A stretch of 64,000 bases of DNA from Acidobacteriota bacterium (GTDB lineage: Bacteria; Acidobacteriota; Terriglobia; Terriglobales; Acidobacteriaceae): positions 124,001 through 188,000 of the forward strand of contig JAJZBZ010000005.1 of NCBI GenBank assembly GCA_021846275.1, read 5' to 3'. The position numbers and the translations under genes are program-made. How positions within the stretch are numbered: position 1 is the first letter of the stretch; each line of letters opens with the position of its first letter. The notes beneath the pieces are model-generated. The model saw only the letters and a program-made list of their open reading frames with translations. It had not been told where the DNA came from and searched no databases. Positions 1-64,000 of the stretch are shown in pieces.

Positions 1-1
1 G

Positions 2-2089
2 TCCTTCGAGAGAGACGGCGCTGCCGCTCATGAGGACGACGACGATGGGCTTGCCGGTTTGGGCGACGGTGTTGAGCAACTGAAGCTGCGCCGCGGGCAG
101 GGCGATTTTGGTGCGGTCGCCACCGGAGAAGCCGTCGATGTGGATGGGCATCTCTTCGCCTTCCAGTTGCGGCGAGAGACCGACGAAGGCGAGGACGACA
201 TCGGAGGCTTTGGCTGCGGCGGTGGCTTCGTCGAGCTGCGCCTGAGCGGGCGCGGCCCACTTGAGGAAGACGCCGCCGCCGGCCTGGTCGCCGGAGTGGG
301 TGTAGTCAAGCTGGAAGCTGTGGGGATGGGTGTCGGTGAAGTCGAGTGCGAAGCGGAGCGGCTTGGCAACGGACATGATGGGCGGCGCGGTGGGCGAAGC
401 TCCGGGAGCGAAGTGGAATTTGCCGGAGGTGGCTGCGCCGTGGCCGCCGACGAGGCTGCCGGAGGCGACGGATTTGCCGTCGAGGAGGACAGTGGTGGTA
501 TTTTTCGGCGAGTAGGGGAAGCTGTCGACGGCCTCGACGGTGAACTCGTAGTGGCCGGGCGCGGGCGGGGTGAAGGTGCCGGTGTAGCGTACGGAGTAAT
601 CGTGGGTGAGCAGGGCGGGAACGGGCGGGGAATCGCCCCAGTCGTCCTGAATGTCGGGTTCGGTGAGAGTGGCGACGGGGCGTCCGGTGAAGTCGGTGGT
701 GGGGAAGTAATCGACGCGAAGGCCGGCGGGACCGAAGGCGGTGCGGGCGACGGGCGACTGGAAGCCGGTGGCGAGCGTGGCACCCTGAGCGTAGTGAATG
801 ACGGAGCCGGGGAATTGGGCGAGGATGCCGTCGATGGGTTCGGTGGGATGGAGCGGGATGCCGTTGTAGTTGCCGGTGAGGGCGTAGAACTGGTCGGCGT
901 TGGGGCCGAGGACGGCGATGCTGGCCGGGGCGTGGGCGAGCGGAAGGATACCGTTATTGCGGAGCAGGACGATGGACTCCTCGGCGGCACGTTCGGCGCT
1001 GGCGCGATGAGCGGCGGAGGCGTCTTCGCGGAAGGGAATGCGGTCGTAGGCGCTGGCGCCGGGCGGATCAAAAAAGCCGAGGGCGAAGCGCGCCGTATAA
1101 AGGCGTTCGGCGGCGCGGGTGACGAGGTCTTCGCTGACGAGGCCCTGGCGGACGGCGCTGGCGAGGGTGTTGAAACCGGGAGACCAGATGCTGCAGGAGA
1201 GATCGGTGCCGGACTGGAGGGCAAGCGCGGCGGCGTGGGGGATGTCGGGCGCGTTGTGGTGGCCGCTGGTCACGTCGACGATGGCTCCGCAGTCGCTGAC
1301 GACGAAGCCGGTGAATCCCCAGGCTTTGCGGAGGTGATCCTGGAGGAGGTTGGTGTTGGCGCAGGCGGCGTTTCCGTCGATGGCGTTGTAGGCGCACATG
1401 ACGGACTGGACGTGGCCGTCGATGACGGTGGCGCGGAAGGCGGGCAGGTAGGTTTCTTCGAGGTCGCGTGGGGAGGGATGAACGTCGAAGACGTGGCGCA
1501 GGGATTCGGGGCCGCTGTGGACGGCGAAGTGCTTGCTGGTGGCGATGGCTTTGGGGTGGTCAGGGTCGTCGCCCTGGACGCCGGTGACGAAGGCGACGCC
1601 CATCCGGGCGGTGAGGAATGGGTCTTCGCCGTAGGTTTCCTGGCCGCGTCCCCAGCGTGGGTCGCGGAAGATGTTGATGTTGGGCGACCAGAAGGTGAGG
1701 CCGTAGAAGATGCGGTGATTGCCCTCGCGCTGGGCATGGTTGTATTTGGCGCGGCCCTCGGTGGCGATGACGTCGCCCATCTGGTGGACGGCGACCGTGT
1801 CCCAGGTGGCGGCCATGCCGATGGCCTGGGGAAAGACGGTGGCGTAACCGGCGCGGGCGACGCCGTGGAGCGCTTCGTTCCAGGTCTGGTAATCGGGCAC
1901 GCCGAGGCGCGGGATGGCCGGCGCCCAGTCTTCGAGCTGCGAGGCTTTTTCGTCGAGAGTCATGCGGGAGACGAGATCGTGAGCGCGGGCAGCGGGCGAG
2001 AGCTGCGTGTTCTGGTAAGCGGGCGGCTGAGCGAGGGCGACGGCGAAGCTGGCGGCGAGCGCGAACAGGGCAGGGAAGCGTGTGGGCAT
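2..2089 (-). CDS. Secreted glycoside hydrolase family 3 (beta-xylosidase/beta-glucosidase type) with inserted PA14 domain, 3' end missing
   Basis: The minus strand is open from an ATG at 2089, preceded by GGAG, to the window edge, so about 696 residues are visible and the C-terminal fibronectin-like part is cut off. A signal peptide is followed by the GH3 N-terminal barrel with the motifs KHFAVHSGPE and GFVVSDCGAI. D266 in SDCGA is the expected nucleophile; this motif variant is common in xylan 1,4-beta-xylosidases and related beta-glucosidases. The second alpha/beta domain starts near residue 360 and is interrupted by a PA14-like carbohydrate-binding insert at about residues 455-615. It probably releases sugars from plant oligosaccharides in the periplasm. 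A sugar transporter is transcribed divergently, which suggests joint use. The exact substrate cannot be decided. Confidence 0.9.
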   Translation of the reverse strand, partial: MPTRFPALFALAASFAVALAQPPAYQNTQLSPAARAHDLVSRMTLDEKASQLEDWAPAIPRLGVPDYQTWNEALHGVARAGYATVFPQAIGMAATWDTVAVHQMGDVIATEGRAKYNHAQREGNHRIFYGLTFWSPNINIFRDPRWGRGQETYGEDPFLTARMGVAFVTGVQGDDPDHPKAIATSKHFAVHSGPESLRHVFDVHPSPRDLEETYLPAFRATVIDGHVQSVMCAYNAIDGNAACANTNLLQDHLRKAWGFTGFVVSDCGAIVDVTSGHHNAPDIPHAAALALQSGTDLSCSIWSPGFNTLASAVRQGLVSEDLVTRAAERLYTARFALGFFDPPGASAYDRIPFREDASAAHRASAERAAEESIVLLRNNGILPLAHAPASIAVLGPNADQFYALTGNYNGIPLHPTEPIDGILAQFPGSVIHYAQGATLATGFQSPVARTAFGPAGLRVDYFPTTDFTGRPVATLTEPDIQDDWGDSPPVPALLTHDYSVRYTGTFTPPAPGHYEFTVEAVDSFPYSPKNTTTVLLDGKSVASGSLVGGHGAATSGKFHFAPGASPTAPPIMSVAKPLRFALDFTDTHPHSFQLDYTHSGDQAGGGVFLKWAAPAQAQLDEATAAAKASDVVLAFVGLSPQLEGEEMPIHIDGFSGGDRTKIALPAAQLQLLNTVAQTGKPIVVVLMSGSAVSLEG

Positions 2090-2207
2090 GAGGATTTTCT
2101 CCGAGGTGCAGGCGCGGCGATGGTGGGACGCGCCGGGAAAACTGTGAGTGGAGCGCAAGAGAACTGTATCGGAGCGGGCGCAGGTCTGGCTACTGGGTGG
2201 TTCGCGG

Positions 2208-2235
2208 AGTATATCGGTTTATTCAAGGGGAACAA
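2208..2235 (-). promoter_or_regulatory. Possible sigma-70 promoter of the GH3 gene
   Basis: On the minus strand TTGTTC is followed after 16 bp by TATACT, about 120 bp upstream of the GH3 start codon. The -10 is good (5/6) and the -35 weak. Confidence 0.3.
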
Positions 2236-2309
2236 CTCAGGGATGGATGGACGGCTGTTTGGCTGGTGCGGCTGGGCTTTGATGCAGCCGGGCGGCGTTG
2301 TGTTTGGCT

Positions 2310-2318
2310 TGGTATGAT
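2310..2318 (+). promoter_or_regulatory. Possible extended -10 promoter of the sugar porter gene
   Basis: TGG-TATGAT fits an extended -10 (TGnTATAAT) and lies 53 bp upstream of the transporter start codon. No convincing -35 is seen. Confidence 0.3.
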
Positions 2319-2371
2319 GGCGGTGATTTTTCCAACGGCGATCCAGGCGGGAACCGAGGACGGAGCGAGCG

Positions 2372-3700
2372 ATGCGACCGAATGGGTATCTGATGCGGGC
2401 GACGGCCAGCGGCGCGCTGGGCGGGCTGCTGTTTGGGTTTGACACGGTGGTGATCTCCGGGGTGATGGAGGCGCTGACGCGGCTGTATGGGCTGAGCGAC
2501 CGGGCGCAGGGTCTGACGGTGTCGATTGCGGTGGTGGGGACGGTGCTGGGCGCGATGACGGCGGGAGCGATTGCGCAGCGGCTGGGCGGGCGCGAGACGC
2601 TGCGCGGGACGGCGGTGATCTATGTGATTTCCGCGCTGGGCTGCGCGCTGGCGTGGAACTGGACGGCGCTGCTGGGATTTCGTTTTCTGGGCGGGCTGGG
2701 GATTGGGGCAAGTTCGGTGCTGGGTCCGGTGTATATTGCCGAGCTGGCTCCGGCGCAGTGGCGCGGGCGGCTGGTGGGTACGTTTCAGGTGAACGTGGTG
2801 CTGGGAATTCTGCTGGCGTATGCGTCGAATCTGGGGGTGAGGCTGCTGCACCTGGGCGCGATGGAGTGGCGTGTGCAGTTGGGGATGGCGGCGATTCCGG
2901 CGGTGTTATTCCTGGCGATGCTGTTCGGGATTCCGCGCAGCCCGCGATGGTCGGTTTCGCAGAGGCGGATTGACGAGGCGCTGGAAGTGCTGCGGCGAAT
3001 GGGCGATCCGGAGCCGGAGCGCGAGCTGGCGGAGATGGAAGAGGCTCTGCGCGAGAGCCACGCTACGGCCCATGAGCCGGTGTTTCAGTGGAAGTACCGG
3101 TATCCGCTGTTTCTGGCGATTACGATCGGGGCGTTCAATCAACTGGCGGGGATCAATGCGATTTTGTACTACCTGCCGCGCATCTTCGCTTCGGCGGGAT
3201 TCAGCCAGTTGTCGGGCGATGTGCAGTCGATTGCGATTGGCGCGACGAATCTGGTGTTCACGCTGGTGGGAATGGCGCTGATTGACCGGCTGGGACGGAA
3301 GACGCTGCTGCTGATTGGCGCGGCGGGGACGGCGGCGTGTCTGGCGGGCGTGTCGTGGGTGTTTCTGTCGCACAGCCATCCGGCGGCGCTGCTGTGGCTG
3401 CTGGTGGCCTATATTGCGTTCTTCGCGGTCTCGCAGGGGGCGGTGATCTGGGTGTATATCGGCGAGGTGTTTCCCAACGCGGTGCGCAACAAGGGGCAGA
3501 GCGTGGGCAACAGCGCGCACTGGATTACCAATGCGGCGATTGCGTTTGCGTTTCCCGTGCTGGCGGCGCGGGCCGGCGGCGCGCCGTTTGTGTTCTTTGC
3601 GGCGATGACGGTGGTGCAGTTTGTGACGGTGCTGCTGGTGTATCCGGAGACCAAGGGGCAGACGCTGGAGGCGCTGCAGAAGCGGCTGGTGCGGGCATAG
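2372..3700 (+). CDS. MFS sugar porter (sugar:H+ symporter, XylE/GLUT type)
   Basis: A 442-residue inner-membrane transporter with twelve predicted hydrophobic segments. Sugar-porter signatures are visible in order: GLLFGFDTVVISG in helix 1, a GRR/RGR-type loop, SPRW after helix 6, QLAGINAILYY in helix 7 (the hexose-binding QL.GIN motif), DRLGRK between helices 8 and 9, and PETKG near the C-terminus. Family members import monosaccharides such as xylose, glucose or galactose with protons. The start at 2372 has GGAG upstream; a second in-frame ATG lies seven codons later. Next to the divergent GH3 glycosidase it likely imports the released monosaccharide; that is inference from position. Confidence 0.9.
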   Translation: MRPNGYLMRATASGALGGLLFGFDTVVISGVMEALTRLYGLSDRAQGLTVSIAVVGTVLGAMTAGAIAQRLGGRETLRGTAVIYVISALGCALAWNWTALLGFRFLGGLGIGASSVLGPVYIAELAPAQWRGRLVGTFQVNVVLGILLAYASNLGVRLLHLGAMEWRVQLGMAAIPAVLFLAMLFGIPRSPRWSVSQRRIDEALEVLRRMGDPEPERELAEMEEALRESHATAHEPVFQWKYRYPLFLAITIGAFNQLAGINAILYYLPRIFASAGFSQLSGDVQSIAIGATNLVFTLVGMALIDRLGRKTLLLIGAAGTAACLAGVSWVFLSHSHPAALLWLLVAYIAFFAVSQGAVIWVYIGEVFPNAVRNKGQSVGNSAHWITNAAIAFAFPVLAARAGGAPFVFFAAMTVVQFVTVLLVYPETKGQTLEALQKRLVRA

Positions 3701-3762
3701 GCCGAGGCTTCGATGAATGGGTGATCCGATTGGATTCCGGCTGCGGACGCGGCGGGAAACCA

Positions 3763-3791
3763 TTGACTTGGCGGCGGATTTTCGGTATTCT
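3763..3791 (+). promoter_or_regulatory. Sigma-70 promoter for rplM-rpsI
   Basis: TTGACT and TATTCT are separated by exactly 17 bp. Transcription would start near 3798, about 310 nt before the rplM start codon. Confidence 0.7.
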
Positions 3792-3797
3792 GAAGGC

Positions 3798-4109
3798 CTT
3801 GTGCGGAGTTGCGTCTCTGCTCTGGCTGGCAGCGAGGGAATTGTTGCGGCGGGAGTGGCAGGCGGGCAAAGCGTCAGGCATTGCCGAGCACTCGGTACTC
3901 TGGTTTCCCGGTCGTCCTGTGGCGTAAAGGGATGGGAGATCAGGACTTCGCGCAACGGTTCTCACGCAAACGAGCAGGTTTGGACGTGGGTTTCAGGAAG
4001 CCATGCGGAGTTGCGCATGGGCAGCGGGATTTGCGGGCGCGGAAGAGCGCAGCGCGGCAGACGACAGGCAGTTGAGATTTTTGAGGAATCGGGAAAGAGC
4101 AGGAGCGAG
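3798..4109 (+). other. Long 5' leader of rplM-rpsI, no gene
   Basis: About 310 nt lie between the predicted transcription start and the rplM start codon. I see no convincing coding sequence. The stretch is rich in short GC arms and could fold, which fits autoregulatory leaders known for ribosomal-protein operons, but I recognise no described leader family. The end carries the Shine-Dalgarno AGGAG just before the rplM ATG. Confidence 0.45.
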
Positions 4110-4544
4110 ATGTCAACGTTTATTCCGAGCGCAAAAGATACGGACCGGAAGTGGTTTGTGGTGGACGCCAGCGGCAAGACGCTGGGGCGTCTGGCGACGT
4201 CAGCGGCTGATGTGCTGAGCGGCAAGACGAATCCGAAGTATGTGCCGTACATGGACATGGGCGATCACGTGATTGTGATCAACGCCGAGAAGATTCGGCT
4301 GACGGGGCTGAAGTCGCAGCAGAAGGTGTATCGCCGGTATACGGGATTTCCGGGCGGACTGCGCGAGGAGTCGTTTGTGCGGCTGTTGCAGCGGAAGCCG
4401 GAGAAGATTGTGGAAGAGGCGATCAAGGGGATGCTGCCGAAGTCGAAGCTGGGCCGCCAGATGGCGACCAAGCTGAAGGTCTATCGCGGCGACCGCCATC
4501 CGCACGAGGCGCAGACGCCGGTGGCGATGGAATTGAAGGCGTAG
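4110..4544 (+). CDS. rplM: 50S ribosomal protein L13
   Basis: The 144-residue product matches L13 in length and sequence: [17 protein letters not shown] near the N-terminus, [30 protein letters not shown], and the C-terminal block [11 protein letters not shown]13 is an early-assembling large-subunit protein. The ATG at 4110 follows AGGAG and gives the expected N-terminus; the frame is open further upstream but that sequence is not L13-like. It is followed by rpsI after 69 bp, the standard L13-S9 operon, driven by the promoter near 3763. Confidence 0.97.
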
Positions 4545-4613
4545 TTTCCGGAAGTGCTTGGCGCCGATGGCGCGGAGCGAAAGGCAAGAGCCTGAAGGGG
4601 CGAAAGAGAGCGT

Positions 4614-5009
4614 ATGGCAGAGCTGGTTCAATACTATGGAACGGGACGCCGGAAGTCGGCGATTGCCCGCGTGTTTCTTCGTCCGGGAACGGGCGAGTTC
4701 AAAGTGAACGGCAAGGCGTTTGCGGAGTACTTCGTGACCGAGCAGCAGCGGGTTTCAGCCAGGCGTTCGCTGGTGCTGACGGAGCTGCTGAGCACGTTTG
4801 ACGTGGTTACGACGGTGCGTGGCGGCGGCGTTGCGGCGCAGGCGGATGCGGTGAAGATGGGTTCGGCGCGCGCGCTGGTGGTCTTTAACCCGGAGCTGCG
4901 CAAGCTGCTGAAGAGCGAGAATCTGCTGACGCGCGATGCGCGCCAGAAAGAGCGCAAGAAGTATGGACAGCGTGGCGCGCGTGCCCGCTTCCAGTTCTCG
5001 AAGCGCTAG
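4614..5009 (+). CDS. rpsI: 30S ribosomal protein S9
   Basis: The 131-residue product begins with [14 protein letters not shown] and ends with the S9 hallmark tail ...RARFQFSKR. That tail reaches the ribosomal P site and contacts the tRNA anticodon arm. Internal [11 protein letters not shown] and ARALV..NPELR also match. It is cotranscribed with rplM. An inverted repeat lies 49 bp after the stop. Confidence 0.97.
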
Positions 5010-5057
5010 TGGTTGTGGCGCTCCGGTTGTTCGGGGCGCTGGTTGTCGGCTGGTTTT

Positions 5058-5082
5058 CCGGCAGGCCATTAAGGTCTGCCGG
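5058..5082 (+). terminator. Strong stem-loop between rpsI and rpsB
   Basis: CCGGCAGGCC, loop ATTAA, GGTCTGCCGG: a 10-bp stem with one G-U pair. It has no T-run after it, so it may be a weak terminator, a processing site or part of an rpsB leader rather than a clean intrinsic terminator. Confidence 0.5.
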
Positions 5083-5174
5083 AGGATTGGTTCAGGTAGT
5101 ATCATTCCCGCTTCGGCGGACTTAATCCGGGCAAGGCGAATGCAAGCCCGGATGCAACGGATGAAGGAGTTCCA

Positions 5175-6044
5175 TTGGCTACGATCACGATGAAAGAACT
5201 GCTCGAAGCGGGCGTACACTTCGGGCACCAGACCAAGCGCTGGGATCCGCGGATGAAGGAGTATATCTTCGGAGAGCGCAACGGGATTTACATCATTGAC
5301 CTGCAGAAGACGCTGAAGATGTTCAAGGAAGCGTCGAAGTTCGTGACGGACCTCTGTTCGGAGGGTCGGACGATTCTGTTTGTGGGCACCAAGCGCCAGG
5401 CGCAGGAAGCGATTGCCGAAGAGGCAGGCCGCGCCGGGATGCCGTATATCAACCAGAGGTGGCTGGGAGGCCTGCTGACCAACTGGGTGACGGTGCAGAA
5501 GTCGGTGAAGCGGCTGCAGGAACTGGACGAGATGGCGACCGATGGCCGCTATGACCTGCTGACGAAGAAGGAAGTGATCAAGCTGGAGCGCGAGCGCAAG
5601 CATTTGCAGACGAACCTGGCCGGCATCAAGACGATGAAGCGGCTGCCGGATGCGATTTTCGTGGTGGACTCCAGCAATGAAGTGATTGCCGTGAAGGAAG
5701 CCAAGAAGCTGGGTATCACGGTGGTGGCGGTCGTCGATACGAACTGCGATCCGACGCTGGTCGATTACGTGATTCCGGGCAACGACGACGCGCTGCGCGC
5801 GATTCGTCTGTTTACGTCGAAGATTGCCGAGTCGGCGATTGAGGGCGCGAACCTGGTGGGCGACAAGCAGTTTGCCGAGGCCGTGGCGGAGCCGGTGGCC
5901 GAGGCCGAGGCTGAGCCAGCGGCGGAGGAAGCGACGGGCGAGGAAGTGGATCTGGAAGCAGTGCTGGGCGGCGGAATTCGCAAGGCTCCGGCATCGGTGA
6001 CGGCGATTGCCGAGGAGCCGGAAGCAGCGGAATCCGCTCTTTAA
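5175..6044 (+). CDS. rpsB: 30S ribosomal protein S2
   Basis: The 289-residue product starts [19 protein letters not shown], the S2 N-terminus, and contains [38 protein letters not shown] and the C-terminal [12 protein letters not shown] block. The start codon is TTG at 5175, chosen because AAGGAG sits five bases upstream; the ATG at 5190 would have poor spacing and cut the conserved N-terminus. After the S2 core an acidic, Ala/Glu-rich tail of about 60 residues extends to the end. The gene is followed by tsf, with a hairpin/T-run between them. Confidence 0.97.
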
Positions 6045-6077
6045 TCTTTTGCGCGGCATGAGCCGTGTACAAACAGA

Positions 6078-6110
6078 GCGTGGCCGCCGGAACATGGAGC
6101 CACGCTTTTT
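6078..6110 (+). terminator. Intrinsic terminator/attenuator between rpsB and tsf
   Basis: GCGTGGC, 14-nt loop, GCCACGC, then TTTTT. Because tsf follows 63 bp later on the same strand, it may act as partial termination that sets the S2:EF-Ts ratio. Confidence 0.75.
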
Positions 6111-6173
6111 GTGTGTGAGTCGAATGGGCGGAAGCCCAGGGCGAGAATTTCAAACAACGGAAAGTGAAGAAGG

Positions 6174-6830
6174 ATGGCAACGGTGAGCGTGAAGATTGAT
6201 GCAAAGCTGGTGAAGGAACTGCGGGAAAAGTCTGGCGCGCCGATGGGCGATTGCCTGAAGGCTCTGCAGGAAGCGAATGGGGATATTGAGGGCGCGTTTG
6301 TGGTGCTGCGCAAGCGGGGCATGGCCTCGGCGCAGAAGAAGGCCGCGCGGAGCACGAACGAGGGCGCGGTGGGAACGTATATTCACGCGGGCGGCAAGAT
6401 TGGCGTGCTGCTGGAGGTGAATTGCGAGAGCGACTTTGTGGCGCGCACGGATGATTTTCAGGAGCTGCTGAAGGATGTCTCGATGCACATTGCGGCGAGC
6501 GATCCGAAGTTTGTGCGTCCGGAGGACGTGACGCCGGAGGATCTGGAGCGCGAGCGCGAGATTTACAAGGCGCAGGCGTTGGCGACGGGCAAGCCGGCGG
6601 CAGTGGTGGAAAAGATTGCCGAGGGCAAGATGGCGAAGTTCTACGAAGAGGTCTGCCTGCTGGAGCAGCCGTTCATCAAGGACCAGTCGATTGCGGTGAA
6701 GGAGCTGATTGCGCAGAAGGTGGGCAAGCTGGGCGAGAACATCACGGTGCGGCGGTTTGCGCGCTTCAAGGTGGGCGACCCGAACTGGACCGTGGCGACG
6801 ACGAAGCAGGTGGAAGCGGCGGCGGAGTAG
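6174..6830 (+). CDS. tsf: Translation elongation factor Ts
   Basis: The 218-residue product is the short form of EF-Ts, the nucleotide-exchange factor for EF-Tu. The N-terminal UBA-like region VKELREKSGAPMGDCLKALQ is followed by the EF-Tu-contacting motif ESDFVARTDDF and, near the end, EEVCLLEQPFIKDQ. Compared with the E. coli protein (about 280 residues) the coiled-coil part of the second subdomain is shortened, as in many bacteria. An intrinsic terminator follows directly. pyrH, commonly next to tsf, is instead found 6.5 kb away on the other strand. Confidence 0.97.
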   Translation: MATVSVKIDAKLVKELREKSGAPMGDCLKALQEANGDIEGAFVVLRKRGMASAQKKAARSTNEGAVGTYIHAGGKIGVLLEVNCESDFVARTDDFQELLKDVSMHIAASDPKFVRPEDVTPEDLEREREIYKAQALATGKPAAVVEKIAEGKMAKFYEEVCLLEQPFIKDQSIAVKELIAQKVGKLGENITVRRFARFKVGDPNWTVATTKQVEAAAE

Positions 6831-6855
6831 TTCGGCAACGTATGCAGAGGTGAGG

Positions 6856-6882
6856 AACCCGGTGCGGAAGCGCCGGGTTTTT
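6856..6882 (+). terminator. Intrinsic terminator after tsf
   Basis: AACCCGG, 10-nt loop, CCGGGTT running into TTTTT, 26 bp after the tsf stop. Confidence 0.9.
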
Positions 6883-6957
6883 CGTTTTAAGATTACCGCG
6901 AGAGTATGGGAACGATATTATGGTCCGGTTACGCGATATTGACGAGGGATGGTGGCT

Positions 6958-9681
6958 ATGAACAGCAGGCGGTGTGCATGGGTGGCGGCGTTGGTGGTTG
7001 TGACTGCGTTGCATGCGGCGGTGGCGCAGGTGTCGGCCAGCGTGGAGATTGGAGACGGATGGACGATGCAGGATGCGGCGAAGGTGACGGCGCAGCCGAC
7101 GGAGATTGCCTCGGATCGCGTGGATGTGCGGAGCTGGTATATCGCGGTGGTGCCGGGGACGGTGCTGACGACGCTGGTGCATGCGGGCGTGTATCCGGAG
7201 CCGCTCTATGGGGAGAACAATCGCCCGAACCATATTCCAGAGACACTGAACAAGACTTCGTACTGGTATCGGACGGTGTTTGATGTGCCGGAGAGCTATC
7301 GCGGGCGGCGGATATGGCTGAACTTTGCCGGGATCAACTACTCGGCGGACGTGTGGCTGAACGGGAAGCAGATTGGGTCGATGAAGGGCGCATTTCGGCG
7401 CGGGCGGTTCGATGTGACGGGGCTGGTGGAGCCGGGTGGGCGCGGGATATTGGCCGTGCATGTGTGGCCGCAGCCGCATCCGGGTGTGCCGCATGAGCAT
7501 ACGATCGCGGATGGGATGGGGTCGAATGGCGGGGTGACGGCGCTGGATGGGCCGACGTTTCTGTCGACGATCGGCTGGGATTGGATCCCGGCGATTCGCG
7601 ACCGTGACACGGGGATATGGGACCATGTGACGCTGTCGGCGACGGGGCCGGTGGTGGTGCGCGATCCGCTGGTGACGACGGATTTGCCGCTGCCGAGGAC
7701 GGACTCGACGGATATCGCGATCCAGACGACGCTGCGGAATGTGACGGATGCGCCTGTCGAGGGCGTGCTGCGCGCGGAGTTTGGCGAGGTCGCGGTGGAG
7801 ACGCCGGTCGCGATTCCGGCGCATGGCGAGGAGGTGGTGCGGATGGACCCGAAGACGCAGCCGGCGCTGCATGTGGAGCATCCTCTGCTTTGGTGGCCGA
7901 ATGGGTATGGGCCGCAGAATCTGTATACGATGCACCTGAGTTTTGAGGCGGGCGGGGTGACCTCCGACGAGACGAGCTTTGATTTTGGCGTGCGCAAGAT
8001 CACGTACACGGTGCCGGATTCGGAGAATCTGACGGTTTCGGTGAATGGCGTGAAGGTGTTTCTGCGCGGCGGCGACTGGGGGCTGGATGAGGCGATGAAG
8101 CGGATTCCGCGCGAGCGGCTGGACGCGGAGATTTACATGCACAAGCTGGCGAATCTGAACATGATTCGCAACTGGGTGGGGCAGAGCACGGATGAGGATT
8201 TTTATGAGCTGTGCGACAAGTACGGGATTCTGCTGTGGGATGAGTTTTTCCAGCCGAATCCGTCGGACGGGCCGAATCCGGATGATCTGCCGACGTATAT
8301 CGCGAATGTGCGGGACAAGGTGCTGCGATACAGGAATCATCCTTCGATTGCGATCTGGTGCGCGCGGAACGAGGGGTATCCGCCGAAGGAGATTGACGAT
8401 CAGTTGCGGACGCTGCTGGCGGAACTGGAGCCGACGCGGCTGTATCAGCCGAGTTCGACGGCGGGTCGAGGAGTGAACTCCGGCGGGCCGTACTGGTGGC
8501 GCGCGCCGCGGTTCTATTACCAGTACTCGGAGGCGTTCAAGACGGAGATCGGGAGCACGTCGATTCCGACGATGGAGAGCGTGCAGGGGATGATGCCGGC
8601 GAAGGACTGGGTGGAGATTAACGACGACTGGGCGGAGCATGACCTGGCGCGCGGAGCTTCGCATGGGGACACGTATCCGGCGACGCTGGCAGCGCGGTAC
8701 GGGAAGATTGCGAATATGGCCGACTTTGTGCGCAAGAGCCAGTTGGCGAACTACGAGGCGTTTCGCGCGATGTATGAGGGGCGCGAGGCGCGGCTGTTCA
8801 ATCCATCGACGGCGGTGATTACGTGGATGAGCAATCCGGCGCAGCCGAGTTTTGTGTGGCAGCTTTATCATCACGATCTGGAGCCGAATGCCTCGCTGTT
8901 TGCGGTGAAAGAGGCGTGCGAGATGGTGCATGTGCAGTTGAACGAGGGCGACGGCGAGCTGCAGGTGATCAACAACGAGCCGACGGTGCTGAAGGGCGCG
9001 AAGGTGCATGAGTGGGTGTATGCGTTCGACGGGACGCTGAAGTATGAGCATGATTTTCCGGTGACGGGGCCAGCCAGCTCGGCGATCAGCGTGGGGCGCA
9101 TCGATCCGGTGGACGGCGACTGGCACTGGCCGAAGGATCTGGGGCCGGTGCATTTTGTGCGGCTGGAGCTGACGGATGCGGGCGGACAACTGCTGAGCCG
9201 GAACTTCTATTGGCGCGCGCCGGAGACGGACCCGGACGATCTGGCGGCGATGGACACGATGCCGACGGCGGTGCTGACGGCGCGGGCGGTGCGGCAGGAC
9301 GTGAATGGTCGGCTGCATGTGTCGGTGACGCTGACGAATCCGGGGCAGACGATTGCGGTGATGGCGCATGTGCAGTTGCGGCGGCACCTGGCGGCGGATC
9401 GCGAGGGCGTGCGCGTGCTGCCGGTTTTCTACAGCGACAACTACGTGACGCTGACGCAGGGCGAGAGCCGCGTGATCGAGATGGATACGGACGCGAGCGA
9501 ACTGATGGGGCAGGATCCGCTGGTGGTGGTGGATGGGTGGAATGTGGGTGTCGCGGCGGATGCGGATTCGCCGGTGCCGGTGGAGCTGAACGTGAATGCG
9601 CAGGTGGACCACTGGCCGCAGACGGGGCTGCCGATTGTGGCGCATACGTGGAAGGACAGGCCGATGGCGGCGGCACAATGA
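6958..9681 (+). CDS. Secreted glycoside hydrolase family 2 (exo-beta-glucosaminidase / beta-mannosidase-like)
   Basis: The 907-residue protein has a Sec signal peptide (about residues 1-23), an N-terminal jelly-roll sugar-binding domain with WLNFAGINYSADVWLNGK, an Ig-like domain, a TIM barrel and two C-terminal beta domains. In the barrel, E472 in CARNEG is the likely acid/base and E530 in KTEIGSTSIPT the likely nucleophile. The overall arrangement resembles GH2 exo-beta-D-glucosaminidases and mannosylglycoprotein endo-beta-mannosidases rather than beta-galactosidases. The start at 6958 has GAGGG nine bases upstream; an ATG at 6949 touches that site directly and is less likely. It probably trims amino-sugar or mannose polymers outside the cytoplasm. 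Confidence 0.88.
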   Translation: MNSRRCAWVAALVVVTALHAAVAQVSASVEIGDGWTMQDAAKVTAQPTEIASDRVDVRSWYIAVVPGTVLTTLVHAGVYPEPLYGENNRPNHIPETLNKTSYWYRTVFDVPESYRGRRIWLNFAGINYSADVWLNGKQIGSMKGAFRRGRFDVTGLVEPGGRGILAVHVWPQPHPGVPHEHTIADGMGSNGGVTALDGPTFLSTIGWDWIPAIRDRDTGIWDHVTLSATGPVVVRDPLVTTDLPLPRTDSTDIAIQTTLRNVTDAPVEGVLRAEFGEVAVETPVAIPAHGEEVVRMDPKTQPALHVEHPLLWWPNGYGPQNLYTMHLSFEAGGVTSDETSFDFGVRKITYTVPDSENLTVSVNGVKVFLRGGDWGLDEAMKRIPRERLDAEIYMHKLANLNMIRNWVGQSTDEDFYELCDKYGILLWDEFFQPNPSDGPNPDDLPTYIANVRDKVLRYRNHPSIAIWCARNEGYPPKEIDDQLRTLLAELEPTRLYQPSSTAGRGVNSGGPYWWRAPRFYYQYSEAFKTEIGSTSIPTMESVQGMMPAKDWVEINDDWAEHDLARGASHGDTYPATLAARYGKIANMADFVRKSQLANYEAFRAMYEGREARLFNPSTAVITWMSNPAQPSFVWQLYHHDLEPNASLFAVKEACEMVHVQLNEGDGELQVINNEPTVLKGAKVHEWVYAFDGTLKYEHDFPVTGPASSAISVGRIDPVDGDWHWPKDLGPVHFVRLELTDAGGQLLSRNFYWRAPETDPDDLAAMDTMPTAVLTARAVRQDVNGRLHVSVTLTNPGQTIAVMAHVQLRRHLAADREGVRVLPVFYSDNYVTLTQGESRVIEMDTDASELMGQDPLVVVDGWNVGVAADADSPVPVELNVNAQVDHWPQTGLPIVAHTWKDRPMAAAQ

Positions 9682-9722
9682 GCGCGGGCGGGCAGACTGA
9701 CGGATCGAGATGGGGCGATATG

Positions 9723-9758
9723 TACAAAATTGCAATTTGTATGTACTTGATCTAAACT
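9723..9758 (+). promoter_or_regulatory. Promoter and probable autoregulatory operator of vapBC
   Basis: A near-perfect palindrome, TACAAAATTGCAATTTGTA (9723-9741, one extra A), overlaps a -35-like TTGCAA (9730-9735); TAACT-like TAAACT (9753-9758) lies 17 bp downstream. Toxin-antitoxin promoters are typically repressed by the antitoxin bound to such a palindrome. Confidence 0.55.
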
Positions 9759-9777
9759 GACAGCAGAGGGGAAATCC

Positions 9778-10008
9778 ATGCCGGTTGCGAAGCGTCAAAG
9801 CGTGCCCAAAAACTTCCGACTCGATCCGGCCCAGATAGCGCGTGCAAGGAAAGCGCTCGGTGCTTCGACGGAAACGGAGACGATCGTGCGCGCTCTCGAT
9901 CACGTTATCGCAGAGGATGAGCGGAATCGGCGGGCCGTCGAGGCGAATCAGAGGTTCATCCGGAGCGGGATCTCGATTCGCGATGCTTTTGGAAGCCTGG
10001 CTGAGTAG
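9778..10008 (+). CDS. VapB-like antitoxin
   Basis: A 76-residue, charged, mostly helical protein ending two bases before a PIN-domain toxin gene. The N-terminal part (KRQSVPKNFRLDPAQIARARKALG..TETETIVRALDHVI) resembles a ribbon-helix-helix or related DNA-binding antitoxin. The C-terminal part (RNRRAVEANQRFIRSG) would wrap the toxin. The antitoxin neutralises the toxin and, by family analogy, binds the palindrome upstream of its own gene. GAGGGG precedes the ATG at good spacing. Confidence 0.75.
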   Translation: MPVAKRQSVPKNFRLDPAQIARARKALGASTETETIVRALDHVIAEDERNRRAVEANQRFIRSGISIRDAFGSLAE

Positions 10009-10010
10009 GG

Positions 10011-10442
10011 ATGCCCATCCTGTTTGATTCGTCGGTTTATATCGCGGCGCTTCGTCAGGGTGGAGCTTCCGCCGTTCTGTTGCAGAGGTGGGCGCAGGAA
10101 TCTCCTCTCTGGCTCAGTTCTGTTGTGCTGGAGGAACTGTATGCGGGCGCGAATCCTGGGGATCGACGGGTTGTGGAGAAGCTGGAGCGCGATTTTGAGC
10201 GAGCGAACCGAGTGCTGGTTCCGAATCTGGGGGATTGGAGTTTTGCAGGGAAGATCCTCGCTGCAATCGGTCAGAAATACGGATATGAAAAGATTGGTAG
10301 AGCGCGGCTGACCAACGATGCGCTGATTGCGACTAGCGCAGCGCGGAATGGAATCACGGTCGTCAGCACGAATGCTCGGGATTTTGCGTCGCTGGCGGAG
10401 TTTTGTCCGCTTCAGTGGCAGGCGAGGGTTCTGGTCGGGTAG
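10011..10442 (+). CDS. VapC-like PIN-domain ribonuclease toxin
   Basis: The 143-residue protein has the acidic active-site set of PIN ribonucleases: D6 in LFDSSVYI, E41/E42 in VVLEELYAGA, D103 in LTNDALIATSA and D124 in NARDF. VapC toxins cut tRNA or rRNA using Mg2+ held by these residues. All are present, so the toxin looks intact. It starts two bases after the antitoxin stop, so the pair is translationally coupled. The pair opens an accessory, AT-richer patch. Confidence 0.85.
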   Translation: MPILFDSSVYIAALRQGGASAVLLQRWAQESPLWLSSVVLEELYAGANPGDRRVVEKLERDFERANRVLVPNLGDWSFAGKILAAIGQKYGYEKIGRARLTNDALIATSAARNGITVVSTNARDFASLAEFCPLQWQARVLVG

Positions 10443-10557
10443 GGAATACAGTGGTGGTGGATGGGAGGAGTGTGGGCGTGGCGGCGGCGAGTGCGGGCGG
10501 ACTGGCTTCGAGCCAAATTCGAAAGAGTCCAATAGATCTGAGATGTTCGGCAGTGCC

Positions 10558-11540
10558 CTAATTCATATTCCTACGTTTTTTTCGATGGATATTGGGAGAT
10601 GGTTTCAGTTGAATTGCATCACGAGATTGAATTGCGCTATTGGGTGTCCCGCATAGAATTTTCAGTCCAAACCATTGTGGCGTCTCCTTTCCCAAGGCCG
10701 ATTTGAACATAACATGAAAATTTGTCGAAAGCCGAAGCGATCGCGTCTTGTAGCTGTTTGCCATTTCGGTGTTCAAAGCCAATGGTATGGAGAAATCGAA
10801 GTCGCATGATTCAGCTTCCCCGGGATACACGGTCTTAACGTCTGTTCGCGGCAGTAAGATTATTTCTTCTTCCAATAAAAAAGGCTCACATCCTGCCACA
10901 TCTCTGTTTTCGGGATAAATCTCTGCCTTGATCCGCTTAACGGTAAGGAGATATGGGGTTTTATTCGTGATCCTAAATTTTATTAAAATGTTTTTAGAGC
11001 GTGTTTCATATATGCCTTTGTGACTTCGGCGAAGTTCGTCAGCCCCGCTTCGGTGGCGGGTCTGATCCGGGCCTCTTCAAGCGAACGGTTATTTATGAAA
11101 CACGCTCTAGCAAGATCGTTATTGTCGCCCGCTGTCTGATTGCCCAAGTCTTTGCTTTCTAGCGCCTGCACTTCAACCCACTGCTGCATTCCCGCCTTTT
11201 GAAGGCTAATGCTCTCGTTCATTGCCCTGGCTGAAATGCTGGTTTCCCAAGACTGCCAGCCGACCACGAGAAGCGTGAGCAATAATGCCCAAACTGTGAT
11301 TCCTTCCGGCCATGCCAAGAGTTTTTGTCGACAGGGAACGCAGTCGAAACCGCTATTACTTTCTGTTACGTTCTTCTCATCAAATGTTTGGGACTTGGCT
11401 GCTATCGCCGACTTCGCTTTCTCCCCTTTATCTTGGTTGCTGATATTTCTGCAAGGATTTTGCTGTTGACAGGTTACAAATATAACTGCCGAGGCAATAG
11501 CAACACCTATCCCGACGAGAATAAAGAGGCGTTTCGACAT
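10558..11540 (-). pseudogene. Two-TM membrane protein of unknown function, split by a MITE-like insertion
   Basis: The 5' part (from about 11540; an in-frame ATG also exists at 11621) encodes two hydrophobic segments, LFILVGIGVAIASAVIFVTC and GITVWALLLTLLVVGWQSW, then a soluble start. After the codons for NNDLA it runs into the insertion and stops at 10983. The 3' part continues in another frame to 10558. Removing 10997-11109 (113 bp, leaving one TA) joins the halves exactly in frame: ...NNDLAKNILIKFRITN... through PYLLTVKRIKAEIYPEN to the end. From 11621 that gives 317 codons including the stop. The rebuilt C-terminal domain (FRITNKTP, later TNFHVMF) looks like a beta-sandwich after a membrane anchor. 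No function is assigned. The AT-rich codon use differs from neighbouring core genes. Confidence 0.8.
10995..11109. mobile_element. MITE-like element with 16-bp perfect terminal inverted repeats including TA duplication
   Basis: TAGAGCGTGTTTCATA (10995-11010) is repeated exactly in inverted form at 11094-11109. The outermost TA on each side is the likely duplicated target, so the element proper is GAGC...GCTC, 111 bp. It encodes no transposase. TA targets and GAGC ends are also seen in the IS630-family element at 53959-55012, so an IS630-type transposase could move it; the inner sequences differ, so the source may be another element. Confidence 0.8.
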
Positions 11541-11642
11541 GATGCGGCTATTGTACCTGTAAAACTCCTTCACGCAATTTGGATGTCCAATGAAAGCAGT
11601 CGAGAAATGCGGTTTCCGCATTTGTCTTTGCAGCCCAAGATA

Positions 11643-11984
11643 TTAAAGTGTGTTTGCAGCGTTTCTCGGAAAAATCAACGATTTCTGCATGCGAAGGTTA
11701 TACAAGGCTTGGCGATGTCTCCTCATCTCAGAGAGCAACAGGTGCAATTGATCCAAATCGAACATAGATTTGAAACATGGAGGCATTGATACACCCGTTT
11801 CCATCTCAAAATCCTCGGCAGACGGTGCTATCCGAGCGCTTGCGTGGATATACGCTGCAATGTCTTGCAATTGTGCAGCCCACTGCAGTGCTTTCTCTTG
11901 CTTAGAGGTAAGGTTTTTCGCAGCCTTATCAATTTCGGCCAACAGTGATTGAACGCGAGAGTCGAGTGTACCTTTGTCGATCAT
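11643..11984 (-). CDS. Hypothetical protein, helical
   Basis: A 113-residue protein I do not recognise. It is predicted to be mostly helical, with a Lys/Gln-rich middle (AEIDKAAKNLTSKQEKALQW) and a C-terminal LLSEMRRHRQALYNLRMQKS. No domain motif is visible. The start at 11984 is preferred because a promoter lies immediately upstream and overlaps the alternative ATG at 12005. It is followed by the split membrane-protein gene on the same strand, so the two probably formed one unit. The AT-rich codon use, like its neighbour, suggests acquisition. Confidence 0.6.
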   Translation of the reverse strand: MIDKGTLDSRVQSLLAEIDKAAKNLTSKQEKALQWAAQLQDIAAYIHASARIAPSAEDFEMETGVSMPPCFKSMFDLDQLHLLLSEMRRHRQALYNLRMQKSLIFPRNAANTL

Positions 11985-11990
11985 GGACAC

Positions 11991-12019
11991 GTCATACAGC
12001 ACCATGTCCGTTAAGTCAA
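11991..12019 (-). promoter_or_regulatory. Sigma-70 promoter directly at the start codon of the hypothetical gene
   Basis: On the minus strand TTGACT (12014-12019) and TATGAC (11991-11996) are 17 bp apart. The predicted start of transcription is at about 11984, the A of the ATG, implying a leaderless mRNA. Confidence 0.55.
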
Positions 12020-12135
12020 TAAAATCTGTTTTTCGGGCGAGTCATATTGTTGCTGGATTCCGTGCGGGAGTTGCTGAATCAGCATGCGGCGACGGAGCAT
12101 TGCGTGGCGAGGGGGCCTGCGGTGAGTTTGCCGCG

Positions 12136-13230
12136 TCAGGCACCGATGCGGGTGCGGAGCCAGCGTTGGGCGGGTTTTTCGACGAGGTGGAAGGCGGCGA
12201 TGGCGATCGAGATGAGCAGGGCGTAGCTGATCCAGGGGTCGAAGCGGGCGAGGCCGAGTGTTTTCAGGATGCCGCTCTGGTGGAGCAGGTTCCAGAGGTT
12301 GAAGTGGAGCAGGTAGAGGCAGTAGCTGGCTTCGCCGACGAAGACGAGCGGCGCGAGGCCGAAGAAGCGCGAGAGCGTGTTTTCGCCCGCGAGGCCGAGG
12401 ATCATGGCACCGAAGATGGGGATGAGCAGGCCGTCGTGGAGCATGGCGTAGGGCAGGCGCGGCTCGTGCATGAGCGTGACGTAGAGGCAGGCGAATCCGG
12501 CGAGGCCGACGGCGAGGCGCAGGCGGCTCGTGCGCGGGATGCGCGCGTCGAGCGAGGCGAGGAAGGCGCCGAAGACGAAGCCGGGCAGGTGAGGCAGCGG
12601 GGTGAACTTGAGCGCCTGAAGCCAGATGCCGTAAGAGAAGCGGTTGGGCCAGGGAATGTGGTCGGGGCTGAGCAGGACGTAGAGCGCGCCGGGAACGATG
12701 CCGACGAGCCAGAGCGCGCCGAGCAGAAGGAGCAGGCCGCGCAGGGTGGATGGGCGTCGGCGTGAGGCGAGCCACGGGAAAAGCAGGTAAAAGAAGGCCT
12801 CGGCGGACATGGTCCAGGCGGGCGTGTTCCAGAAGGTGGCGATTTTCGGAATCCAGCCCTGAAGCAGGAGCGGCGTGAGGACGAGGCCGGTGACGAAGAG
12901 CGTGTGGGAGTGGGCGCGGTACTCGGTGAAAAGCATGCGGGTGCCGAGGATGAGGCTGAGCAGGTAGACGGGGTAGAGCCGGGTCCAGCGGGCTTTCCAG
13001 AAGCGGACGGGATCGAGGCGACCGGCGCGGGCGCGTTCCGCGTAGTTGTACGCGAGGACGAAGCCGGAGAGCATGATGAAGAAGCTGACGGAGACGTAGC
13101 CGGCGTTGACGATGGGCGCGAAGGGGCCGAACCAGAGGGGATTGGAGAAGTGAAAGAAGACGATGTTCAGCGCGGCGAAACAGCGCAGCCCGGTGAGGGC
13201 GTCAAGGCGGGCGGGCTTGGTGACTTCCAC
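12136..13230 (-). CDS. Acyltransferase 3 family membrane protein (OafA/YrhL type)
   Basis: An integral membrane O-acyltransferase of about 364 residues with ten hydrophobic segments. The family signature RLDALTGLRCFAALNIVFFHF gives the N-terminal helix with its catalytic-type histidine; AWTMSAEAFFYLLFPW is the second conserved block. Family members acetylate or succinylate surface polysaccharides and lipids; the substrate here is unknown. The start is uncertain. I use GTG at 13230, just before the conserved region. The frame stays open to an ATG at 13377, but that would add a Pro-rich stretch and overlap pyrH by 44 bp. No strong Shine-Dalgarno is visible at either. Confidence 0.85.
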   Translation of the reverse strand: MEVTKPARLDALTGLRCFAALNIVFFHFSNPLWFGPFAPIVNAGYVSVSFFIMLSGFVLAYNYAERARAGRLDPVRFWKARWTRLYPVYLLSLILGTRMLFTEYRAHSHTLFVTGLVLTPLLLQGWIPKIATFWNTPAWTMSAEAFFYLLFPWLASRRRPSTLRGLLLLLGALWLVGIVPGALYVLLSPDHIPWPNRFSYGIWLQALKFTPLPHLPGFVFGAFLASLDARIPRTSRLRLAVGLAGFACLYVTLMHEPRLPYAMLHDGLLIPIFGAMILGLAGENTLSRFFGLAPLVFVGEASYCLYLLHFNLWNLLHQSGILKTLGLARFDPWISYALLISIAIAAFHLVEKPAQRWLRTRIGA

Positions 13231-13333
13231 AGGAATTGGACTCGGATGAGGGGGATTGGGAGCAGGGAAATCTGCTGAGAAAATGGGCGGCTGGTGCGGT
13301 CGATCTGGTGGATGCTTCGCTTGCGTGGGCGCT

Positions 13334-14038
13334 TCAACTGGTGACGAGGGAACCGACTTTCTCGCCGAGGACGACACGGCGGATGTTGCCGGGCTGGTTC
13401 ATGTTGAAGATGATCATGGGCAGGTTGTTGTCCTTGCAGAGGCTGACGGCGGTCAGGTCCATGACCTTGAGTCCCTGGCGGAGGATTTCCATGTAGGTGA
13501 TCTCGTCGTATTTGACGGCGTCCTTGAAGAGGACGGGGTCGGCGTTGTAGATGCCTTCGACCTTGGTGGCTTTGAGCAGGACATCGGCCTTGATCTCCAT
13601 GGCGCGGAGCGAGGCTGCGGTGTCTGTGGAGAAGAACGGGTTGCCGATGCCGGCGGCGAAGATGACGACGCGGCCTTTTTCGAGGTGTCGGACGGCGCGG
13701 CGGCGGATGTAGGGTTCGGCGACCTGGTTCATGGCGATGGCGGTCATGACGCGGCACTGGATGCCGTGTTTTTCGATAGCGTCCTGAAGGGCGATGGCGT
13801 TGATGACGGTGGAGAGCATGCCCATGTTGTCGGCGCTGACGCGATCCATTTCTTTGGCGTGCTCGGCGACGCCGCGGAAGAAATTTCCGCCACCGACCAC
13901 GACGGCGACCTGGACGCCGAGGGCGCGGACTTCGACGATTTCGGTGGTGATGTCGATGACGCGCTGGGCGTCGAGACCGAAGCCGCGCGCGCCCGCAAGG
14001 GCTTCGCCGGAGAGCTTGAGAACGATCCTCTTATACAT
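13334..14038 (-). CDS. pyrH: UMP kinase
   Basis: The 234-residue amino-acid-kinase-fold protein phosphorylates UMP to UDP with ATP. Diagnostic blocks are [12 protein letters not shown] at the N-terminus, [11 protein letters not shown] for phosphate binding, [32 protein letters not shown] and the ATP-site region [13 protein letters not shown]. Length is normal. In many bacteria pyrH lies directly after tsf and before frr; here it is on the opposite strand 6.5 kb from tsf, and frr is not in the window. Confidence 0.96.
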
Positions 14039-14153
14039 GTCTTTTCGAGTATCGCATACGCGCGGAGCGGGGTTGGACGGGAGGGAAAAAGCGCGGAAAA
14101 ATGGACGGACAGAGGCACGGGACGGGGCTGGAACGAGACGGGCGCAAACGCGG

Positions 14154-14179
14154 AACGAGGCAGCCGAAGCTGCCTCGTT
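14154..14179 (-). terminator. Hairpin downstream of the propeller-lipoprotein cluster
   Basis: AACGAGGCAGC, loop of four, GCTGCCTCGTT: a perfect 11-bp stem with a UUCG loop when read on the minus strand, 25 bp after the stop at 14204. The T-run after it is poor. Confidence 0.6.
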
Positions 14180-14203
14180 GCCGGACGCGAGCAGGGGAAT
14201 CGT

Positions 14204-15454
14204 TTACGGCTGATTGATCTGAATCGCGTGGTTGCCGCGTGGAATGGAAACGACAGCGGTGGGCAGCGCGACGCATGGATATGGTGCGTTGGGTCCGGAG
14301 GCAAGCGTGCCGGTGCTGTCATTGAGCTGGAACGAACTGGCGGAGTTGTCCAGATAGTTCGCTGTGATGACATAGCGGCCGAAGCCGGGATCGATGACGA
14401 CGGCAACCGGAGCAGTGGCCGTCGAGTTAATCTGGCTTCCGGTGGAGTTGACGGCGGCGGTCGGAGTGCCGGTGGAGAGTGTGATCTCGTAGGCCGAGAC
14501 GGAGTTATCCAACTCGTTGGTGACTTCGAGGAAGATGCCGCGGGGATCGATGGCGATGGCGGACGGCTCGTTGCCAGTCCTGAAGGGGCCGTTGATGAGC
14601 GGAATGAGCAGGCCGTTGGAGTAGATGGTGTAGGCGATGAGTTGGTTCTGGGCGAAGTCGGTCATGTAGACGAAGCGGCTGGTGGGATCGACGACCATGC
14701 CGCTGGGCTTGACGCCGGCCAGCTCCGGGCTGCCGGCGACGGGAGTGAGCGTGCCGCCGGTGGTGGAGCTGAAGATGTAGATGTAGCCGAGGCCGGCGTT
14801 GGGATCGTAGGAGGAGACGAAGACATGGAGTCCGGTGGTGCCTGCAAGCGGTGTGACGCCGTTGACGGGCCAGTTTGGCGTGGACTGCACGGCGGTCGGA
14901 TTGATGCCAACGGGCCAGTAGCTGAGGCTGCCGTTCTGAATGGGGCTGCCGAGCGAGCCATCGCTGTTCATGGGAAAGACGGCGAGCGAGCCGCCGTTGC
15001 AGGTGGCGGCGGAGGTGATCGCCGTGGTGCAGCCGGGCTGGTAGTTGCTGACGACAAACAGCAGTGTGGCGGCGTTGTTTGTGGAGACGGAAACGGGCAT
15101 GTTGCCGACGCTGGCCAGCGAATATACGTTTTTCTGCACGAGCAGGCCGTCGTTGTTTACATAGAAGTTGACCAGGTTGTTACTCTCCTGGTTGACGACG
15201 TAAACATCATGGTAGAGCTGCGAGATGGCCATGGAGACGGGCTTGTTGCCGCCGGAGGAGATGATAGTTCCGATCTGGCTGAGGGCGCCGGTGACGCGGT
15301 CGATCTCGAAGGTTTCGACCTGGCCGGGAACGGCCTTGCTGCCGGTCACGTAAACGAAATCAATGGTGACAGGGTTGCAGGCGGTGAACAGGCCCGCGGC
15401 GGCGAATGCGCCGGCAAGAACCAGAGTTGCCTGACCAAGTTTCTTGAACTTCAT
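14204..15454 (-). CDS. Secreted beta-propeller (YncE/lactonase-like) lipoprotein, copy 1
   Basis: A 416-residue exported protein starting MKFKKLGQATLVLAG, with a cysteine after the signal segment (LFTAC), so probably a lipoprotein although the lipobox is not ideal. The body repeats blades of the type ...GSLSYWPVGINPTAV, VDPTSRFVYMTDFAQNQL..YTI and ..PSAIAIDPRGIFLEVTNELDNSVSAYEI. These fit the seven-bladed 6-phosphogluconolactonase/YncE propeller. No catalytic assignment is possible; in acidobacteria such proteins are abundant and uncharacterised. The ATG at 15454 follows GAAGGAAG. It is the last of three tandem paralogues (14.2-18.3 kb). Confidence 0.85.
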   Translation of the reverse strand: MKFKKLGQATLVLAGAFAAAGLFTACNPVTIDFVYVTGSKAVPGQVETFEIDRVTGALSQIGTIISSGGNKPVSMAISQLYHDVYVVNQESNNLVNFYVNNDGLLVQKNVYSLASVGNMPVSVSTNNAATLLFVVSNYQPGCTTAITSAATCNGGSLAVFPMNSDGSLGSPIQNGSLSYWPVGINPTAVQSTPNWPVNGVTPLAGTTGLHVFVSSYDPNAGLGYIYIFSSTTGGTLTPVAGSPELAGVKPSGMVVDPTSRFVYMTDFAQNQLIAYTIYSNGLLIPLINGPFRTGNEPSAIAIDPRGIFLEVTNELDNSVSAYEITLSTGTPTAAVNSTGSQINSTATAPVAVVIDPGFGRYVITANYLDNSASSFQLNDSTGTLASGPNAPYPCVALPTAVVSIPRGNHAIQINQP

Positions 15455-15539
15455 GAGCTTCCTTCGTGGCAGGCCGGTGGTGAGGCCTGGAAAACTGGGT
15501 GAGTGATGATCCAATCCCATTGTAAAAGCTGGGAGCGGG

Positions 15540-16784
15540 CTAGTGGATGGAACCAGCATGCGGCACGCCTGCGATGGCTGTGGGCTGCAGCATGGACGGA
15601 TAGGGTGAATTCTGAGTGTTGACGAGCGCTCCACTGTTGACGCTGAGCTGGAAGCCGCTCATGGTGTTTCCGAGGAAGTTTGCCGAGTAGACAAAGCCAA
15701 GCTGGTGCGGGTCCGGCAGAACGGCGACCGGGTAGGTGCCGACGGCGTAGGTGCCGGAGAGCGAGAGTGAGCCATTGGAGTTGGTGGCGTACATCTTGAT
15801 GGTGGAGTCACCTGCGTTGGCGACGTAAATGTTGCCCGCCTTGTCGCGCGAGAGAGAAAGCGGCAGACTGCCGGAGGGAATCGTGGAGACGACGGTGGGC
15901 AGGCCGTCCTGGACGGAGTAGACGGTGATCTGACCAAGCTGGTAGTCGGCGACGTAGAGGTACTGGCTGGTGGGGTCGCTGACCATCGCGGAGGGAAGCA
16001 TGCCGCTGAGGATGGGCTGATCGTTGTTCAACTCGGTGAGGGTTCCGTCGGAATTGACGGCAAAGGCGAAGAGATACCCCTGGTTGCTCGCTGTGTAAGT
16101 ATCACTGGTGGGATAGGTGACGGGCACGGTGGTGGCGGGATTGTAAGCCGTGGCGTAGACGTACTTGCCGTTTGCGAGCACGTTGACCGCAGTGGGGGTG
16201 ACGACCGTCTTGCTGTTGGTGGGGGAAAGCTGGAGCGACCAGTAATTGGGGTTGGCGTCGCTGTTGAAGATTGGGGTGCTGGGCTGTCCGGTGGAGTTCA
16301 CGGAGTAGACGGAGATGTCGCCGGGGCAGGGATTGGTGGACGAGCAGCTTGGGATGGGCGAGTAGGTGTCCGCAGTGTACATGTAGGTGCCCTGGGAGTT
16401 GATGGCGATGGAGACCGGGAACGATCCTGCGGAGTTGACGGTGTTCTGCGGGTAGAGCTTGCCATCGGTGCCGATGCCCATCTGCACGATGTCGTTGTCA
16501 TCCTCGTTGACGACGTAGAGGTTGAGATCGTCAGGAGAAACGACTTCTGCGATGGGGTTGCGTCCGCCGGAAGGGAATGGCGAAGTGGGGATGGGCCGGA
16601 GCGCGCCGGACTCGGAGTCAACCTCAAGAACCTGAATCTGTCCGGTGGCCGACTGGTTGGAGGGCACGTAAAGAAAATCAACCGTGAGCGTGCTGGTGTA
16701 CTGCTGGCAGGCGGTGAACAGGGTCGCCGTGGCCAGTGCAGCGGCTGCGATCAGTGCGACCTGTGCGGGTTTACCAAACTTCAT
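15540..16784 (-). CDS. Secreted beta-propeller lipoprotein, copy 2
   Basis: A 414-residue paralogue of its neighbours. It starts MKFGKPAQVALIAAAALATATLFTAC, again a signal segment ending at a cysteine. Propeller blades are visible, such as VVSPDDLNLYVVNEDDNDIVQ, MVSDPTSQYLYVADYQLGQITVY and LSRDKAGNIYVANAGDSTIKMY. The two-residue pair Y-V inside each blade and the Ser/Thr/Asn-rich loops match copy 1. The pre-mature start MKF..P/KFG is shared by all three genes, so they arose by tandem duplication followed by strong divergence. Confidence 0.85.
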   Translation of the reverse strand: MKFGKPAQVALIAAAALATATLFTACQQYTSTLTVDFLYVPSNQSATGQIQVLEVDSESGALRPIPTSPFPSGGRNPIAEVVSPDDLNLYVVNEDDNDIVQMGIGTDGKLYPQNTVNSAGSFPVSIAINSQGTYMYTADTYSPIPSCSSTNPCPGDISVYSVNSTGQPSTPIFNSDANPNYWSLQLSPTNSKTVVTPTAVNVLANGKYVYATAYNPATTVPVTYPTSDTYTASNQGYLFAFAVNSDGTLTELNNDQPILSGMLPSAMVSDPTSQYLYVADYQLGQITVYSVQDGLPTVVSTIPSGSLPLSLSRDKAGNIYVANAGDSTIKMYATNSNGSLSLSGTYAVGTYPVAVLPDPHQLGFVYSANFLGNTMSGFQLSVNSGALVNTQNSPYPSMLQPTAIAGVPHAGSIH

Positions 16785-16839
16785 GCCAATCCTTCATCCC
16801 GCGCGAGTGAAGCCGACGGGGCTGACTGCTTTTGTTGCT

Positions 16840-16938
16840 ACGGCCCGGCAATCGCCGGGGCCGTCTTCCACCGCGCCATGGGAGCAGTGGACGATTCTGG
16901 TTGTTCGTCGGGCAGCGGATAGCTCCGGATGCCCGACG
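16840..16938 (-). terminator. Two hairpins between propeller copies 2 and 3
   Basis: CGTCGGGCA (16906-16914) pairs with TGCCCGACG (16930-16938), and ACGGCCCGGC pairs with a bulged GCCGGGGCCGT at 16840-16864. Both lie just downstream of copy 3 in its reading direction. Neither has a U-run, so they may be processing or stabilising structures instead of terminators. Confidence 0.4.
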
Positions 16939-16956
16939 TCTGACGGCTTGCGCCGA

Positions 16957-18303
16957 CTAGTTGGTTCGTCCGTCGATCCAGCACCAGGCAGCCGGGCCGG
17001 CAAGCTGGAAGACGCCCGTGCTGCCGTTCATAGGATTCAGAGAGCCGGAGTTGGGATCAAGGACGCGACCGGTGATTGTGGAATCATTGGCGTTGGCAGT
17101 GTAGACGTACTGATCGGAACTGTCCTCGACCAGACACTGGGGGTTGGAGCCTGTGCCCCAGGGCGAACCGGGAGTTTCCGTGAGCAGCGCGGAGGCCGGA
17201 TCGATGGTGTAGCCAGTGATGCCGCTGCCGGTGGCCTGGCTGGCTCCAAACTCATTGGCGACATAGACGAATCGGTCCTTGGCGTCGGTGATGAGGTAAA
17301 TCGGGCTGGTCTCTGTGGGATCGTCAAGGACCGCGCCGCCGGTGAGCGACTGGAGCGCGCCGTTGGTGCCGATGGTGAAGGGCACGATCTGTGCAGGACT
17401 GGTGATGGTGACGCCGTTGGCCGTGGCCGTGAGCGGCTCATTGTCCAGCACGTAAACCTTGGCCCCGGAGTAAATGATCGCCGTGGCAGCTTCCATGGGT
17501 GTCCCGGAGCCGTTGTTGAGCACCTGGGGAACGTTCTGGCTGACGACAAGCTGGCCGTTGGTCGAGTTGTATGTGTAGGGGTAGGCGACCTGGCCGCCGG
17601 GGACGCCGTTGGCTCCGCTTACGGAGATCACGTAGCCGCTGGTGTATGCGAAGTCCACGGGGTTGGGCGGAACAGGGAAGTAGGTGACCTGCTGGCCGGA
17701 GGATGCCGTGAGCTGAGCGTTATCGATGAGGGTAAGGCGTCCGGTGGTAGCGTCGATCTGGAAGACGGTGATGTCGCCGCAGGTTTTTGCTCCGGTGACG
17801 GCTGCACCACAGAACTGATTGGACGGCGCGTCGTGGTCGAGGACGAAGAGATAGTTGCCGGAGGAGTCGGCGAGCAGGCGGAAGGGATTACTGCCTTGCG
17901 AAAAGAACGTCTCCTGCTGGGTGAGGATGCCGTTGCCGCCGACGACGAACTGGGTGATGTTGGAGTTCGAGCAGGGATTGCTGGCGTTGCAGGGTAGGGT
18001 GCCATTTGCGGGCGTTCCCTGGTTCAGCACGTAAACGAAGCGGCTGCCGGAGACGAGGACGGAACGGCCTGGGTTGGCTCCGCCGGAACCCATCGGGAAT
18101 CCATGCAGCTCGATCAGCTTGCCGGTGTCGTTGTCGATGCCGTAGGCGCTGATGATTCCGCTGCCTTGGGGTGTCGCCGTTTCCGTGCCGGTCACGTAGA
18201 TATAGCCAACAGTAAAGCTGTAGATGCAAGAACTGAGGCTGAAGGTCATTGCTGTGCCGAGCGCGGCTGCCAGCACTGTCCTGCCGAATTTGCTGAACTT
18301 CAT
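16957..18303 (-). CDS. Secreted beta-propeller lipoprotein, copy 3
   Basis: A 448-residue paralogue starting MKFSKFGRTVLAAALG with a typical lipobox-like SLSSC, so the mature protein would begin with a lipidated cysteine at about residue 26. Blades include SVLVSGSRFVYVLNQGT, LLADSSGNYLFVLDHDAPS, LITDAKDRFVYVANEFGAS and CLVEDSSDQYVYTANANDSTI. It begins with GYIYVTGTETATPQGSG, the same position as VYVTGSKA in copy 1. It is the first gene of the tandem set, with AAGGAA before the ATG. Confidence 0.85.
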   Translation of the reverse strand: MKFSKFGRTVLAAALGTAMTFSLSSCIYSFTVGYIYVTGTETATPQGSGIISAYGIDNDTGKLIELHGFPMGSGGANPGRSVLVSGSRFVYVLNQGTPANGTLPCNASNPCSNSNITQFVVGGNGILTQQETFFSQGSNPFRLLADSSGNYLFVLDHDAPSNQFCGAAVTGAKTCGDITVFQIDATTGRLTLIDNAQLTASSGQQVTYFPVPPNPVDFAYTSGYVISVSGANGVPGGQVAYPYTYNSTNGQLVVSQNVPQVLNNGSGTPMEAATAIIYSGAKVYVLDNEPLTATANGVTITSPAQIVPFTIGTNGALQSLTGGAVLDDPTETSPIYLITDAKDRFVYVANEFGASQATGSGITGYTIDPASALLTETPGSPWGTGSNPQCLVEDSSDQYVYTANANDSTITGRVLDPNSGSLNPMNGSTGVFQLAGPAAWCWIDGRTN

Positions 18304-18596
18304 GCGATTCCTTCGTCCTGATTCGGTGTGGCACCGTCAGGTTTCATGTTCCCGAGCCAGGCTGGGGTGGGTGTGGGGTCCCTCGCACGATTGTAAAAGG
18401 CGCGGGGCGGTTGTGCCTAGCTCCTTGTGCATACAGTCGTGAAATCGAAGGCCGCATTTGCGATGAATACCTGATTTTGCCTGACCGTTGGACGCCGTGA
18501 GCGCGCAGAGGTCAACGGGGCGGGGGTTGTGGATAAGGGGGGCGAAGGATGGGCGACCATCGATGGTCCGGATAGCGGGAGCGCGGCACGGCACTG

Positions 18597-18629
18597 AAAA
18601 AGCAGGCCCGGCGAGTGAGCCGGGCCTGC
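18597..18629 (-). terminator. Intrinsic terminator of the M13 peptidase gene
   Basis: GCAGGCCCGGC, 6-nt loop, GCCGGGCCTGC: a perfect 11-bp stem followed on the minus strand by TTTTT, 23 bp after the stop. The rest of the 18304-18651 gap shows only the ribosome-binding region of the next gene. Confidence 0.93.
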
Positions 18630-18651
18630 GCAGAATGGAATGATCGGGCTG

Positions 18652-20766
18652 CTACCAGACGCGACAGGAGTTGACCGGGTACATGGGCGCGCCCTTTTTG
18701 CAGCCGAAGGCCTTGCCGAACTCGTCGAAGTTCTGCACGGAACCGTTGGTGCGCCAGCGGCCGGGCGAGTGAGGATCGACGAGCGCGGAGACGCGCGCGG
18801 ACTGATCGGTCTGGTTCTGGCACCAGACCTGGGCGAAGCTGATGAAGAAGCGCTGCGCCTCGGTGTAGCCGCCGACTTTTTCCTCGACGGTTTTGTGCTC
18901 GGCGGCGAGCGTGTTTTCCAGAGCCAGGAAGGCGATGCGCAGTCCACCGTTGTCGGCGGTGTTTTCGCCGAGCGTGAGCTTGCCATTGAGGTGCTGCGCG
19001 GGCATGCCATCATGGGCCGGCGAGGCCTCGAAGCCGTTGTACTCCTGGACCTCGCAGTCGGTGCGCTGGGTGAAGGCCTTGCGGTCGGCGGGCGTCTGCC
19101 ACTCGCGCAGATTGCCGTGGCCGTCGTACTGGCTGCCCTCGTCGTCGAAGCCGTGGGTCATCTCGTGGCCGATGACGACGCCGATGCCGCCGAAGTTGAC
19201 GCCGGGATCCATGGATGCGTCAAAGAAGGGCGGCTGCAGAATGCCAGCGGGGAAGTTGATGTCGTTCATTGACGGATTGTAGTAGGCGTTGACGGTGGGC
19301 GGCGTCATGCCCCACTCCTTTTCGTCGACGGGCTTGCCGAGTTTGGAGAGGTTGTAGTTGCGCTGGAAGATGGCGTCGTTTTCGAGGTTGCCAATCAGAT
19401 TTGTCCGGCTGACCTGAAGCGCGGAGTAGTCGCGCCATTTCTCCGGATAGCCGATCTTGTTGCGGATGAGCGCGAGCTTCTGCGCGGCAGCGGCTTTGGT
19501 GGCATCGCTCATCCAGGGCAGGGACTGGATGTCCTCGCCGAGAGCTTTTTCGAGAGCGGCGACGAGCTTGTCCATGCTGGCCTTGGATTGCGGCGGGAAG
19601 TTCTGGGCGACCCAGTCCTGGCCGACGGCCTCGCCGAGCGCGCGGTCGGTCATGTCGGTACACTGCTTCCAGCGCGGCTCTGGTTCTTTCTGGCCGGAGA
19701 GCGTTTTGCCGAAGAAGGCGAAGTTCTCATCGAAGAAGGGCTGTGGCAGGTTGGCGGCGAAGCCGTGGATGGTGTGCCAGCGCAGATAGGATTGCCAGGC
19801 CGCGGTCGGCTCGGTGGCAATGAGCTGATTGAGCGCCGTAAAGAAGCCAGGCGTGGCGACATTGAGCGTGTCAAAGTGGCCGATGCCGATGGCCTTCCAG
19901 TAGACGGGCCAGTTGAAGTCCGGCGTGAGCTGCTCGAGCTGGGCGATGGTGTAAATGTGGTAGCGGTTGGCAGGCTCGCGCATCTCGGTGCGGCTCATCG
20001 AACCCTGGGCCAGCGCAGTCTCGATCCTGAGCACGTTGGCGGCTTCGGCGGCGGCTTTGTCGGGCGAGTCCCCGGCGAGGGTGAACATCTTCGTCACATG
20101 CGCGGTGTATTCCTGGCGAATCTTCTGGTAGCGCGGTGCCGGGGAGATGTAGTATTCGCGGTCGGGTAGCGATAGCCCGCCCTGGAAGGTTTCGGCAATT
20201 TGCTTGCTGGAATCCTTGTCGTCCTGACTGACGCCGAAACGGAAGAGCGGAGCGGGGTTGCCCTCAGCGACAAGCGCGGCCATGGTGCTGGACAACTGCT
20301 TCGCGTCGGTCATGGCGGCAATCTGCTGAAGCGCCGGTTCGATGGGCTTGAGGCCGTCGGTCTGAATCTGATCGGTATTCATGCAGGCGGCGTAGTAGTC
20401 GCCGTACTTCTTTTGCAGCGGCGTCTTCGGGTCCGCTGCCGCCGAACTCAGCTCCTGCCAGAGCAGGTACTGGTTGCGCTCATGGAGCAGCGAGAAGGAA
20501 CGCGCCCAGCGGACCTGGTCGCCGGGAATGGGGTTGTTCTTGACCCAGTTGCCGCAGGCGTACTGATAGAAGTCGGTGCAGGGGTCTGCGGTTTTGTCCA
20601 TGGCTCTTTCGTCGAAGCTGTGGATGGCCGGCGGCGGCGTGGGCTGTGATGCGGCGGCGTCATTGGCCGCGGCAAGCGTCTGGCCGTGGACGGGAAACGC
20701 GAACAGCAGAGCTGCCGCGGTGACGAGTCCAAACGACACGGTCGAGGTGGATTTCAGCAGATTCAT
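18652..20766 (-). CDS. Secreted M13 family zinc metallopeptidase (neprilysin/PepO type)
   Basis: A 704-residue exported endopeptidase. A signal peptide (about residues 1-29) precedes the family opening DKTADPCTDFYQYACGNWVKNNPIP. The substrate-binding NAYYNP motif, the zinc site HEMTH at 534-538, GENTADNGG with the third ligand, and the terminal CRVW are all present, so it should be active. M13 enzymes cleave oligopeptides on the amino side of hydrophobic residues, here probably in the periplasm. It has its own terminator. No accessory gene is adjacent. Confidence 0.95.
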   Translation of the reverse strand: MNLLKSTSTVSFGLVTAAALLFAFPVHGQTLAAANDAAASQPTPPPAIHSFDERAMDKTADPCTDFYQYACGNWVKNNPIPGDQVRWARSFSLLHERNQYLLWQELSSAAADPKTPLQKKYGDYYAACMNTDQIQTDGLKPIEPALQQIAAMTDAKQLSSTMAALVAEGNPAPLFRFGVSQDDKDSSKQIAETFQGGLSLPDREYYISPAPRYQKIRQEYTAHVTKMFTLAGDSPDKAAAEAANVLRIETALAQGSMSRTEMREPANRYHIYTIAQLEQLTPDFNWPVYWKAIGIGHFDTLNVATPGFFTALNQLIATEPTAAWQSYLRWHTIHGFAANLPQPFFDENFAFFGKTLSGQKEPEPRWKQCTDMTDRALGEAVGQDWVAQNFPPQSKASMDKLVAALEKALGEDIQSLPWMSDATKAAAAQKLALIRNKIGYPEKWRDYSALQVSRTNLIGNLENDAIFQRNYNLSKLGKPVDEKEWGMTPPTVNAYYNPSMNDINFPAGILQPPFFDASMDPGVNFGGIGVVIGHEMTHGFDDEGSQYDGHGNLREWQTPADRKAFTQRTDCEVQEYNGFEASPAHDGMPAQHLNGKLTLGENTADNGGLRIAFLALENTLAAEHKTVEEKVGGYTEAQRFFISFAQVWCQNQTDQSARVSALVDPHSPGRWRTNGSVQNFDEFGKAFGCKKGAPMYPVNSCRVW

Positions 20767-20936
20767 CGGGATTCCTCTGGAGTTGAGTCAGTTGCCGGAT
20801 GCGTGCGTGCGGGCAGTCCGGCGTGCGGAGCATGAAGGAGCCAACCGCTGCCAGAAACCTTAACACAGAGGGGATGCGGCTGAGGGAAAGAATCGCGAGG
20901 CGGGGAAGGTTGCGGGAGAGTGGTTTTGATCGGTCT

Positions 20937-21581
20937 TCAAACGCGGCGCTCGAAGTGAGCGAGCAGGAACTGCTGTTCGCCTCCGGCGGGCGTGCGGTGC
21001 GATTCAACGCTCGAATGGAGCAGGAGAAAATCTTCGCCGAAGGTTTGAGCCAGTTCTGCTGCGCTGTAACGCGTGGCGGGCAGACCGCTGCAACGCTCCG
21101 GACCTTCTGGACCGAAGGTGGAGAGGATCGCGTGGCCGCCGGGTGCCAGGGTTTTTCGCAGGAGGTCGAGATAGGCGCTCCGCTGCGCGGGATCGCAGAG
21201 AAAGTGGAAGACGGCGCGGTCGTGCCAGACATCGACGACGTGAGGCAGAGCGGGCGTGGTCAGCAGATCGGCGCAGATCCACCGGACGGCGTGGGCGCGA
21301 TCCCCGAGGCGGCGCTGCGCGATTGCGAGAGCCGCTTCGGCGATGTCGAGCACGGCGACATGGCCGAAGCCATTGCTGAGCAGGTCGTCAACGAGCGTGG
21401 AGCAGCCGGCGCCGACGTCGAGGATGCACGCAGTGAGCGGAGTGAGCGATTGCGCTGCGACGGCCGATTGAATCGCTGCAAGCGAGAACTCAAGGTGAGG
21501 GCGAAACCAACTGACGGCGGAGCTGTCGCGCTGCTGGTAGATGGTCTGCCAGTGCTGTTGCCGAGATGTCTTGCTGTTCAT
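20937..21581 (-). CDS. Class I SAM-dependent methyltransferase
   Basis: The 214-residue protein has the Rossmann-fold methyltransferase pattern: motif I ILDVGAGCSTLVDDLL, an acidic end of strand 2 (VLDIAEAALAIAQRRL), motif II-like WICADLLT and VWHDRAVFHFL before PGGHAILSTFGPEG. The opening HWQTIYQQRDSSAVSWFRPH resembles a clade often annotated as thiopurine- or tellurite-resistance-like methyltransferases. The substrate is unknown. It lies 15 bp downstream of the MCE-protein gene. Confidence 0.85.
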   Translation of the reverse strand: MNSKTSRQQHWQTIYQQRDSSAVSWFRPHLEFSLAAIQSAVAAQSLTPLTACILDVGAGCSTLVDDLLSNGFGHVAVLDIAEAALAIAQRRLGDRAHAVRWICADLLTTPALPHVVDVWHDRAVFHFLCDPAQRSAYLDLLRKTLAPGGHAILSTFGPEGPERCSGLPATRYSAAELAQTFGEDFLLLHSSVESHRTPAGGEQQFLLAHFERRV

Positions 21582-21596
21582 GACGCCTGCCGCGGC

Positions 21597-22673
21597 TCAG
21601 AAGAGCTTCATGTGGATGGTGAGATATTTTTTGGGGTCTTTGCGAAGCTCAGTCATGAGGCCGCCGGTCTGCGAGAGCGCCTGGTCGGCGTGGGTGTAGA
21701 GCGAGGGATTGACGGCGAGCTGGCCGAGCGAACCCTTGCCGGCATTGACGTTTTTGAGCAGCGAGTCCATCTGGGTGATGGAGTCCTGAAGTCTCTGCGC
21801 GAGCGCCGGATCGGTGGTGAGCTTGCCGAGAGCGCCGTTGCCGGAGTTGATCTGGGCGAGGAGCTTGTTGGTGTTGGTCGCAGCGTCGTTCAAATTTTTG
21901 TAGAGCGAATCGTCGCGCAGGAGTTTTCCGGCAGTGCCCTGGCCGCTGTCAAGACGCGTGGCCACATCGTCGAGTTTGGCCAGTGTCTGGTTGGCGTGGT
22001 TGTAGAGATCGTCGTCCTGGATGAGCTTGCCGAGCGTGCCCTTGCCCTGGGAAATCTGCTCCGTGAGCGCCTCCAGTTCAGAGATCATGCGCATCAGGTT
22101 TTTTGCGGTCTGCGGATCGTTGAGCAGCAGTCCCGCCGCGCCGTGGCCGTGGTTGATGGTCTCGACGGTGGTGCCGAGTTTGCTGAGCACGTCGTTGGTT
22201 TCAAGCAGCGTCTGCTGGCTGGTGCGGATGACCTCTGGAATGCCGGGCGCGGCGGCGCTGGGCAGGGTCATGTTGTCCTGGGGCATGGGTCCGCGCGCGG
22301 TGGCTGAGCTGATGTCGAGGAAGGAGTCGCCGAGGACGCCGGCCTGATCGATGGCGACGGTGGAGTCAGTGTGGAGCGAAGGCAGGAACTGTGAGCCGAC
22401 GCGCGCGACGACTTCCACGGAGTCCGGCTCGTGGTGAGGCAGGATGCGGACGCGGATGACGTTGCCGATGGTGACGCCGTCAAGCGTGACGGGCGCGCCG
22501 ACTTTGAGGCCGTCGGCGTCTTGGAAGTAGGAGCGAAGGCGGACTTTTTTTGTGAACAGGCCGCCGGTGGAGCCGGACATGATGAAGATGAGCGCGCTGA
22601 GCGCGGCCAGCGAAGCCACGACGAGCACACCGACCTTGAGTTGGGACCACTTCAGCTCTTCCTGGCTGGGCAT
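21597..22673 (-). CDS. MlaD/MCE-family lipid-transport protein with five 34-residue repeats
   Basis: A 358-residue protein anchored by one N-terminal helix (about residues 14-32), then an MCE domain (about 41-125) with VRLRSYFQDADGLKVGAPVTLDGVTIG and GVLGDSFLDIS. MCE proteins form hexameric rings or tubes that carry phospholipid between membranes. The C-terminal half contains five copies of a G-x-G-x-x-G-x-L unit, beginning at residues 176, 210, 244, 278 and 312, exactly 34 residues apart. This would form a long helical needle beyond the ring. The usual MlaE permease and MlaF ATPase genes are not adjacent, so they must lie elsewhere. Confidence 0.88.
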   Translation of the reverse strand: MPSQEELKWSQLKVGVLVVASLAALSALIFIMSGSTGGLFTKKVRLRSYFQDADGLKVGAPVTLDGVTIGNVIRVRILPHHEPDSVEVVARVGSQFLPSLHTDSTVAIDQAGVLGDSFLDISSATARGPMPQDNMTLPSAAAPGIPEVIRTSQQTLLETNDVLSKLGTTVETINHGHGAAGLLLNDPQTAKNLMRMISELEALTEQISQGKGTLGKLIQDDDLYNHANQTLAKLDDVATRLDSGQGTAGKLLRDDSLYKNLNDAATNTNKLLAQINSGNGALGKLTTDPALAQRLQDSITQMDSLLKNVNAGKGSLGQLAVNPSLYTHADQALSQTGGLMTELRKDPKKYLTIHMKLF

Positions 22674-22765
22674 GTTCGCTCGCTTCCTTGCGATGAGGAT
22701 ACCAGACGGTCATCTGGATTCTGTGTGACAGTCAGGGTGAGGATGCGATGCGGGTTGAGGGAGAT

Positions 22766-23182
22766 TCAGGAAGATGGGCTGGTGTTCGTTTCGGATTGGG
22801 GCAGGGATTCGAGGACGACGCTGGCCAGGGCAAGCGAGCCGGAGTGAGTGAGCGAGAGCGAAATATGAGTGACACCGAGCCGCGCGGCGCGCTGAGCGGC
22901 GCGACCGTGGAGGCAAAGCGTGGGGTGCGCGCCGGGTGCGCGCCGGACCTCAATTTCCAGCCATGTGATGCCGCGGCTGATGCCGGTTCCGAGAGCCTTG
23001 GCGCAGGCTTCTTTGGCGGCGAAGCGGGCGGCAAAACTTTCGGCGGATTTTTTGCGCTTGCGCAGGCAGTAAGCCTGCTCTTCGGCGGTGAAGACGCGAC
23101 GGAGAAAACGGCTGCCGAAGCGCTCGATGGAATCGCGGATGCGACGAATCTCTGTCGCGTCAATACCTGTGCCGACAATCAT
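22766..23182 (-). CDS. acpS: Holo-[acyl-carrier-protein] synthase
   Basis: The 138-residue enzyme moves 4'-phosphopantetheine from CoA to the serine of acyl carrier protein. The two Mg2+-binding signatures are visible: GTGIDATEIRRI near the N-terminus and FAAKEACAKALGTG in the middle. The C-terminal HISLSLTHSGSLALA is also typical. It is about 10 residues longer than usual at the end. It precedes the MCE gene on the same strand. Confidence 0.94.
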   Translation of the reverse strand: MIVGTGIDATEIRRIRDSIERFGSRFLRRVFTAEEQAYCLRKRKKSAESFAARFAAKEACAKALGTGISRGITWLEIEVRRAPGAHPTLCLHGRAAQRAARLGVTHISLSLTHSGSLALASVVLESLPQSETNTSPSS

Positions 23183-23326
23183 GCTGGCTTGCAGGCTAAC
23201 ACAGGGATGAGAGATTTCTCATCTGCGTGGAAGTGTGTGCATGAATGAGTCATTTGCGTGTCATGAAGCAACAGACTCTTGGCGCAAGTGGGCGAGTCGA
23301 TAAAGGCAGGAGCACCAAACGGAGAG

Positions 23327-23722
23327 ATGATGCTGCCCTGGTCAAAAAAAGTCGCCAAGGAACCATGGGCGCTTCAGGTGAAAGCCGTAACTTCCGAGGA
23401 GCCGCAACGTCTGATCCAGACGCTGACCGGGGCGATTCTGGGTTGCGGCGGATGGGTGCTGAGCCGTGGCGCGGATGACGTCGGTATGATCAACATGCTG
23501 TTTGAATTTGAGCGTCGGCACTCCGTGGAGATATACACGGTGCTGATCGCGGTGGGGCTGGAACTGAGCCAGACGGCGCATCTGCGGCTGACGGAGCTGT
23601 GCCAGTGTACGCGCAGCCAGAGTGCGGCATGTGGGGAAGAAATTGTCGGCGTGGATATGGAAATCTATCCCGTCTCGGTGGCGGCCACGGCGCAGATGAC
23701 GCGTACGGCGGGTCCGGCGTAG
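23327..23722 (+). CDS. Conserved-looking small protein of unknown function, possibly ACT-like
   Basis: About 131 residues from an ATG at 23327 with GGAG close upstream; an ATG three bases later is equally possible. The region WALQVKAVTSEEPQRLIQTLTGAILGCGGWVLSRG..GMINMLFEFERR has the beta-alpha-beta rhythm of a small regulatory ferredoxin-like (ACT-type) domain. The C-terminal part has three cysteines (CQCTRSQSAAC). I do not recognise the family. It is 146 bp ahead of murC on the same strand. Confidence 0.6.
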   Translation: MMLPWSKKVAKEPWALQVKAVTSEEPQRLIQTLTGAILGCGGWVLSRGADDVGMINMLFEFERRHSVEIYTVLIAVGLELSQTAHLRLTELCQCTRSQSAACGEEIVGVDMEIYPVSVAATAQMTRTAGPA

Positions 23723-23868
23723 CAGGCGGCGCTTTCGAACTGTGATGGATGGGCGCAATTCTGTTTTGCGCAACGCGCGGAGCCGTCGCGCGTGCTTGCC
23801 GTGGGAGGCTTCTGCTCGTTGTGGACGCTGGTGTTTGATACCCTGAGTGGGATTCTTCGCGGCGAACG

Positions 23869-25248
23869 ATGTTTATTCAGAAACAACAGATTCATTTCAT
23901 CGGGATCGGCGGCATCGGCATGAGTGGCATTGCCGAGATACTGCTGAATCTGGGGATGCGCGTCTCCGGATCGGACCTGAGGCGAAGCCCGACGACGGAT
24001 CGTCTGGAGGCGCTGGGCGCGCGGATATTTGCCGGGCACGCGCGCGGACAGATTGGCGAGGCGAGCGTGGTGGTGACGAGTTCTGCGGTGGGCGCTGCGA
24101 ATCCTGAAGTGATGGAGGCGCAGGAGCGGCGGATTCCGGTGATCCAGCGCGCAGAGATGCTGGCGGAGCTGATGCGGCTGAAGTATGGGATTGCCGTGGC
24201 GGGGATGCACGGGAAGACGACGACGACTTCGATGGTGGCTTCCGTGCTGGCGGCGGGTGGACTGGACCCGACGGTGGTGGTGGGCGGACGCGTGGATGCG
24301 CTGGGATCGAATGCGCGGCTGGGCAATTCGCAGTATCTGGTGGCGGAGGCGGATGAGAGTGATCGCTCGTTTCTGAAGTTGTCGCCGATTCTTGCGGTGG
24401 TGACGAATCTGGATCGCGAGCACATGGACTGCTATTGCGACATGGAGGATGTGGAGTCGGCGTTTCTGGCGTTCATGGACAAGATTCCGTTTTATGGCGC
24501 GGTGACGGCGTGTGTGGACGATGTGCGACTGGCGGCGATCCTGCCGAGGGCGCGTCGTCGCGTTCTGACGTATGGGGTGAGCGCCGAGGCGGATTTTCGG
24601 CTGGAGATTCTAGGGCAGAGCGGAAGTGCGGGCGAGTTCAGCCGGTTTCTGATTCACACCTCGGGCGCGGCGCTGGGGCCGTTTGCGCTGCGCGTGCCGG
24701 GACGGCACAACATTCTGAATGCGACGGCGGCGGTGTCGATGGGATGCCAACTGGAGATTGCCGAGGCGAAAATTGCGCAGGGGCTGGAGAGCTTTCGCGG
24801 CGTGGACCGGCGCTTCCAGTTGCGCGGGCGGGCGCGCGGCGTGGCGGTGGTGGATGATTATGGGCATCATCCGACGGAGATTGCGGCGACCCTGGCGGCG
24901 GCGCGGGAGTGTGGATACGCGCGGGTGCATGTGGTCTTTCAGCCGCATCGGTATACCAGGACGCGCGACCTGATGGAGGAGTTCACGCGGTGTTTTGCGC
25001 TGGCGGATTCGCTCGTGGTGCTGCCGATTTATGCGGCGAGCGAGGAGCCGATTCCGGGCGTGGACGGGAGCGCACTGGCGGCGAAGATTGCTGAGCCGCA
25101 GGCACGGTATGCGGCGGATTTTGCCGAGGCTGCGGCAAGCGTGGCGCACACGGCGCAGCCGGGCGATCTGATTCTGACGCTGGGTGCGGGGAATGTGAGC
25201 CAGATTGGACCGATGATTCTGGACGCGCTGGAGAGGCGCGGCGCGTGA
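23869..25248 (+). CDS. murC: UDP-N-acetylmuramate-L-alanine ligase
   Basis: The 459-residue cytoplasmic ligase adds L-Ala to UDP-MurNAc in peptidoglycan synthesis. The N-terminal Rossmann motif HFIGIGGIGMSGIAE, the ATP loop GMHGKTTTT at residues 112-120, the central EADESDRSF and NLDREHMD, and the C-terminal VVDDYGHHPTEIAATL with FQPHRYTRT are all intact. It begins the division gene block; murB and ddl, often placed between murC and ftsQ, are not here. Confidence 0.97.
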   Translation: MFIQKQQIHFIGIGGIGMSGIAEILLNLGMRVSGSDLRRSPTTDRLEALGARIFAGHARGQIGEASVVVTSSAVGAANPEVMEAQERRIPVIQRAEMLAELMRLKYGIAVAGMHGKTTTTSMVASVLAAGGLDPTVVVGGRVDALGSNARLGNSQYLVAEADESDRSFLKLSPILAVVTNLDREHMDCYCDMEDVESAFLAFMDKIPFYGAVTACVDDVRLAAILPRARRRVLTYGVSAEADFRLEILGQSGSAGEFSRFLIHTSGAALGPFALRVPGRHNILNATAAVSMGCQLEIAEAKIAQGLESFRGVDRRFQLRGRARGVAVVDDYGHHPTEIAATLAAARECGYARVHVVFQPHRYTRTRDLMEEFTRCFALADSLVVLPIYAASEEPIPGVDGSALAAKIAEPQARYAADFAEAAASVAHTAQPGDLILTLGAGNVSQIGPMILDALERRGA

Positions 25249-25452
25249 GGGGTTGAGACTGCGGCTGAGGCTTGGATGGTGGCGGAAAATGACATTTGCG
25301 TCACGGCGGATGGATTGATTTCTCAAAACGAGTCGTATCGTCAGGAGATGAAATTAGCTGGACAACTTTTTCGTGGCTGCGTCTATCCCACAATCAGTTT
25401 TCGTCGATAAAATTCGCGGGAAGTGGGTGCGACGAGAATCCTTTGAGACTGG

Positions 25453-26247
25453 ATGGACGAGGTTGGATGGGCGATGGTGAAGACGGAAATCAAAAACGCT
25501 CCGCGATGCGAGGCTTGCCGGGAAGGTGTTGCGCCGCCGATACCGATCAGCATGGCGTTTCAGCCGATTGTGGATACGCGGATGGGCAGCGTGTATGCGT
25601 ATGAGGCGTTGGTGCGTGGGCTGAATCAGGAGCCTGCGGGAGTGATTCTGAGGCAGGTGAATGCGCAGAATCGCTATGCGTTTGACCAGAGTTGCCGGGT
25701 GAAGGCGATTGAGCTGGCGTCGCGGCTGGGGCTGGTGGAGACGGGCGCAAAGCTATCGATCAATTTCATGCCGGGCGCGGTGTACAGTCCGGCGGCCTGC
25801 ATCCAGCTCACGCTGCGGACGGCGGCTGCGCTTGATTTTCCGACGGACCGGCTGATCTTTGAGGTCACCGAAGTGGAAGAAGTGACGGATCGCGGGCATC
25901 TGCTGGGAATCGTGGAGGAGTATCGGCGACAGGGATTTCAGGTGGCGTTGGATGATCTGGGGTCGGGATATTCGGGGCTGAATCTGCTGGCGGATCTGGC
26001 ACCGAACATGGTGAAGATGGACATGGCGCTGACACGCAGTCTGGAAGAGCGGCCCGCAGCAGCTGCGATCGTGCTGAAACTGAGGGAGCTTTGCGACGGG
26101 CTGGGAATTACGCTGGTGGCCGAGGGTGTGGAGACGGTGGCCGAGTTCGAAGCGCTGCGTCGAGCCGGCGTGCATTTGATGCAGGGGTATCTGCTGGCGC
26201 GACCCGCGTTTGAGGCGCTGAGCGGGTTTACGATGCCGGTGCCCTGA
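25453..26247 (+). CDS. EAL-domain cyclic-di-GMP phosphodiesterase
   Basis: A 264-residue stand-alone EAL protein without any membrane segment or GGDEF domain. All catalytic positions of active c-di-GMP phosphodiesterases are present: YEALVRG (EAL), INFMPG, FEVTE, ALDDLGSGYS, VKMD, AEGVET and MQGYLLARP. The first 30 residues contain two cysteines (CEACREG), which could sense redox state or bind metal. The start is uncertain between 25453 and an ATG at 25474. The gene sits between murC and ftsQ on the same strand, an unusual place that may couple c-di-GMP turnover to cell division. Confidence 0.93.
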   Translation: MDEVGWAMVKTEIKNAPRCEACREGVAPPIPISMAFQPIVDTRMGSVYAYEALVRGLNQEPAGVILRQVNAQNRYAFDQSCRVKAIELASRLGLVETGAKLSINFMPGAVYSPAACIQLTLRTAAALDFPTDRLIFEVTEVEEVTDRGHLLGIVEEYRRQGFQVALDDLGSGYSGLNLLADLAPNMVKMDMALTRSLEERPAAAAIVLKLRELCDGLGITLVAEGVETVAEFEALRRAGVHLMQGYLLARPAFEALSGFTMPVP

Positions 26248-26415
26248 TGCGCTGTGGCCGGATGCGCAGCGGTGGAGCTGGACGCAAGCTTTCAGAGTGA
26301 CGATGCGGCCAGGCATGTAACTGGCTGGATTCCCGGAGTGTTTTCCGTGGGCGGCGCAAGTGGTGGCGCGGGCTATAGTGAAATCTGGCGATTCTCACGA
26401 CCTGGCTCGGTCGTG

Positions 26416-27858
26416 ATGACAAAGACAACATCGACGACGCTATGGGACGACATGGTGCCAGCGGAGGATGCTCCGCGTCGGCCGCGTTCTACGCGAGGAG
26501 CGTGGCGCGCACCGGCGAGTGCATCCCGTCGCGCACCGGAACGTCCGCGACAGGCGGCGCAGTCCGACCAGGCGGAGTTGCCCGGTCTGGCGGAGCCTCT
26601 CGACGCTGCATCTGAGGCTGACGGTGCCGCGGAAGAGATTGCCGCGCAGCGCCGCGCAACGCGCAGGCGAACCGTCCCGCGCGCGACGGCAGGTGCGGAT
26701 GTGCGCGAGTTTGCGGTGGCGCGGCGCGGGCTGATCGCGGCGATTGTGCCGAGGAGCCGCGCGGGTTGGATTGCGTTGGGCGTGATGGCTGCGCTGATGC
26801 TGGGATTGATGACTGCTGTGGGAGTTTTACTGCGGCGGTATTTGCTGCAGGATGTGCATTTTTCGCTGAGCGGCAGCAGGAATGTGAGTTCCCTGGCGAC
26901 GACCAGGGGCGACGGCGCGGCGCAGGTGACGCGGGCGGAGATTCTTTCGGTCTTCGGACAGGACGTTGGACGGAATATTTTCTTTGTTCCGCTTGCGGAG
27001 CGGCGCAGGGAACTGGAAGCGATTCCGTGGGTGCGGCAGGCGACGCTGATGCGCGTGCTGCCGGATCGGCTCTATGTGAGGATTGCCGAGCGCGTGCCGA
27101 TTGCGTTCGCGCGCGTGGGCGATGCCGTGGAGCTGGTGGATGCCGACGGAGTGCTGTTGCCGATGACGCCGTCGCGGATGGCGCTGCATTCCTATTCGTT
27201 TCCGGTGGTGACGGGGCTGGAAGTTCATCCGGCGATGGCTTCGGCGCAGGAGCGAATGGCGCTCTATCAGCGTTTTCTGACGGATCTGGATCATGTGCAG
27301 CCGCATGCTTCGGCGCAGGTGTCGGAGATTGATCTCTCGGACCCGGATGATCTGCGGGCGACGCTTTCCGATGGCGGCGCGGATATGCTCGTACATTTTG
27401 GCGCGGAGGATTTTGCGGCGCGGTATGAGATGTATCGCGCGCATATCGCGGAGTGGCATGCGCGCTATCCGAATCTGGTTGGGATGGATCTGCGATTTGC
27501 GGGGAATGTGCCGCTGCAACTGGCTTCGCAGACGGCGAATGCGGCGGTTGGAGCGAATGCTGCGAGCGGCGCGAATGCAGCGAACAGCGCGTCGAGAACT
27601 GCGACGCCGACGGCGGCGAATGGGTCTTCGAAGGCGAAGCCGCAGGCGGCGACGAAGCAGAAGATGACGACGAGCAGTGAGAAGAACGGCGAAACGCGAA
27701 TGGCTGCGAAGCAAGTGGCGGTGAGCCGGAAGGCGGCGAAGCCACATCGCGTTGTGCTGGCGAGCCGGAAGACGGCTGCCGCAGAGCGGCTACGATTGAG
27801 GCGCGCGGCAACGCACGGCACGAGCAGCGCGGCGGCGACGAATGGGGGCGCGCAATGA
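26416..27858 (+). CDS. ftsQ: Cell division protein FtsQ with long basic C-terminal tail
   Basis: A 480-residue bitopic divisome protein. A long, Arg/Ala-rich cytoplasmic part (about 1-110) precedes one transmembrane helix (WIALGVMAALMLGLMTAVGVLL). A POTRA domain follows, with VTRAEILSVFGQDVGRNIFFVPL and then RRRELEAIPWVRQATLMRVLPDRLYVRI. The FtsQ-type beta domain contains DLRFAGNVPLQL. After about residue 368 there is a low-complexity Ala/Thr/Lys tail of about 110 residues not found in typical FtsQ. The ATG at 26416 is preferred to an upstream in-frame start at 26254. The stop overlaps the ftsA start by four bases. Confidence 0.93.
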   Translation: MTKTTSTTLWDDMVPAEDAPRRPRSTRGAWRAPASASRRAPERPRQAAQSDQAELPGLAEPLDAASEADGAAEEIAAQRRATRRRTVPRATAGADVREFAVARRGLIAAIVPRSRAGWIALGVMAALMLGLMTAVGVLLRRYLLQDVHFSLSGSRNVSSLATTRGDGAAQVTRAEILSVFGQDVGRNIFFVPLAERRRELEAIPWVRQATLMRVLPDRLYVRIAERVPIAFARVGDAVELVDADGVLLPMTPSRMALHSYSFPVVTGLEVHPAMASAQERMALYQRFLTDLDHVQPHASAQVSEIDLSDPDDLRATLSDGGADMLVHFGAEDFAARYEMYRAHIAEWHARYPNLVGMDLRFAGNVPLQLASQTANAAVGANAASGANAANSASRTATPTAANGSSKAKPQAATKQKMTTSSEKNGETRMAAKQVAVSRKAAKPHRVVLASRKTAAAERLRLRRAATHGTSSAAATNGGAQ

Positions 27859-29063
27859 ATCAGCGGCAGAGCAACCTGATGGTGGTGCTGGACGCGGGCA
27901 GTTCGTGGATACGCGTGCTGGCGGCGGACCTGAACGAGGGTGCGCTGCGCTATCGCGGTCACGCGATTGTGGAGTCGGCGGGAATGCGCAAGAGCCTGAT
28001 TGCGGAACTGGCACCGGCTGCGAAGGCGATCAAGAGCGCCTGTGATCGCGTGGAGCAGATGGTGCGCGTGAATGTGGACGAGTGCGTGGTGGGCGTGGGC
28101 GGAGCAAATGTGGCAAGCGTGAATACGACGGCTGCGGTGCATTTTGGAGCGCGGATGCGGGAGATTGCCAGCGAGGATGTGAGCCTGGCGATTGAACGCG
28201 CGCGCAGCGTGCCGATGCCTGCGGGGCGCGAGATTCTGCATCTGCTGACCAGGCAGTTTGTGCTGGATCAGCAGTCGGGGATACATGATCCGGTGGGGAT
28301 GGTGGGCAATCGGCTGGAGGTGGACCTGCATATTTCGACCTGCTCAGCGAGCGCGATGCAGAGCCTGGTGACGTGTGTGAATCGAGCGGGGATTGAGGTG
28401 GAGGATACGGTCTTCGAGGCGCTGGCTGCGGCAGAGACCACACTGACGGCAGATGAGCGCGAGCTGGGCGTCTGCCTGCTGGATATCGGGGCGCACTCCT
28501 CAGAGATGGTGGTGTTTTTTGAGGGAGCCGTGGCGCATACGGCGAGCATTCCGTTTGGTGGGCAGCATTTTACGAACGATCTTGCGGTGATGCTGGAGTT
28601 ACCGATTGCGCTGGCCGAGGAGATCAAAATGCAGTATGGAAACACGATTGTGACGTCAATTCCGCAATTGGCGGAGATTGAGATTCCGGCTCCGCGACCG
28701 ATGAAGATTCGGCACAGGAGAATTGCAGAAATTCTGGAGCCGCGCGCCTGGGAGATGATGGAAGCAGTGCGGGACAGCCTGCGGGATGGAGGCGTGCTGG
28801 AGGCGCTGGGAATGGGCTGCGTGATGACGGGCGGCGGAGCGATGTTGCCGGGATTGCTGGAGGTTTCCGAAAGCATACTGCATGCTCGCGCGCGGCTGGG
28901 GCAGCCGGTGCCGTTGTCGCGGATGCCATTGGAGCTGGCGCATCCGGCGAATGCGGTGCTGATAGGGATGATGCTGTATTTGAATCGCAAGCGGTCAATG
29001 CGCGCGGCGGAGAATGGAAGCCTGCGATCACGGCTGCGCTCGCTGTTCGCGGCCAGCGCTTAG
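27855..29063 (+). CDS. ftsA: Cell division protein FtsA
   Basis: The 402-residue actin-like protein tethers FtsZ to the membrane. Visible are the phosphate-1 motif [13 protein letters not shown], the 1C domain region, the phosphate-2 segment [31 protein letters not shown], the adenosine motif [14 protein letters not shown] and a C-terminal amphipathic helix ([14 protein letters not shown]) as membrane anchor. The start codon overlaps the end of ftsQ (ATGA), so the two are translationally coupled. Confidence 0.96.
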
Positions 29064-29095
29064 AGGGCTTTGTATCATCAGGGAATGAAGGCATC

Positions 29096-30766
29096 GTGAG
29101 TGGGAGCAATCGAGGGATGGGAGATGGAGAGATGAACCAGCCACACGGAGAAGCGAACGCCGGGCAGCGAGGCGAGATGCAGGCAGGCGAGTTGTCGACG
29201 GGGGCATCTCCGGAGATGCGCATTCAGTTTCACGATGAGGTGCCGCGAGGCGCGCGCATCAAGGTAATTGGCGTGGGCGGCGGCGGTGGAAATGCGGTGA
29301 ATCGCATGATCGACGCGGGAGTGGAAGGTGTCGAGTTCATTGCGGCGAATACGGATGTGCAGGCACTGCGGCTGTCGCGAGCGAGCGTGAAGTTGCAGCT
29401 TGGGGTGAGGCTGACGGCGGGACTGGGAGCGGGCGCAAATCCGGATGTGGGCAGGCGCGCGGCGCTGGAGGATTCCGACAAAATTATCGAGGCGCTTGAG
29501 GGCGCGGACATGGTGTTTGTGACGGCGGGACTGGGCGGCGGCACGGGCACGGGCGCGGCACCGGTGATTGCCTCGCTGGCGAGCGAGATGGGGATTCTGA
29601 CGGTGGCGGTGGTGACGCGGCCGTTTGCGTTTGAAGGCAAGCGGCGACTGTTGCAGGCAGAGCGCGGAATGGCGGAGCTGATTGAAAGCGTGGACACGAT
29701 GATCGTGATTCCCAACGAGAAGCTGCTGGCGGTGGCGCGCGATGCGGGATTTTTTGAGAGCTTTCGGATTGCCGATGATGTGCTGCGGCAGGGCGTGCAG
29801 GGCATTTCGGACATCATCACCATTCCGGGGATCATCAACCGCGATTTTGCCGACGTGAAGACGACGATGGCGGGCATGGGCTACGCGGTGATGGGAACGG
29901 CGGTGCGTTCCGGTCCGGAGCGCGCGGCAGAGGCGGCGCGGGCGGCGATGGCCTCGCCGATGCTGGAGGATGGCGCGATTGATGGCGCGCGGGGAATCCT
30001 GATCAACATTACGGGATCGAGCACGCTGAAGCTGTCAGAGGTGAATGAGGCATCGACGCTGATTCAGTCTGCGGCGCATGAGGACGCGAACATTATTTTT
30101 GGCGCGGTGCTGAACGAGGCGATGGGTGATGAGGTGAAGATCACGGTGATTGCGACTGGATTCCGGGAGCAGTTGCCGGAGCGGCGGGCGCGCATGCTGG
30201 AGATTGCCGAGACGCCGGTGATTTCCGTGCCGGTGGTTGCGCCGGGAAGCTGGATGGAGGACGCGCGCAGGGACGAGGATGCGTTCGCGAGCGAGCAGCG
30301 AAAGCCGCTGCCGTTCCAGAGCGAAGTGGAAGAGGATATGCGCGACTCGCAAGCGGATGTCGAAATGCACGCGGAGCGGATGAAGCCGGCGGAAGCGCCA
30401 GACAGGATTGGCGCAGGGATCGCTTCCGAGACCACTCCCGGAATCACTTCGGGGATTGCTTCGGTGGCACCGCCGGTTGCCGTGTTTTCTGCCGCGCCGG
30501 CGCGGGATTTTTCTCTCGGGACGGTGGCTGTGGCAAGCGAGCGCGAAGACGAATGGCCGAGTGCGGACAGGAGTTTGGCGTTTGAGCGGGACGAGAGGCA
30601 CGGCTATGATTTGGCAGCAAACGTTCCAGCTCCGCGATTTGCTGAGCTTGCGACTGCCCCCGACGGGTGGGCGCGGAAGCGGGAGGATCATGACGGGGCG
30701 GGAAGTGGTTCCGAGCTGGATCTCGATGTGCCTGCGGTACTGCGGCGCGGCTCGTTCCAGAATTGA
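29096..30766 (+). CDS. ftsZ: Cell division GTPase FtsZ with long C-terminal linker
   Basis: The tubulin-like GTPase that builds the Z ring. Landmarks in order are [18 protein letters not shown], the GTP signature [11 protein letters not shown], the T7-loop region [14 protein letters not shown] and, at the very end, the conserved tail peptide [10 protein letters not shown] that binds FtsA. With 556 residues it is much longer than the usual 380-400, because a linker of roughly 150 residues separates core and tail. The start is uncertain: GTG at 29096, or ATG at 29132 with GGAG upstream. Confidence 0.97.
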
Positions 30767-30826
30767 AATCGAGAGCAATTTTTTCTGGAGATGCTGGAGG
30801 AACCGGCTGCTAAAGTGGGATCAGCG

Positions 30827-32149
30827 ATGAGTCTTTTTCTGCGGAAATCCGCATGTTTTCCTGCCTTGAGCGTTTGTTTGTTGCTGTCTGTCAGCCTGAT
30901 GGCGCAGACGACGGCGACAACGAATTCCAGTGCGCCGAAAAAGCCGGTGCATCACAGGAAGCACGGCAGGACGACTGCGGCGGCGCATGCCGCAACCGCC
31001 CATTCCGTGGCGACGCATGCGGGAACCTCGCACCAGGCAACAGCGCATGCGGCAGCGGAGCACCCGGTTTCCACTCGCGCTGGCGCGGTGCGCACGAAGG
31101 CAGCGACGAAGACGCCGGTGCGCAAGGCGGACGTTCATCGCGCGCATCGGTATGTGGGGCGGCGGTATACGACTTCGTCGTTTTTGGCTGTGCAGGGAGT
31201 GGGCGATGCGACGGCGGGTGAGGATGCGCGGGTGCGCGAGGCGGCGATTGAGGCGCTGGGAAACATACACGGGACGGCAGTGGTGATTGACGCTTCGACG
31301 GGGCGGATTCTGGCGATGGTGAACCAGTCGATTGCGCTGGCACCGGGCGCGGAGCCGTGCTCGACGATCAAGCTGACGGTGGGGATGGCGGCGCTGTCGG
31401 AGGGGTTGATTACGCGGGACACAATGGTGAATCTGGGCGGGTTTCGCATGAACCTGACGCAGGCGCTGGCGCACTCGAACAATCTGTATTTTGAAGAGGT
31501 CGGCAGGGAGCTTGGCTTTGCGCGCGTGCACCACTATGCGCGGCTGTTCGGGCTGGGCGAGCTGGCCGGGTACAAGATTCCCGGCGAGCAGCTTGGCGAG
31601 TATCCGGAGCGCGAGATTCCGGCCTCCGAGGGTGGAGTGGGGCGGATGTGCAGCTTCGGGCAGGGCGTGTCGCTGACGCCGCTGCAACTGGGCGCGTATG
31701 TGGCGGCGATTGCCAACGACGGAACGCTCTATTATTTGCAGCATCCGACGACGCAGCAGGAGATTGCGGATTTTCATCCGCGCATCAAGCGCGTGCTGCC
31801 GATCCGGCGGTTCATCCCGGATATGCAGGACGGGATGGCCGGGTCCGTGGAGTATGGCACGGCGCGGTCGCTGCGGCTCAGCTTTCGCGAGCTGCCGGTC
31901 TTCGGCAAGACTGGAACGTGCTCGAATCTGGGGACGCGCTTCGGCTGGTTTGCGTCGTACTCGGATACGCCGCGCGGGACGATGGCCACGGTGTTTCTGC
32001 TGGAGGGTGGGCGCGATCTCTACGGTCCGCTGGCGGCAGGATTGACGGGCAAGTTTTATCAGGCGCTGTGGGAGAGCCACTATTTTGACGACTCCGCGCC
32101 GCTGGAGGCGACGAATGCCGCGCCGCAGACGGCGCAGGCGGGGCACTGA
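30827..32149 (+). CDS. Small penicillin-binding transpeptidase (class B-like core) with His/Ala-rich linker
   Basis: A 440-residue exported protein with a signal peptide or anchor (1-27), a low-complexity segment rich in His, Ala and Thr (about 40-110) and a penicillin-binding transpeptidase domain. The three active-site motifs are intact: S179-T-I-K182, S217-N-N and K361-T-G. It lacks the N-terminal pedestal domain of FtsI/PBP2, so it is the bare transpeptidase fold. It probably crosslinks or trims peptidoglycan in the periplasm. The position right after ftsZ suggests a septal role. The ATG at 30827 gives a clean signal peptide. Confidence 0.88.
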   Translation: MSLFLRKSACFPALSVCLLLSVSLMAQTTATTNSSAPKKPVHHRKHGRTTAAAHAATAHSVATHAGTSHQATAHAAAEHPVSTRAGAVRTKAATKTPVRKADVHRAHRYVGRRYTTSSFLAVQGVGDATAGEDARVREAAIEALGNIHGTAVVIDASTGRILAMVNQSIALAPGAEPCSTIKLTVGMAALSEGLITRDTMVNLGGFRMNLTQALAHSNNLYFEEVGRELGFARVHHYARLFGLGELAGYKIPGEQLGEYPEREIPASEGGVGRMCSFGQGVSLTPLQLGAYVAAIANDGTLYYLQHPTTQQEIADFHPRIKRVLPIRRFIPDMQDGMAGSVEYGTARSLRLSFRELPVFGKTGTCSNLGTRFGWFASYSDTPRGTMATVFLLEGGRDLYGPLAAGLTGKFYQALWESHYFDDSAPLEATNAAPQTAQAGH

Positions 32150-32290
32150 CGACGACGGGCCGCATTCCGACACGGCGCGGACCTTTCTTGTAACTTTGCC
32201 GGTCAGAGCGCATCCTAAAGAATAGAGACAAAAGCAAGAGACCGGGGCGGCACAAAATCCGCTCGACATCCGCTTCTGCCGGAGCTAAAT

Positions 32291-33253
32291 ATGGGACTGC
32301 CGACTACGATTCTGATTACGTATGGCTACTTGCTGCTCTTCTTCTGGGTGCTGATGGAGCAGTTTGGGCTGCCGGTTCCGGCGACGCCGGTTCTGCTGGC
32401 CGCTGGCGCGCTGTCGGTGACCGAGCATATGCACTTCGCGCTGGCGTTTCTGGCCGGCGTGGCGGCGTGCCTGGTGGCGGATATCAGTTGGTTTTTCCTG
32501 GGCAAAAGCTATGGGCATCATCTGCTGCGGCTGATCTGCAAGTTTTCGCTGGAGGCGACGACCTGTGTGCGTCGGACGCATGAGTCGTTTGGACGGCGCG
32601 GTGCGTGGACGCTGCTGTTTGCGAAGTTTGTGCCGGGTCTGTCGACGGTGGCTCCGCCGGTGGCGGGACAGACAGGGATGCGGTTCGGACGATTTCTTTT
32701 GTTTGATACGGCAGGTGCTTCGATCTGGGTGCTGACGCTGCTGCTGGGCGGGCGGCTGTTTGGCGATCTGCTGATGCGGGATCCATCCGTGCTGGATCGC
32801 GTAGGGCATGTGGCTGGAGTCCTGCTGCTGCTGGGCGTTCTGTTGTTTCTGGGCACGCGGATATGGCGCAGGGAGTCGCTGCTGCGGCGGCTGAAAATGG
32901 CGCGTCTGGAGGCGGTGGCGCTGAAGGAGATGATGGACGGCGGGCTGCCGGTATACGTGGTCGATCTGCGGCATCCGCTGGAGGTGGTGACGGACCCGTT
33001 CACGGTGCCGGGAGCGCTGAGACTTTCGCCGGATCAGATTACGAGCCGGAGCGCGGAGATTCCGCATGACCGCGACGTGGTGCTTTTCTGTACGTGTCCG
33101 AGCGAGACGACGGCGGCGAAGACGGCGATGTCCTTGCATCGACTTGGCGTGGAGCGCGTGCGTCCGCTGCGCGGCGGGTTTGATGCGTGGAAGAATCTGG
33201 GCTATCCGCTGGAAGCTGTGGAGTTGTCTCCGATTGCGCAGGCGGTTTCCTGA
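32291..33253 (+). CDS. DedA-family membrane protein fused to a rhodanese domain
   Basis: Residues 1-195 form a DedA/VTT membrane domain, with EQFGLPVPATPVLLAAGAL, FFLGKSYG and the conserved FAKFVPGLSTVAPPVAGQTGM.FGRFLLFD region. DedA proteins act in lipid carrier (undecaprenyl phosphate or phospholipid) flipping and membrane homeostasis. Residues from about 210 to 310 form a cytoplasmic rhodanese domain with VYVVDLRHP and the cysteine loop LFCTCPSE (C267, C269). This fusion suggests redox or sulfur control of the transporter; that is inference. It lies 141 bp after the transpeptidase gene. Confidence 0.92.
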   Translation: MGLPTTILITYGYLLLFFWVLMEQFGLPVPATPVLLAAGALSVTEHMHFALAFLAGVAACLVADISWFFLGKSYGHHLLRLICKFSLEATTCVRRTHESFGRRGAWTLLFAKFVPGLSTVAPPVAGQTGMRFGRFLLFDTAGASIWVLTLLLGGRLFGDLLMRDPSVLDRVGHVAGVLLLLGVLLFLGTRIWRRESLLRRLKMARLEAVALKEMMDGGLPVYVVDLRHPLEVVTDPFTVPGALRLSPDQITSRSAEIPHDRDVVLFCTCPSETTAAKTAMSLHRLGVERVRPLRGGFDAWKNLGYPLEAVELSPIAQAVS

Positions 33254-33385
33254 CGGCGTTCACTGGTTTTGATGCGGTGGACGCAGCGTCAATTCCTCTG
33301 GCTACACTGAATGAAGCACGGCGAGCGCGACTGCGCCGTGGGGCATGGTGCAGCATCGTTTGGCACGGCGGAGCTTGGAGGGATT

Positions 33386-35023
33386 GTGGCGTATCAGGAT
33401 ATGAGGCAGTGGATCGCGAAACTGGACAGCGAGGGCGAGCTTGTGCGCGTTCAGGAGCCGGTGTCGCCGCGGCTGGAGATTACGGAGATCACGGATCGTG
33501 CGAGCAAGGCGGGCAGCGGCGTGCGCGGCGTGACGGGCACGAAGGGATGGGCGGCGGGTGGTCCGGCGCTGCTGTTTGAGAACGTGATCGGGCATCCGGG
33601 GCACAGAGTTTTCATCAATCAGTTTGGCTCGGAGCGGCGGATGGCGATGTCGCTCGAAGTGGAGCGGCTGGATGAGATAGCCGAGCGCATTGAGGCGCTG
33701 CTGCACTTGAAGGCTCCGCAGGGCATGCTGGACAAGCTGAAGATGCTGCCTCAACTGGGCGCGGTGGCGAATGCATTTCCGAAGACGGTGTCAGCGCGCG
33801 AGGCCGCGTGCAAGGAGGTGATCCTGCGTGACGGGTTCAATCTGCTGGATTTCCCCGTGCTGACCTGCTGGCCGCATGATGGCGGGCCGTTCATCACGCT
33901 GCCGTGTGTGCATACGCGCGATCCGAAGACGGGCAGACGGAATGTGGGCATGTATCGGATGCAGGTGTATGACGGGCAGACGACGGGGATGCACTGGCAG
34001 CGGCAGAAGGTGGCCGCGGAGCACTATCGCGAGGCGCTGCGCGGAGCGGCTTCTGCGGCGGCGACGACGGACCCGAAGGCTGCGCGCGTGGCCGCGATGG
34101 CCGAGACGATGGGCGGCGCGTATGCGTTGCCCGCAGCGGCCAGCGGCGGACTGCCGCAGGTGAGCCTGGGCAAGCTGAAAGGCTCGCGCATGGAAGTGGC
34201 TGTGGCGATCGGGACCGATCCTGCGACGACGTTTGCGGCAATTGTGCCTGCGCCGCCGGAGGTGGAGGAGTTTCTGATTGCGGGATTTCTGCGCGGCAAG
34301 CCGGTGGAGCTGGTGCAGTGCGAGACGGTGGATTTGCAGGTGCCAGCGCAGGCGGAGATTGTGCTGGAGGGCTATGTGGAGCTGGGCGAGCTGCGCACGG
34401 AGGGTCCGTTTGGCGATCACACGGGCTTCTACACGATGCAGGATGAGTACCCGGTTTTTCATGTGACGTGCGTGACGCATCGCCGAAACCCGATCTATGC
34501 GGCGACGATTGTGGGCAAGCCGCCGATGGAAGACGCGTGGATGGGCAAGGCGGTGGAACGGATTTTTTTGCCCATGATGCGGATGACGATTCCGGAGATT
34601 GTGGATGTCTGCCTGCCGCCGGAGGGTGTGTTTCACAACCTGATGATCGTCTCGATTCGCAAGAGCTATCCGGGACAGGCGCGGAAGGTGATGCATGCGA
34701 TCTGGTCGCTGGGGCAGGCGATGTTTACCAAGTGCGTGGTGGTCGTCGATGAGGATTGCGACGTGCAGGATATGGGCGAGGTGGTGCTGCGCGTGACCAA
34801 CAATATCGACCCGGAGCGGGATATACAGTTCACGCTGGGGCCGGTGGATTCGCTGGATCACGCTTCGCGGCTGCCGAATTATGGATCGAAGATGGGTATT
34901 GACGCGACGCGCAAGTGGGCCGGCGAGGGCTTTATGCGGCCTTGGCCGGAGATGCTGGCGATGGACGCAGTGACACGGGCGCGCGTGGACAGCATCTGGC
35001 AGCGGCTGGGGCTGGATCGATGA
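33386..35023 (+). CDS. UbiD-family decarboxylase
   Basis: A 545-residue prenylated-FMN-dependent decarboxylase of the UbiD/MenD-side pathway type. The start is GTG at 33386, with TTGGAGGG upstream, giving the family N-terminus MAYQDMRQWI..L. Conserved blocks are CWPHDGGPFITLPCVHTRDP, RRNVGMYRMQVYD, EVAVAIGTDPATTFAA, EFLIAGFLRGKPVELVQCETVDL.VPA, the catalytic GPFGDHTGFYT (E of LRTEGPFGD), and KCVVVVDEDCDVQD. An insert of about 45-50 residues (about 214-262, Ala-rich) separates two core strands. It may serve menaquinone biosynthesis or aromatic acid decarboxylation; UbiX is not adjacent. Confidence 0.92.
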   Translation: MAYQDMRQWIAKLDSEGELVRVQEPVSPRLEITEITDRASKAGSGVRGVTGTKGWAAGGPALLFENVIGHPGHRVFINQFGSERRMAMSLEVERLDEIAERIEALLHLKAPQGMLDKLKMLPQLGAVANAFPKTVSAREAACKEVILRDGFNLLDFPVLTCWPHDGGPFITLPCVHTRDPKTGRRNVGMYRMQVYDGQTTGMHWQRQKVAAEHYREALRGAASAAATTDPKAARVAAMAETMGGAYALPAAASGGLPQVSLGKLKGSRMEVAVAIGTDPATTFAAIVPAPPEVEEFLIAGFLRGKPVELVQCETVDLQVPAQAEIVLEGYVELGELRTEGPFGDHTGFYTMQDEYPVFHVTCVTHRRNPIYAATIVGKPPMEDAWMGKAVERIFLPMMRMTIPEIVDVCLPPEGVFHNLMIVSIRKSYPGQARKVMHAIWSLGQAMFTKCVVVVDEDCDVQDMGEVVLRVTNNIDPERDIQFTLGPVDSLDHASRLPNYGSKMGIDATRKWAGEGFMRPWPEMLAMDAVTRARVDSIWQRLGLDR

Positions 35024-35065
35024 GGGCTGTATCGCTGAATTTCGGCGAAACAGCGAAGAATTGCG

Positions 35066-36370
35066 TTACGGATGCGCTGGTAGGATGATTCCGGCGCAGC
35101 TTCCGAGGGCAATGCGCGGCTGGCCGGGGCGTTCGGCTGTGGCGGAGATTGCGACCTCATCGCCGTCTTCAAGGAAGCGGCGCTCTTCGCCGGTGGGCAG
35201 CGTGAGCGCGCCGCGCGTGGCCTGCATTTCGAGCAGGCAGCCTTCGCTGCCGGGTTTGGGTCCGGAGATGGTGCCGGTGGCGAGCAGGTCGCCAGGGCGG
35301 AGGTTGCATCCGTTGCTGACGTGATGGGTGACCATCTGGCGCAGCGTCCAGAAGAGCGAGCACAGATTTCCGTGGCTCACGGGGAGCGACGCCATGCCTG
35401 CGACGCGCATTTTCGCGGAGCAGAGCGTGACGGTGAGGTGCAGGTCGATTCCGTCGGTCGATGCCGATGGCGAATGCAGATATTTCAGCGGTGCGGGATC
35501 GTCCGGCGCGCGCTCCGGACCGGCGACGCGATAGTTTGCAAGCGCGTCGAGAGGCACGATCCAGGGTGAGATGGAAGTGGCGAAGTTTTTTGCGAGGAAC
35601 GGGCCGAGCGGCTGATACTCCCAGCTCTGGATGTCGCGCGCGGACCAGTCGTTGAGGACGCAGAGGCCGAAGATATGGTCTTCGGCCTCGAAGATTGGAA
35701 TTGGCTCGCCGAGCGCGTTGCCCGCGCCGAGGAAGAATCCGATCTCGGCTTCGTAGTCGAGGGCGTGAGTGGGCGCGAACAGAGGCGCGTCATCTTCGCC
35801 TTTGCGTTGGCCGCGCGGTCGGCGCACGGGCGTGCCGCTGAGCACGATGGACGACGCGCGACCGTGGTAGCCGAGGGGGATTGTGCGGTAGTTGGGCAGC
35901 AGCGGATTTTGCGGGCGAAAGAGACTGCCGACGCGGCGCGCGTGGTGGGCCGAGGCGTAGAAGTCGGTGTAGTCGCCGATGGTGGCGGGCAGGACGAAGT
36001 GCGCGTTTTGCTGCGGAGCGAGCAGGGATTCGGCGCGTCGTGCGCGGGTTTCCGCAGCGGCGTTTGTCGGCTCGGCGAGCAGCTCGCGCAAATGATGGCG
36101 GAGCGCGCGCCAGCCTTCGTGGCCGAGGGTCATGAGCGGGTTGAGTTGTTCGGCGCGGCAGGCGGCGAGCAGTTCATTGCTGAGTCCGTCGAGCAATCCA
36201 CTGGCGGCGCAGGCGTGGAGGTCGAGAATGGAGTCGCCGATGCCGACTCCGATGTGGGCGTGGCCGTCGGCTGCGCAGAAGACGCACCAAGGCAGGCTGT
36301 CGAGCGGAAATCCGCATGCGGGATCGTTGGCGGGGGCGACCCAGCTTCGCGCTGCGAGGGAGTCGCTCAT
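35066..36370 (-). CDS. fahA: Fumarylacetoacetase
   Basis: The 434-residue enzyme hydrolyses fumarylacetoacetate to fumarate and acetoacetate, the last step of tyrosine breakdown. Typical blocks are TIGDYTDFYASAHHA, IPLGYHGRASSIV, DYEAEIGFFLG, LNDWSARDIQSWEYQPLGPFLAKNFATSISPWIV and the terminal DLLATGTISGPKPGS. It starts four bases after the hmgA stop, so the genes are cotranscribed and probably coupled. Confidence 0.96.
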   Translation of the reverse strand: MSDSLAARSWVAPANDPACGFPLDSLPWCVFCAADGHAHIGVGIGDSILDLHACAASGLLDGLSNELLAACRAEQLNPLMTLGHEGWRALRHHLRELLAEPTNAAAETRARRAESLLAPQQNAHFVLPATIGDYTDFYASAHHARRVGSLFRPQNPLLPNYRTIPLGYHGRASSIVLSGTPVRRPRGQRKGEDDAPLFAPTHALDYEAEIGFFLGAGNALGEPIPIFEAEDHIFGLCVLNDWSARDIQSWEYQPLGPFLAKNFATSISPWIVPLDALANYRVAGPERAPDDPAPLKYLHSPSASTDGIDLHLTVTLCSAKMRVAGMASLPVSHGNLCSLFWTLRQMVTHHVSNGCNLRPGDLLATGTISGPKPGSEGCLLEMQATRGALTLPTGEERRFLEDGDEVAISATAERPGQPRIALGSCAGIILPAHP

Positions 36371-36374
36371 GGGT

Positions 36375-37685
36375 TCACCGCGCCGTGTTTCCTGTCGGAT
36401 TGAAATGTTTTTTCAACCCCTGCCAGCACTCGAAGTATTCGTGCTGGAGGATGCGTGTCTCCATGGCCCAGCGCGTGGGGCGCAGGACGAGCTGCGTTTC
36501 AAACATGAAGGCGAGCGTGTTGTCGAGATAGTGCGGCTTGAGTTCGGCGGCGGAGGCTCGCTCGAAGGTTTCAGCGTCGGGTCCGTGACCCGCCATGCAG
36601 TTATGCAGGCTCATGCCGCCGGGCACGAAGCCTTCAGCCTTGGCGTCGTATGCGCCGAAGACCAGCCCCATGCACTCGTTCATCAGATTGCGATGGAACC
36701 ACGGGGGACGGAAGGTGTGTTCGGCGACCATCCAGCGCGGCGGAAAAATCACAAAGTCGCAGTTGGCAGTACCGGCGATGGAGGAGGGTGAGCTGAGCAC
36801 GGTGTAGATGGATGGATCCGGGTGATCGAAGGAGACGGTGTTGATGCAGTTGAAGCTGGCGAGATCGTATTTGCAGGGCGCATAGTTGCCGTGCCAGGCG
36901 ACGACGTCAAGCGGCGAATGATCGATCTCAGCCTCCCACAGGTTGCCGAGAAATTTGCTGGTGATGCGGAAGGCTCCGTCGCGATCCTCGTAGGCTGCAA
37001 CAGGCGCGAGGAAGTCGCGCGGATTGGCCAGGCCGTTGGCGCCGATGGGTCCGAGATCAGGCAGGCGGAAGGGAAGGCCGTAATTCTCGCAGATGTAGCC
37101 GCGCGCTGTACCTTCAGGCAGGGAGACGCGGAACTTGATGCCGCGCGGGATGACGCAGATTTCGCCGGGAACGACGTCGAGGATGCCGAGTTCGGTGGCG
37201 CATTCCAGGCGGCCCGATTGCGGAACGATGAGCAGTTCGCCGTCGGCGTTGTAAAAGAATCGATCCTGCATGGAGCGGTTGGCCGCGTAGAGATGGATGG
37301 CCACGCCGGTCTGCATCGCCGGGTCGCCGTTGCCAGCGAGTGTGACCATGCCGTCAATGAAATCAGTCGGTTCATCCGGCGTGGGAAGCGGGTTCCAGCG
37401 CAGTTGATTCGGAGTTGTCGGCGTCTCCGCGAATGGTCCGGAGCGAATGAGTTTTGCTTCGGCTGCGCGATAGGGTTTGTGCGTGACAGACGGGCGAATG
37501 CGATAGGTCCATGTACGGCGATTGGTCGCGCGTGGAGCGGTGAAAGGCGAGCCGCTCATCTGCTCTGTGTAGAGGCCAAGCGGGTGGCGCTGAGGAGAAT
37601 TCTGTCCGACGGGCAAGGCTCCCGGCTCGGCTTCGGTGGCAAACTCATTGCCAAACCCGCTGAGGTAAGCGCGTAGTGTGGTCAT
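36375..37685 (-). CDS. hmgA: Homogentisate 1,2-dioxygenase
   Basis: The 436-residue Fe(II) ring-cleaving enzyme converts homogentisate to maleylacetoacetate. The start ATG at 37685 follows GGAAGGAAAG and gives the family N-terminus [19 protein letters not shown]. Metal-site regions [14 protein letters not shown] and [12 protein letters not shown] are intact, as are [12 protein letters not shown] and [13 protein letters not shown]. Third gene in the hppD-phhA-hmgA-fahA operon. A separate maleylacetoacetate isomerase is not in the window; it must be elsewhere or the step may be non-enzymatic. Confidence 0.97.
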
Positions 37686-37740
37686 CGGTCTTTCCTTCCG
37701 TGCATGTGGCGATTTGCGTCGGGTGATCGTGGCGTGGCAG

Positions 37741-38514
37741 CTATAGACGACCTGCTGCTGCGCGGCGCTCGGCTTCGCGCATCGCCTCGTAGATTTCGTC
37801 GAAGCTCTCGATGGCGAAGAGCAGATGGTGCATCTCGTCCACTTTGACCGGAGTGTCGACGACGGCATCGAGTGTAAACCGGCGCACTTCACAATGACCA
37901 TCGAGCACGTTGCAACACTCGCCGTGAGAGCTGATGAGGCCGCTGCCGTATACTTTGATTGCATCGTACTGGCGGATGAGTCCGAACTCGACGGTGTACC
38001 AGAAGAGGCGGCCAAGTTTTTCCAGGACGGTTGCGTCGGTGGTTGCGGCGCAGACGCGTCCGTAATGCTGGAGAAAATCGGCAAATACGGGATGCGCATG
38101 CATGGGAACATGGCCGAAGACATCGTGAAAGATGTCTGGCTCCGGAGTGTATTCGAGCGACTCGCGGTTGCGCAGCCAGGTGGTCGTGGGAAAGCGTCGC
38201 GTGGCAAGCATTTCAAAGAAGGCCGCCGCGGGTAAAAAGCCGCTGACCGGTGTGGAGCGCCAACCGGTCAGCGGTCGAAGCCGATCACTGATGCGTGCAA
38301 GATCCGGGATGTGATCGGCGTGCAAGCCAATTTGTTCGAAGCCGTCGAGATATTCGCGGGCGGCGTGCTGTTCAAGCTGCGGCATACGACGGCTGACGAG
38401 TTCGCGCCAGACGGCATGCTGCCCTTCGCTGTATGCCGTGTACTCCTGATGCGTCAGGTAAGGGTCGGCCGTTGCCATCGTGAGTACGCTCATTGGTGTC
38501 TCTGTGCCCGACAT
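37741..38514 (-). CDS. phhA: Phenylalanine 4-monooxygenase
   Basis: The 257-residue pterin-dependent hydroxylase makes tyrosine from phenylalanine. The iron triad is visible: H130 and H135 in [13 protein letters not shown], and E176 in [22 protein letters not shown] and [10 protein letters not shown] are also family blocks. It is the bacterial type without the N-terminal regulatory domain. An in-frame ATG at 38493 is an alternative start. It feeds tyrosine into the same operon's catabolic route. No pterin dehydratase (phhB) gene is adjacent. Confidence 0.96.
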
Positions 38515-38532
38515 GCGTGTTCCGGATACGTG

Positions 38533-39681
38533 TTACAGATTGCCGCGCGCCTGCTGCTCGCGCTCGATGGCCTCAAAGAGCGCACGGAAGTTTCCCTTGC
38601 CGAAACTGCGGCTGCCCTTGCGCTGGATGATCTCGAAAAACAGCGTCGGGCGATCCTCAACCGGACGCGTGAATATCTGAAGCATGTAGCCCTCGTCGTC
38701 GCGATCGACGAGTATGCCGAGTTCTTCGAGGTCGCGGATTGGCTCGTCGATGTGGCCGACGCGATGCTCCAGTTCCGTGTAGTAGCTGTGCGGTACGCGC
38801 AGGAACTCGGCGCCCTGCTGCTGAAGGCTGCTGACGGTGTGCAGAATGTCATGTGTTGCCAGCGCGATGTGTTGCACGCCGGGGCCGTTGTAGAACTCCA
38901 GGAACTCCTCGATCTGGGATTTATGCCGTCCTTCGGCAGGCTCGTTGATGGGGAACTTCACGTAGCCGTTGCCGTTCGCCATCACCTTCGACATGAGCGC
39001 GGAGTATTCCGTGGAGATGTCCTTGTCGTCAAAGTGCTGGTAGAGCCGGAAGCCCATGACCCGCTCGTAAAAATCCACCCACTTGTCCATCTGATGCCAG
39101 CCGACGTTGCCGACCATGTGATCAATGTGGAGCAGGCCGACGGGGCGCGCGACGGGATCGTGATCGATGGCGCGGTAGCCGGGCAGAAATGCGCCGCCAT
39201 AATTGCGCCGCTCGACGAACGTGTGTACGGTGTCGCCGTAGGCGTGAATGCTGGCAACGGTGACTTCGCCGCGCTCATCGCGCAGAGTGGCAGGCTCGGC
39301 TGCGCTGGCGGCTCCGCGCGCAATGGCCTGCTCCCAGGCGTGACGCGCGTCTTCGACGAGCAGCGCGATGGCATGCACACCGTCGCCGTGCTGATGGACC
39401 TGTGCCGCGATGGTGTGCTGACTGCGCAGCGCTGTGGTGAGCACGAAACGCACCTTGCCCTGTTGCACGACGTAGGAGACGCGATCATGATCGCCCGTCT
39501 CCGGGCCGCAGTAGGCGACCAGCGACATGCCGAAGGCTGTGCGGTAAAAGTGAGCCGCCTGCTTGGCGTTGCCCACGTAGAACTCGACGTGGTCGGTGCC
39601 GAGCAGAGGCATGAAATCATCGGCGGCGGTTCCGGTTTCGCTTGGATGCAACAGGGATTGGGGATGAAGCGTTGCGCTCAT
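38533..39681 (-). CDS. hppD: 4-hydroxyphenylpyruvate dioxygenase
   Basis: The 382-residue enzyme converts 4-hydroxyphenylpyruvate to homogentisate. The iron ligands H188 (HIDHMVGNV), H271 (GVQHIAL) and E350 (FFEIIQRKG) are present, and KGSRSFGKGNFRALFEAIE is the conserved C-terminal lid. The start at 39681 has GGAGG nine bases upstream; an in-frame ATG at 39750 has none. First gene of the operon, transcribed divergently from an Lrp/AsnC regulator. A tyrosine aminotransferase is not in the window. Confidence 0.97.
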   Translation of the reverse strand: MSATLHPQSLLHPSETGTAADDFMPLLGTDHVEFYVGNAKQAAHFYRTAFGMSLVAYCGPETGDHDRVSYVVQQGKVRFVLTTALRSQHTIAAQVHQHGDGVHAIALLVEDARHAWEQAIARGAASAAEPATLRDERGEVTVASIHAYGDTVHTFVERRNYGGAFLPGYRAIDHDPVARPVGLLHIDHMVGNVGWHQMDKWVDFYERVMGFRLYQHFDDKDISTEYSALMSKVMANGNGYVKFPINEPAEGRHKSQIEEFLEFYNGPGVQHIALATHDILHTVSSLQQQGAEFLRVPHSYYTELEHRVGHIDEPIRDLEELGILVDRDDEGYMLQIFTRPVEDRPTLFFEIIQRKGSRSFGKGNFRALFEAIEREQQARGNL

Positions 39682-39860
39682 GGCGCGGACCTCCGGGGAA
39701 GCGGAGCGCAAGGGCGCAAAACATGGGGAGGGCCATTGGCTCACGAACAATGACTACGATAGGCCAGTTTGAATGCAGGTGGGAATGAGGGAATGAAGGA
39801 AAAAACTTGCCAAAGCTTGTGATTGAAAGGCATATTGGAATGTTTTCCTAAGGATGAAAA
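39682..39860. promoter_or_regulatory. Divergent control region between hppD and the Lrp/AsnC regulator
   Basis: This 179-bp stretch is much more AT-rich than its surroundings near 39790-39850. On the plus strand TTGCCA is followed after 18 bp by CATATT, a weak promoter for the regulator. AT-rich blocks such as TGAAAGGCATATTGGAATG are plausible Lrp-type sites. Both operons would be controlled here; no exact operator can be assigned. Confidence 0.45.
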
Positions 39861-40364
39861 ATGACGACCTCAAAACTCACCCCGCACGCGTTTGAGATGG
39901 ACCCGATCTCGTGGAAGATTCTGGAGGCGCTGCAACAGAACGCGCGCATGACCTTTGCCGAACTGGGGCGCAAGGTGGGCTTATCGACGCCGGCTGTGGC
40001 CGAGCGAGTGCATCGGCTGGAAGAAGCAGGCATCATCACCGGGTATCACGCGGCGGTGGATCCGGCGTGCCTGGGGATGACGGTTCGCGTGATTGTGCGT
40101 CTGACCATTCGCGGAGGCGATCAGCAGGTGAGCCGCGCGGTGGCTGTGATTCGCGAACTGCCGGAGGTGACGCGCTGCCATCGCGTGACGGGCGACGAGT
40201 CGTTTGTGATGGAGGCGAATGTGGTGTCGATTCGGCATCTGGAGGCGCTGATTGACAGGCTCGGAGCGGTGGGTGCGACTTCGACATCGACGGTGCTTTC
40301 GTCGCTCGTGGAGATGCGCGTGGTGCGACGCAAGGACGTGGAGATACTGACGGATCGGCATTGA
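39861..40364 (+). CDS. Lrp/AsnC family transcriptional regulator
   Basis: The 167-residue protein has an N-terminal winged helix (DPISWKILEALQQNARMTFAELGRKVGLSTPAVAERVHRLEEAGIITGY) and a C-terminal RAM domain (VIRELPEVTRCHRVTGDESFVMEA) that senses amino acids. By position it is the likely regulator of the divergent phenylalanine/tyrosine catabolic operon, with an aromatic amino acid or product as effector. That role is inference; the family assignment is firm. Confidence 0.94.
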   Translation: MTTSKLTPHAFEMDPISWKILEALQQNARMTFAELGRKVGLSTPAVAERVHRLEEAGIITGYHAAVDPACLGMTVRVIVRLTIRGGDQQVSRAVAVIRELPEVTRCHRVTGDESFVMEANVVSIRHLEALIDRLGAVGATSTSTVLSSLVEMRVVRRKDVEILTDRH

Positions 40365-40415
40365 AGCAGCGTTTGGAGGATGTCGAAAGTTCGGAAGCCA
40401 GCGCCGCGAAGAAGG

Positions 40416-40424
40416 TGCTATAGT
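40416..40424 (+). promoter_or_regulatory. Extended -10 promoter of the leucine-type catabolic operon
   Basis: TGC-TATAGT matches an extended -10 element (TGnTATAAT) and lies about 57 bp upstream of the carboxyltransferase start. No -35 is evident. Confidence 0.45.
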
Positions 40425-40480
40425 CGTCTCGTTTTGAGGCGGATGAGAAAAATCCGGAAAGCGATCAGGGGAAGATGGCA

Positions 40481-42202
40481 ATGGCTGAGATCGGAAATCG
40501 ATGGCAGAGTCAGCTGGACGCAACATCGGCTCGCGCGCAGGCCAATCGCGTGGTGCTGCTGGCGCTGATGGGTGCGATGCGGGAGCAGGAGGCGGCGATT
40601 TGCGCAGGCGGCGGCGCGAAGGCCGTGGCCGCGCAGCATGCCAAGGGACGGCTGACGGTGCGCGAGCGAATCGCGAAACTGATCGATCCGCAGACGGAGC
40701 TTTTGGAACTGGGCTTGTGGGCAGCGCATGGGATGTATGCGGAGTTTGGCGGCGCGCCTGCGGCAGGCGTGGTGACCGGTCTGGGGCGCGTCTGTGGCAG
40801 GCTGTGCATGATCATCGCCAACGATGCGACGGTGAAGGCGGGCGCGTTTTTTCCCATGACGGCAAAGAAGGTGTTGCGCGCGCAGACGATTGCGCTGGAG
40901 AATCGCATTCCGACGCTGTATCTGGTCGATTCGGCGGGCGTGTTTCTGCCGTTGCAGGAGGATGTGTTTCCGGATACGGACGATTTTGGCCGCGTCTTTC
41001 GCAACAACGCCGTGATGAGCGCGCGCGGGATTCCGCAGATTACGGCGATCATGGGGATGTGTGTGGCTGGAGGCGCGTATCTTCCGGTGATGACGGATAC
41101 GATCCTGATGACGGAAGGCTCTGGTTTGTTTCTGGCCGGGCCGTCGCTCGTACAGGCGGCGATTGGACAGAAGACGGACGCCGAGGAACTGGGCGGCGCA
41201 GCGATGCACGCGGAGATATCCGGCACGGTGGATTACCACGAGCCGGATGACGAGAGATGCCTGCGGCGGTTGCGCGCGCTGGTAGACAAATTCGGGGATC
41301 ACAGGGCGACGGTTGCGCGCAGTGCGTTTTCGCGCGCGGAGTTTGACCCGGAGGCGGATGCGCCGCTGCATGCCGCGGAGGATTTATATGGCTTGATGAA
41401 TCCCGAGCCAGGCGCGACGAGTGTGTATGAGATGCACGAGATCATCGCGCGGCTGGTGGACAGGAGTGAATTCGAGGAGTACAAGGCGGAGTTCGGGCGT
41501 ACGCTCGTCTGCGGATATGCGCGCATTGGCGGATTTGCCGTGGGAATCGTGGCGAATCAGAAGACGAACCAGCGTCACACCGTCGCGACGGGGCCGCAGG
41601 CGGGCACGCAACGGATTGAGGTGGGCGGCGTGATCTATACGGAGGCTGCTCAGAAGGCCGCGCGATTTGTGATGGATTGCAATCAGAACCTGGTGCCGCT
41701 GATTTTTCTGCATGATGTGAACGGCTTCATGGTGGGCAAGGAAGCGGAGTGGTCGGGAATCATTCGCGCGGGCGCGAAGATGGTTTCCGCGGTGAGCAAC
41801 AGCGTGGTGCCGAAGATCAGCGTGATTGTGGGTGGGAGTTTCGGCGCGGGCCATTATGCCATGTGTGGCAAGGCCTATGATCCGCGCTTCGTGTTTGCGT
41901 GGCCGACGGCGCGGTATGCGGTGATGAGCGGGGCTTCGGCGGCGAGCACGCTGGCCGAGGTGCGCGCGCGGCAACTGGAGCGCGAGGGCAAGGAGCTGAC
42001 AGATGCGGATCGGGCGCAGATTCGCGCGGAGATTCAGGCCAGCTACGACGCGCAGGCGGATCCGCGATACGGCGCGGCACGGCTGTGGATTGACGCGATT
42101 CTGGACCCGGCGCGGACGCGCGAGGCGCTGACGACGGCGCTTGAAGCCTGCGCGCTGAATCCTGAGGTTCCAGCGTTTCATCCGGGGATTCTGCAGACGT
42201 AA
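40481..42202 (+). CDS. Acyl-CoA carboxylase carboxyltransferase (beta) subunit, methylcrotonyl-CoA type
   Basis: A 573-residue biotin-dependent carboxyltransferase. The pattern matches 3-methylcrotonyl-CoA carboxylase beta: LIDPQTELLELGLWAAHGMY, MIIANDATVKAGAFFPMTAKKVLRAQ, LVDSAGVFLPLQEDVFPD, GSFGAGHYAMCGKAYDPRF and AWPTARYAVM.GASA. It carboxylates 3-methylcrotonyl-CoA together with a biotin carboxylase/carrier subunit. That alpha subunit is not encoded in the window, which is unusual because the pair is usually adjacent. The gene is first in an operon with acyl-CoA dehydrogenase, HMG-CoA lyase and enoyl-CoA hydratase, which supports leucine catabolism. The start at 40481 has AGGGGA at proper spacing; ATG 40475 is an alternative. 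Confidence 0.88.
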   Translation: MAEIGNRWQSQLDATSARAQANRVVLLALMGAMREQEAAICAGGGAKAVAAQHAKGRLTVRERIAKLIDPQTELLELGLWAAHGMYAEFGGAPAAGVVTGLGRVCGRLCMIIANDATVKAGAFFPMTAKKVLRAQTIALENRIPTLYLVDSAGVFLPLQEDVFPDTDDFGRVFRNNAVMSARGIPQITAIMGMCVAGGAYLPVMTDTILMTEGSGLFLAGPSLVQAAIGQKTDAEELGGAAMHAEISGTVDYHEPDDERCLRRLRALVDKFGDHRATVARSAFSRAEFDPEADAPLHAAEDLYGLMNPEPGATSVYEMHEIIARLVDRSEFEEYKAEFGRTLVCGYARIGGFAVGIVANQKTNQRHTVATGPQAGTQRIEVGGVIYTEAAQKAARFVMDCNQNLVPLIFLHDVNGFMVGKEAEWSGIIRAGAKMVSAVSNSVVPKISVIVGGSFGAGHYAMCGKAYDPRFVFAWPTARYAVMSGASAASTLAEVRARQLEREGKELTDADRAQIRAEIQASYDAQADPRYGAARLWIDAILDPARTREALTTALEACALNPEVPAFHPGILQT

Positions 42203-42262
42203 CTGCGGGGGAGTTTTGCAGGCGCTCAAGCGTCTGATTCTTTTGTTCACCGAGGAGAGGTC

Positions 42263-43453
42263 ATGGCGATTGCGAACGATACTACGGCTAGTCTTTATCC
42301 GTTTGTACACACAGAAGACCAGGAGCATCTGCGGCAGGCGATACGCGAGTTTGCCGCGCAGGAGATTGTGCCGAACGTCGCGGCGTGGGACCGCAACAGC
42401 GAGTTTCCACATGGGGCTGTGCGCAAGCTGGGCGAGATGGGACTGCTGGGCGTGATCTTTCCTGCGGAGTATGGCGGCGCTGGACTTGGTTATGTCGACT
42501 ACGTGCTTGCGATTGAGGAGTTGTCGGCGGTGGATGGATCGATCGGGATCATCGTGGCGGCGCACAACTCGCTGGGTTCAAATCATATTTTTCTTGCCGG
42601 CAACGAAGAACAGCGACGGCGGTATATTCCGCGACTTGCCAGCGGTCAGGCGCTGGCCGCGTGGGGGCTGACGGAGCCTGGCTCGGGGTCGGACGCAAGC
42701 AATGCGCGGACGACGGCGGTGCGCAAGGGCGATCGCTGGGTCTTGAACGGATCGAAAACGTTCATCACGAATGGCAGCTATGCCGACGTGATTGTGGTGA
42801 TTGCCGTGACGGATCGCACGAAGGGGACGCATGGTCTTTCGGCGTTCGTCGTGGAAAAAGGGACACCGGGATTTCGACCGGGCAAGAAGGAAGACAAGCT
42901 GGGGTTGCGCGCGAGCGACACGGCGGAACTGATTTTTGAGGATTGCGAGATTCCGGCGGAAAATCTCCTGGGCGTTGAAGGCGAAGGTTTTGTGGACGCG
43001 ATGCGGATTCTGGATGGCGGGCGCATCTCGATTGCGGCGCTCTCGCTGGGCATCGGGCGGGGCGCGCTGGATGCGGCGCTGAAGTATGTGAAGGAGCGGC
43101 GTCAGTTTGGCAAAGCCATCGCGGAGTTTCAGGGGATTCAGTGGAAGCTGGCGGATATGGCGACGGAGCTGGATGCTGCGCGGCTGCTGACGCAGCGCGC
43201 CGCGGTGCTGAAGGACGCCGGGCGCAAGGTGACGCGCGAGTCGGCGATGGCGAAGCTCTTTGCCAGCGAGGCGGCGGTGCATATCTGCAATGAGGCGGTG
43301 CAGTTGTTTGGCGGATATGGGTTCATCAAGGATTACCCTGCGGAGAAGTATTATCGCGACGTGAAATTGTGCACGATTGGCGAGGGAACGAGCGAGATTC
43401 AACGCATGGTGATTGCGCGCGAGATTCTGAAGGTATATCCGTCACGCGGTTGA
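42263..43453 (+). CDS. Acyl-CoA dehydrogenase, short/branched-chain type
   Basis: A 396-residue FAD enzyme that forms the alpha-beta double bond of acyl-CoA. Family signatures are [60 protein letters not shown] and [23 protein letters not shown]. The base E374 in [16 protein letters not shown] is at the position used by short- and medium-chain enzymes; isovaleryl-CoA dehydrogenases usually have Ala or Gly there. The operon suggests isovaleryl-CoA as substrate, but the residue argues for a butyryl- or 2-methylacyl-CoA type, so the substrate is open. Confidence 0.9.
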
Positions 43454-43520
43454 CGGGCGGCGGAAAATTGTTTGCGCGCGGAATCGACGCGAGGATATGC
43501 GCCAGGTCGAAGGGAAGCAA

Positions 43521-44417
43521 ATGAGCGATTGCGTGAAGCTGATCGAGTGTCCACGGGACGCCTGGCAGGGACTGGCGCGGCAGATTCCGACGGCGGAAAA
43601 GATTGCATATTTGCAGGCTCTTTTTGACGCGGGATTTCGGCATGTGGACGCGGCGAGTTTTGTTTCGCCCGTTGCGGTGCCGCAGATGGCGGATTCGGAG
43701 GCTGTGCTCGCCGGACTGCGCATTCCGGCGGATGCTGAGGTGATCGGGATCGTGGTGAATGAACGTGGGGCCGAGCGCGCGCTTGCAACCGGGCGCGTGG
43801 CGACGCTGGGTTATCCACACTCGATCTCGGCGCAGTTTTTGGCGCGCAATCAGAGAGTGACGCCGGAGGATTCGCTGGCGCGGCTGCGCCGGATCGCTGC
43901 GCTGGGCGCGGCTGGCGGCGTACGGACGGTCGCGTATCTCTCGATGGCTTTTGGCAATCCGTACGGCGAGTCGTGGTCGCTGGATGCGGTGTTGGATGCC
44001 TGCCAACGGATGGCCGAAGCTGGCGCGACGGAGCTTTCGCTGGCGGATACAGTGGGCGCGGCGTCGGCGGCACAGGTTGGGGATATGGTTGCGGCGGTGC
44101 GCGCGCGGTTGCCGAAGATGGAAGTCGGTGTGCACCTGCATGCGCGGCGCGGGAGTGCGCGGGCGCTGGTCGAAGCCGCGTGGGATGCGGGTTGTCGCCG
44201 CTTTGATGCGGCGCTCGGCGGGCTGGGCGGCTGTCCGTTTGCGCAGGACGCACTGGTGGGCAATATGCCGACCGAGATTCTGTACGAAACGCTGCGGCCG
44301 GTTGCGTCGATTGCACCGGAGTTGAGTGCGGCGTCGCTGCGGGAACTGGTTGAGCGGAGCATGCAGGTCGCCGGGAATGGGTCGGCAACGCATGGCGCTG
44401 CGAAGGAGGGTCGATGA
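43521..44417 (+). CDS. Hydroxymethylglutaryl-CoA lyase, divergent
   Basis: A 298-residue TIM-barrel lyase of the HMGL-like family that would cleave HMG-CoA to acetyl-CoA and acetoacetate. Retained are PRD near the N-terminus (canonical GPRDG..Q), DAASFVSPVAVPQMADSE, SLADTVGAAS, the metal histidines VHLHAR and the catalytic-loop cysteine in LGGLGGCPFA. The canonical HCHDTYG is changed to HLHARRG, and the GLQ region to AWQGL. The ATG at 43521 follows AAGGGAAG. Its place between acyl-CoA dehydrogenase and methylglutaconyl-CoA hydratase genes supports the HMG-CoA role. Confidence 0.85.
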   Translation: MSDCVKLIECPRDAWQGLARQIPTAEKIAYLQALFDAGFRHVDAASFVSPVAVPQMADSEAVLAGLRIPADAEVIGIVVNERGAERALATGRVATLGYPHSISAQFLARNQRVTPEDSLARLRRIAALGAAGGVRTVAYLSMAFGNPYGESWSLDAVLDACQRMAEAGATELSLADTVGAASAAQVGDMVAAVRARLPKMEVGVHLHARRGSARALVEAAWDAGCRRFDAALGGLGGCPFAQDALVGNMPTEILYETLRPVASIAPELSAASLRELVERSMQVAGNGSATHGAAKEGR

Positions 44418-45187
44418 TGGCGTCCACACTGCAGGTGAGCGATGCGGATCACGTGCGCACGATCACGCTGAATCGGACCGAGGCGCGCAATGCGATGACG
44501 CCGGAGATGCAGCAGGATCTGATTTCCGCGTTCGACGCGGCGGCCTCGGATGGGACGCGCGTGCTGGTGATTCGAGGCGCGGGCAAGGCCTTCTGCGCGG
44601 GATTGGATTTGCGCGTATTGCAGTCGATGCAGGCGGTGACGGCGGCTGAGCACGAAGCGTCCGCCGCGCGGATTGTGCGGCTCTTTCGCACGCTGTGGGA
44701 GCTGCCGCTGCCGACGATTGCGGTGGTCGATGGTCCGGCTATTGCAGGCGGCGCGGGGCTGGCGTCGCTCTGCGATTACACGCTGGCCACGCCTGCGGCG
44801 AAGTTTGCCTACACGGAGGCGCGGATCGGATTTGTGCCCGCCGTGGTTTCGGCGTTTCTTACGCTGCAACTGGGCGATAAGCGGAGCCGCGATCTGCTGT
44901 TGAGCGCGCGGGTTTTTTCAGCCGAAGAGGCGCGCGCGATGGGGCTGGTGAACTTTGTGGGCGAGGCCGATAGTGTGGCCGCGCGATTGCAGGAGCTGAT
45001 CGCGATGCTGATGGCGAATAGTCCCGAGTCCCTGGCAGCGACCAAGCGGCTGATGGCCGCACAGCAGGCGGCGTGGCTGGATGCGTCGCTGGACGCGGCG
45101 CTCAGGGCCAATGCCGCCTCGCGGCAGACGCGGGATTTTCGCGAGGGTGTCGCGGCATTTCTGGAGAAACGCAAGCCGAAGTGGTGA
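44414..45187 (+). CDS. Enoyl-CoA hydratase/isomerase, methylglutaconyl-CoA hydratase type
   Basis: A 257-residue crotonase-fold protein. The oxyanion-hole segments are FCAGLDLR and AIAGGAGLASLCDYTLA. The active-site block FAYTEARIGFVPAVVSAFL closely matches methylglutaconyl-CoA hydratases (TE.R.G..PAV), which keep one of the two crotonase glutamates. It would hydrate 3-methylglutaconyl-CoA to HMG-CoA, the substrate of the preceding gene product. It overlaps the HMG-CoA lyase gene by four bases. Confidence 0.87.
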   Translation: MMASTLQVSDADHVRTITLNRTEARNAMTPEMQQDLISAFDAAASDGTRVLVIRGAGKAFCAGLDLRVLQSMQAVTAAEHEASAARIVRLFRTLWELPLPTIAVVDGPAIAGGAGLASLCDYTLATPAAKFAYTEARIGFVPAVVSAFLTLQLGDKRSRDLLLSARVFSAEEARAMGLVNFVGEADSVAARLQELIAMLMANSPESLAATKRLMAAQQAAWLDASLDAALRANAASRQTRDFREGVAAFLEKRKPKW

Positions 45188-45226
45188 GCGCATCCGGCCC
45201 TTGATCCGGCGGGCGAGTGCGATGAG

Positions 45227-45865
45227 TTAGCGCAGTTGGAAGCGGAGCGGCGCTTCGCTGCGCGCGGCGACCATCTCGGCGGTGACATCGGGCGCGAGCG
45301 CGACGACGACAAAGCCCTGCGGGGTGACGTCGAGCACGCAGAGGTCGGTGATGACGCGCTGGACGACGGCTGCGCCGGTGAGCGGCAGTGTGCAGCGGCG
45401 CAGGAGCTTGGCTTCGCCTGAGGGCGTGGTGTGCTCCATGACGACGACCACGCGGCGGACGCCGTTGACGAGGTCCATGGCACCGCCCATGCCTTTGACG
45501 CGCTTGCCGGGGACCATCCAGTTGGCGAGGTCGCCGTTCTGGGCCACCTGCATGGCGCCCAGGATGGCGAGGTCGATGTGTCCGCCGCGGATCATGGCGA
45601 AGGATTCGGCGCTGGAGAATGTGGCCGCGCCGGGCACCGCGGTGACAGTCTCCTTGCCGGCGTTGATCATGTCGGCGTCCACCTCTTCGGCAAGCGGATA
45701 GGGGCCCATGCCGAGCAGGCCGTTCTCCGATTGCAGCATGACCGTGATCCGCGGCGGGATGAAATTGGCGACGCGGGTGGGAATGCCGATGCCGAGGTTG
45801 ACGTAGAAGCCGTCTTCCAGTTCGGCGGCGGCTCGCTGGGCCATCTGGTCGCGCGTCCAGGCCAT
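45227..45865 (-). CDS. scoB: 3-oxoacid CoA-transferase subunit B
   Basis: The 212-residue beta subunit carries the catalytic glutamate in [15 protein letters not shown], which forms the enzyme-CoA thioester. [46 protein letters not shown] and [10 protein letters not shown] are typical. With subunit A it moves CoA from succinyl-CoA to acetoacetate. It follows scoA with a 2-bp gap. Acetoacetate is an end product of both neighbouring catabolic operons. Confidence 0.95.
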
Positions 45866-45867
45866 GA

Positions 45868-46632
45868 TTACGCCTCCCTCGCGGATTCGCTGCTACTCGG
45901 TTCGCGTGTCGTCCGCTTCTCGATGCGCTTGTCCGGATGCGGGTGGTGGACGAGGCGCTGGACGTAGATGCCGGGCGTGTGGATGGAGTCCATCTCCAGC
46001 TCGCCCGGTTCGACCAGCTCCTCGACCTCGGCAACGGTGACGTGCGCGCAGGTGGCGGCCAGCGGGTTGAAGTTGCGCGCCGTGTGGCGATAGACGAGGT
46101 TGCCGAAGCGGTCGCCCTTCCACGCCTTCACCAGCGCGAGGTCGGCGCGGATGCCGCGTTCGAGGATGTACTCGACGCCATCGAAGACCTTGTGCTCCTT
46201 GCCCTCGGCGACGCTGGTGCCGACGCCGGTGCGCGTGTAGAAGCCGGGAATGCCCGCGCCACCGGCTCGCATGCGCTCGGCCAGAGTGCCCTGCGGACAG
46301 AACTCGACCTCGAGTTCGCCGCTGAGGTACTGGCGCTCGAACTCAGCATTCTCGCCAACGTAGCTCGAAATCATCTTGCGAATCTGGCGCGTTTCGAGCA
46401 GCAGGCCCAGGCCCCAGCCGTCGACGCCGGCGTTGTTGCTGGCCACGGTGAGGTTGCGCGCGCCGGTCGAGCGCAGAGCGAGGATGAGCGCCTCAGGAAT
46501 GCCGCAGAGGCCGAAGCCACCGATGGCCAGCAGCATGCCGTCGCGGACGACGCCCGTGAGCGCGGTCGTGGCGTCGGGCCAGAGCTTGTTCATTCCCGGT
46601 CGGGGCTTGTTGTCTTCCGTTTGGTTCTGCAT
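45868..46632 (-). CDS. scoA: 3-oxoacid CoA-transferase subunit A
   Basis: The 254-residue alpha subunit shows [17 protein letters not shown] for CoA binding, [63 protein letters not shown] and [17 protein letters not shown]. It pairs with the scoB product directly downstream. I use the ATG at 46632; the frame is open to 46692 upstream, and MNKLW at 46593 is also possible. Confidence 0.95.
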
Positions 46633-46751
46633 GAGCTTTGTGGTTCGTCGATTCCAAATGGGAAGATACCGCACGCGGGGTGCGACCGACAAACCGAGCC
46701 AGCCGCAGCGCGGAGCCGCACCGACAGCTTCCGGCTTCGCGGCTGGCCTGG

Positions 46752-47570
46752 TCAGGAGGCTGCGGCGAGCAGCGCCCGTTGCGCGGCGAAGAGCTGGCGC
46801 AGACCGCCTTCGGCGAGATCGAGAAGCTGGTTGAGTTCGGCGCGCGAGTAGCTGCCTTTTTCCGCCGTGGCCTGGGTTTCGACCAGGCCGCCGTCCTCGG
46901 TCATGACGACGTTCATGTCCACCTCGGCCTGTGCGTCCTCCTCGTAGCAGAGGTCGAGCAGCATCTGGCCGCCGACGCGCCCGACGGAGGTGGCGGCGAT
47001 GAGCTGGCGCATGGGTGAGGCGGGCAGCGTGCCGGAGCCGACCAGCGCCCGGAGCGCAAGCTCCAGCGCAATGGCCGCGCCGGTGACGGCTGCCGTGCGC
47101 GTGCCGCCGTCGGCCTGAAGGACATCGCAGTCGAGGATGACGGTGCGCTCGCCCAGAGCCTTCAGATCGACGGCCCCGCGCAGGCTGCGCCCGATGAGGC
47201 GCTGAATCTCGTGGGTGCGGCCGCTGATTTTGCCGCGTTCACTCTCGCGCGGTGTGCGGGTGACGGTGGCTCGCGGCAGCATGGCGTACTCGGCCGTGAC
47301 CCAGCCGCGGCCCTGATTGCGCAGCCAGCCGGGAACGCCGTTTTCGATGGTGGCGTTGCAGAGGACGCGGGTGTGGCCCAGTTCGATGAGGACCGAGCCT
47401 TCGGCGGTGCGGACGTAGCCGGGAGTCAGGCGCAGCGGGCGCAGCGCGTCGACGGCGCGGCCCTCCGGACGCAGAGTTGCCAGTCTGGTAGGCGGATGGC
47501 TTGAGGTCGGGTTGCCGCTGGCTGCGTCAGCCGGAAGCAGTGGAAAACGGAGGGTGCTTGGCGGATTCAT
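46752..47570 (-). CDS. rph: Ribonuclease PH
   Basis: A 272-residue phosphorolytic 3' exoribonuclease that trims tRNA precursors. Core motifs are [69 protein letters not shown] and [23 protein letters not shown]. The N-terminus is about 30 residues longer than typical, and a later start near [12 protein letters not shown] is possible. An inverted repeat (46698-46706 with 46739-46747) follows the stop and may help terminate transcription. Confidence 0.95.
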
Positions 47571-47758
47571 CCCCTCATTGTACGAGTCATCTCAGGAATC
47601 CGAGTGGAAGCGAAGCACGAGGTTGGTTTTGCGATGGATACAGCCCGAAGCGCATGATCGTTGGCTCTGATTCCGAGGGAGTTGACGGCTTTGGTCCCGA
47701 CTCCGGATATGGGCTTCCCAGTTCGGGAATGGGAATTTTCAGGCGTCAATTCGGGACT

Positions 47759-47788
47759 AATCATTCAAGTTTATATAAATGAATGATT
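47759..47788. repeat. 30-bp AT-rich inverted repeat in the rph / histidine kinase intergenic region
   Basis: AATCATTCA (47759-47767) is exactly inverted at 47780-47788 as TGAATGATT. The spacer contains TTTATATAAA, itself a perfect palindrome. The surrounding 47571-48038 gap has no gene. The site could be an operator, a promoter with TATATAA, or a recombination site; I see no match to the usual XerCD core. Confidence 0.6.
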
Positions 47789-47915
47789 TACGAATTATCA
47801 CCGAGCCTGACTGTTCCGTTTTGGGACGTGGAGTGCCGTTTTTAATTCGATGGAGTTCCCGAAAGGAATCCTCCATGCCCTTTCTGGTCAATCACTTAGA
47901 TTGCTTGTCCAAGTT

Positions 47916-47931
47916 TGGCACAAATCGTGCT
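47916..47931 (+). promoter_or_regulatory. Sigma-54 type -24/-12 promoter of the histidine kinase operon
   Basis: TTGGCACAAATCGTGCT fits YTGGCACGrNNNTTGCW with the invariant GG and GC exactly 12 bp apart. Predicted start about 47942. An imperfect hairpin (AGTGGCA 47964-47970 with TGCCACT 47991-47997) lies in the leader. Confidence 0.55.
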
Positions 47932-48038
47932 CAAGAAGTGTCAGGAACGGGACACATTTTGGAAGTGGCAGCTCGGGAAGTTTCCTGCTGTGCCACTGCC
48001 CGGAGTGGAACCGATTTTGCCACGACGGAGATCAGACC

Positions 48039-49118
48039 ATGCCAGAACAGACCGAAGACCGGGATCGATTTCTCTCTCTTGCTCCGAAGCCGGTGGCGGC
48101 AAGCGCGCCGATGCCGGTGTCAACGAAGCAGCCGCGACAGAAGGCTGTTACTCCATTTCTCATGCTGCCGGATTCCCTGCCCAGCGGGTTGAGCGCCGGG
48201 CAGTCGCCGATGCCGGGATGGCTGCACTGGCTGGAGAGCACAGCCGTGCCTTCCGGGAACTCTGTTCCCGCGGGCAACTCGATTTTTGATCCGGCACCGA
48301 GGGCCTCGACGGAAGAGTCCGGAGAGAATCTGCCGGAGTCAGACGCCGCGCTGCTGCACGACGCGCGCAGCATGGTGACGGCACTCGATCTCTACTGCGA
48401 TCTGTTGGCCGAGCCGGGCGTGCTGCGGGCCGACTTCCAGCACTATGCCGGGGAGCTGAGGCTGATTGCCGCGTCCAGCCGTCGGTTGCTGAGCCAGCTT
48501 GACCGGCATGCGATGACAGAGGCAGGGATGCCAGCTGAGGCCGCTCTGGCTGCGCCGCAGGCGGGACTGGGACCGCGTCTGGTGCCCGCTTCTGCCGCGC
48601 GACAGCCGTTTGCGCTGCGCGAGCCGATGGAGAGTCTGGCCGACGAGCTGATGGCGATGCGCAATCTGCTGGCCGCGCTGGTCGGCCCGGCGATCACTCT
48701 GGGGCTGAGTCTCGATGGCGGCTATCGTGCGATCCGCATGGCCTCCGACGACCTGACGCGGTTGATGGTGAATCTGGTTCGCAACGCCGCCGAAGCGATG
48801 CCGGAGGGTGGCCATATCCAGATCACGCTGCGCGAACTGGCCGACCGGCTGCGTCTGACAGTGACCGACAGCGGCTGCGGACTGCCGGAGGGCGACTGCG
48901 AGGCCGTCTTTGCGCCGGGCTTCACGACCCATCTTGATCTGCAGGGTGGCTCGGAAGAGAGCACGCACCGCGGGATGGGACTGGCGATTGTGCGCTCGCT
49001 GGTCACCTCTGCTGGAGGCAGCATACGGGCGGCGAATCGCCCGGCTGCGCTGGCCGATGCCGACGAAGAAGCCTCAACCGGGGCGGTCTTCGAGATGGAG
49101 TTTCCCCTGGCTGAATGA
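48039..49118 (+). CDS. Soluble NtrB-like sensor histidine kinase
   Basis: A 359-residue protein with no membrane segment and no recognised PAS/GAF domain; the first 100 residues are Pro/Ser-rich. The phosphoacceptor H107 lies in LLHDARSMVTALDLY, a variant of the HDLRNP box. The catalytic ATPase domain has the N box VNLVRNAAEAMPEGG, G1 DSGCGLP and G2 HRGMGLAIVRSLV. The start at 48039 follows GGAG. It is followed by a sigma-54 activator gene, its likely partner, and what it senses is unknown. Confidence 0.9.
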   Translation: MPEQTEDRDRFLSLAPKPVAASAPMPVSTKQPRQKAVTPFLMLPDSLPSGLSAGQSPMPGWLHWLESTAVPSGNSVPAGNSIFDPAPRASTEESGENLPESDAALLHDARSMVTALDLYCDLLAEPGVLRADFQHYAGELRLIAASSRRLLSQLDRHAMTEAGMPAEAALAAPQAGLGPRLVPASAARQPFALREPMESLADELMAMRNLLAALVGPAITLGLSLDGGYRAIRMASDDLTRLMVNLVRNAAEAMPEGGHIQITLRELADRLRLTVTDSGCGLPEGDCEAVFAPGFTTHLDLQGGSEESTHRGMGLAIVRSLVTSAGGSIRAANRPAALADADEEASTGAVFEMEFPLAE

Positions 49119-49249
49119 ATGCTGAATGAAAGTTTGCCCGCTTGTCCGCGTCGAGGGCCTCCTGTTTCCGGAAGTGCAGGATGGTGACTAAAGGATGCAG
49201 ACCTTCGATACTCAATCTCTTCTGAAAATCCTGTGGAAAGGTACGTACA

Positions 49250-50800
49250 ATGATTCCTGTAACTGCTTCTTCGTCCATGAGTTACTCGCCCATTCTGCCG
49301 AATGCGCTCCCGACCCTGCGTCCCACGCCGGCAGACGGGGCACGCAAACCCATCCGACAGGCAATTCTCCAGAATCCTCAGATCGCAGCTGCACCTGTCG
49401 CCGAACCGGCGCGGCTTCGCCTGCTGGTGGTCGAGATTGACCCGGCGATGCGCTCGGCATGTCAGGAGATTGCAACCACGCTGGGCTACCAGGTGGAGAC
49501 AACCGGAGACTCGACGCAGGCCCGCAAGCTTCTCGAGGCGCGTTCGGCAGACATCGCTCTGGTGAACCTGCCGACTACCGGCGGCGCGGCGTTGGACTGG
49601 ATTGCTGAAACCCATCTGCTCCATCCTGAGATCGCGCTGATTGGCATGACCAGCTCCGGTTCTGTGCATCTGGCTGTCGAGGCGATGCGGCGCGGAGCCT
49701 CCGACTACCTGACCAAGCCATTCACGGTGGATGAACTTTCCGCTGTGCTGGCGCGGGCGGCCGAAAGCGTGACGGTGGATCGTGAGAGCCGTCGGCTGCG
49801 CGATCAGCTTCGATCGAGCCAGGGGCTCGGCGCCATCATCGGGCGATCCGCCGAGATGGAAAAGCTCTATCGCATCCTCTCCAAGGTGGCGCAGAGCACG
49901 CATCCGGTGCTGATCCTGGGCGAAAGCGGCACGGGCAAAGAGCTGGTGGCGCGGACGATCCACGCCTACGGTCCGAGTGCGGCCAAGCCTTTCCTGCCGG
50001 TCGATTGCGGATCGCTCGTGCCGACGCTGATCGAAAGCGAACTGTTCGGCTACGTCAAGGGCGCGTTCACGGGCGCGAACCGCTCCAAGGACGGGCTGTT
50101 TGTCTCCGCCGAGGGCGGAACGGTCTTTCTGGACGAGGTGGGCGAGCTGACGCTTGACCTGCAGGCGAAGCTTCTGCGCGCGTTGCAGGAGAAAGAGGTT
50201 CGTCCCGTTGGCGCGACGCATCGCGTGCCGATCCGGGCGCGCATCATCGCTGCGACCAACCGAGATCTGGCGGCGATGGTCGAGCGCGGCACCTTTCGCA
50301 AGGATCTCTTCTATCGCCTGAACGTGGTGAACCTGCGCATGCCCACGCTGCGGGATCGCCGCGAGGATATTCCGCTGCTGGCGGCGCACTTCCTGGAGCG
50401 CATGGCGAAGTCGCACGGGCAGCGCTACACGCTGAACGACGAGGCGCTGCGCACGATGATGCAGCATGACTGGCCGGGGAATATCCGCGAGCTGGAGCAT
50501 GCCATCGAGCGCGCCTGCGCACTGTCTTCCGGGCCAGTCTTGCAACTGGGTGACCTGCCCACGCAGCTCCAGCAGCAGGGCATCGAGGCGCATCGTACGC
50601 CGCAGCCGGGCGTGGCCACTGACCAGGCTGCGACCAACGACGTGAAGCCGCTGGCCGATATGGAGCGCGATGCGATTCTGAACGCGATCCGCACGCTGGG
50701 CGGGGACAAGCTGCTGGCCGCGCGCCTGCTGGGCATCGGCAAAACCACCCTCTATCGCAAGCTCAAGGAGTACGGGATCGGCGATCCGCTGCAGGAGTAG
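49250..50800 (+). CDS. NtrC-family sigma-54 activator with degenerate receiver domain
   Basis: A 516-residue enhancer-binding protein with three domains. Residues about 55-170 form a receiver-like domain, but the phosphoacceptor aspartate is replaced by N106 (LVNLPTTGG for L.D..MP..G) and the acidic pair is altered to E62/D64; T134 and K156 are kept. The AAA+ domain has Walker A GESGTGKE at 224-231, the sigma-54 contact GAFTGA at 271-276, Walker B FLDEVGEL and SYRLNV-like FYRLNVVNLRMP. The Fis-type HTH is AARLLGIGKTTLYRKLKEYGI. Output should be intact while classical phosphorylation is doubtful. It may regulate its own operon through the TTCGGGAA sites. Confidence 0.93.
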   Translation: MIPVTASSSMSYSPILPNALPTLRPTPADGARKPIRQAILQNPQIAAAPVAEPARLRLLVVEIDPAMRSACQEIATTLGYQVETTGDSTQARKLLEARSADIALVNLPTTGGAALDWIAETHLLHPEIALIGMTSSGSVHLAVEAMRRGASDYLTKPFTVDELSAVLARAAESVTVDRESRRLRDQLRSSQGLGAIIGRSAEMEKLYRILSKVAQSTHPVLILGESGTGKELVARTIHAYGPSAAKPFLPVDCGSLVPTLIESELFGYVKGAFTGANRSKDGLFVSAEGGTVFLDEVGELTLDLQAKLLRALQEKEVRPVGATHRVPIRARIIAATNRDLAAMVERGTFRKDLFYRLNVVNLRMPTLRDRREDIPLLAAHFLERMAKSHGQRYTLNDEALRTMMQHDWPGNIRELEHAIERACALSSGPVLQLGDLPTQLQQQGIEAHRTPQPGVATDQAATNDVKPLADMERDAILNAIRTLGGDKLLAARLLGIGKTTLYRKLKEYGIGDPLQE

Positions 50801-50913
50801 CGCTGCCCGAGGGCAGACGCTTCTTCGCAACGATGGCTTCCCGTACACACCCGGTTCCCGGCCTCTCGGCCGCGCGCCGCTCAGCCGCCCCAATGCGGGC
50901 AAGGAGAAATCTC

Positions 50914-51414
50914 ATGAAAGCACTTCTGGTGACAGGGATGGAAGGCGCAGTCAACTGCGCGCAGGCTTTGCAGGCCATGCTCGGCATGGAGATCGAGGTG
51001 GCCGCCGGTCGCCGCGCGGCGATCAGCTCGCTGCGCAAACAGGAGTTCGACCTGGTGGTGGTGGATGACTCGCTGGCCGATGCCGATCCTGCAGGCACCG
51101 ACCCGCTGTGGGAGGCGATTGGCATGGCGCAGCCGGTGACGGTGAACTTCGTGCTCAGCGGCACCGAGCGCGTGGCGCGCGAGATTCGCGCGGCGTTGCG
51201 CAGGCGAGAGCGCGAGCAGGAGCTGGCGCGACGTGCGGCGACGGCGGCGCTCGAAACGGAGCTGAAATCAACGGTGGCCGGTCTGCTGCTGCACTCGCAA
51301 CTGGCGCTGGCTGCTGAGCCGCTGCCGGAGCCGGTCGCGGGCAAGCTCCGGCTGGTGGCCGATCTCGTGGGCACGCTGCGCGATCAGCTTTCCTCGAATG
51401 TGGTCGCGCACTGA
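50914..51414 (+). CDS. Receiver-like protein of unknown function
   Basis: A 166-residue protein; AAGGAG lies eight bases before the ATG at 50914. The first 110 residues follow receiver-domain topology: KALLVTGMEGAV..ALQAMLGMEIEVA, FDLVVVDDSLADAD with D51/D52 at the phosphoacceptor position, and VNFVLSGTERVAREIRAAL. The N-terminal acidic pair is missing. A helical C-terminal extension (RRREREQELARRAATAALETELKSTVAGLLLHSQLAL) follows and resembles a truncated histidine-phosphotransfer or kinase-dimerisation helix. It closes the kinase-activator operon and may be the real or competing phosphoryl target. Confidence 0.65.
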   Translation: MKALLVTGMEGAVNCAQALQAMLGMEIEVAAGRRAAISSLRKQEFDLVVVDDSLADADPAGTDPLWEAIGMAQPVTVNFVLSGTERVAREIRAALRRREREQELARRAATAALETELKSTVAGLLLHSQLALAAEPLPEPVAGKLRLVADLVGTLRDQLSSNVVAH

Positions 51415-51564
51415 GCGCAGAAGAGCGAGGGTCAAGCCGCGGGGTTGAATCCAACGCGCGGCCGGAACGAATCAGACGCCGCATGGGTCGGTCTGTTCCG
51501 GCTTCGTTCGCATCGGAAGCCGTTGCTACACCAGTTTCTTTGCATGTTCCGATACTCTGTAGGC

Positions 51565-52491
51565 ATGGCTTCTCAACCTGCCGAAAGCGCGGTGCTGCTG
51601 CTGATCTGTCCCGACCGACCGGGGCTGGTGGCGCGCGTCGCGAGTCTGCTCTTTGATCTGGGCGCGAATATCCTGCATGCCGACCAGCATCAGGACCACG
51701 AACAGGGTCTTTTCTTCATGCGTGTCGAGTGGACGGCGGCCTCCGGCGGCACTGCGTCGGTAAGCCTGCCGGGCGGCAAGTCGGCATCTTACCCGAAGTC
51801 GGCATTTGAGACCCTTTTGGACGCGTTTCGCGCAGCATTTGCGCCACTGGCCGAGTCACTTGGGATGCGCTGGCAACTGCGCCGCTCCGGCCACCGGCCG
51901 CGCGTGTCGATCTTCTGTTCGCAGTACCTGCATTGCATTGCGGACCTGCTGGATCGCGTGCGTACGGGCGAGCTTGGCTGCGATGTGGCGATGATCGTCT
52001 CGAATCACGGTGCCGTGGAGCAGATGGCCGCGTTTCACCAGATTCCGTTTCACCGCATCCCGGTGGCTCCGGCAACGCGCGCGCAGGCGGAGGCGGAGCA
52101 GATGAGGCTGATGACTGAGGCAGGGATCGAGCTGATCGTGCTCGCGCGCTACATGCAGATTCTGAGCGCGGAGTTTGTCACGCGTTACCCTTCGGCGATC
52201 ATCAACGTGCATCACTCGTTTCTGCCTGCGTTCATGGGCGCGCGGCCGTATCACGCAGCCTATGCTCGCGGCGTGAAGCTGATTGGCGCGACCAGCCACT
52301 ACGTGACTTCTGCGCTCGACGACGGGCCGATCATCGAGCAGGATGTGGCCCGCATCTCGCACCGCGACGAGGTTGCGGACCTGGTTGCTCGCGGGCGCGA
52401 TCTGGAGCGCGTCGTGCTGGCGCGGGCCGTTCGCTGGCATCTGCAAAATCGCATTCTGGAATACGGAAACAAGACGGTGGTCTTCGACTGA
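51565..52491 (+). CDS. purU: Formyltetrahydrofolate deformylase
   Basis: A 308-residue enzyme that hydrolyses 10-formyl-THF to formate and THF. An N-terminal ACT domain (LLLICPDRPGLVARVASLLFDLGANILHADQHQD) precedes a formyltransferase-like domain. That domain has the catalytic motif INVHHSFLPAFMGARPYHAAYARGVK with its N and H, plus SHYVTSALDDGPIIEQDV. The ATG at 51565 gives the usual N-terminus; an open frame extends upstream without similarity. Confidence 0.95.
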   Translation: MASQPAESAVLLLICPDRPGLVARVASLLFDLGANILHADQHQDHEQGLFFMRVEWTAASGGTASVSLPGGKSASYPKSAFETLLDAFRAAFAPLAESLGMRWQLRRSGHRPRVSIFCSQYLHCIADLLDRVRTGELGCDVAMIVSNHGAVEQMAAFHQIPFHRIPVAPATRAQAEAEQMRLMTEAGIELIVLARYMQILSAEFVTRYPSAIINVHHSFLPAFMGARPYHAAYARGVKLIGATSHYVTSALDDGPIIEQDVARISHRDEVADLVARGRDLERVVLARAVRWHLQNRILEYGNKTVVFD

Positions 52492-52602
52492 GTGCGGAGT
52501 GCGCGTTCGATTTTTGAAGATTGCATCCCTCCGCACGCTTTCATTTCCGCTTTGCCTGTTTCCGCGCGCTGCATCTTTTTGCGTATCGGCGCATCCAGAT
52601 AG

Positions 52603-52614
52603 TTGTTGCAACAA
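52603..52614. promoter_or_regulatory. 12-bp perfect palindrome upstream of the flavin monooxygenase gene
   Basis: TTGTTGCAACAA lies 38 bp before the start codon, overlapping a -10-like GATAGT. Its position suggests a repressor operator (MarR- or TetR-type); no regulator gene is adjacent. Confidence 0.45.
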
Positions 52615-52651
52615 GTAAATGCCGCGACCAGCTCCGTCGCAGGAGGAAATC

Positions 52652-53704
52652 ATGCAGATAGGTATCGACAGTTTTGCCGCCTCGCTTCCCGACCCATTGA
52701 CCGGAGAGACATTGCCGCCGGCTGCGCGCATTGCCAACCTGCTGGACGAGATCGCGCTGGCCGACCAAGTTGGCCTCGACGCCTTCGGCATCGGCGAGCA
52801 TCATCGTCGTGAGTTTCTGGATGCGGCGCCGGCGATCCTGCTGGCGGCTGCGGCTGCGCGCACACGGAGCATCCGTCTGACCAGCGCGGTCACCGTTCTG
52901 TCGGCTGCTGATCCGGTCCGCATCTTTCAGGAGTTTGCCACGCTGGACCTCATTTCCAACGGCCGCGCGGAGATTGTTGCAGGGCGCGGCTCGTTCACCG
53001 AGGCGTATCCGCTCTTTGGCCTGCGACTGGAGGATTACGACGAACTTTTTGCCGAGAAGCTGGACCTGCTGTTGCAGATTCGCGACAACCCGCGCCTGAG
53101 CTGGAGCGGCCGATTCCGTCCTGCGCTTCAGGCGCAGGAAATCTATCCGCGCCCGGTGCAGGAGTGTATGCCGATATGGCTCGGCGTCGGCGGCACGCCG
53201 GAGTCGTTTGTCCGCGCCGGAGTGATGGGTCTGCCGCTGATGGTGGCCATCATCGGCGGCGCGCATCACCGCTTCCGTCCGCTGATCGATCTCTATCGCG
53301 AAGCGGGCACGCGCGCCGGTCATCGTCCCGAAACACTGAAAGTCGGGCTGCACATGTTTGGCTTTCTGGGCGACACGACCGAGCAAGCGGCGGATGACTT
53401 TTATCCGGGCTACGCGGCGATGATGAGCCGGATTGGCCGCGAGCGTGGCTGGCCGCCGATCACGCGCGAACAGTATGACCACACGCGCTCGCCGAAGGGT
53501 GCGTTTCTGATCGGCGATCCGGAGACAGTGGTCGAGAAAATTCTCTACACCAACGAGGTGCTCGGCGGCATCGCGCGCATCGACTTCCAGATGACGGCCG
53601 CGTCGATGGCTCCGGCGAAGATGCGTCGCGCGATTGAACTTCTCGGCACGCGCGTAGCACCAGCCGTGCGGAAGTCGCTGGGTGTTGCGTTCGCTGATGC
53701 GTGA
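52652..53704 (+). CDS. Luciferase-like (LLM class) flavin-dependent oxidoreductase
   Basis: A 350-residue TIM-barrel FMN/F420-type monooxygenase. LLM-class features are LADQVGLDAFGIGEHHRREFLDAAPAILLAAAAARTRSIRLTSAVTVLSAADPVR, FATLDLISNGRAEIVAGRGSF and IWLGVGGTPESFVRAGVMGLPL. The start at 52652 has AGGAGG upstream. Substrate unknown; relatives act on alkanals, sulfonates or xenobiotics. No reductase partner is adjacent. Confidence 0.9.
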   Translation: MQIGIDSFAASLPDPLTGETLPPAARIANLLDEIALADQVGLDAFGIGEHHRREFLDAAPAILLAAAAARTRSIRLTSAVTVLSAADPVRIFQEFATLDLISNGRAEIVAGRGSFTEAYPLFGLRLEDYDELFAEKLDLLLQIRDNPRLSWSGRFRPALQAQEIYPRPVQECMPIWLGVGGTPESFVRAGVMGLPLMVAIIGGAHHRFRPLIDLYREAGTRAGHRPETLKVGLHMFGFLGDTTEQAADDFYPGYAAMMSRIGRERGWPPITREQYDHTRSPKGAFLIGDPETVVEKILYTNEVLGGIARIDFQMTAASMAPAKMRRAIELLGTRVAPAVRKSLGVAFADA

Positions 53705-53770
53705 TTTGCACTCTGTGCTCCTGAGCGATGTGCTGGCCAGAAACTCCGGCTGCTTTCGCTGCGAAAGGCT

Positions 53771-53938
53771 TCAGTTCACCTGTATCGAAACTGTACCCGA
53801 CTCATGAATAGTGCCCGTTGCCGTGTCATAGCCCGAAATCACATATTGATAGGTGCCCGGCGGCGTTCTTTGCACTGAGCCGCCGCAGCCGATGAGAAGG
53901 CTTGAACTTGCTGTGAGAATGACGATCAGGAGTGGCAT
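53771..53938 (-). CDS. Tiny lipoprotein-like protein, possibly the 3' remnant of a larger gene cut by the IS element
   Basis: From an ATG at 53938 a 55-residue product reads as a hydrophobic segment ending in a good lipobox (LLIGCGGS), followed by TPPGTYQYVISGYDTATGTIHESGTVSIQVN cut into TPPGTYQYVISGYD and GTVSIQVN strands. The ending resembles the last strands of Ig-like domains that close large acidobacterial surface proteins. In frame upstream are five codons (GRRAR) and then the end of the IS630 element at 53957. No Shine-Dalgarno is seen. It may be a complete small lipoprotein that lost its promoter, or the tail of a disrupted gene; no matching 5' half is found on the other side of the IS. 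Confidence 0.45.
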   Translation of the reverse strand: MPLLIVILTASSSLLIGCGGSVQRTPPGTYQYVISGYDTATGTIHESGTVSIQVN

Positions 53939-53958
53939 TCTGGCACGACGTCCAGTTA

Positions 53959-55012
53959 GAGCGGAATCCAGATAGCTATACCCTATTTTTGAGTGAGCGG
54001 TTAGGATGAAGATGCTTGGCGATGCCTGCGACGATCGAGGGTATGGGACGAGCGTATTCGGACGATCTGCGGATGAGGATTTCGACGGCGGATGAGCGTG
54101 GCGAAGGGTCGCGCCGCGTGCTGGCGGAGCGTTTTGGCGTAAGTTTTGAATACGTGCGCAAAATTCGCCGACAACGGCAACGAACCGGCAGCGCGAGCCG
54201 TGCTGCCCAGACGCGCTACGGGGCTCCGAGCCGTCTGAGCGAAGCCGTGAAGGCTTGCCTTCTGGCTCAGGTTTCGGCTCAAGCCGACATCACCATCGCC
54301 GAGTTGCGCGATAGGATCGAGGCCGAACAAGGTGTTGCGGCAAGTTGGTCGTCTGTCCGTCGATGGGTGCTCAAGCTGGGATTGCGGTTGAAAAAAAGTC
54401 GCTTCACGCCAGCGAACGGGACACGGAAGCCAACCGGATCAAGCGCGCAGAATTTATCGAACGTATCCGTCAAACACCGCCGGAGAAGCTGATTTTCCTC
54501 GACGAAAGCGGCGTGACTACCTCGATGACCCGGCTTCGCGGACGCTGTCTGGGCGGCAAGCGTATCCATGAAGCCACACCAGGAGGCCACTGGAAAATCC
54601 TGACGGTGCTGGGGGCGATGAGCCTGCGTGGCATGGTGGCCACCATGACTATCGAAGAGGCTACCGACGCCGACATCTTCCTTGCCTACGTCGAGCAAGT
54701 TCTGGTGCCAGTGCTCAAAGCCGCCGATGTGGTGGTGATGGACAACTTGAGTTCGCACAAAGTCAACGGAGTGCGCGAGGCCATCGAAAAGGCAGGTGCC
54801 GAAGTGCTCTATCTGCCGCCCTATTCGCCGGATTTGAACCCCATCGAAAAAGCCTGGGCCAAGTTCAAACAACTGCTCCGCTCGGCAAAGGCGCGATCCA
54901 AAGACGCTCTCGATCAAGCCGTTACCGATGCCCTCAACCGCATCACTCCCGAAGACGCCAAAGCCTGGTTCAGACTGCCGCTCGTAGACGTACTGCTACT
55001 TGAATAATGCTC
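53959..55012 (+). mobile_element. IS630-family insertion sequence, TA target
   Basis: A 1,054-bp element bounded by GAGC...GCTC and flanked by TA on both sides (53957-53958 and 55013-55014). The ends are imperfect inverted repeats: GAGCGGAATCCAGATAGC against GAGCATTATTCAAGTAGC. It carries a two-frame transposase. It lies between the ftsH terminator and the tiny lipoprotein gene. Confidence 0.9.
54022..55007 (+). CDS. IS630-family transposase, two frames joined by -1 frameshift at an A7 run
   Basis: The first frame (54022-54492; ATG 54043 is an alternative start) encodes the N-terminal helix-turn-helix part, [30 protein letters not shown]. The second frame continues to 55007 with the DDE catalytic core: [17 protein letters not shown] and [16 protein letters not shown]. 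The frames meet at seven adenines (54391-54397), where a -1 shift joins GLRLKK to [22 protein letters not shown]630 relatives use such slippage to make the full transposase. All three acidic residues are present, so the element may be active. Confidence 0.88.
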
Positions 55013-55070
55013 TAATGCCCAACAGCAGTAAAACCAGCAGCAGAATATTCAGCAGCAGAAAACTGACCGC

Positions 55071-55100
55071 AAAAAAAACCGGCTGCCGCAGCAGCCGGTT
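55071..55100 (-). terminator. Intrinsic terminator of ftsH
   Basis: AACCGGCTGC, 4-nt loop, GCAGCCGGTT: a perfect 10-bp stem followed on the minus strand by eight T, 26 bp after the ftsH stop. Confidence 0.95.
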
Positions 55101-55125
55101 TCGCATTCCTCCAGCAACCGCGCGT

Positions 55126-57054
55126 CTACGCCGGTGCCGGTGAGCCTTCCGAGAATCCAGGTCCGCGACCCGTCTCCGGCTTCAGCACCGCCGGCGCGCT
55201 CGGGCTGCCCGGATCGCTCGGCGTGGCCAGCGTCGAGCGCATCGGTGGCAGTTCCTTGCCCTCGATCAGCATCTTCACTTCCTCGGCGTCAATCGTCTCC
55301 CGCTCCAGCAGCGCCGCCGCAATCCGGTGCATCGCATCCCGATGCGCGTCCAGAATCGAGTACGCCGACTGATACGCCTCGTCAATCAACCGCCTCACCT
55401 CCTGGTCGATCTGTCGCGCCGTCTCCTCGGAGAAATCTCGGTGCTGCGCAATCTCCCGTCCCAGGAATATCTGCTCTTCCTTCTTGCCAAAGGTCAGCGG
55501 TCCCAGTCGGCTCATCCCGTACTCGCAGACCATCCGCCGCGCCAGGTCCGTCGCCGTCTCAATATCGCTGCCCGCACCGGTCGACATCTGGCTAAGGAAA
55601 ATCTCCTCGGCCACGCGACCGCCATACGCCGTCGCCAGCCGCGTCTCCAGATACTCCCGCGTATAGTTGTGCCGGTCGTCCGGCAGATACACCGTCACGC
55701 CCAGCGCCATCCCGCGCGGAATGATCGTCACCTTGTGGATCGGGTCGCTGTGGTCGCGCAGCGCAGACACCAGCGCGTGGCCAGCCTCGTGATACGCCGT
55801 CACCTTCTTCTCCGCGTCCGTCAGCAACATCGACTTCCGCTCGGCGCCCATCAGCACCTTGTCCTTGGCCAGCTCGCAGTCATACATCGTCACCTGCTTG
55901 CGATTGGCCCGCGCCGCCATCAGCGCCGCCTCGTTCACCATGTTCGCGAGATCCGCGCCGCTGAAGCCCGGCGTACCGCGCGCCAGCACATTCAGGTTCA
56001 CATCGTCGGCAACGGGAACCTTCTTGATATGCACGCGCAACACTTCCTCGCGCCCGCGCACATCCGGCAATCCCACCACCACGCGCCGGTCAAACCGTCC
56101 CGGCCTCAGCAGCGCCGGGTCCAGCACGTCCGGCCGGTTCGTCGCCGCCACCAGGATCACGCCGTCGTTGGACTCAAACCCGTCCATCTCCACCAGCAAC
56201 TGGTTCAGCGTCTGCTCGCGCTCGTCGTGTCCGCCGCCCAGTCCCGCGCCGCGATGCCGCCCCACGGCGTCAATCTCGTCAATGAAAATAATGCACGGAG
56301 CATTCTTCTTGCCCTGCTCAAACAGGTCGCGCACGCGGCTCGCGCCCACGCCCACAAACATCTCCACAAAGTCCGAGCCGGAGATCGAGAAGAACGGCAC
56401 ATTCGCCTCGCCGGCCACCGCGCGCGCCAGCAGCGTCTTGCCCGTTCCCGGCGGTCCCACCAGCAACACGCCCTTCGGAATCCGTCCGCCCAGCTTCTGG
56501 AACCGCTGCGGCTCGCGCAGATACTCGATAATCTCCTTCAGCTCTTCCTTGGCCTCGTCCACGCCAGCCACGTCCTTGAACGTGATCTTCTTCTGCTGCA
56601 AACTCAGCAGCCGCGCCCGGCTCTTGCCAAACGACATCGCCTTGTTCCCGCCCGCCTGCATCTGCCGCATCAGGAAAAACCAGATGCCCAGAATCAGCAC
56701 CAGCGGAGCCACGTTCATCAGAATCGGCCACAGCAGGCTGCCCTGCGCGTCCTTGATCGTCGTCGAAACCTTCGCGTCGTTCAACTGCGTGAACATATCC
56801 GGATAGTTCGTCGGCACCGTCGTATGGAACTGCGGCAAATCCTTGCCTTCGCCCTTCAAGTGGCCATGCACTTCCATCCCCTGCACCACCACATCGTTCA
56901 CCTGGCCTGCCTTCACCTTGTCCAGAAACGAAGAAAAGGGGAGCTCCTGCTCTTTTGCGCCCATCACCGCGCTCTGCCGCACCACGCCGAACAGCAGCAC
57001 CAGGCAGATCAGGATGAACGCCCAGAACATGATTGTCTTCACTGTCGAGTTCAC
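55126..57054 (-). CDS. ftsH: ATP-dependent zinc metalloprotease FtsH
   Basis: A 642-residue inner-membrane AAA+ protease that degrades misfolded membrane proteins and regulatory targets. The start is GTG at 57054 with AAGGAG upstream. Two transmembrane helices (about 8-25 and 106-128) flank a periplasmic domain. The AAA+ module has Walker A at 200-207 (GPPGTGKT), [12 protein letters not shown], and the pore motif FVG; the protease site is HEAGH at 422-426. The C-terminal 35 residues are Pro/Ser/Gly-rich. It lies downstream of tilS on the same strand with a 285-bp gap that holds a possible TACAAT -10; the gap shows no gene. Confidence 0.97.
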
Positions 57055-57339
57055 CGGGACTCCTTTATCCGCGTCGACCAGCCACCTTCCGCCAGTCGCC
57101 CGCACCTGATTGGACGCATATCTCCGGCAAAAAGTGGCAAAAATCACCCACTCCCGCCTCGCACGCGCCAGCTTTCAGACGCAATTCCGCAGTGTCCTGA
57201 TTGTACTCCCTTTTGTCCTCGGCTCCAGGAGATGATCTTCCCGGAAGCCATTTCCCATCCGCCCGTTCTCATTTCCGGCAGTCCGTCCCCGCCGCGCTCG
57301 AAACACCGTCCGAAAACCGAACAGCAACCGATACCGCCG

Positions 57340-58719
57340 TCACCGCAGCGTCTCCGCCCTCACCCGCCATCCCGACTCCACCTCCATTCCCTGCATCCAC
57401 ACAATCTCCCCGCCAATCTCCATCACCAGCCACCGCGCCCGATCCGACCCGCTCACCTTCATCCGCTCCAGCACTTCCTTCACCTTCTTCGGCCCGCTGG
57501 AGTGCCGCATCCGCACCCGATCTCCGGCTCGCCACTGCCTCACCACCGCCTCGCCGCCCGCCTCGCCGTCGACAACACTGCCACTCGCGTCCGCCTTCAC
57601 GCGAAACCGCCACCCATGCGCCTCGCCCACGCCCGGCACGGCAAACCGAACCGGCGGCACCAGCGCCGTCGCACCCAGCCCAATGCCCGCGCCCAGCCGC
57701 AGCTCGCGCGCCGTCCGCTCCGCCACCAGCCCGCCCGCCAGCGTCCGCTTCTCGCCCGCGCGCCCCGCCGTCGCCAGCAGGCGCATCGCCTCCGTCGCTT
57801 CAAAATCCACCGTCGCCCCGGATCGCTCCGCCGCCCGCCGCAGCAGCCTTCGCTGCACCGCCACCGGCAAGCCCGCCAGCCGCACCGCGTCCAGCGCCAC
57901 CGTCTCGCCCGCCGCGCGTCCCCCGCCGCGCACCGGACTGCCCGTCATCACCAGCATCGCCTCCAAACGATCCATCTCCGCAGTCCAGTACGCTTCCTCC
58001 CCGCGCGCCAGCTCCGCCACCCGCGCCATCTGCTCCTTCACCTGCGGATTCCACCGTTCCAGCTCCGGCAGCAGCTCATGCCGGATCCGATTCCTGGTAA
58101 ACACCCGCTCCCGATTCGAACTGTCCTCGCGCCACGCCTGGCCGCGCTCGTTCAGCCACGCTTCCACCTCCGCTCGCCGCACCCCCAGCATCGGCCTCAC
58201 AATCCGTCCCCGCCCGCGCTCCACCACCGGAAAAATCCCCGCCAATCCCTCCGTCCACGCTCCGCGCAGCAGTTTTCCCACCACCGTCTCCGCCTGGTCG
58301 TCCAGCGTATGCGCCGTTGCCACCGCGTTCACCACCCCGGCCGCCATCAGCTCGTCCCACCAGCCGTATCGCAGCCGCCGCGCCGCCTCTTCCACGCCTG
58401 CGCGCTCCAGTCCGGTTCCCGCGCGCTTCACGCGCAACTCCACTCCCAGCCGCTCGGCCAGATCCCTCACAAACGCCTCATCCGCGTCCGACTCCGCCCC
58501 GCGCAGACCGTGATTCACATGCACCGCCAGCAACCCGATCCCAAGCTCCGCCGCGCGCTCGGCCAGCGCCACCGTCAGCGCCACCGAATCCGCGCCGCCC
58601 GACACCGCCACGGCCACGCGCATCCCGGCGCGCAGCAGCCCGCAGTCCAGCTTCAAGGCCAGCTTCAGCTCAGTTTTCATTCGAGTACCGGCATTCCATT
58701 TCGTTTCCGCCGTACTCAT
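57340..58719 (-). CDS. tilS: tRNA(Ile)-lysidine synthase
   Basis: About 459 residues; the ATP-pyrophosphatase that makes lysidine at position 34 of tRNA-Ile(CAU). The PP-loop AVAVSGGADSVAL, HVNHGLRGAESDADEAFV, ATAHTLDDQAETVV and REDSSNRERVFTRNRIRHELLPELE are diagnostic, and the C-terminal domain GDRVRMRHSSGPKKVKEVLERMKV matches TilS_C. The start is ATG 58719 or 58680; neither has a strong Shine-Dalgarno. tilS next to ftsH is a widely conserved pairing. Confidence 0.95.
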   Translation of the reverse strand: MSTAETKWNAGTRMKTELKLALKLDCGLLRAGMRVAVAVSGGADSVALTVALAERAAELGIGLLAVHVNHGLRGAESDADEAFVRDLAERLGVELRVKRAGTGLERAGVEEAARRLRYGWWDELMAAGVVNAVATAHTLDDQAETVVGKLLRGAWTEGLAGIFPVVERGRGRIVRPMLGVRRAEVEAWLNERGQAWREDSSNRERVFTRNRIRHELLPELERWNPQVKEQMARVAELARGEEAYWTAEMDRLEAMLVMTGSPVRGGGRAAGETVALDAVRLAGLPVAVQRRLLRRAAERSGATVDFEATEAMRLLATAGRAGEKRTLAGGLVAERTARELRLGAGIGLGATALVPPVRFAVPGVGEAHGWRFRVKADASGSVVDGEAGGEAVVRQWRAGDRVRMRHSSGPKKVKEVLERMKVSGSDRARWLVMEIGGEIVWMQGMEVESGWRVRAETLR

Positions 58720-58836
58720 GCTCGCACGACTGTGCTCACCCGGCCAGTGCGGCAAAGCGCAAAGCGAATCCGACAGGAAAAATCAGGCCAGTTGAATCAG
58801 GCCAGAAAAATCAGGGCAGGGAAGTCCCGCGCCCGG

Positions 58837-59823
58837 TCAGCTCCACTCCGGAAACTGTGTCTTGTGCAGATTCATCGGAGCAATCGCCGCCATATCCGTA
58901 TCGCTCAACTCAAAATCAAAGATATTCAGGTTCTCCACGCGGTGCCCGTGCTGCTGCGACCGAGGAATCGCCACCACGCCCCGCTGGTAGTGCCAGCGCA
59001 GGCTCACCTGAGCATTGTTCTTCCCGTATTTCTTCCCGATCCCCGCCAGCGTGCTGTTCGTGAACAGCCCATTGCGGCCCTCGGCAAGCGGTGCCCACGC
59101 TTCCATCTGTATCCCATGCGGCTTCAGGTACGCATACTCCTTGTCCTCCTGAAAAAACGCATGCGTCTCGATCTGATGCACCGCCGGCTTCACCTCGCCG
59201 TTCGCAATCAGATAGTTCATCTGCTCCAGCGTGGCGTTGCTCATGCCAATCGCCTTGATCCTGCCCGCGCGATACAGCTCCACCATCGCCTTCCACGAAC
59301 CCTTCCAATCCCCGCCCGAGGGCCGATGAATCAGATACAGGTCCAGGTAATCCGTCTTCAGCTTGTCCAGCGAAGTCTGGAATCCCTTCTTCGCCTGCTC
59401 GTAGCCCATATCCGTCTTCCACAGCTTGGAAGTGATAAACAGTTCCTCGCGTCGAATCCCGCTCTGCTGAATCCCCTCGCCAACCGCCGTCTCCGAGTTG
59501 TAGATCATCGCCGTGTCGATCAACCGATACCCCAGCGCAATCGCATCGGCCACGCTGCCCGGATCGCCCCTCAGCGTCATCGTGCCAAACCCCAGCCGCG
59601 GCATCTTCACGCCGTTGTTCAGCGTCACCGACGGAATCCCGGCACCGTGGCTGCTCGCGCCAGCCCCAGCGCTCGCGCCAGCCGCGGCAAACGCGCGCGC
59701 CCCACTCATTTCCGCGCCGCCCAGCCCCGCAAGCATCGTCGCAGCGGCCAGTCCCGCGCTCGTCTTCAGGAATTCACGCCGACTCACCGTGTCGGTTCTC
59801 GTTTTCTCATTCATATTCGCCAT
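58837..59823 (-). CDS. Tat-exported aldo/keto reductase
   Basis: About 328 residues. A twin-arginine signal (SRREFLKTSAGLAAATMLAG) precedes an aldo/keto reductase barrel. The tetrad is visible: D and Y in DTAMIYNSE, K in SKLWK and H in LIHRPSG. NAQVSLRWHYQRGVVAIPRS is the NADP-binding end. Most relatives are cytoplasmic, so export with bound NADP(H) by Tat is notable. Substrate unknown. ATG 59823 follows GAAGTGAG. Confidence 0.9.
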   Translation of the reverse strand: MANMNEKTRTDTVSRREFLKTSAGLAAATMLAGLGGAEMSGARAFAAAGASAGAGASSHGAGIPSVTLNNGVKMPRLGFGTMTLRGDPGSVADAIALGYRLIDTAMIYNSETAVGEGIQQSGIRREELFITSKLWKTDMGYEQAKKGFQTSLDKLKTDYLDLYLIHRPSGGDWKGSWKAMVELYRAGRIKAIGMSNATLEQMNYLIANGEVKPAVHQIETHAFFQEDKEYAYLKPHGIQMEAWAPLAEGRNGLFTNSTLAGIGKKYGKNNAQVSLRWHYQRGVVAIPRSQQHGHRVENLNIFDFELSDTDMAAIAPMNLHKTQFPEWS

Positions 59824-60040
59824 CTCACTTCTCTCGCCACGCGGCGGCTCCGAAGCTGCGGCTCGCAATCATCCCCGCCGCAACAATCGTTTGCGCTTCG
59901 CCATCGACTATCTCTCGCCATCGCGTCGAGTGTCAAGATGCGCGGCCACACGCGCGGCCAAAAGCGAGTCAGGGATCGAGTCCGGAAGCGCGGCCATACG
60001 CGCATCCGGCCACTCCGCGCCGCCGCCATCCCGCCCGTTG

Positions 60041-60046
60041 TATACT
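60041..60046 (+). promoter_or_regulatory. -10 element of ispD, implying a near-leaderless mRNA
   Basis: TATACT lies ten bases before the ispD ATG, so transcription should begin within a few bases of it. No Shine-Dalgarno and no clear -35 are visible. Confidence 0.45.
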
Positions 60047-60055
60047 CCACTCGTT

Positions 60056-60778
60056 ATGAAGGTCTTCGTCATTCTCCCCGCCGCCGGCATCGGCACACGC
60101 ATGGCCGCCGCGCAGCCCAAGCAGTTCCTCTCGCTCGTCGGCCTGCCCATCCTCATCCACTCCCTGCGCGCCTTCGCCGCCGTCCCGCGCGTCAGCGCCA
60201 TCTACGTCGCCGTCCGCCAGCAGGAGATCGCCCGCGTCGAAGCGCAAATCGCGGAGTTCCTGCCGGGCAATTTTCAGCCTGGCCATTCTCACCCGCCCAT
60301 CCACGTCGTCTCCGGCGGAGACACACGCCAGGACTCCGTCTCAAACGCGCTCGCCGCTCTCGCCGCCGCGCCGGAAGACATCGTCCTCGTCCACGACGCC
60401 GTGCGCCCGCTCATCGACTCGGCCACCATCGACCGCACCATCGACGCCGTAGCCCAGCACGGCGCGGCCATCGTAGGCCTGCCCGCCATTGACACCGTCA
60501 AGCAGGTCGAGCGCACCGCGCACGGCGCGCTCATCACCGCCACCATCCCCCGCGAATACGTCGTCCTCGCCCAGACTCCGCAGGGCTTCCGTTGCTCGCT
60601 CCTGCGCCGCGCCTTCGCCGAGGCCGCCGCCGACGGCTTCCAGGGCACCGACGAAGCGTCCATCGTCGAACGCGCCGGTCACCCAGTCGCCGTCGTCCCC
60701 GGCTCGCCGACGAACCTCAAAATCACACAGCCCGGTGACCTCGCACTGGCCGAGTTCCATCTCGCTCAACGCGCCTGA
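60056..60778 (+). CDS. ispD: 2-C-methyl-D-erythritol 4-phosphate cytidylyltransferase
   Basis: The 240-residue enzyme couples MEP to CTP in the non-mevalonate isoprenoid pathway. The CTP-binding loop LPAAGIGTRMAAAQPKQF, GGDTRQDSVSNAL, VHDAVRPLI, TVKQVE and the C-terminal TDEASIVERAG with NLKITQPGDLALAE are all conserved. The ATG at 60056 gives the canonical N-terminus. ispF follows 117 bp downstream, the usual pathway partner. Confidence 0.97.
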   Translation: MKVFVILPAAGIGTRMAAAQPKQFLSLVGLPILIHSLRAFAAVPRVSAIYVAVRQQEIARVEAQIAEFLPGNFQPGHSHPPIHVVSGGDTRQDSVSNALAALAAAPEDIVLVHDAVRPLIDSATIDRTIDAVAQHGAAIVGLPAIDTVKQVERTAHGALITATIPREYVVLAQTPQGFRCSLLRRAFAEAAADGFQGTDEASIVERAGHPVAVVPGSPTNLKITQPGDLALAEFHLAQRA

Positions 60779-60895
60779 AGCATCCGGCACCCGCCGCTCT
60801 GCGCCGGTTCGCCATCCGCGTTACGATAGAAATGAAACTCTCGCGCGCTCCTCTTCACCGCGCTCACTTCTTCTGCGAAGGACGCAATCATCGGC

Positions 60896-61513
60896 ATGGA
60901 CAACAGAATCGGTTTCGGCTGGGACTCTCACGCATTCAAGCCCGGCGTGCCATTGCGCATCGGCGGTCTCGCGCTCGATCATCCCGAGGGTCTGGCCGGC
61001 CACTCCGACGGCGATGTCCTGCTCCACGCCCTCACCGACGCTCTGCTCGGCGCCGTCGCCGCCGGTGACATCGGCACCTTTTTTCCGCCCGGCGACGCGC
61101 GCTGGAAAGACGCCGACTCGGCCATCTTCCTCAATCTCGCGCTCGAAGAAATCCAGCACGCCGGCTTCGGCATCATCAACGTGGACATCACGCTCGTCCT
61201 CGCCGCGCCCAAAATCTCGCCCATCGCCGGCCAGATGCGCGAGCGCGTCGCCGAACTGCTAGGCGTCGAACTCAACCAGGTCAGCATCAAGGCCAAAACC
61301 CCCGAAGGCATGAACCTCGACCACGTCGCCCAGTGCCACGCCGTCGCCCTTCTGGAGCGCGTCCGCGACCCCGATGACCAGCGCAGCATGTCCGCCGTCA
61401 TCCAGAGCCAGCGCGAACTGGAGGACGTCGTCGAAGACCTGCTCTCGTCCGTCCACGGCGTCCCCAAACGCCGCCGACTCGCCCCAGCCTTCGGCATCGA
61501 CGACATCACGTAG
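60896..61513 (+). CDS. ispF: 2-C-methyl-D-erythritol 2,4-cyclodiphosphate synthase with C-terminal extension
   Basis: The trimeric zinc enzyme that forms MEcPP in the MEP pathway. Metal-site motifs GWDSHAF and LAGHSDGDVLLHALTDALLGA, plus GDIGTFFPPGD and DSAIFL, are intact. The domain normally ends at AVALL near residue 156 of about 160. Here the protein continues to 205 residues with about 49 extra residues (SQRELEDVVEDLL then PKRRRLAP), not part of known IspF. An intrinsic terminator follows. Confidence 0.95.
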   Translation: MDNRIGFGWDSHAFKPGVPLRIGGLALDHPEGLAGHSDGDVLLHALTDALLGAVAAGDIGTFFPPGDARWKDADSAIFLNLALEEIQHAGFGIINVDITLVLAAPKISPIAGQMRERVAELLGVELNQVSIKAKTPEGMNLDHVAQCHAVALLERVRDPDDQRSMSAVIQSQRELEDVVEDLLSSVHGVPKRRRLAPAFGIDDIT

Positions 61514-61537
61514 CGCATCCCTACACTCCGGAATCCA

Positions 61538-61574
61538 CGCGCGGCGCAATTTCTCCTTGCGCCGCGCCCGCTTT
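61538..61574 (+). terminator. Intrinsic terminator after ispF
   Basis: GCGCGGCGCAA, 7-nt loop, TTGCGCCGCGC: a perfect 11-bp stem, then CCGC and TTTT, 24 bp after the ispF stop. Confidence 0.75.
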
Positions 61575-61635
61575 TGCCGTACCCCGGATTTTGTCGTACC
61601 ATGTCGCCATCCCGCTCGCCGAGGTACACCCGCTC

Positions 61636-61944
61636 ATGTATCCGCAGGATCCCGCCACAGCCCACGTTCTCCGCGCCTTTTTCACCATCCTCCCGTTCTT
61701 CATCGTCCTCGGCATCGCCATCGTTCTCGTGCCCACCTGGCGCATCTGTCAGAAGGCCGGCTTCTCGCCTTGGATGTCGCTGCTCATGCTCGTCCCGCTC
61801 GGCAATCTGATCCTGCTCTACATCCTCGCCTTTGCCGACTGGCGCGTCGTCCCCATCGACCAGCTCGCCTACCCACCCTATCCGCCGCCGTATCCCCCGC
61901 AATACCCACCTCAATATCCGCCGCAGAATCCACCGCAAATCTGA
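61636..61944 (+). CDS. Small two-TM membrane protein with Pro/Tyr-rich tail
   Basis: About 102 residues. Two hydrophobic helices (FFTILPFFIVLGIAIVLVPTW and SLLMLVPLGNLILLYILAFADW) are joined by a short loop CQKAGFSPWM. The C-terminus is a repeat of the type YPPxYPPxYPP ending QNPPQI. This layout occurs in uncharacterised bacterial membrane proteins; I give no function. GAGG lies upstream of the ATG at 61636; an in-frame ATG at 61591 is an alternative. Confidence 0.65.
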   Translation: MYPQDPATAHVLRAFFTILPFFIVLGIAIVLVPTWRICQKAGFSPWMSLLMLVPLGNLILLYILAFADWRVVPIDQLAYPPYPPPYPPQYPPQYPPQNPPQI

Positions 61945-62092
61945 GCCATTCGCTGGCCATTCCGCGCGCCGCGCATGTGCGTCCCGTGCATTTTCCGCGC
62001 GCTGCCACGCCCAGGCTCTGCACCCGCCGCGAATGCTAGCATGAAGGAGGCTTCGCGCCCGCGCAGCCTATCTGAAAGCGACCTTTTCCGGC

Positions 62093-63568
62093 ATGTCTGA
62101 AACCCTCGATTCCTCTGCTCCCGTCCGCGTCCGCATCGCGCCCTCGCCCACCGGCGACCCCCACGTCGGCACCGCCTACATCGGCCTCATCAACTACCTC
62201 TACGCACGCCAGCGCAACGGCCAGTTCGTCCTCCGCATCGAGGACACCGACCGTACCCGCTTCGTTCCCACCAGCGAGCAGATGATCTTCGACTCCCTGC
62301 GCTGGCTCGGCCTCGCCTGGAACGAAGGCCCGGACGTCGGCGGACCTTACGGCCCTTATCGCCAGTCCGAGCGCACCGAAATCTATCGCGCCCACGCCGA
62401 TCAGCTTCTCGCCAGCGGCCACGCCTATCGCTGCTTCTGCACCGCGGAAAAGCTCGAAGCCGACCGCCGCCAGCAGATCGCCGCCAAGCTCCCGCCGCGC
62501 TATCCCGGCACCTGCCGCTCGCTCACGCCCGACGAGATCGCCGCTCATCTCGCCGCCGGAACCCCCGCCGTCATCCGCATGCGCGTCCCGCTCGAAGGCT
62601 CCACCACCTTCCGCGACGAACTCCGCGGCGCCATCACCTTCGACCACCACAACGTTGACGACCAGGTGCTGCTGAAATCCGACGGCTATCCCACCTACCA
62701 TCTGGCCAACGTCGTCGATGACCACCTCATGCGCATTACCGACGTCATCCGCGCCGAGGAGTGGATCTCCTCCACGCCCAAGCACGTCCTGCTCTACCAG
62801 TCCTTCGGCTGGGCGCTTCCGCGCTTCTGGCACATGCCGCTCCTGCGCAACCAGGACAAATCCAAAATCTCCAAACGCAAGAATCCCGTCTCGCTCATCT
62901 ACTACCGCCAGGCCGGTTATCTACCCCAGGCCGTCATCAACTTCCTCGGCCTGCTCGGCGGCGGCATGCCCGCCGACTCCAACGGCGGCACCGAAAAATT
63001 CACCCTCGACGAAATGGTCACTCACTTCCGCCACGAAAACATACGCACCGGCGGACCCGTCTTCGACCTCACCAAGCTCAAGTGGCTCAACGGCGAATAT
63101 CTCCGCGCGCTCCCGTCCGACGATTTCTACTCCGCGCTGCGCTCCACCGTCCTCGCCGACGATTACCTGCGCCCCATCGCCGCGCTCATCCAGACGCGCA
63201 TCGAGCTGCTCAGCCAGTTCGGCGACCTCACCGGCTTCCTGCTCAACGACAACACACACCCGCCGGAGTCCGTCTACCTGCCCAAAAACCGCACCCGCGA
63301 AGAGACGCTCGCCTTCGCCGCCGACCAGCTCACCGCGCTCGAATCCGCCGACTGGCAGCAAGAGTCCATCGAGTCCGCGCTCAAGCAGCTCGGCACCGAA
63401 AAACAGTGGTCCGTCAAGGAAAACTTCATGCTCCTGCGCGCCATCGTCACCGGCAGCACCATGAGTCCGCCGCTGGTCGAAAGCATGGTCATCTTCGGCA
63501 AATCCCGCACCCTCGACCGCCTGCGCCGCTTCCTCGAAACCGAAAAAAAACGCCCACCGGTCAAGTGA
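62093..63568 (+). CDS. gltX: Glutamyl-tRNA synthetase
   Basis: The 491-residue class I synthetase. The HIGH-type motif is in RIAPSPTGDPHVGTAYIGL, and FVLRIEDTDRTRF, YPTYHLANVVDDHLM, TDVIRAEEWISSTPKH and the KMSKS-type KISKRKNP follow. The C-terminal anticodon-binding domain ends SRTLDRLRRFLE. A single copy of normal length. The plus strand here is C-rich although the gene reads plus. Confidence 0.97.
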   Translation: MSETLDSSAPVRVRIAPSPTGDPHVGTAYIGLINYLYARQRNGQFVLRIEDTDRTRFVPTSEQMIFDSLRWLGLAWNEGPDVGGPYGPYRQSERTEIYRAHADQLLASGHAYRCFCTAEKLEADRRQQIAAKLPPRYPGTCRSLTPDEIAAHLAAGTPAVIRMRVPLEGSTTFRDELRGAITFDHHNVDDQVLLKSDGYPTYHLANVVDDHLMRITDVIRAEEWISSTPKHVLLYQSFGWALPRFWHMPLLRNQDKSKISKRKNPVSLIYYRQAGYLPQAVINFLGLLGGGMPADSNGGTEKFTLDEMVTHFRHENIRTGGPVFDLTKLKWLNGEYLRALPSDDFYSALRSTVLADDYLRPIAALIQTRIELLSQFGDLTGFLLNDNTHPPESVYLPKNRTREETLAFAADQLTALESADWQQESIESALKQLGTEKQWSVKENFMLLRAIVTGSTMSPPLVESMVIFGKSRTLDRLRRFLETEKKRPPVK

Positions 63569-63578
63569 TGCACCGCCG

Positions 63579-63986
63579 TCACCGCCTGCGTCGCACCATC
63601 CACGCGCTCGCCACCGGCTGCATCCCGATCTTCCCGTAGTAGCCTTCGGCGGCCGGAGCAGCCGTCAGCACCAGCGTCGTATCCTCCACGCCCGCCAGCC
63701 GATGCGTCTCCGCCACCAGCATCTTCCCAATCCCCTGCCGCTGATACGCCACATCGACCGCCAGATCCGACAGATAGCAGCAGTACGAAAAATCCGTCAC
63801 CGCCCGCGAAACTCCCACCAGCCGCTCGCCATCCCGCGCCGTCACAATCAGGTCCGCCTCGCGCAACATCCGCCGCAGCCGCTCCGGCTCATCCACCGGC
63901 CGCCGCTCGCCCAGCGTCGAGGCCACCAGCACCGCGCGAAACTCCTCCACTGTCAGCTCCGGCTCCGCTGCAATCCGAATCGCCAT
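63579..63986 (-). CDS. GNAT family N-acetyltransferase
   Basis: A 135-residue single-domain acetyltransferase. The acetyl-CoA-binding motif A is LSDLAVDVAYQRQGIGKMLV (Q/R-x-x-G-x-G/A), with VLTAAPAAEGYYGKIGMQPV as motif B. The substrate (amine, amino acid or antibiotic) is unknown. It converges with gltX, with a 10-bp gap between stops. Confidence 0.88.
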   Translation of the reverse strand: MAIRIAAEPELTVEEFRAVLVASTLGERRPVDEPERLRRMLREADLIVTARDGERLVGVSRAVTDFSYCCYLSDLAVDVAYQRQGIGKMLVAETHRLAGVEDTTLVLTAAPAAEGYYGKIGMQPVASAWMVRRRR

Positions 63987-64000
63987 TCCGCCTCCCGCTC

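Follow-up and report, generated by a model that had tools for sequence, protein, structure and literature searches.

A candidate autogenously controlled sigma-54-type promoter upstream of a kinase-regulator operon in Acidobacteriota

NtrC-family activators such as NtrC1, DctD, FleR and NtrC join a receiver (REC) to an AAA+ domain bearing the GAFTGA motif and to a Fis-type HTH, and they come with upstream dyads, a -24/-12 promoter and an adjacent kinase. Upstream dyads with an IHF site before the promoter are the usual layout for a sigma-54 activator. The operon that we describe here lies in a 64 kb stretch of DNA, analysed as a whole (the window), from positions 124001-188000 of C7 in a 3.34 Mb genome; among named records, the nearest regulators are those of Acidobacteriaceae such as Terracidiphilus. 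It shares with the systems above the domain order, the GAFTGA motif, the dyads, the form of the promoter and the neighbouring kinase, and the receiver of its regulator aligns with those of NtrC1 (1zy2), DctD and FleR. Unlike in NtrC-family activators, the phosphosite of the regulator is occupied by Asn and one residue of its acidic pocket is gone, and to our knowledge its dyad differs from the known sites of the family.

A receiver that is still recognised as such and lacks key phosphotransfer residues is a pseudo-receiver; FleQ, ChxR, HP1043 and Rem are proteins of this kind with an intact output domain (reviewed in PMC12632262). Our regulator resembles them, with two differences: the operon holds a kinase whose His is kept, and the exchange of Asp for Asn can be located on a tree in which otherwise similar regulators keep the Asp. 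For Desulfovibrio EBPs predicted from comparative genomics to be autoregulated, the one-component section of PMC4641369 takes a conserved inverted repeat upstream of the orthologues of a regulator as its own site (yGTCA-N6-TGACr for DVU2894); a conserved inverted repeat is likewise found here upstream of regulator orthologues, although the repeat is another one and the phylum too. In Caulobacter, according to an excerpt of PMC10274813, the NtrC of the NtrBC pair also controls its own operon, there negatively and in connection with a nitrogen signal; the excerpt mentions no half-site overlapping a -24 box. None of the papers listed in our literature searches deals with the present regulator or its dyad in Acidobacteriota.

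From the sequence comparisons that follow, we consider it very likely that 47571-48038 is an autogenously controlled sigma-54 promoter of the kinase-regulator-orf3 operon, read by the operon's own NtrC-type regulator. This regulator occurs across Terriglobia, and the dyad would provide it with a DNA target open to experiment, in a setting where a pseudo-receiver is paired with an apparently intact kinase.

The operon and the lost phosphosite

The intergenic region (47571-48038, 468 bp) separates rph (RNase PH; 46752-47570, minus strand) from the operon on the plus strand. The operon opens with a histidine kinase gene (48039-49118), whose product has a HATPase_c domain and His107 in an HDAR motif, with no sensor domain recognised. 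Then come the NtrC-type regulator (49250-50800; REC-AAA+-HTH_8) and Orf3 (50833-51414), a protein with no Pfam match of its own that combines a receiver-like N-terminus with a HisKA-like C-terminus lacking the His. A search for related loci returned 80, and intergenics were taken from the 24 in which rph diverges from the operon. On the rph side, TACAAT (minus strand, 47577-47582) lies 7 bp before the start codon and ATTGTA is present in 16/24 orthologous intergenics, so that rph may be leaderless or nearly so. On the other side, the kinase leader of some orthologues (L017 and L068) contains short AGGGACTA/AGGGAACA-like repeats.

The regulator has the marks of an NtrC-family sigma-54 activator: an AAA+ domain with an intact GAFTGA (PF00158, Sigma54_activat, 5.5e-66), a C-terminal Fis-type HTH (PF02954, 2.9e-11), one RpoN gene in the same genome (Sigma54_DBD match) and a -24/-12 promoter. 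Its receiver is also recognised (PF00072, 3.6e-14), with key phosphotransfer residues lost, as in a pseudo-receiver. Asn106 takes the place of a phosphorylatable Asp, since it aligns with the Asp of NtrC1 that we take to be the phosphosite, and Ile occupies position 63, which presumably belongs to the acidic pocket. With 374.2 bits against a cut-off of 558.6, the protein is not an NR(I)/NtrC equivalog (TIGR01818), and it falls below the cut-off of each of 25 NCBIfam families among the matches listed (25 of 81).

The residue at the phosphosite was compared in 81 regulators, where it is N in 29, D in 48, E in 2, and H and G in 1 each. In a quick tree of these sequences, a supported group of 31 rows comprises the N rows (29), the H row (1) and a single D (L034, on a long branch), and D is found in 48 of the 51 rows that carry neither N nor H. 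Position 63 divides in a similar way: it is non-acidic in 29/29 clade members, as in the window, and D or E in 48 of the 49 others that were scored. The replacement of Asp by Asn seems to have become fixed a single time, in a clade of some 30 sequences. Because both the Asp of the phosphosite and a residue of the acid pocket are gone, Asp phosphorylation is unlikely to be the switch in this clade. Other parts of the machinery are retained: the T, the K, the GAFTGA Phe, the Walker A Lys and the Walker B Asp are kept in 29/29 clade members, and the kinases of the clade have the His wherever the match covers the site (it does not do so in L189, L195 and L232, and L024 and L025 gave no kinase match).

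Orf3 is co-conserved in Terriglobia close to the window; the Asp of its receiver-like part is kept in close homologues, and its HisKA-like tail is without the His in the window's group. In loci of Acidiferrales type (L060:10518-11210 and L067:10700-11368), an Orf3-like protein has a HisKA match that does include the His (RHE-NNPL). That Orf3 takes a phosphoryl group is speculation on our part. A relative assembled in one contig (G031) has two copies of the regulator (C1:290237 and C1:2959829), the second of which bears a Gly at the phosphosite (L200).

A 15-bp dyad and its likely reader

The original prediction had pointed to five close copies of an octamer, TTCGGGAA, between 47695 and 47979, far more than expected by chance, as candidate sites of the operon's own activator. 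The exact octamer (47722-47729, plus strand) and its exact reverse complement (47856-47863) are present as claimed. With the one-mismatch copies TTCGGGAC (at 47750) and CTCGGGAA (at 47972) they make four places with at most one mismatch, a number that no 285-bp stretch of the window exceeds, but the sole candidate for a fifth, GTCCCGAC (47694-47701), differs at two positions. Across the 64 kb there are 57 such places. Had TTCGGGAA been fixed in advance, the four would compare with 0.76 expected in the intergenic (P(≥4) = 0.006 in 3000 Markov resamples); when the best 8-mer of each resampled intergenic is taken instead, at least 4 copies are reached in 283/300 runs and at least 5 in 116/300. 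Since the octamer was chosen post hoc, its excess is not beyond chance from the window alone, and the motif draws its support from conservation in orthologues, not from the count of copies.

Among the words enriched in the 24 orthologous intergenics were TTTGGCAC, CGTGTA and CGGGAAT, and their contexts revealed a 15-bp dyad, [GT]T[CT]CC-N5-GG[GA]A[CA]. The octamer is the right half of this dyad plus its spacer, and was therefore rejected as the binding unit. Spacers from 0 to 14 were scanned. With a spacer of 5, dyads agreeing at 9 or more of the 10 positions number 82 against 11.3 expected in Markov-resampled sequence, and occur in 24/24 intergenics, while perfect dyads number 20 against 0.7 and occur in 15 loci. 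Spacers of 4 and 6 are raised as well (41 and 48 at ≥9/10; 0 and 13 at 10/10), partly because the same sites are counted again in overlapping registers. A PWM trained on the 24 loci, the window excluded, has its best scores in the 64 kb at 47811 (18.2), 47713 (16.9), 40849 (11.9) and 47719 (11.4). We then took 20 further upstream stretches from relatives (leaving out L242, which has neither kinase nor rph, and replacing one from G002 that was too short); the best score is at least 12.6 in 19/19 examined intergenics outside the training set.

Measured from the GG of the -24 element, the distal dyad of the window (TTCCCAGTTCGGGAA, 47715-47729, PWM 16.9) is centred at -195 and holds the octamer copy at 47722. 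The proximal dyad (GTTCCGTTTTGGGAC, 47813-47827, PWM 18.2), centred at -97, is the strongest of the window and had been missed, for it lies outside the predicted copies. The middle dyad, in the -167 register, is degenerate, with TTCGGGAC (47750-47757, plus strand) as its right half. The reverse-complement copy belongs to a weak dyad (GTTCCCGAAAGGAAT, 47855-47869, 9/10 consensus positions) centred at -55, a register in which a PWM match of at least 10 occurs only in L226. Another weak dyad (GTCCCGACTCCGGAT, 47694-47708, 8/10 consensus positions), probably the first of the predicted copies, is centred at about -216; single dyads are found at -218 to -222 in 4/43 promoters. The last copy, CTCGGGAA (47972-47979, plus strand), has 8/10 dyad positions at 47965-47979. 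The five copies do not deserve equal weight, one being part of a strong dyad, one a degenerate half-site in register, and three weak or unplaced; the copy at 47972 lies downstream of the -24/-12 promoter, which is real in form.

Anchoring on the -24 GG succeeded for 43 promoters of 44 (L240 was dropped), and L041, L056 and L241, which look mis-anchored, are nonetheless included in the counts over the 43. A dyad lies at -97±2 in 32/43 promoters, at -195±3 in 30/43 and at -167±2 in 18/43, the window itself not being among the last. These three bins cover 17 of 290 bp and contain 80 of the 105 dyads with a PWM score of at least 10, where 6.2 would be expected if they were uniform, although dyad positions are not independent draws because orthologous promoters share descent, and the relatives compared may count one species twice. 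Aligning the window with six members of its genus gave a footprint in which identity is 0.87 at the distal dyad, 0.77 at the proximal dyad, 0.67 at the middle half-site, 0.76 at an IHF-like site, 0.92 at a GTYC element and 0.81 at the -24/-12 box (see below), against 0.28-0.54 in the stretches between sites.

The dyads also follow the regulator. Among the 80 loci, less 5 with under 400 bp upstream, a match of at least 12 lies upstream of the regulator in 23/23 loci at identities of at least 60%, 23/29 at 47-60% and 1/23 at 44% or less, the first group and 4/29 of the second overlapping the training set; without those four, the second group still gives 19/25. The background at this threshold, 0.045 per kb, would alone match roughly one locus in seven. 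At a score of at least 16, matches number 15, 12 and 0 (23 loci) in the same groups, and their rate is 0.325 per kb and 0.164 per kb in the first two, compared to 0.002 per kb elsewhere in the loci. Both dyad-bearing groups share the recognition helix region, LGIGKTTLYRKLK, except for L047 and L070 (L023 is cut by a contig end), and it differs in the 13 of the 23 distant regulators that had an HTH match among those listed. Across Terriglobia, dyads accompany the regulator and its HTH whatever the neighbours, whether the locus is linked to rph or not and whether the kinase lies upstream or downstream. The protein that binds the dyads is thus probably this regulator.

Other readings of the sites fit these data less well. 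That we are looking at a chance cluster of a common octamer, as the post hoc resampling would allow, is scarcely credible once the dyad is found conserved in orthologues; chance is contradicted for the two strong dyads, and might account for three of the copies, those at 47694, 47856 and 47972. The sites do sit in an intergenic shared with rph, which adjoins the operon in most closer orthologues, and might serve that divergent gene; the positions of the dyads are fixed relative to the -24 box of the kinase, however, and dyads are also present at regulator loci without an rph match, which makes this very improbable. The dyads could also belong to another DNA-binding protein encoded elsewhere, with the genes controlled by the operon's own regulator lying outside the operon. 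This reading can claim in its favour that a second target of the regulator has not been established, but we deem it unlikely, given that the dyads track the regulator across loci with different neighbours and that the recognition helix region does not vary among dyad-bearing loci, whereas it does differ in those distant regulators for which it was seen. The core of the original prediction, sites for the operon's own activator, is well supported by fixed positions, footprint and co-occurrence with the regulator, though with the dyad and not the octamer as the unit, and the expectation that the motif would recur upstream of orthologues was borne out.

The promoter and its half-sites

The sigma-54-type promoter of the operon is TGGCACAAATCGTGCT (47916-47931, plus strand), of the form GG-N10-GC. 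The most enriched 8-mer of the orthologous intergenics, TTTGGCAC, is found in 19/24 loci. We aligned 41 promoters, the window among them, of which two are probably mis-anchored. They hardly vary in the -24 part, but the G of the -12 element is followed by T in 18, by C in 16 and by A in 7, so that many orthologues depart from GC and this element can be called relaxed.

Between the dyads and this box lies an IHF-like site (47886-47898, plus strand), with two mismatches in the window to WATCARNNNNTTR, which we take to be the IHF consensus. At -31 to -19, WATCARNNNNTTR is exact in 17/43 promoters and present with at most one mismatch in 24/43, against a mean of 0.1% at other offsets. Three DNABII proteins are encoded in the genome, each below the IHF cut-offs, the best reaching 113.6 of 115 bits. 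IHF may have a role at the promoter.

Immediately upstream of the -24 box and making use of it, the half-site GTYC (47907-47910) forms part of GTCC-N6-GGCAC (47907-47921), a candidate operator for self-repression: the GGCAC of the -24 box completes the pattern GTYC[C]-N5-GGCAC. GTYC is present at -10 to -7 in 34/43 operon promoters, three of the nine without it being probably mis-anchored, and in 0/13 further TTTGGCAC-N5-TTGCW sites found in this genome and in relatives (Fisher 2.6e-7, shared descent ignored). GTYC as a general feature of -24 elements was rejected on the latter count. Of the same 13 sigma-54-like sites, one (L258, 13.0) has a dyad scoring at least 12 within 350 bp upstream. 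This arrangement suggests to us that the regulator could bind over the promoter of its own operon at the -24 box; if so, an activator would have an elegant way of limiting itself. The composite GTYC-N3-TTTGGCAC-N5-GTG was found in 12/61 genomes, in 10 of them directly upstream of the operon; it is missing in the other 49, several of the genus included, because the pattern allows no variation. At the predicted transcription start there is a further conserved half-site, in TGTCAGGAACGGGAC (47939-47953, plus strand), whose CGGGAC is found in 7/7 aligned genus sequences, with nearly the same conservation in the flanks.

Mode of control and reach of the regulon

In the mechanism that we favour, the regulator would bind as a dimer, through its Fis-type HTH, to the dyads, whose half-sites are separated by roughly one turn of the helix. 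Upstream activation would be the task of the dyads at -195 and -97, together with the degenerate dyad at -167, and bending at the IHF-like site that separates them from the -24/-12 box would bring the AAA+ ring within reach of RNA polymerase-sigma-54. The outcome would presumably be activation rather than repression, until abundant regulator, using GTYC and the -24 GGCAC, covered the promoter and limited its own synthesis. Since Asp phosphorylation is an improbable switch for a pseudo-receiver, what governs the activity of the regulator is probably how much of it there is, together with this feedback and with contacts to the kinase or Orf3.

The regulator might instead be mainly an autorepressor, the dyads, GTYC-GGCAC and the start-site half-site making up a repression complex, and another sigma-54 activator doing the activating. 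The Asn form could be inactive or just repress, and a pseudo-receiver may keep the AAA+ ring locked off; GTYC adjoins the -24 box in 34/43 operon promoters and in none of the 13 elsewhere, and CGGGAC is conserved at the start site. In the more distant orthologues L039, L042 and L044, a strong dyad is flanked by a TATAGTG box on one side and by the start of the kinase on the other, a repression-like geometry, and no TTGGCAC box was found near it; because dyads without a nearby TTGGCAC box occur in several loci of the 47-60% group, activation is not the sole mode in the family. The NtrC of Caulobacter also represses its own operon, according to the excerpt cited above (PMC10274813). What makes autorepression doubtful as the main mode, although a real possibility, is that dyads at -97, -167 and -195 with an intervening IHF-like site have the usual layout of activator sites, and that the GAFTGA Phe and the Walker residues are kept in 29/29 clade members.

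Returning to autogenous activation, we advance only tentatively, as something that may well prove wrong, a reading for the clade of Terracidiphilus and its relatives as a whole: Asp phosphorylation would have been lost once, the kinase, the AAA+ motor, the DNA sites and the sigma-54 promoter kept, and control moved to protein amount and contact. The dyads would then raise transcription and the -24 half-site cap it, and the kinase or Orf3 would hold or release the regulator without phosphotransfer to it. If this were true, the living relatives with the Asp form would offer a before-and-after pair for the Asn-form clade; because both forms share the dyads, a single reporter promoter would suffice to measure what the loss of phosphorylation does.

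The dyad was also counted genome-wide. The genome of the window holds 43 dyads against 19 for a reversed-pattern control, and 15 genomes of the genus, with a stricter pattern and among the matches listed, hold 172 against 130. With dyads just modestly above the reversed control, no large regulon is evident, and autoregulation is the sole well-supported target. Of the 41 dyads outside the window, 40 score no higher than 12.5 or fall within an open frame of 199 aa or more. The exception (L099:1001-1033, on C5 of the genome) combines a dyad of 16.9 with TTGGCAC between flagellin and flbD-motA. With the loci oriented, a dyad of at least 12 was found at the flbD-motA place in 3/29 relatives, the other 26 scoring below 10: L155 and L156, a closely related pair, have one of 12.9 at -74, near the -69 of the window's genome, and L162 has one of 12.1, twice. 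The TTGGCA box is present at this place only in L172 and L173 of the 29, and orthologues of the regulator also occur in genomes without motA. A flagellar second target is at most weakly suggested by these data.

In one relative (G020), a composite sigma-54-like promoter (L222) lies directly upstream of a gene for a PEP-CTERM surface protein, with no dyad match of at least 8 besides the composite itself. Control of PEP-CTERM proteins as the identity of the regulator was rejected, for want of another dyad at L222 and because the regulator reaches 336.9 bits against the PrsR cut-off of 502.6 (TIGR02915), which no gene of the window's genome passes. The other stray composite, at L221, falls inside a coding frame. 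In four relatives, the sigma-54-like promoters of L255, L259, L261 and L262 precede short proteins with similar signal-peptide-like starts, and are perhaps one conserved sigma-54 target of another activator.
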